In this document: positions 1-26,333 of the stretch, one piece after another
Position numbering within the stretch: position 1 is the stretch's first letter
How the letters are laid out: each line of letters opens with the position of its first letter
Assembly (NCBI GenBank): GCA_014885115.2
Contig: WKLE02000174.1
Span: 1-26,333, forward strand
Source of the DNA: Asterionellopsis glacialis
Lineage: Eukaryota > Bacillariophyta > Plagiogrammaphyceae > Rhaphoneidales > Asterionellopsidaceae
Direction: 5' to 3'
DNA: 26,333 nt
The notes under the pieces: model-generated
What the model was told of the DNA's origin: nothing
The model's input: the letters and a program-made list of their open reading frames with translations, nothing else
Databases searched by the model: none
Made by a program: the position numbers and the translations under genes

Positions 1-535
1 TGGATGGGTGGTCAGACTTTTGTAGCAACTGGTGTGGGTTTCCACTCTGATGCAGTTTGTTTTGTCAGAGTAGTTTCTGATGTTGCGCATTACTTCCTTT
101 GGAAATTTATGAACTTTGTCAGTTGGAACAACCAATAAATAATGATTGATTGTTGGGTTTGTAAAAAATATATTATTCCAAGAGTCATGACACAATCAAA
201 CAAGATGAGTGATAAAAAAATCACTCCTTCTCCAGCAAAAAAAAGAAAAAAAACCTATATCATTGCAAGGGTAGAGACACCTTTACCTATGGCATGTCAT
301 CACTTTGACAATTATAAAGTAGAAAGCCCACCTTCAACTCCAGAAGTGCCAACTAGTTTGAAAGGACTATGTAGTGGCCACACCTTGCAGTTTCAAGCCA
401 ATTATGTATGTTACTGTGATCCTGAAATGGAAGGAGAAAAGGAAATGATCTGTTACAAGTGTGAATAAGGTTGTGAGGAGTGCAATTGTCATTGGGAATT
501 GATTGAAGATGAATTACTGATTTTGATGATGTGAA
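1..535 (+). pseudogene. Decayed ORF remnant, Cys-rich, probably repeat-derived
   Basis: One frame can be followed from base 1 to about 534 with stops at 136-138 and 466-468. The first part (codons 1-45) reads as protein-like sequence with no start inside the window. The second part (142-468) is basic and then Cys/His-rich: a cluster with the words GLCSGH, VCYCD and ICYKCE before the stop, and GCEECNCHW directly after it in the same frame. The continuation of the Cys pattern across the stop suggests a zinc-binding module broken by a nonsense change. The DNA is almost free of CpG, like the other decayed stretches in the window. I do not recognise the family; transposable-element origin is an inference from decay, composition and context. 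Confidence 0.4.
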
Positions 536-852
536 TGGTGGTAAGATAGGAACCAAATCAATTAGATTTGTTTGTTACAAATGGTACTACATTCACAAAA
601 TCTTTGGAGATGATCTTGACGGTGGTAACAGGGTCATGTTACCAAAGTGCATTGTTGACAGGATCCATGAGGTTTATAGCATTGCAGAAGGTGAGGAAAA
701 ATGTGTTCTTTCATCAGACAGGGAAAAAAATAATGGTAAGGGAAAGGGGAAGAGCAAGATTTAGAAGATTAGTGTCAGAGAAGGAGAGGAGGCAGGCCAA
801 GTTAGTTATAGTGCAAATAAAAATAGCAAGAATAAATTTATTTTGTTGCTAA
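531..852 (+). pseudogene. Short broken ORF, possibly repeat-derived
   Basis: Two overlapping frames (531-764 and 568-852) share this stretch. The 531 frame has the more protein-like content: a segment reading IRFVCYKWYYIHKIFGDD, then GNRVMLPKCIVDRI, then a low-complexity basic tail rich in G and K. This style (aromatic/basic helix, GNR-x-x-x-P-x-C-V) resembles conserved ORFs carried by diatom repeats, but I cannot name the family with certainty. There is no recognisable terminus and the reading dies at 764. It lies directly downstream of the Cys-rich remnant and may be part of the same dead element. Confidence 0.3.
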
Positions 853-1140
853 ATAATATATTATAATGTTCTGACATTTGTTCTGAAGATAAGTGGAATC
901 TTGTTTTTATTGCTACTACAAGAAGAATTGTGTTTGGGGCAGGAAACACACCAGAAGATTCCATCTTAAAAAAAATGGTTATGGTGCTGCCAGAGGAAAC
1001 TATTGATTTTATAAAAATGTTCTACCAACAGATTAGAAAGTAAATGCATTTGATTGGTTTATCAATCTTTGGTTACTTCCTTTATTTAGAGTTTGGTAAA
1101 AAAAGAGCCGATGGCTTGATGTGTTTCTGGTACAAATATT

Positions 1141-1362
1141 ATGTACAGATTGTGTGGATTGGAGCTGAGCCAAATTTTGGGTGTGCCAATCCAATGGGCG
1201 CCAACTCCTAGAGAGGCAGTACATTATCCAGAAAAATTCTTGAAACAGTGCAAAAGGTGCTGTACCCCCAGAACAAGATCTTACTACAGTATTGCCCATG
1301 CTTACTATCAAACTTACATGGTAGCAGGTACGTTTCTGGTAGCTGCCTTGATTGCACAATAA
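1141..1362 (+). pseudogene. Short ORF of unknown family in the decayed left island
   Basis: An open stretch of 73 codons starts with ATG and contains the protein-like words PTPREAVHYPEKFLKQC and YYSIAHAYYQTYMVA, ending in a hydrophobic segment. The aromatic/amphipathic pattern looks like a real protein fragment rather than chance, but I recognise no family. No partner exon with good splice sites was found. Its surroundings are broken ORFs with little CpG, so I treat it as a fragment. Confidence 0.25.
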
Positions 1363-1380
1363 AGCAAATTTAATAATTGA

Positions 1381-1485
1381 TACTGGAGATATATCATCAA
1401 TTCAGTATAATTTTGGTTGTGATGGTATTGTTGTTCAACCTGAAGAATCAACAGAATACATTGTACATGTAACATCAGAGGATTT
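1381..1485 (+). repeat. Direct repeat copy A (about 105 bp)
   Basis: This segment recurs nearly unchanged at about 2534-2639. Both contain a shared run encoding GCDGIVVQPEESTEYIVHVT, with only a few substitutions and small indels in the first 30 bases. Copy A sits in a short ORF (1352-1546) that diverges right after the repeat, so it is a partial copy of the secreted-protein pseudogene found downstream. Confidence 0.85.
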
Positions 1486-1772
1486 CTTGTTTTGGTACAG
1501 GGAGAATCTTTGTCATTGTTCCCTTGGTGGAAGTGACAATTACTAATTTATTTAGGCTACATGAATTTATGATAATAAATGTATTAGCATCACACTTGTA
1601 CTTATCTTTATTAGCACAAGACTTTTCCTTTCAAACAGCTTAGTTCAATCCAATCAGAATATATCACATTAATGACATTAAAAAAAATTTAAAAAAAAAT
1701 GAAAATTACGTGTTTTTTTTATATTAGCCCACCCCCCTGTGGATTTCTACATTGATGCAATGACAAGTCAAT

Positions 1773-2880
1773 TTGAGGAAGTACAAAATATTTGTTTCGA
1801 CAAGTTTATTTTTATTTGCATTAATTCTTTACTTTGGATCAACAATTTTCATGGATAAATATCAAAGATCAACTATAGTACTTAAGACCGTAAAGTTATT
1901 CATTCTCAGCTCTCTTCTTGCTCATGCATCACTGACTGAGTTTGTTGCAGCAGCCCCAGATAATGATAATGCCTGTGGTGCTGCCAATATTGAAACCTGC
2001 AATCCAGTTCCTTGGAATATGGCTGGTGCCACTTCTGAAGTAGATGGACCAGTTCCTCCAGGCAAAGGATGCATAACATAAAATGGGTGGTGTAGTTTTG
2101 GTGTTATTGTTACACAAAGTATTTGGTATAAGTTTACAGCTGAAAGTGAGTGTGTCAACATCTACACTAATAATACAATTGACATGCAACTTGCCCTTTG
2201 GCAACCAGGTAATGGTTGTGATGACTTTTCTGCCTTCACACTTGTTGCCACAAATGATGACAAGGGTTACTATAATTTTGCTCCCTTCATATCTGAAGCA
2301 GCTGTTTCACCTGGCACTGAGTAGTTGTTTCAGTTAGATCCCTTTGTGAATCCATGCCAAGAACTCATTCAGGGTGAACCTGAAGTTGATTTGGGAGACT
2401 GTAAGTCTTGTATCATCAATGACAAAAATGATGTCACTGACTACAATTTCATCAAACCTTTCATTACTTTGCCTTTAGTTTGTGGTATTGATAGCGTAAC
2501 AAGGCCCACACCTACTTGTACTTGAACAACTGATATACTGGAGATATCTCATCAAAATTCAGTATGACTTTGGTTGTGATGGTATTGTTGTTCAACCTGA
2601 AGAATCAACAGAATATATTGTACATGTAACATTAGAGGATGGTTTAGTATCTGCAGTTAACAGCACATTTGTTAAAGTTGTGGTTTCTTGTGGAAAAAAG
2701 AATGACAAAGTTCTTATCTGCAAAGTCACTCCAGGAGCGGAAAGTGATGAACAGAGACAAGAAATATGTGTGCCAAAGCAATCCGTGGAGAAACATCTTA
2801 CCAAGAGGAAGTTATGTGGGACCTTGTGAATTGGAGTGTGACACAGAGTCAGGCCCTTTTCAAGCCTGTTTGAGGTAAGG
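1773..2880 (+). pseudogene. Pseudogene of a secreted protein with a PPC-like and a CHVPPGN-like domain
   Basis: One frame runs 1773-2525 with in-frame TAA at 2079-2081 and TAG at 2322-2324. The protein pattern continues across both stops. An N-terminal hydrophobic segment (signal-like) is followed by NDNACGAANIE, a G/P turn region, then SIWYKFTAESECVNIYT, QLALWQPGNGCDDFSAF and LVATNDD. This is the layout of PPC-like beta-sandwich domains of secreted proteins. After 2525 another frame carries VVQPEESTEYIVHVT, then KVLICKVTPG and ICVPKQSVEKHL. A change of frame near 2793-2805 restores GSYVGPCE, the end of a CHVPPGN-type domain (known pattern: ICHVPPGNP...ICV...A.HL.HGDY.GPC). Two stops plus a frameshift argue for a dead gene, and the key His of the ICH motif is Lys here. 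Confidence 0.7.
2534..2639 (+). repeat. Direct repeat copy B (about 105 bp)
   Basis: Second copy of the segment at 1381-1485, roughly 1.15 kb downstream and in the same orientation. Here it lies in the natural context, between the PPC-like part and the C-terminal CHVPPGN-like part of the pseudogene, and is followed by coding-like sequence. Copy B is therefore probably the original and copy A a truncated duplicate. Confidence 0.85.
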
Positions 2881-3394
2881 GGTGTGCAGAGGAAGTGGAT
2901 TCGTACATTGGTGATAATTCTTGGTTTCTCTCTTTTTGAACAATTGGAACTCATTTTTGTATGTTTCTTCCCCTCGTACGACATTCGCAGCTTCCCTTGA
3001 AGCATTTCCTTTCAGGTATCTGTTGTTTTCGACAACTTTTGTAAGGAGCCGTAGGTGTAGTGGGGGGGGCGGACTGTTTCAATTTGTGTTGGTATTGTGA
3101 GTATCATGCTGTACGGTATATATTTCGGAGGAACGATCTATTTCATTGTTTTATTGCTCCAATCGGGTAAGTAGTCGTTGTTCGGGAATAAAATAAAATT
3201 TACCTATTGATACATAACATACGGAAGTGATCTTTTTTGTTTTTTGTTTTTTCAAATCTCTATAGTATGTGTTTTTAGATTTCTATAGTATAACGATAAT
3301 GTGTAGTAAAATAATAATATAAAGACCCCAACCCAACCCCTATGGTAATGTAATGTAATCAAGATTGAGATAATGTCACCTCTCGTTTGGGTGC
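2881..3394. other. Intergenic, 3' side of the Q-rich gene
   Basis: No supported gene. CpG becomes frequent from about 2,890 on, marking the right edge of the decayed island. A G-rich run lies at about 3061-3070. The last 200 bases are AT-rich with near-repeated TCTATAGTAT words (about 3257-3295) and probably hold the 3' UTR of the minus-strand gene ending at 3395. I see no convincing single polyadenylation signal. Confidence 0.5.
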
Positions 3395-4876
3395 TTATAA
3401 TTCTTGCAAGGAACATTTGATGGGAAATTCAAGTGGTCCTTCATTGGTGACAATAATGGTACATGATCCACAATTGGCGTATCCGTAGGGGATTTCAATA
3501 ATTCCTTGAAATCCTGATCCATCATCCGTGTAAACTTTAAATTTTTGTCGTGCTTCACCAGGTCCCTGTAAGACTTCCACCTTGACATAACATGGCATAC
3601 CATCCGTCTCAATATCGACTTGTATATTTTGGACCTGTGGGTTGGTAAATGTTTGTGTCAAGATGGATTTCCCTTGGATTGTTTTCATTCGTCCAGGTGG
3701 GGCATAGACACCATTACCATTTTGTCGTAACTGAGGTTCATGAGCCGAGCCGGTGGATGTTTCAACATGAGCTGACATGGGAAATTCCAAGGGACCTGTA
3801 TTTTGAACATCAACGGTATTGGAATATAGGGTAGGATTGTAATTTTTGAAATTGACACGCAAAGGACGTAAAAATCCATCTTCACTGTAGACCTTCATTT
3901 GACGTGCGGTATTGTCGGGGCCATTCCATATGTTGACCTTGGCATCAATGGGAGTGTAGGGATCTTGAGATTGTAAAATGACATCGGAGGAGCCATCACC
4001 ATAACCACCCCAACTCGAAGAGTATGTTTTACGTGAATTACCCTGAATTAAACCATTGGTACTGGAGACCGAATTTTGCCACCACGATGTTCCTGTACGT
4101 CTATTTTGTTCATGCCAAGGTTGTTGCTGTTGTTGATAGGGATCTCGGCTTTGTTGTTGTTGTTGATTTCTGTAGTTTCCACCAATTCCTGGTTGATAAT
4201 TCCGTTGTCCACCATAATTAAAATTAGGACGATATGGTTCATAAAAACTTTGTTGCTGTTGGTGCGTAGGAGAATTCCGTCCCTGTTGCATCAACTGTTC
4301 CTTTTGCTGATAGGCTGGATGATGTTGACGTGAGGCGGATGGTTGATACGGATCATACCAACGTCCTCCTCCTTGTCCAGCACCTAGCTGATCTTGTTGA
4401 TCTTGAATTCGTTGTTGATGAGCATATCGTGGTGCTCTTCCTTGACCGTACGGTTCGTACCATGAACGACTGTCTTGTTGCTGTTGCTGCATCTGTTGCT
4501 GACCACCACCGCCACCACCATTATCATCACGAGCTCCTCCCGTAGTTTCGTAGGATGAAAAAGGAACCATGGCCGATGTTTCATCTGACGCAAATGGATC
4601 TAAATTTACGTTTTCAAAAGGCATGTTAACATTTTCAAACGGATTAGGATTATTCTCTCGTACACCGACACGAGGACCATTGTTATTATTGTTGTTGTTG
4701 TTACGAAAGGCACCCGAGAATAACACCGTGCCATGAGTCGTAGTTTTACTACTCAACGGGACAAGAAACGCATTCACCTTGCAGCCGCCGGTATAGAATG
4801 GAGACGAATCCACAATGAGAATTAAAGTGACAACGCAACATGACGTAACGACCGAGGCATGTTTCATGATTTGCAA
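3395..4876 (-). CDS. Plastid-targeted Q-rich protein with duplicated C-terminal domain
   Basis: Intact single-exon ORF of 493 aa. The N terminus has a hydrophobic segment (about residues 8-22) and then NAFLVP around residues 35-40, resembling the A-F-x-x-P cleavage site of diatom bipartite plastid presequences. A second possible start is Met4. Residues of about 60-300 are disordered, rich in Q, N, G and R, with an aromatic word W/F-Y-E/D-P-Y recurring about every 35 residues (SWYEPYG, RWYDPYQ, SFYEPYRP). The C-terminal third holds two related modules. The first begins VNIWNGPDNTARQMKVYSED and ends TGPLEFPMSAHV (about 310-370). The second begins VEVLQGPGEARQKFKVYTDD and ends EGPLEFPIKCSL (about 430-490). 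The modules look all-beta. Function unknown; plastid location is inferred from the presequence only. Confidence 0.85.
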   Translation of the reverse strand: MQIMKHASVVTSCCVVTLILIVDSSPFYTGGCKVNAFLVPLSSKTTTHGTVLFSGAFRNNNNNNNNGPRVGVRENNPNPFENVNMPFENVNLDPFASDETSAMVPFSSYETTGGARDDNGGGGGGQQQMQQQQQDSRSWYEPYGQGRAPRYAHQQRIQDQQDQLGAGQGGGRWYDPYQPSASRQHHPAYQQKEQLMQQGRNSPTHQQQQSFYEPYRPNFNYGGQRNYQPGIGGNYRNQQQQQSRDPYQQQQQPWHEQNRRTGTSWWQNSVSSTNGLIQGNSRKTYSSSWGGYGDGSSDVILQSQDPYTPIDAKVNIWNGPDNTARQMKVYSEDGFLRPLRVNFKNYNPTLYSNTVDVQNTGPLEFPMSAHVETSTGSAHEPQLRQNGNGVYAPPGRMKTIQGKSILTQTFTNPQVQNIQVDIETDGMPCYVKVEVLQGPGEARQKFKVYTDDGSGFQGIIEIPYGYANCGSCTIIVTNEGPLEFPIKCSLQEL

Positions 4877-6576
4877 GGAGAAGGACGTTCGTTGTCTTGT
4901 CTCTTGCTATGCTTGCAACAGATCCGAAAGCAGCAATGGAACGAAAAGTGTACGAACACTGTTTGGTTGTAATGTTTTTTAGATCGAGAAAGATTATCTC
5001 GAACTAATAACACTAATAACAGTGTTTTTGATTTTTTTTTTTTTTCGTGTGCACCAAAAGAGTTACAAACGAGAAAGCTCTCTTCTTGTAGTAGAGATGG
5101 AACTCAAAAAGGTTGACGACGTGTTGACCTTGCTTTGTATCTCTCTATCGTTCTAAAAGTAGGGAATGTTCTTTTTTTTTAAAAACTTCGTTTTTATGTA
5201 GCTCGTACAAAGGACAGATGTCTTCAGTCCCGGGCATGTGTTTCGTGTCTCGAGCCTTTCCTCCAAGATGTTTCTGATTGGCGAACATGACAGATGTCGG
5301 TGAATGACGTGGCGTAGTCACAATGGATGTAGTACGTCAGCTGTTATCGGTATTGGATTTTGTGTTTTTGGATGGGTCGTACGTATGGTACGGTACGGTA
5401 CGGTTGAGTGGTGCTGGCTGACATTGTCACAAGAGTCTGGTGTCTTCCGCCGACACAAAACAGAGGTGTGTCTGTCTTTTCCCCAATCAAATAGACCAGT
5501 CGTACTCGTACTGTATTTTAATAATGTCAAACTCAAAAGTACCAAGATGAAGGAGATGTTCAACTCCAACCTTAGTTAGAGAGTAAGAACCTTGCATTCA
5601 CAAAGAGTCTAGAGCTAGAGCCATTGATGTCACTTCAACTTACGGGTTCTTGACAGTAACAGGTATCAGTAGTGTGACGCACAAACTTTGACAACCGACA
5701 GAGCCTGCCGTACCTCGAACGGCTGTCTCCTTCTTTCTCCTTTTTATTTTTAGAGATACCTTTTTTTTTAAAAAAAAAAGGAACTGATTTTCCCACCTTT
5801 GTTGAAGTTTGCGAAGCATGAACAATGACATCACTTGACATCATCTGGGACTCTAGTAGAGACTGTCTATCAAGAGTCCAGGGATGACAGGATACTGTAT
5901 CTCCAACACCTGCATCATGTGTGGAACTCTAGACTAGCTATGATGTCTCCTCCCTTGTTACAATTTTCTCAAGTGCAAAGGGGCAAAAGATAATACTGTC
6001 CTTTTTAAAAGAGACTGGACAAACGTATACAATGTTGTAAACAAATAATATAATTTCTTATTTTTAAAAAAATGTCTATCTTTTCACAACGCCTGTTTAC
6101 CAACCAAACCATCCATCCATCCTCCACCCATATACACAATATTCATCATCCCTTGTTCTTTCTTACACAATAATAAAAAGATAGACTTTTTTTCTTCTCT
6201 TGATGGAACTACACAAACTACTCTTGGATACGATACCCCCGCCCCGCCCCCCAGAACTTGATGAATTGTTCTTCCTATCTTGATGTTTTTTTTTGGGAAA
6301 TCTTGATCTTGGAAAAATGTATATAATATTATATAGAATAATAAATTTGAACCTGCTTGGCTTTTTCTTGACAAACACACAACACCAACATACAACAAAA
6401 TACATTATTATCATCCTCGTCATTTGACTAGAGACAGATAGCTTGGTATGATAATAATGAATAGTGCTGTTCTTGTTGCTATTGTTGTGACAAGAGAGAG
6501 AGAGAGAGAGAGAGAGAGTCTGTTACAAGCAAGGCCACTTTCAAACTCCCTTCTCTCTCGTCGTACAGTACTGCCT
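4877..6576. other. Intergenic region between the two low-complexity genes
   Basis: No supported gene on either strand; the small ORFs have no protein-like pattern. It contains the upstream region of the Q-rich gene and the 3' region of the N-rich gene. Visible elements are a T-run at about 5030-5045, a short GGTAC tandem (about 5387-5404), a TGACGT word at 5305-5310 with an inverted ACGTCA at 5334-5339, a T/A homopolymer palindrome at about 5761-5780, and an AG microsatellite near the 3' end. Confidence 0.5.
6493..6518. repeat. (AG)n microsatellite
   Basis: About 13 uninterrupted AG units (CT on the minus strand), 60-85 bp past the stop codon of the N-rich gene, so probably in its 3' UTR. 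Likely length-polymorphic. Confidence 0.9.
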
Positions 6577-8151
6577 TTACCAACGATCAGGTTGGGCACT
6601 TCGTATAGAACGGCCGTATCCATTGTAATTGCCACCGTATCCTCCATTGTAATTCATATTGTATCCGTATCCTTGATTGTATCCAGGTTGTTGGTACTGT
6701 TGTTGATAGACATAGTTACCACCTTGGTTGTATTCGTCATAATATCCATTGTAACGATTGTTATTCATCATTCCTCTAGCACCACGGTTGGGTGAATAGT
6801 ATCCGTTATTGTTCATGTTGTAATTACGACTATTGACACTGTTGTATCCATCATAGTCGTAATTGTTATTACGTCCATACATGCTGTTATTGTTATTGTA
6901 ACGTGTCATTTGACCATTACGTGTACCAAAACCATCATTGTCATAATAGTTACGTCCATAAAGGTTATTATTGTTGTTGTAATTACGATTCATGAGACGA
7001 TTACGGTTATTGTTGTAGCCATAGCCATTGACATTGTTATTGTAACCATTGTCGTACATCATGCCATTATTATTATTATAACCGCCGTAACCATTGTAAC
7101 CTACCTGTTTGCCATATCCATTGTAGCCACCTGCACGGTTATTGTACATATTGTTGTTGTACATGTTGTTTTGGGAGTACATTTGATCAGGACCACGGTA
7201 ATTGGCTTCCATGCGGTAGTTACTGTTGTTGTTCCTGTTGTAGTTGGTGGTGGAGTAGGAATTAAACATGGAGCCACCGTTGTTTCTGGCACGGGGATTG
7301 GTGTTATCCCACCATTGAGATCTTCCCCCATTGGTCAAGGGTTGTCTACGGTAGAAATTGGTGCTTTCTTCATCGTAGTACATGTAAGGATTGGTGCCAC
7401 GGTAGTTGTTCATGCTGCCGTATCCGTTCATGTTGTTGTTATTGTAGAATCTTGAATTGCGGTCCTTGTTGACAGAGGCGTAGGGAGAATAGTTTTGTTG
7501 GTAGTAACTTGACGTGTAAGGACCTTGATAATAGGGATCGCGATCTTGACGGTAGGAATTTCTTCTCATGGCTTCTTGACGCAAATGGCCTTGATTCTCG
7601 CGCACGTAGGAGTTTCTCGATTGAACGAGACCGCGGTTGTTCATGCCATTGTTGTACCCGTAGCCATTGTTGTAGCCATTGTTATAACCGTTGTTATAAC
7701 CGTTCTGGTTATTGTAGCTGTATTCGTTGTTGTTGTACATCATTCCGCTACCATTGTAGTTGACACCGTTGTTCATGCGTTGCTCTTGACGTCTGTATTT
7801 TTGTTTCTCCGACTCGGAGAGAGGCGGAAAGGTTCCACGAAGGTTCTTTTCGCCGCGACGAGACCTGTGATCGTACTGATGAGACCATGGTGAGTTATTC
7901 GATCCGTACAAGTTTTGGTTCGTGCTGTATCCCACATCGTTGTAATACGCTGACAAGCATGTAGACGATGTAGACGATGTAGACGATGTAGACGACGCAG
8001 ACGACTTGACACACTGCTGATTCTCATCAAGATCAACACCAACACGCGAAGGTCTTGTCACAATACTGCTTGGAGTAGGAACTACAAATGCAGTCACTTG
8101 ACTACTGATTTGAGCGACACCAAGTGCCACGGCAAACAAACTGAACTTCAT
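6577..8151 (-). CDS. Plastid-targeted Asn/Tyr/Gly-rich low-complexity protein
   Basis: Intact single-exon ORF of 524 aa. Residues 1-21 form a classical signal peptide and are followed by F22 in TAFVVP, matching the A/F cleavage site with a downstream Pro of diatom bipartite plastid presequences. A Ser/Thr-rich transit-like stretch with SST repeats follows (about residues 49-64). The rest is dominated by Asn, Tyr, Gly and Arg, with GYNNGYNNG-type tandem words (about 145-170) and scattered NNNN runs. More ordinary patches are SESEKQKYRRQEQRM (about 100) and RSQWWDNTNPRARNN (about 275). No folded domain is recognisable. The WW-D/Q-N word and the DPYY/PY words echo the linker of the neighbouring Q-rich gene, so the two may be diverged paralogs or functional relatives. 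The composition is prion-like and likely disordered. Function unknown. Confidence 0.85.
   Translation of the reverse strand: MKFSLFAVALGVAQISSQVTAFVVPTPSSIVTRPSRVGVDLDENQQCVKSSASSTSSTSSTSSTCLSAYYNDVGYSTNQNLYGSNNSPWSHQYDHRSRRGEKNLRGTFPPLSESEKQKYRRQEQRMNNGVNYNGSGMMYNNNEYSYNNQNGYNNGYNNGYNNGYGYNNGMNNRGLVQSRNSYVRENQGHLRQEAMRRNSYRQDRDPYYQGPYTSSYYQQNYSPYASVNKDRNSRFYNNNNMNGYGSMNNYRGTNPYMYYDEESTNFYRRQPLTNGGRSQWWDNTNPRARNNGGSMFNSYSTTNYNRNNNSNYRMEANYRGPDQMYSQNNMYNNNMYNNRAGGYNGYGKQVGYNGYGGYNNNNGMMYDNGYNNNVNGYGYNNNRNRLMNRNYNNNNNLYGRNYYDNDGFGTRNGQMTRYNNNNSMYGRNNNYDYDGYNSVNSRNYNMNNNGYYSPNRGARGMMNNNRYNGYYDEYNQGGNYVYQQQYQQPGYNQGYGYNMNYNGGYGGNYNGYGRSIRSAQPDRW
7961..8005. repeat. 9-bp coding minisatellite (five units)
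   Basis: Units of gtagacgat on the plus strand (three exact, then gtagacgac and gcagacgac), encoding Ser-Ser-Thr repeats in the transit-like segment of the N-rich protein. The 9-bp period keeps the frame, so length change would alter only the number of SST units. Confidence 0.85.
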
Positions 8152-8694
8152 TCTATCGTTTCTTTCGTTACTTGATTAGGTTTGGCGTTTGGTTCGTTAC
8201 TGCGTTAGTTACTTTGCTGGTGCTTTGTTTCAAACTTTAGACTAGGACTAACTAAGTAATACTCTCTCTAGGACTACTCACTGTACAGGTAATGAAGCAA
8301 GTCGACGAGAGATTCAAATCACAGACAATAAGAGAGTGAGTGAATGAGTGATATGTAGTGACACCTTTTGGTTTTTTTGTTTGAAACGGCAAGAGTCCTA
8401 CACCTACAATACTTACCAGACTCAATGTAGGACTTTAGCAGGGCAGAGCAAAGTGAGAAAAAAAAGAACAAATAATCACCAGCATGCCATACATACGACG
8501 ACTACACGATTATGTTATTTTATTCAAATCGCAATCCACATACCACACACACCTATTTCTCGTACAATCTACGTATAGACACCTACCAAGAAAAACTTGA
8601 TTTGCACTCGCTGTGCTGGCACTTTTGGAAGGATCGGAGTGCGTGACGTGAGCGAATGAGAAAGGAGTCTCCTACTGTACACGGTCTGTAAAAA

Positions 8695-8714
8695 CTCTCT
8701 CTAGCTAGAGAGAG
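8695..8714. repeat. 20-bp perfect palindrome CTCTCTCTAGCTAGAGAGAG
   Basis: The sequence equals its own reverse complement over 20 bp, about 545 bp upstream of the N-rich gene start. Related CTAGAG and CTCTAG words recur within the next 60 bp. It could be a protein-binding site or simply a microsatellite-like palindrome; no function is shown. Confidence 0.8.
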
Positions 8715-9203
8715 GGTAGCCTCTACTAGAGTCTCCAGAGAGGCTAGTAGTTAGTCCTAGTTTCTCTCGATCGGCTTGTTACTGAGAAACTTTCAACACA
8801 AATTTTCTACCGGCTCGTCCTGTGTTGTTGAAGATGTTCTTTGTGATCCTTCCTATCGGGTCTATCGAAGGTGCAATTAACATCTGTTCCGACTGACGTG
8901 GTCCTTGTCACCTATTGCCCCTGGAGTCTTCACCTGCATCTATCAACGTTCGATCCTCCTTTTCTCTACCTACTAAATTTCTTCTTATCAACGTTGAAAT
9001 ACCCTAAGTAATTACATATGCAACGAATCGTACTAATTCTACATCTTTTAATTTTGATTGGAGAGAGGTACAAGTCTCCTTATTTGAAAACCAATTGCGT
9101 CATGGCAAAATCACTACTCTATGTCTCATACAAGTGGTATCTCAGACAGTACGTACTTCAGAAAAAAGGGAGACACACCACACATACCCACACAAGAGCC
9201 GAC

Positions 9204-9204
9204 A

Positions 9205-9234
<30 letters not shown>
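9204..9234. repeat. (AAT)n microsatellite
   Basis: About ten AAT units in the intergenic region, about 570 bp beyond the stop codon of the giant gene. Likely polymorphic. Confidence 0.9.
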
Positions 9235-9235
<1 letters not shown>

Positions 9236-9806
9236 TTGATTTATTGTATTTGAATTTGTTTCACCACCTCCATCCCTAGTGCAGTTTTTAAATTTTAGTT
9301 TACAGTAGTTAGTTTGAATCCCAACCCTAGCTCTCTAGAGTAGGGAGTGACGTTATTATTAATACGGAGTAGTTGGTTAGGCATCTGGGACCCTCTAGTT
9401 TGAATCTTTTCACTTTGTTCACAAATCTGTGTCTATATCTCTGTCTGTGTGTTTGTCGTGAAATCGCCGATAGGGCCGGGCAGACGGCACCGGTGCACTT
9501 CTCTTTTAAATTTCACTTCTTTGAGTCACAATAATATCGTACACATGTACAGAAAGCGATCCCAACCACTCCCGCGGATATGGTCAAACATGTTGTAATC
9601 TTTTACCAAAAAAATGGACACCAGTTTTAACATTAATTTTAATCCTATCCCTGAGTGGATACACACTGTTTTAGTTTGATCTAACACTACCGTAGACTCT
9701 GCCTATCAAGTATTTTCTAAAAAGTCATTTTTTTAGCTTTACGGTACTGTAATTATAATGTTTTCGTCTCTAGAGAACTACTGTACGTACCAACATAATA
9801 GATAAT

Positions 9807-11140
9807 CTAACGGCGAAGGTATCTTCTATTCCTCTGCTGCTGGTCAAAGAGAGTCGTAGTGGGGAATGGAGTAAAGGAATCCATGTTTGGCACAATGGTT
9901 TGCAAATCTGCACTATTCGCACCAACCCATTCAGCAACACCAGGCCAAATTTGGTCCCAAGACGTAGTGGGGACTAAACGACCCCGTGACAAAACTTGAG
10001 GACTCTCGGTTGTCATGTCCGTAGGGTACTCTCCAAGAATCTTTCCTCCATTCACGCCACCACCAAACATGAAATAATTCCCTCCCCATGCATGATCGGA
10101 TCCACCACCACTATTGGCAGTGAGCGTTCGCCCAAATTCAGATGCTTGAACCAAAACTACATCATTCCACCTTTCTTGAGCCACCATTTCTTGGTGGAAA
10201 GCTGTCAATCCAGCATTCACTTCTGTGAAACGACTAATTAATCTCTCTTCCACGTCCGAGTGAGTATCCCATCCTCCAATACTAAGATAAAACACATCCG
10301 CATCAACACCTCGAATTCCACGAGTCTTGATCAATTTGGAAATGATGGACAATTTTCTTTCCAAACTTGTGGATCCAAAAGACACTTCTGTTGTAGTTGC
10401 AACCAGTGTATTGTACAAAAGTTCATTCTGAGCCAAAGAATCCATCAGAGAATTCGACCATGTCTTGGCAATGAAACCACTGTGGGCAGCCGTAGCATTG
10501 TTCAGATCTCCCATGACAGCCTTCATCTCTTCCCTCGTCATGGACGCCGTATCCTGGGGCATGAATTGTCTTACCCCAGTGTTACTAATAGTACTGGTCG
10601 GAGGAGTTCCAGAGCCTGGCTTGGATGCAGCTGCGATACTGTTGGAGTCAATGGATGTCTTTCCTGGAGAAAGACCCTTCTTGGCAAGAGCATCCGCAAT
10701 TCTACCAAGGATACCAGTACCGATATCCTCGTCAAATACGTCTGCTCGCTTTGCTTCTCTCTGCATACCGTTGTGCGCAAACAGCTGTGTTGGAGTTGCA
10801 TCTCTGTAACCTTGCTTTGTAGAGGGTGCCCCAAGAACGCCAGTATTTGTAAAGAAGATCAGGTCATTATCATTGTACAGCTGCTGCAAGATTGGAAGAT
10901 TTGGATGCACTCCAAATTTGTCACAACTCGCTTTGCCATTGGAATTGATTTCCAGGAGCGTACTGTTCAATAAATGAATGGGCGACCTTGTATTGGCATA
11001 GTGATTGTACGCATCTTGACTTCCATCTGGATGTGTATGGCATACCTTCGGAACAAGCATATTCCAACTGTCACAGCCCCCGCCAAAGAATAGGAATACA
11101 ATAGCCTTGTACTGCGCTGATGTATTAGGCTGTGGGGTTA
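9807..11140 (-). other. DUF1501 domain (alkaline-phosphatase-like superfamily)
   Basis: The C-terminal part of exon 12, about residues 2970-3400. Visible family motifs are IVFLFFGGGCDSWNMLVP at the start (Asp in the metal-site position), IFFTNTGVLGAPS, a helix-rich middle (NALMDSL-like), FYLSIGGWDTHSDVEERL, VQASEFGRTLTANSG, and GGSDHAWGGNYFMFGGGVNG followed by GKILGEYP. The Asp, D-T-H, E-F-G-R-T and S-D-H sequence positions match metal-ligand motifs expected for DUF1501, a sulfatase/alkaline-phosphatase-fold family, so a hydrolase is possible. The protein ends RNRRYLRR then TAG at 9807-9809. No substrate can be deduced. Confidence 0.75.
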
Positions 11141-14100
11141 CAGGTGCTGGCAATGCCTCACCGCTGAACGATAAAGCATTCGTGGTGTGATATTCTGGAC
11201 TTGTCGTCATCAACTGCTGAGCTATGCGCAATCCGTCAGCGGGATTTGGTGCCGCCTCGTATGCATTCGCGATGATCTGCCGACTTTCTTGGTTGAGTCT
11301 TCCAGATGTTAGTAGAAGGGCAAGCTCATCAACAATATCAATTGCAGAAGTACCGGTTGGTTCAAAGGTTAATGTACCAGACGCTCTGTTATATGAACCA
11401 TCTTGGCAACTTCCAGATCCAATATTCCATTTAGCAAAGCCTACAAGATCGGATAGAATTGAAGAATCCACAAATGAGAAAGATATCGAGTCTGTCATAC
11501 TAAATACGTGATAGATATAAGATGCGATACGTACCATAGTCTTCGCCACCTGTTTGGTAGCATTCTGCGAACCCGTACTTGACCAAAGAGTGCAACCCAT
11601 TGATCAGATCGATAGTCTTGGGCATGTCGAGGATTTGCGTTTCAGGAGCTACTAGCGTCGCGGAGTTAACGGGACCATCTGGAACATATTCAGGTAAGAA
11701 AAATGAAAACACTGTTTCAAACTCATGGGGCATTTGTCCAATTCGATTTTCCTAATGGTACAAAGTTGTCAAACAAGCGCTTGTTAGAATTGAAAAGAAC
11801 GCAAAACAGATGCGATCCACAAGACACCTCTATCCATTACTTACCATTTCTCTGAAAACGGCCACACGACGTTCTCCCTTTTGGTTATTGTTTTTTAGTT
11901 GAAATTGCATGTTCCTCATGAAACCAATCACGCGAAGTATGGGCTCTCGCAGAGATCCATGTGCCGGCTCTACATCAAGTACGACTGCACGTGCCTCCCT
12001 ATCCAACAGAATGCTTGCTACAGTAGCAGCAAGATCTCCATATTTACCGCTGCCGTATGTGTGACCGGGTACTTCATAGAGACCATTTCGGAATGCAAAT
12101 GAACAAGATTTCACAAATCTCGGACTTGCATTCGAGATTCCGAAACGCTGGATAAATCGAGTACATAAGAAAGGAGCTGTGTTGTCATGATAGAAGTAGT
12201 GTTCAAGCGCTGCTTCAGTCTCGTAAATAGCATCGCGTCTGTTAGTTTCGCTTGGTACCAAACTCATAAAGTGAACTGGATTTCGAAAGGTAGCTCCAGC
12301 TGACAGATCATTACCGCCCATGAGCTGCACAGTAGACTTTGCATTCTTCCTAAAGTGCGTGCGACCCTTTTCATCCTGAATCTCAAAGATTGTGTCCATC
12401 TGATAACCGTTACCCTTCGTGTGAACTTTGAAACCATTAATTTCTGCAACTGTATAGATAGGTCCAAAACTAGCTGGGTCGGGCGCTCCAATAGTCAATG
12501 TTGACAACACTGTTGCGGCATCCGGAGGATCGGTGCTAAATTCAATGGAATCTACCACCAAAGTATCACAAATGCAATTCTTTTCTGCATCGCTTTCGCA
12601 TACCCCACAATCGTTAACCTTCTGTTTAGGATAATCACCTGACCAATTGACAGTAAAGAAGTTTCTAGTATCAGCATCAACGTGCGAAACTATCGGATTA
12701 TCGATTGCAGTAACGTCGTGTACAATAGCAGCCTCCCCTTCAGAGTTTATTTTGACCCTAATCCTGCACGCGGTCTTTGCCCAATGGTAGGTGTTTCTTA
12801 GATAAGATGACTGGCCATTGTCGACACGGTCGTACTCACATGCCTGGTATTAAATGATGATCCAAGTTTAAAAAAGAAATAAGTGAGAAGGGTAGATATA
12901 AACTCTCCAACGAATCAACACCTTCTGTCAACTTACCAATCTGTCCAGGGCATCGCAGCGTGCTTCCATAGTATCAAAGGTCATTCTTTCAATATCATAT
13001 TTATTACTAGAGATTGCGTCAATCGTCCCTGACATCGGATTTTCACAACAAGCGGAAGTCGCAATAGGTAGGAGCGGGTTGCCACAAATAGGGCTTTTGT
13101 TGTCAGTTTCCTTATTAAGCTTCACACCATTTTCAAAGAAGGGCTGTTCTACACAAGGAGGCTGAATATACTCATAGAATAGCCCATCCACAGAAACAAC
13201 TCGTACAGTATCAACTTCGCACTCATCTCCAAAACAGTTGATGTTATTTTCAATAACAAGATTCATTGGGAAAGAACACGAACCATCAATAGCTGCGCAC
13301 AAGACGGAATACAATCCAGATGACTGCTCCAAAATGAATCGGTTAGCTAGGCGAGAATCGTCTTTCATAAGCTCGGGCAGAGCCGAGCTTCCAAGTAATC
13401 GATACTTTGCTCCTTTTTTGAGGAATTGTTGTTCTGGGAGATCGCTACATAGAGGGTACCCATCACCAAGATATCCTCCGTATAGATTGCTTTTTGGAAA
13501 TCTGTCTCGCCACTCCGGAATAATCTTCATGGGATCGATACGATTTGTATTCCTGTCTTTAGATTCAAAATTGGCCCGAATATTTTGCCTGGTGAATCCT
13601 GTCCATGCCCTGGCGAACGAGCGGATATGCTCGTTTGTGTATGTTTGTTGGGTTCCAGGCTTCGGCGTACCATCTAAATTCAATTCGAGAAGCCCAATGG
13701 AAAAAAGTTGCATGATCTCACGAGCAAAGTTCTCATCTGCGAACTGGATTCTTTGATCTGCTTCCCAAACATACGCCGTGGATTTAGAGTTGAGATATGA
13801 CAAGTTCTCAGCCATCAGAGGACTATAGCTGATCTCCCTCAAAACGTCCAAGTAATTTCCAAATGCGTTTCGTACAAAAATATCGTAGTAGTTTAGGAAT
13901 GGTTCAGTGTCTTCGTCCTGACTCGAAATCGCTGTTTTGGCTATTACAAGGATTTGACTCAATGCCCAAGCCATACGCTGCCTTAATTGATCTGGTTCGT
14001 AAAGAGCAATATTGGCCCATACAGTTTCTCTTTGTCTGCCTAAATCGCTACCAGAGACCGTCTGGCGGTCGGATTTCGCGATGACGTCAAAGTCTTTACC

Positions 14101-17100
14101 CAATGCCGGTTCATTTGCAACCTCTCCGGGGCTTCCACAAACAACCAAGCCGGAACCTGAAGATGAAGTTGTCACACCAAAATACTCAGCAACTTGGTCT
14201 AATCTCAGTTCACTTGTAAGGTCACGGAAATCCATGCTGTCACCCAATCTTCCAATTTTCTCAAATTTTCTGTTGTTCGTGTCCCATCTCATCATTGGGT
14301 GGTTGAACGTTGAATCTTCAGGATGTGTGCTGGGGTATGTGATGTAGTGTTTACCATCCTCAGCCCACTTCTTGATGGGGTTGCGTCTATCATTTGATGC
14401 TGCAACGGAATTACCACTGAGAGAATAAAAAAATATGTTAGGTGAAATTCGCTTTTACAAAATGAATTGGTGATCTTATATGAGTACACAGGATTTCTTA
14501 CGGATGCGTGTTAGGGCTTGCCCAGTATGTTAGATCCCAAACACTTAGATGTTCTGGGTGGACATGTGTCCAACAATCACTTCCAACCTCGATCTGAATG
14601 TATGCGCTCATCTCAACTTCCATGTCAGCAGCGTCACACTGAGTACTTTTTGGGAATGTAATATCACGAACGTGGGGATTTTCATCAGTGGAACTGGAAA
14701 TCAGACCCGCTAGAATCGATTTAGTAGAATCTGTAAGATTTGTAGGATTTTGGCAGCCACCTGCCATCTTGGTCCACCTACTCCTGTGTCCTTCTTTCTT
14801 GCAGGGATGATCGACAGTATTCATGCCTTCCTGTGTAACAACTAAGCCTTCCATTGCATACAAATACCTCTGAGTCAAGTTCTGTAGCGCAACGATGTTT
14901 GTGCTGTTGAGAACAAATGTAGTATCTGGGATGGGGACAGATCCACATGCCGTAGGCTCGTTGGACAATATGCAAGTCTCTTCGTTAAGGAACGAGCGTG
15001 GAGCATTTGAGCATTTCGTCTTTAATCCAGTGCTTAGCACTATCGAACCCCCACCGTCAGAGATCTTGTTCTCGAGCGTATTTGTTTCAAAGCGTAGTCG
15101 AGGATCCCAAATCAAGTAACCCAATGTGTCGTGCTTACCAAACACAGGAGTATTAAAATCTTCCGACTGTTCAGGTAAGCTATTACACACCTGTTCGCTC
15201 AAGCCATTGGTTAGTATGAATCGATCGCTTTCACCATCGCCTAGATAATCATCGATGGATTGAAGGCCGTTCATTGGGAGAGGCAACGCGTTGGTTACAT
15301 GAGACTCATAACCTTCAAAGTTTATCGGAGGATTTCCAATATCACGCGAAATCTCTTCACAATTGCCAAGCTCAGTTCTTAGATAAAATCTACCACCAGT
15401 GTATTGATAAGGGTTTTTGCATATTTCATAGGCAAAGGTAGAATTCCAGGTAGGGAAAAGAGCCTGTGTATCAGAATTACGCCAAATCAAGTCGGGGACA
15501 ACTGTACGAGCGTGATTGTCTACTTCAAGGATATATGGACCTGCCGGGATTGATTCACCAGTTGCTGGATCTGTGGTGGACGTTTGACCCTTAACATAAA
15601 CGAAACCATAAGGGTATTCGGAATCCTTAAAATCGTCGTCACGTACAAAACTGAAGCGACGCCAACGCGAATTTGCCCTACAAGGATGATCCGACCTTGC
15701 ACTATTATGAGAATACAACCACCTTGGATTCGCACGCTTTCTAAAATACTCTCTGTGACTTGTTGGTGCTATCTTCATCTGATTAGAGATCCACTCTTCT
15801 TCTGAACTAGCTCCAAAAGCAGCGAGGTCGCTTTTTGTGGTCCCAAATGTACCCATTTCTAAGAAACGAGCACCAATTTCTTCCTGTGTTAGATTGTACT
15901 CATATGATGACAAGACGTAACTTTCTCCTGTTGCAGGTGTTGAAAGTTGAATTGTACACAATCCATCTTGACAGCTGATACTCCCTTCATAGAGTACAGA
16001 CGAGGCATAAGAACCAGGAGCAACTTCCCAGTCATTACCATTGTAAGAACGGGCAACCGGTATAACTGCAGTCACTTCACCCTCTCCGTTAGTGATAACT
16101 TTTGTCAAGGAACACAACGTAGTACTGATCACATAGGGATGGTCCCAATGCATGATGGTACGAGAAGTACCTGGTGTGCCACACTCATTGTCATAGCCAG
16201 TAGGAGAGATAGAGGGAGTGCTAGAGGGAGCACCGGATGGACTTGCACTCGGTGAAGACGTTGGATTGGCACTTGGCGAGACCGAAGGGGATGAGGTTGG
16301 TGAAGCCGACGGTGAAGCTGAAGGCGAAAACGATGGGCTTGCACTTGGTGAGCCTGAGGGCGATGCAGAAGGATTTGCGGTGGCGACCGCCTTTGACAAC
16401 TTAAAGTTGTCAACAACCAGATCCCAATTCTTGTTGAAGTCCCTCACCACTGAGTTTTTTTTAAAATAGAAAAAGTGAGTCAGTGTGATTACATGCGCTA
16501 CATTTGCTGCAATAGAAGGCAGGAAGGAAAGAAACATAGACCAACTTACTGATATAGGCCTGAACGATTTTTGCATTACCAGCTGGAATTGTGAAGAAAC
16601 TGTGAATAGGATAATAATACCAATGCATGTGAGCTACCAAGGCTTGTATTACGTATGGAGTCGGCGTAAAAGTGTCTTACCTTCTGAAATGGTTGAAACT
16701 ATTTGGATCCCAGTCTGAAGCATAGGCATCCTTATACATGACTGCATTGACACGCTTAGGCTTAGGATCTAATAATACTCCGTCTTCATCATACATGTAA
16801 ACACGAACAGCTGGACATCTTACTGAGGCTCGTGTGCTAGTTTTGTCACACATCACTCCTGTGCCGTTATTGTAGAGAAGTCGGATATCAAGATTCACTT
16901 CAAAGTTGCCTTCGTCGAAACAGCGGAAATCCGAAAAGTACCTGGACTCATATTCAAGTCCATGCCAAGTCCTTTTTTTGGGCCCTTCAACTTTCACTGC
17001 TGCACTTTGAGTGGAAGGATCAATATATGCTCTATCAAAGTTTCCGCTGCCATATTCATCCCATAGTTCGCCAAAACCTCCATCGATGCCAGCATTGAGT

Positions 17101-20100
17101 TCAAGGTCACCGTCACATTCTGCCTGATAATCAACCATAGAAACATCATCAACAATGAGGTAGTGATCATTTATCATATTGGTGAACCTGAACACGATGG
17201 TACTTTCTGGATTGGCATCTCTACTGGTGGCAATATAGTAGCCTTCGATCCTTCCCCATCCATCAGTATCCTTAGCCATGTACGTTCGAGCAGCTGTCTT
17301 GTATGTGTCCTCCTCGCCACTCAAGCTGTTCTTTAGCTGTACACGAGGGCTGTGGCATGCAAAAAAGAATTGACCATTGAGAATACATTGTGCCCACAAC
17401 TGATAAACCATTATGTGATGTAGCATAGCTGTACCACTTACCACTTATTTCCACATTCCACGATTGTACCTGTGCTGTCTTTCAATTGGAATCGAGCACT
17501 AATCTGCTCAAAAAAGATCATGCATACGAATTATCTTAATGTGAGAGCTGAAGAACAATACATGGGAAGGATAAACTATAGAGACCGAACTCACCTTGTA
17601 TGTATTCCCTTCGATGAAACACCCTGGGTTCAAATATTGTTGTCCAGATCCATCGTACACTGACAATGCGTAGTCCTCAACTCCCTCAATTCCCTGAGCG
17701 ACTGACATTGTTCCTGTGTATTCGCTCCAGTGTTCGGCAATGCCCGACGCAAAATCACCATTGACAATAATATCAGAGCACTCGTCAGCCAGGAGTGTCA
17801 TAGAGACGTTGTCGATAAACATTTCATAATTAGCCCTATTCCTCTCGATATAGAAGAGAGTCGAATGGGCGTTGGCAACCTCTGCGAGGATCGAATATAT
17901 TTGCATGAAAACGATTAGTGGTGTTAAGGTTGGGAATTCGACAGGATAAGTAAACAAAAATGGGTCTCACAAAAAGCACGAATGAACTCTTTTCTAAGCT
18001 TACCATCAGGAATTGTGAAGACGCCATGAATCAATTGGTAATCTTCAGGGCCAAAATGGAATGATGTTTTGGCAACAGGTTCTTTGTACCAAGTTTTCAT
18101 CTTGAGTCCATTGGCATGTGGAGTTCGCGTAAGAATGCCAACTTCAGGGCATTTGTCAGTGGCTTCGTCACACAAGTAGACCTGACCATTCTTCATCAAT
18201 TTGACCCAGGCACGAATTTCATACCGGCGTCCCTTCACAAGACATCTCGAGTCCAAATACTGGCTGATGGAACCATCAGCAAGGTCATGGTTAATATCAG
18301 CAAATGCGTTGCTTCCATCCAGTCCTTCTCCGACGACAACTTGGATACCGTTATGTCTGTGAAGCCAGTGGATATGTTGGGTGGTGCTTGCTTCGGCATC
18401 ACCATTCCTAATTAGATCGTTACATTGATTGGGGAGAAGGGCAGGAGCATGAATTTCAATATCTCCAGAAGAGAATGAGGGTTGACACTGTTCTTCCTCG
18501 TATATTTCTTCGACGAATGTAGGCCAAACCACATTGCCGGCTCCATCAAGGTATGTTGCTTTATAGGAACCGGCTGGCAACGATGCAGCAAACATGCGTA
18601 AGCGAGATGAATCTGTATTTTCCAGTTCTGTGGTAGACGGATCAAAGTTTCCCGGGATTAGAACACAAGTGTCGGAAGTCATATCACAAACTTGCAATTT
18701 GTAATCTTGTGTGTCAGCAGGATCAATCTTGGTAGTCAGGGTACGGTAACACGCATTGCAGTATGCAGAGCACATCGATTCTGTGACAACACAATCTGCA
18801 AAGTCAGTCATGTAGCGTTGATTACTAACAATACTTGACACTCCCGTAAAGGATGAACCACTGGGTTTCATACTACTATCCAAATCTGTGATGACAACAT
18901 CATCATGACCATCATCTGCAGCACTGCACAATTCAAAGTTATCAGGCGTGTCTTCGATATTGATATTCTTCATCCTGGTAGCCCAATCAAAGTGGGTCCA
19001 CTCAACTTCATTGTCAAAGTAGAATGCATGAATGTCACATCCTACCATATCAGTAAAGCCCGAAAAGTCGACGTTCTCAACTACAAGGCCAGTTTCGAAT
19101 GTATCTTGCCAATACATATAGGGAAACAACTCAATACCTACAACTCGTTCTGAGCCACAGTGTTTTCTAAAACCAGACTGTTGGTCTACTAATTGGCGGA
19201 ATTCTGGAGAGACTCCAATGATAGATAGATCGGAGATGAGATTATCATCACCTCGATTAAGATTTATCTGCCTTTCATTGTCGGCAAGGATTCCACCAAC
19301 CAATGCAATGTTAGAGTTATCTCGCATGTACACTCCATCATCCCTGTTACGAAAGATTAGTGAGTTTGTAAAAGAGGCACGTAAGGGGGGCCTGTATTTC
19401 TCCAATTTAAATCCATGCTATTGGTACGAGGGATCGCACAAGAAAAATTGTAAAGAAAAGAGAGATGAGACATATTGAATAGGAAATATCACATATCGTA
19501 CGTCTACATTTGTTGTGTATACTTACATCATCATTGCTGTGGGCAACATTGTCTTTAAATTCTCCAAGTAGTTGGTACCTCGGTTTGAGATCAGGAAAGT
19601 CATTGTGAGCCGGGGCTTTCACATCGCTAGGTGGTGTAATCCAGAATCCCTATATACGGTGAGTTCAGACAACAAAACGATGAGGTGAGATTCACAGGTC
19701 AGAGGTATACTCAAGAAGTGAATTGATATTGAAGATAAAGTTGCAGTCTCCTTCCGTAGTTAGTACGACAGAAGTAAATTTTAGTAAAGACACTTACATG
19801 AGAATCCGACCCAGCTGCAACATTTTTCACGACAGTGTTCGTAACACTGTAAAAAAAGAATGTAGCAGCATCATTATCTTTTTGTTCTGACGAAGGACCA
19901 TTTTTGGTACGTGCACCAAGGTTATTCGATATGACATTATTTTTTTCAGATCCAGTTGATAACATATAGCAATGTCCCAGAGTATCATATGCAACATTTT
20001 GATCGACGATAACTCCATTGGTACCTGTCAAAACAATACAACGATGGTTCGAATTTCGCACGGTATTCTTGGAGACAAGTGTTCCTGTTGCTATATCACC

Positions 20101-21156
20101 ACACATATAAAATTGAAGTGGGTATCGATCAGATACTCCTTCTTGTCCAAAGTTTTGAAATTCAACACCTGATATAATTTGTTTTGATGCTGTTGCGTAC
20201 ACTACCATGTGTCCACCATGTGAGGGATTGATGCTATCATCGTCAGCACCCCGGAACACAATGTTACGAGACAGCAATGCTACCTCTGTAGCATAATTAG
20301 CATTGTCTACACCAAGACTAGGTTTAACAATAACATCATTGAGTTCAACTTCCATCATACCTGGGTGTTCAGTTGAGGGAGTTACACCTGTAATAGTACG
20401 TACTTGTTCTTCATCAGAATCCAAACCGTGAGGTGTAATGACAACTTCAGCACCTGGTAGCCACTTATCTTGAATGGAATTATTCACAACAATCTTGTTG
20501 AGTGCTGGAGCATTCTTGGCAATGTCATAAATAGGTAACCATGTGGGTGTAGTCTCGTCTGGGATACCATGGATCTTGACTTGGCCGCCATAGACCACGA
20601 ATGGTTTTTTACTAGTAATACTTGGAGCGGAGCTGTCAAGAGCTATGTTATCTGTACCAGTCATGACAACATTAATAGCTTCTTCACCATCAATGGCTTT
20701 GGTAGATGTTGCTTCAAGATACCCTTTTACGAAAACAAATGGTGTTACAATTGTAACTGCGGTACCATCGGGAAATTGTAATTTACCTTCAATTACCAAT
20801 CCGTTTTGAAACACATGCATGGAACCGCTTTGATCAAATGAAATACATTGACCACAAGGGATGACCACCTTATTCGCGTGCGTAGTGGTCCCAGTACCAA
20901 ACAAAGAGGACCATGTTGTGGTACATTCTGTGGACATGTCGATCCCTTCGTTACATGCAAGAGGTCCTAAAGGGGTTATCAAGGAACGATGTTCTTGATC
21001 CTCTTGAGGAACATGATTTTCTTCTTGAATTTGAACATACTGATTGTTCGTAGGGACATCGTTCGTCGTATGAACGGGATGACTTTCAGCAGTCACCATC
21101 ATGGCCGTCATGGCCATAGTCCCAAGGAAACAAAAGAATGATCCCGACTTGGTCAT
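9807..21156 (-). CDS. Giant secreted G8 / beta-helix / CBM-like / DUF1800 / DUF1501 protein, 12 exons
   Basis: Proposed exons (minus strand, 5' to 3'): 21156-19798, 19649-19527, 19417-18004, 17881-17595, 17503-17442, 17349-16681, 16599-16550, 16449-14502, 14416-12937, 12843-11845, 11751-11535, 11440-9807. All introns are GT-AG, with donors GTAAGT, GTAAGA, GTAAGC, GTGAGT or GTACGT. Lengths are 148, 109, 122, 91, 92, 81, 100, 85, 93, 93 and 94 nt, and the phases join perfectly. Total coding length is 10,242 nt (3,413 aa plus TAG). The start is the ATG before a clear signal peptide (about 23 residues). Domains: G8 and right-handed beta-helix (about 60-690), three CBM-like modules (about 820-1345), Ser/Pro linker (1347-1406), split DUF1800 (about 1520-2957), DUF1501 (about 2970-3400). 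Expected to be exported and glycosylated; it may act on or bind extracellular polysaccharide (inference). Alternatively this could be two genes; the in-phase 50-nt exon at 16550-16599 argues for one. Confidence 0.8.
11181..15860 (-). other. DUF1800 domain split by two large insertions
   Basis: Coding parts of exons 8-12. The domain starts with FLEMGTFGTTKSDL and HREYFRKRANPR (about residues 1518-1560), resumes with EPDQLRQRMAWALSQILVI, FGNYLDVLREISYSPLMAE and ENFAREIMQLFSIGLLELN (about 2110-2240), then SFARAWTGF. It resumes again with FLCTRFIQRFGISNASPRFV and KYGDLAATVASILLD, then MPHEFETVFSFFLPEYVPDG and ELALLLTSGRLNQESRQIIA. These are hallmark DUF1800 segments. About 540 residues (about 1565-2105) and about 420 residues (about 2260-2680) of non-family sequence, Cys-rich in part, lie between them. 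Typical bacterial members are about 450-600 aa. Biochemical function of the family is unknown. Confidence 0.75.
16196..16375 (-). other. Ser/Pro repeat linker (SPSx/SPxx units)
   Basis: 60 residues made almost wholly of Ser, Pro, Ala, Gly and Thr, with SPSAS, SPSGSPS and SPTSSPS units, at about residues 1347-1406. It separates the sugar-binding part from the DUF1800/DUF1501 part. Such linkers in diatom secreted and wall proteins are likely extended and O-glycosylated or hydroxylated (inference from composition). The four-residue rhythm in DNA makes it prone to expansion. Confidence 0.85.
16385..18430 (-). other. Three tandem CBM-like beta-sandwich modules
   Basis: Each module opens with Cys-x-x-(x)-N-G-(D/x) (CNDLIRNGD; CSDIIVNGDF; CDGDLELNAG), then a Trp or Tyr segment, a middle Q-Y/Y-L/I-(x)-C-x-x-G-(x)-Y or R/S-YF-x-D-F-R-C segment, and closes with an Asp-rich strand (YEMFIDNVSM; YLIVDDVSM; WDLVVDNFKL). 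Approximate spans are residues 822-1000, 1000-1155 and 1157-1345. This matches the general pattern of CBM_4_9-like modules that bind polysaccharides. Introns 3 to 7 fall inside the modules. Exon 7, only 50 nt (16550-16599), encodes TIPAGNAKIVQAYI in the third module, where module 1 has FTIPDEVANAHST across intron 3. The modules are strongly diverged; the CBM label is by pattern, not by search. Confidence 0.6.
18004..19649 (-). other. Exons 2-3: end of the beta-helix and first CBM-like module
   Basis: Exon 2 (19527-19649, 41 codons) begins GFWITPPSDV and ends LLGEFKDNVAHSNDD, matching the Gly-Phe-Trp and GEF-x-x-N-x-AHS segment of CEMIP-like beta-helices. Exon 3 (18004-19417) starts HGFKLEKYRPPLR and continues with FTNSLIFRNRDDGVYMRDN and further helix-like strands to about residue 690. 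A Cys-rich stretch follows (CSAYCNACYRT). From about residue 822 the first sugar-binding-like module begins (CNDLIRNGDAEAS, HIHWLHRHNGIQVVVGEGLDG, then YLDSRCLVKGRRYEIRAWVK) and runs to HGVFTIPD at the exon end. Confidence 0.7.
19798..21156 (-). other. Exon 1: signal peptide, G8 domain and first part of the beta-helix
   Basis: 453 codons, ending in phase 0. Residues 1-23 are a signal peptide (hydrophobic core FFCFLGTMAMTAMMV). The G8-type pattern follows at about residues 80-200: KVVIPCGQCISFD, NGLVIEGKLQFPD, FVFVKGYLEA, then VVYGGQVKIHG and a Trp-Leu-Pro segment. The region from about 290 on has the layered short strands of PbH1 repeats: VALLSRNIVFRGAD, HGGHMVVY, GVEFQNFGQ, RYPLQFYMCGD, NSNHRCIVLTGTNGV and LGHCYMLSTGSEKNNVISNN. 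The last word matches the conserved GH-x-Y/F-x-x-x-x-G-x-E-x-N segment of CEMIP/TMEM2/PKHD1L1 proteins. Family assignment is from motif pattern. Confidence 0.75.
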
Positions 21157-21263
21157 TTTGGGATGCGCTGTCGTTGCGATCTAAAACTTTTGCAGTTGAG
21201 TCAACAGTCGCTATAAAGCTCTGGAGAAAGGTTTAAATACTTTAATGAAATCTGTGCTTTCGA

Positions 21264-21285
21264 GTTTGTTTGTTTGTTTGTTTGT
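21264..21285. repeat. (TTTG)n microsatellite
   Basis: Five TTTG units, about 110 bp upstream of the giant gene's start codon, within its likely promoter/5' region. Confidence 0.85.
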
Positions 21286-21751
21286 TCGTCGACGATTGTC
21301 CCTGGTTTGCCGATCACAATGAGATGGGCAATCCGAGATCACAACAACAACACACGGCAAAAGCAGACAAAGATCTTACTAATGCGGGTGTCTGGCACGA
21401 AAACAAAAGACGTAAAATAATCCTGCTCTTTTCGATTATGACACCAAGAACTGTATATATTTAATGGCTGTGAACATCTACAGTCCTACCAGGTAGTCCT
21501 AGTCTTGAACCTTCAAGAAGTGACCCATGTTTGCAAAATGACTAATACCTATAGCATGTAGTCTTCACAGAATGCGAACCATCGAAGAAATCCTTCCTCC
21601 AATGTTTATTGATATGACAGAACCTTAAAAGAAGCTTCAACTTTAGAAATATTTCTTTGGAATGACCTCTATAAGTAGAATTAGAACCAAATGATTTGTA
21701 TTCGGCATTCCGAAATTTTTCTACACATCCGGGGACAAGCTAGAGAGGCCC

Positions 21752-21776
21752 TACCAGGTGGTTGTTGTACCTGGTA
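21752..21776. repeat. Hairpin with TACCAGGT / ACCTGGTA arms
   Basis: Eight-base perfect arms (21752-21759 and 21769-21776) around a 9-base loop. The same TACCAGGT word occurs singly near 21488, 21998 and 22085, so it is a locally repeated motif. Confidence 0.75.
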
Positions 21777-21868
21777 TCAGGTACGGGTAGTAGAATAATA
21801 GGTAAAGGGAAATCGTGCGAAATTTTAGTTGGGGAAAAGATAAGAGCCATAAGGGGATTCTCTCTACA

Positions 21869-21889
21869 GTGGTACTGGTACAGTACCAC
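21869..21889. repeat. Perfect 9-bp stem, 3-nt loop hairpin
   Basis: GTGGTACTG and CAGTACCAC are exact reverse complements around GTA. No T-run follows on either side, and this is eukaryotic DNA, so it is not a bacterial-type terminator. Confidence 0.75.
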
Positions 21890-22211
21890 GTAATCCTAAA
21901 GCCCTACTTATTTACTACATCAATATAATAAAAATTAGACCTGGGCGGGCTCTGTTCCGTTCAGGTCGTGCAGGGAAAGGCCTCCTGTCTTGTACCAGGT
22001 AGCGCTCTCTATTCCTATTGAATTCGAAAGAAGTCATAGGTAAGGATTACTGTACGAGCAGGGGAACTGGCATTCGATTTACTGTACCAGGTATTCTTTA
22101 GTTTTTCTCATTTCCGATTAGAAAGTAGTATTTGAGATCAAAAAATAGCCTTTTTCGTCCATCCTTCCATCCGTCTCCTTCCTTGTTTTCATGACCGTCC
22201 ATAAGTTAGAT

Positions 22212-22290
22212 TGTCCGGAAAAACGAGCACTTTTATTGGTTCCTGAGAGTAAAAGACGACGACCTTTTAGTGCTCGTTTTTCCTGGGACA
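22212..22290. repeat. MITE-like inverted repeat
   Basis: Arms GGAAAAACGAGCACT (22217-22231) and AGTGCTCGTTTTTCC (22269-22283) are perfect over 15 bp and extend imperfectly outward (TGTCC against GGGACA). They enclose about 37 bp that is partly pyrimidine/purine complementary. Size and shape fit a tiny non-autonomous element or a hairpin RNA precursor; neither is proven. Confidence 0.6.
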
Positions 22291-22529
22291 CCTGCGGATT
22301 TGTGCCAAATCCATATTTGACGTCATCAAGACAAACCAAATGTAGAAATGTTCAAAAGTCATTAGTTAAGGATAATAGAAACGAACATCTTAACTCATGT
22401 GTATCCACAGGGTTTTTGGGTTTTGGCGATGCTTTTCACCGGTACTCCATCTGTTCAGCATGCTGCTTATTGATGCCATATATGGATGTCATCAATTAAG
22501 AAAAATGTGCATTTTCGATGTCTAATTTT

Positions 22530-22562
22530 GTTCCGGTTGTGTTCCAGTTGTGTTCCAGTTTT
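22530..22562. repeat. 11-bp tandem repeat (three units)
   Basis: Units GTTCCGGTTGT, GTTCCAGTTGT and GTTCCAGTTTT follow one another. Just downstream are several TGCGGAGT words (22584-22620). This marks the edge where CpG content drops toward the right-hand island. Confidence 0.8.
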
Positions 22563-22699
22563 TGCCAGATTTTTGGAGTTTTGTGCGGAGTCTTGTGCGC
22601 GGAGTTTCTGCGGAGTTAAGGTTAGGAATGAAATCCCATTTGAGTTTTGTGTTGCATGTAACCATATCAGCCATCACAAAAAAAAGCAGCCACGATGAC

Positions 22700-23914
22700 A
22701 AAACAACAATTAACCATATTTCAAGCCTCAAGTGTCCTTTTTTCGTAATTTTTTAACATGGCGGTTCCAACATAGGTACGTTAGATGTATTAGTAGAAAT
22801 AAAGTACCCATGCTCAACTTCTGACTACTTGTCTTTCTGTATGTCAGAACTTCATCAGAAAGTTCTGACACCTGCCTTTCTTGCTCCAGGACATGCAATA
22901 TATGGTGACAATGCATATGTTACTCCAGAGTGGAATCTTACACAAATTTTCACATATTTTCATGCCTTTTTTTCACATATTTTATTTCTGTATTAAGGTA
23001 AAAAAATTTGACCTGATACAAGATAGGCATGCATTTTTGTTGGTCTGTCCTTTGAAATATATCCACACATGCTCTCATATTTTAATAGTCTGTCTGTCAT
23101 ACAAAAAACTCTGCCAGCTTGAAAAAAATAATGTCACTCAATGACATAAATTTTGTCACTATCACTTGAGTTATAGTTTACAAGAACAAAAAAAGATAAT
23201 TTGACAATAAAATTATGTGTAAACTTACAAAACATAACTTGTCTTCTTAACATGTTGTATAGTGCTCTCTTTGTTATTTTTTGTGACTTGAGATGGATTA
23301 TTATTTTTTTTTCTTTTTTTACTTAGTTTAGTCTAGTACTGTGAATAATTTTATTTCAAATGCAACATAATTTTTTATGAAGAGTGTTATAATTTAGGTA
23401 ATGGTTGGATATTTTTATCAAGTAAGGATTTTTTTAGTGCTCTTTTTGTCACAAATTTTACATCTGGGAGTGGAATAATGCAGGAATGATTACCCCCAAG
23501 TTGGTCAGTCATTTCAACTTGCCAGTTGAAATTACACTATGAATTGAAATATGCTGGCAGGCTTATAATGCAAAACTGGCCAACTCGAATATCTTACATG
23601 GATCTGAATATTCCTACAATTTCCATTTCAACTTCTTCTTTTGTCCATTTATATTGTTTTCTTTACAATTTCACTGTGTAATGCAAGATTAGCATTTTTT
23701 ATTTATTTTGTAAAATGTCTCTAACTTTGTGATTCAACTCCAAAGCTGGTCTCCATGAAATTTTCAGCTAAGCTTGCCCATTCCACTTGTAAGTTGAAAT
23801 TGAAATTCTCACTCTTTCTTGCTCTATCCAATGTGCAATTTCAAATTCTATTTTCCTCCATTCAACTTTACACTAAATTATTTGTAACATTAATTCCAAC
23901 AACTAATTTATATT
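22700..23914. other. AT-rich, CpG-free stretch without genes
   Basis: No supported gene. From 22,981 the sequence is very AT-rich and nearly lacks CpG. A 9-bp perfect stem with a 4-nt loop lies at 23511-23532 (ATTTCAACT / AGTTGAAAT), with related CAACT/AGTTGAAAT words nearby. It may be the 3' flank or terminal part of the decayed minus-strand element that follows. Confidence 0.45.
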
Positions 23915-25157
23915 TTAATCAAAGTCATCTGCACCTTCAACCACTACCTCTTCTCTGTGATGTACATTTGTGTTTCTGGTTCCACCTGCTTCCATTTTTG
24001 TTTTCAATGATTCTTCAAAATTCTTACCTGTCTCTTTGTGTCTCCTCTCCTCTTGTACTCTCTTTGTCAAATCACCAAATCTTTGTAATCACTCTTTACT
24101 CCATCCATTGTTGTATTTCCTTGATCCTCCACCCAATACTTTACACTTGCACTTTGGTTTTTCTGTAAAATCCTCTATGTCTATTCCATGGCACTCATCC
24201 ATTCACCTCTCCCAATTATTCTCCAGCAATATCAATGCTAACCCCTCATCTGTTGGAGTTACGTAATTTGTCAAATAGCTTGTTCTACAGTTTAATATCC
24301 AATTGGCTTTTCCTATCACCACAGGTAGTATATCCTCACAGAAGTTTGTGTATGCACCAACCCTATACTGTTGCTCTCCTTCCATAATGCCTTCCATAAA
24401 AGGAAATGGGACATCATCATTTGATTTGTAGTTGTCATACATTGCTAGTTTATTAATTAATGTGCAAATAAGAAATCAAAGTTAGTTTATGTCATATCCA
24501 ATTATTGTTATTTGACCTCACACTTACCTTTAAAACTACATTTTACTTTCATGTTAACATTGTTTCTCTTTTGGTCAAGGCTCTTCTGCATGTTTTCAAC
24601 CCATAACTATGCCAAAAGCTGTGCCTGTCTTTTTCTTTAATTTTCAACCCGTCCATAACAAACTTTGCTACCTTCCTGTCAACACTCTCCTTGTGTTAGT
24701 TCATTAAAAATTTCATTTTCTTGAAAAGAGCTTCTCTAGCAAATCTCTCAACTCTTGATTTGATCATTGTGGTGTTAGCAACTTCTCCTTGGTCCACCAT
24801 TGATTGCCAGTATGCTTCTTGTAGGGCATTACCTCTTCCCACCAAAACAGCAGACAACAAAGAAGAACTTCCACTACTTCTTGATGAAGCCTCTGTTACT
24901 CCCGGTGGAGAAGCATCCTCTGATGTCTCCACCACATGTTCCACACCTTCATTTTGTGTTTGCACAACCTGTGATTCCTCTGTTATCTGATGTCTCTGTG
25001 CTTGTCTCACTCTACCTTCCCTTTGACCACATAAGTCATTGTTTACATGTCCTCTAGGCAATGTGTTGCTTCTTGTGTTTTGTCTCATCATGATTACAAG
25101 TGTTCCATCATGTCTCCTCCATAATGATAAACATTTACCCACTACCAATGGCTTCAA
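23915..25157 (-). pseudogene. Decayed transposable-element ORF with a remnant intron
   Basis: Reading on the minus strand from ATG 25157: an N-terminal basic/acidic linker (153 codons) ends VERFAREALFKKMKFLMN with a TAA, after which the frame continues protein-like (HKESVDRKVAKFVMDGLKI, SYGLKTCRRALTKR). A one-base frame change near 24560 gives NNVNMKVKCSFK, which joins through a GTAAGT...CTAG intron (24445-24527, 83 nt) in frame to MYDNYKSND. Then follow GAYTNFCEDILPVVIGKANW, VTPTDEGLALILLENNWER, a TGA at 24203-24205, CKCKVLGGGSRKYNNGWSKE, another TGA, and LQRFGDLTKRVQEERRHKE, with a final TAA at 23915-23917. At least three nonsense changes and one frameshift make it dead. Repeat origin is inferred from the style of the ORF and from the transposase-like neighbour. 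Confidence 0.6.
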
Positions 25158-25280
25158 TATAATGGCACATCTCTCTCATCCCCTTCCTCTTGCACATAAT
25201 TTTTTTAAAATACTGCATTTCAAACATACTCATAACTATTCAAAAGTCCTGGCCTTGAATTTACTCAAAATTATTATCTC

Positions 25281-26333
25281 TTGTCACACATTGCTCAAAC
25301 AAACTGTTCTAATCAGATTCAAATATCAGCTGAGTCATCCACCACAAATATCAGACAAATTCCAACCAGTGTTAGTGTGGTGGAGACACTACCACCTACT
25401 GATGAAGTTTATTGTCAGAATACCACCACATCCAACACCAAGGAAAATGATTTTTTTATACTTGCTTGACAACACATTAGGTATTGAAAATATATATGCC
25501 TTTGATGTTGTCTTAACATAGGCCAAAGACTCTCTTGCCTCCAGAGTTGATTTTAAAAAAAAAAAATCCATCAAGGAGAATGCTTCTGGAACATTTTTCA
25601 AGTTGGTTTGGAGATAATGCAAGCCTTCTAACAAAGGGGAACGCCCCCCCCCCCTACTAACACAGTTGCTCTTGATAGAAGATCCTGGGATGCAGTGGCA
25701 GTTCCTCATTTTGATTTTATAGATCAGATTACAGATCTACATTACAATTGCTTGCTGTTTTCAGATATCGGGAACCCTGTAGTTAATAAAGATGATCCAT
25801 TTGGTATTTCAAACCATCAGAAGCAATGAGGCCCTCTCTCGTTCTTGGTACAAGGAAACTGTACAGAAATCAAGCATCAATCTAACAACAGATCTTGTGA
25901 ATCCCTAAGTGTTTTTCATAGACAAATTGCCTGCCACAATCTTAGTAAGACACAATCTTGAGCCTGTCATGTTTCTTTCTTGTCCAGAATCTTGGAGACC
26001 CCTAGGTTATATTCCTGATTTGGGATGTATGTCAAATGCTAGGAATAGATCCTGTTATACAAAATCCAGAAGGGGTCAATCTATCCAAAATTACCATATG
26101 ATGTTGAAGACTATACTGCACTCTTTGTCATCTGTCCAGAAAGATGGTTTATTGATGCATGTTAGAATTGGTGATAAAATATCTTTTTTTTTTTCAATTG
26201 CCTACATAATTGGTGATTGTAAAAGCTGGGATGTCCTAGCCAGTAGGTATGGTGGTTACACCAATATTGCAAGAATTAGTTGTAGTTGTAGTTGTCTCCT
26301 TTCATTCCAGGACACCAATGTGTTTATATCAAA
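25281..26333 (+). pseudogene. Decayed DDE-type transposase-like ORF (Plavaka/KDZ-like, tentative), runs off the window
   Basis: The core is from about 25580. Successive frames give MLLEHFSSWFGDNASLLTKG, a frame change at the C11 run (25644-25654), RRSWDAVAVPHFDFIDQITD and VVNKDDPFGISNHQ, another frame change near 25825, then NEALSRSWYKETVQ, a TAA near 25906, VFFIDKLPATILV, EPVMFLSCPESWRPLGYIPD, GQSIQNYHMMLKTIL, and after a T-run IAYIIGDCKSWDVLASRYGG. The last segment is open at the window edge. The order SWYK, FFID, W-x-P-L-G-Y-I-P, then I-I-G-D with a Cys-x-Cys cluster resembles cut-and-paste transposases of the Plavaka/KDZ group known from fungi, with similar ORFs in stramenopiles. Upstream, 25281-25540 may be its N-terminal part. 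Two frameshifts plus a stop make it inactive. Confidence 0.6.
25644..25654. repeat. C11 homopolymer at a frameshift
   Basis: Eleven C residues precisely where the transposase-like reading changes frame. The frameshift could be real slippage decay, or a sequencing/assembly length error at the homopolymer. Confidence 0.8.

Follow-up and report, generated by a model that had tools for sequence, protein, structure and literature searches.

DUF1800 (PF08811) and DUF1501 (PF07394) are partners in bacteria, and to our knowledge neither an activity nor a function has been assigned to either of them. Both are rarely named in the open literature. According to PMC5122149, the majority of bacterial chs genes lie together with a set of genes among which are those for DUF1800 and DUF1501. 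DUF1501 also has neighbors of another type in Verrucomicrobia, where, by hand count in two genomes, 36 of the 39 PSD1 matches had DUF1501 at most 1.1 kb downstream. A long CxxCH gene was found directly upstream in five of six Verrucomicrobia DUF1501 loci (the exception being L147), and the domain content of five upstream genes indicated that in the PSCyt1-PSCyt2-PSD1 plus DUF1501 arrangement the larger upstream gene can bear heme (cytochrome c) and lectin modules. A further system of relevance is TMEM2, the hyaluronidase activity of which is disputed (PMC10474455, PMC10276149, PMC10206443). In the part of the structure report concerned (PMC10206443), a beta-sandwich and a lectin-like domain are described as inserted in the helix, and its authors were unable to assign the active site and did not observe HA degradation.

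The window analysed here, a stretch of 26,333 nucleotides from the diatom Asterionellopsis glacialis, carries on its minus strand one gene encoding domains of both the bacterial pair and TMEM2. The features are as follows.

9807..21156, minus strand: whole coding region (ATG at 21156, stop at 9807)
21156-19798, 19649-19527, 19417-18004, 17881-17595, 17503-17442, 17349-16681, minus strand: exons 1-6
16599-16550, 16449-14502, 14416-12937, 12843-11845, 11751-11535, 11440-9807, minus strand: exons 7-12
21085..21156, minus strand: predicted signal peptide, aa 1-24 (hydropathy)
20542..20880, minus strand: G8 domain, aa 93-205 (Pfam)
19409..20220, minus strand: CEMIP/TMEM2-type right-handed beta-helix, aa 313-497, exons 1-3 (Pfam)
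17784..18433, minus strand: CBM_4_9-like module 1, aa 823-998 (below cut-off alone)
17124..17786, minus strand: CBM_4_9-like module 2, aa 998-1157 (Pfam, over cut-off in the whole protein)
16385..17126, minus strand: putative third module, aa 1157-1343 (similar pattern)
16196..16375, minus strand: Ser/Pro-rich linker, aa 1347-1406 (PT repeat, below the Pfam cut-off)
15710..15910, minus strand: first piece of DUF1800, aa 1502-1568 (alignment)
14047..15709, minus strand: insert 1 in DUF1800, aa 1569-2094
14284..14575, minus strand: cytochrome-b5-like block inside insert 1, aa 1947-2015
13462..14046, minus strand: core piece of DUF1800, aa 2095-2289 (DENFARE motif)
12241..13461, minus strand: insert 2 in DUF1800, aa 2290-2665
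11572..12240, minus strand: C-terminal piece of DUF1800, aa 2666-2857 (alignment)
9957..11111, minus strand: DUF1501, aa 2980-3364 (Pfam and predicted fold)

The dynamic-programming splice search returned a single chain from the ATG at 21156 to the stop at 9807, with 11 exons and 3,433 amino acids. This model was rejected as it read through one short intron (16549-16450). Introducing this intron together with the 50-bp exon 16599-16550 restored the sequence 'FFTIP...IVQAYIMVRDFNK..DLVVDNF', which is present also in the relative P0001, and the 12-exon model was preferred for this reason. It comprises 3,413 codons and a stop, with no internal stops and 11 GT-AG introns of 81-148 bp, the same structure as that given in the preliminary description of the locus. 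Stop codons constituted 4.3% of codons in the three pooled frames of the exons, so an open frame of such length did not arise by chance. The protein shared 72% identity with P0001 over 3,361 aligned residues and all 11 junctions were ungapped (±4 residues) in this alignment; relative to three more distant relatives, part of the junctions fell in gaps. P0001 is a protein of 3,755 aa encoded on a contig of 11,562 bp, which leaves only about 300 bp of noncoding sequence, and we infer that this contig is a cDNA. The transcript evidence for the window gene comes from its relatives. That the gene is real and built as described is practically certain.

All domain types called in the preliminary description exceeded their Pfam cut-offs in a scan run on the 3,433-aa version: G8 (32.3 bits vs 22.9, E 1e-7), the CEMIP beta-helix (163.4 bits vs 27.3, E 8e-48), CBM_4_9 (PF02018, whole protein; 35.7 bits vs 25.9, E 1e-8), DUF1800 (162.5 bits vs 26.1, E 2e-47) and DUF1501 (109.7 bits vs 27, E 2.5e-31). 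When scanned alone, the first CBM_4_9-like module scored 19.9 bits (1e-3), below the cut-off of 25.9, the second scored 25.7 bits, slightly under it, and the third (aa 1157-1343) gave no meaningful Pfam match. Of all 19-residue stretches in the protein, the one of highest hydrophobicity lies within residues 1-24 (mean 1.48, the runner-up being internal with 1.42), and on the basis of hydropathy the predicted protein of about 375 kDa is probably secreted.

G8 and the CEMIP beta-helix are common to the window protein and TMEM2 (PDB 8c6i, cell surface hyaluronidase), the similarity to which covered aa 231-423 in exon 1 (E=1e-21). Comparable to the inserts inside the TMEM2 helix, an insert between G8 and the helix is carried by the relatives of the window protein; the window copy has none, lacking the insert of about 374 residues found in its closest relative. 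The TMEM2-type domain PF15711, listed for the vertebrate and mollusc matches P0186 and P0187, was absent from the Pfam list of the window protein at E<=1; the window protein is instead fused to DUF1800/DUF1501. G8 had been described as typical of eukaryotic surface proteins, but G8/CEMIP also occurs outside eukaryotes, as the bacterial control Deinobacterium chartae was over the cut-off.

The locus was at first taken for one giant gene. The gene was confirmed, but it is part of a family, with 14 DUF1800-DUF1501 loci in the A. glacialis assembly, two of them with G8/CEMIP. The whole domain order was repeated at a second locus (C859) with 22-50% identity. A single-frame motif scan of the 13 other loci, in which introns or the strict motifs may mask further cases, detected the DUF1800 C-terminal and DUF1501 motifs in one uninterrupted frame (707-1,447 aa) at four of them, so no splicing is needed for the DUF fusion there. 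Outside this genome, the same domain order was found in another stramenopile, Cyclotella cryptica (P0008), and CEMIP plus DUF domains, aligned along the length, were present in P0003 (an MMETSP transcript protein) and P0019 from Chaetoceros debilis (CBM unlisted). Relatives in which all or nearly all of these domains belong to one protein agree with the single polypeptide proposed for the window. The DUF1800-DUF1501 fusion was widespread in diatoms, pennates included, and occurred also in dinoflagellates; the fact that diatoms combine the two domains in a single polypeptide provides good evidence of their joint action. The window shares the core of these algal fusions, most of which were listed without the CEMIP helix (17 of 65 proteins had it in one protein-database listing). 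CBM_4_9 was noted in 17 and CBM_35 in seven of 156 proteins among the matches listed (hand count of precomputed Pfam), these proteins being pooled from two listings, one of which comprised 120 of 217 matches. The b5-like block was present in the algal fusion rows covering the region.

In bacteria, DUF1800 and DUF1501 were encoded by separate adjoining genes in the same order and on the same strand in 80 of 80 loci kept, and fused in none. Of 572 confirmed loci, these were the 80 ranked highest by similarity to a two-half query, a choice that favors tandem pairs. Domains, order and strand are the same as in the window; the bacterial pair consists of two genes, whereas the window encodes one polypeptide with two large DUF1800 inserts, the b5-like block and the CEMIP half. 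In the tree, one branch (SH-aLRT 100) separated the 80 bacterial rows from 123 fused rows, i.e., the window and 122 of the 156 database proteins that spanned both DUFs (34 were left out); 46 of the 203 rows had odd letter make-up and the 122 database rows were mostly without an organism name. Both results support the origin from a bacterial gene pair put forward in the preliminary description, and it is very likely that the algal fusions go back to one origin. The bacterial pair would have fused once in algae through the loss of the intervening stop codon, and the sugar-handling half would have been added to the fusion in one diatom lineage. The CEMIP-bearing rows were all located inside one set of 37 rows, mixed with rows without CEMIP. 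This label required 10 changes on the tree, at least nine of them forced by starred branches, so the tree does not establish a single CEMIP gain; incomplete database entries may explain part of these changes. Some bacterial DUF1800 proteins also possess sugar-binding modules, like the window protein: carbohydrate-binding-type modules over the cut-off were detected in three of 14 scanned (CBM60 nine times and PA14, a sugar binder, twice).

The DUF1800 of the window is split by two large inserts and retains the conserved DEN[YF]ARE motif as DENFARE at aa 2198. With the strict motifs used, the median of the first gap was 568 residues in fused-type proteins (n=74) vs 79 in bacterial ones (n=24), and that of the second 496 (n=76) vs 117 (n=66). 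Insert 1 was absent from the bacterial DUF1800 proteins measured, and insert 2 (aa 2290-2665) had no Pfam match. One His that is present in each of 31 bacterial DUF1800s (H283 of L024) aligned with Arg in the window, so the function of DUF1800 may have shifted. The bacterial DUF1800 model had a confidently predicted fold, for which Foldseek returned no match in the PDB (best E 0.7); DUF1800 represents an unexplored predicted fold.

The cytochrome-b5-like block in insert 1 was overlooked in the preliminary description. Its candidate heme ligands are His1970, in HPGN in place of HPGG, and His2010 in NHPMMRW. Both were invariant in 14 hand-picked b5-like pieces, and in wider sets they were kept in 97% of 99 and 94% of 100 sequences, the HPG His being missing in a few relatives (P0046, P0055 and P0061). 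A profile of the 14 pieces (window included) had cytochrome b5 as its top PDB match (E=2.5e-4), and cytochrome b5 or b5-bearing proteins filled the top 46 places among the 60 PDB rows displayed. Among eight hand-picked pieces scanned with Pfam, seven matched Cyt-b5 alone, three of them over the cut-off. The window's own piece matched no Pfam family, Cyt-b5 (PF00173) included, at E<=10, and Cyt-b5 was reached in one of 15 full fusions scanned. The block is probably a heme-binding part.

DUF1501 of the window contains the motifs GGGCD, GGWDTH, SEFGRT and SDHAWGG. Its model (mean pLDDT 73) gave 34 Foldseek matches at E<=0.001 (best E=2.4e-5), all of them sulfatases, phosphonate monoester hydrolases or LtaS/LtaP-type proteins, with TM-scores of about 0.3, so the detail of the alignment is poor. 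As modelled, DUF1501 has an alkaline-phosphatase/sulfatase-type fold. The Asp/His motifs expected for AlkP-type metal binding were found in 39 of 40 aligned DUF1501 sequences, the remaining one (L100) ending at a contig edge. Phosphodiest (best 0.0053) and Sulfatase (best 0.056) appeared as weak Pfam matches, each in two of 15 fusions. When the sequence of the DUF1501 exon was compared with the PDB, nothing was returned at E<=1, and no NCBIfam match over the cut-off was obtained for the four proteins tried.

The polysaccharide or cell-wall role suggested previously is plausible, and the most likely role is that of a secreted processor of cell-surface polysaccharide with putative chemistry. The protein would act outside the cell or at the forming wall. 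The CBM modules and the beta-helix would keep hold of an anionic polysaccharide and may also cleave it; DUF1501, with its sulfatase- or phosphatase-like build, would remove or transfer sulfate or phosphate esters, and DUF1800 with the heme-like insert would serve as its partner, acting as a scaffold or in electron transfer. Taken together, a real fused gene with these origins and this mechanism is given a probability of roughly 0.5; the chance that the protein processes polysaccharide falls a little short of even. The CBMs, the sulfatase-type fold and the probable heme domain are pointers to what to assay, and the locus documents a case in which a bacterial gene pair became a multi-copy algal family of large, probably secreted proteins.

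A structural or adhesive wall or mucilage protein, the domains of which bind polysaccharide and each other with no catalysis, is the rather unlikely alternative that fares best. The Ser/Pro linker and CBM-like modules, the DUF1501 without an assigned nucleophile, the replaced bacterial His of DUF1800 and the statement in part of PMC10206443 on unobserved HA degradation all fit such a protein, but the retention of AlkP-type metal motifs is not predicted by a purely structural role. It is improbable that the protein is a secreted nutrient-scavenging phosphatase/sulfatase whose CBMs would anchor it to particles of organic matter or to the cell coat: this agrees with the fold of DUF1501 and the weak Phosphodiest and Sulfatase matches, but leaves the conserved DUF1800 partner and its heme-like insert unexplained. 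More doubtful still is a role in polysaccharide synthesis, as suggested for the bacterial chitin-synthase operons with the DUF1800-DUF1501 pair. The co-localisation of chs genes described in passages of PMC5122149 speaks for it, whereas the occurrence of the family in pennate diatoms and dinoflagellates speaks against it, and no chitin-synthase link was found for this genome: a search for the chitin synthase family PF03142 (the one family searched, positive in four of 14 control genomes) gave no match in this possibly incomplete assembly despite its 14 fusion loci. Two neighboring genes joined wrongly are a next to negligible possibility, for although the boundary between DUF1800 and DUF1501 has an intron close by (11534-11441) and the transcripts come from relatives and not A. 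glacialis, relatives carry the set as one protein, the junctions are ungapped against P0001 and paralogs have one open frame over the boundary.

Within the preferred reading of a polysaccharide processor, a bolder version, in which the algal fusion would be a redox-coupled extracellular carbohydrate enzyme and, in this diatom lineage, the CEMIP-armed secreted machine would cut, desulfate and oxidise the cell's own wall polysaccharide, is unlikely. In it DUF1800 would work with its built-in b5-like heme domain and its sulfatase-fold partner. Homology of DUF1800 to PSCyt2/PSD1 (DUF1549/DUF1553), an attractive idea because of the shared DUF1501 partner, was undetectable (hhalign probabilities 0.6%, 2.4% and 1.5%) and was rejected. 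The redox version draws a parallel with Verrucomicrobia, in which DUF1501 adjoins cytochrome-c proteins; the Verrucomicrobia pairs are separate genes with cytochrome c, whereas the window gene is fused and carries a b5-like block.

The fused gene lies on the minus strand of the window and was resolved as follows:

21156-9807, minus strand: chain of 12 exons from the ATG at 21156 to a stop ending at 9807, encoding 3,413 residues before the stop codon; the 11 introns measure 81-148 bp and are all GT-AG.

This model, with an extra intron and a 50-bp exon, was preferred because a conserved stretch was thereby restored; it replaces the 11-exon, 3,433-aa version that an automatic search had given first. 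The closest database relative, P0001 (3,755 aa), showed 72% identity to the window protein over 3,361 aligned residues, and all 11 exon junctions were ungapped in this comparison. The source contig of P0001 is 11,562 bp long, of which 11,265 bp would be coding. The more distant P0003, P0019 and P0008 aligned along the length with gaps at some junctions. The giant 12-exon gene of the preliminary description is real, but it is a member of a family rather than unique, and a cytochrome-b5-like insert had been missed.

In the 3,433-aa version, G8, CEMIP beta-helix, Beta_helix, NosD, CBM_4_9, DUF1800 and DUF1501 exceeded the Pfam cut-offs and a PT repeat stayed below. Compared with a bacterial DUF1800 profile, the window DUF1800 fell into three pieces (aa 1502-1568, 2095-2289 and 2666-2857) separated by inserts of 526 and 376 residues. 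Measured by motif spacing, the median length of the first gap was 568 residues among 74 fused-type database proteins and 79 among 24 bacterial proteins; for the second gap the medians were 496 (76 fused-type proteins) and 117 (66 bacterial). A His invariant in 31 bacterial DUF1800 members was replaced by Arg in the window. The model of a bacterial DUF1800 protein (L024:5683-7356) was confident (pLDDT 89, pTM 0.88) with a mostly helical fold, and its Foldseek comparison with the PDB gave no match (best E 0.7).

Insert 1 contains a conserved block with the consensus 'HVHPD..NVYDFTyW..HPGN....NPI.kWA..G...L.FP..H.M.RW'; its HPG His is present in 97% of 99 rows, its second His in 94% of 100. Of eight pieces chosen by hand, mostly HPGG-reading, out of 64 diverse ones, seven matched Cyt-b5 alone in Pfam; three of these exceeded the cut-off, the best at 1.5e-7. 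No Cyt-b5 match was obtained there for the piece from the window. A profile of 14 hand-picked pieces, including the window's, was searched against all PDB sequences, and the top 46 of the 60 matches listed were cytochrome b5, flavocytochrome b2 or other b5-bearing chains (best E 2.5e-4), with antibody chains appearing from E 0.06. Since only 1 of 15 full fusions scanned reached Pfam Cyt-b5 and the HPG His is missing from P0046, P0055 and P0061, many copies are divergent. From its sequence, the block is predicted to bind heme.

The spacing between G8 and the helix was 341-493 residues in all 16 of the 17 CEMIP-bearing long matches in which both parts were found, and 3 residues in the window (20541-20530, minus strand, exon 1). 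Among the shorter metagenomic proteins tested it was 2-3 in four, 138 in one and 365-370 in two. P0001 carries here a 374-residue insert, absent from the window protein, with a counterpart (24% identity, E 3e-23) in C859, another contig of the genome. This insert had no match in Pfam and by eye looks like CBM modules. In TMEM2, by comparison, the helix itself is described as interrupted by a beta-sandwich and a lectin-like domain (PMC10206443).

The search of the genome (40.3 Mb in 1,503 contigs) placed DUF1800 and DUF1501 matches on 15 contigs each, the 15th DUF1501 match being sub-threshold; 14 contigs carried both, in order. A single open frame with the DUF1800 C-terminal and DUF1501 motifs was found at 4 of 13 other loci, and C859 repeated the complete G8-CEMIP-CBM-DUF1800-DUF1501 order. 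CEMIP beta-helix matches with no DUF1800 or DUF1501 match were seen on contigs C400, C905, C73, C106, C1278 and C1186. Counted by hand from precomputed Pfam annotations, 17 of 65 long public protein matches bear the CEMIP helix, including Cyclotella cryptica P0008 and P0011, MMETSP transcript P0003 and Chaetoceros debilis P0019. Fusions without it occur in pennate and centric diatoms and in dinoflagellates (Symbiodinium, Durusdinium); some of the helix-less entries begin mid-protein (P0002, P0005, P0006, P0010, P0016) and others, P0023 and P0024 among them, start with a hydrophobic N-terminus of their own.

The bacterial DUF1800-DUF1501 pair is already known and has been linked to chitin synthase operons (PMC5122149), and in Emiliania huxleyi DUF1800 is reported among the domains enriched in upregulated genes (2/10 genes; PMC7563939). 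No description of an algal DUF1800-DUF1501 fusion or a diatom CEMIP was found in the open-access literature. The bacterial sample comprised the best 80 of 572 confirmed stretches, ranked with a query holding both halves, which favours pairs; in all 80 a DUF1800 gene was followed by a same-strand DUF1501 gene and in none were they fused. The gap was -50 to 600 bp in 79, and one pair overlapped by the start codon chosen. In a quick tree with SH-aLRT support only, a single branch (SH-aLRT 100) parted 123 fused rows from the 80 bacterial pairs. The minority of fused rows with an organism name were all diatoms or dinoflagellates, and among the best 80 of 572 bacterial stretches the shortest path to the window led to an Opitutales (Verrucomicrobiota) row. 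All 16 CEMIP-helix rows fell inside one supported 37-row set, mixed with 21 helix-less rows, and the CEMIP label needed 10 changes, no fewer than 9 of which were forced. Some of these changes may stem from truncated entries, and the CEMIP half may have been gained once.

The CEMIP helix matched PDB 8c6i (E=1e-21), whose authors report that no active site could be assigned and that hyaluronan degradation was not seen (PMC10206443), the latter being disputed by others (PMC10474455). Among 14 long bacterial DUF1800 proteins scanned, out of the 80 loci, sugar-binding modules were over the cut-off in three, below it in two more and absent from nine; one bacterial DUF1800 protein (L089:1642-7365) has nine CBM60 stretches in front. 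For the DUF1501 model (pLDDT 73) the best match had E 2.4e-5, with TM about 0.3, and the matched proteins were sulfatases, phosphonate monoester hydrolases and LtaS/LtaP. The GGxD Asp, the DxH Asp and His, SxFxR and DH were kept in 39 of 40 sequences, the 40th being truncated. The best guess at the work of the gene, at about even odds, is cell-surface polysaccharide processing.

In two Verrucomicrobia genomes a DUF1501 match lay no more than 1.1 kb downstream of 36 of 39 PSD1 matches (hand count). Of six DUF1501 loci fetched, five had directly upstream a long gene carrying CxxCH once or twice; all five such genes encode PSCyt2 and PSD1, four PSCyt1 (a cytochrome c domain), and three gave a LamG-type lectin match, one over the cut-off. 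There are thus two settings in which DUF1501 adjoins both a heme module and lectin modules. No homology was detectable between DUF1800 and PSCyt2/PSD1, so the likeness to the window gene is one of organisation only. For freshwater Verrucomicrobia a carbohydrate role was suggested for PSCyt genes, on the ground that CBMs occur in some of them, in a paper whose main text does not name DUF1501 (PMC5615132).

Other reading frames noted in the window were:

3395-4906, minus strand: ORF of 503 aa, C-terminal part matching PF25192, the Pfam family of diatom pyrenoid shell proteins (2e-41).
6577-8175, minus strand: ORF of 532 aa, rich in Asn, Tyr and Gly.
25909-26331, plus strand: open frame at the window edge.

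The pyrenoid shell match of the 503-aa ORF marks the host as a diatom, and the N-terminus of this ORF (VNAFLVP) resembles a plastid-targeting presequence. The 532-aa ORF, with no match in Pfam, begins similarly (VTAFVVP). The window-edge frame gave a sub-threshold Plavaka transposase match (0.0072).
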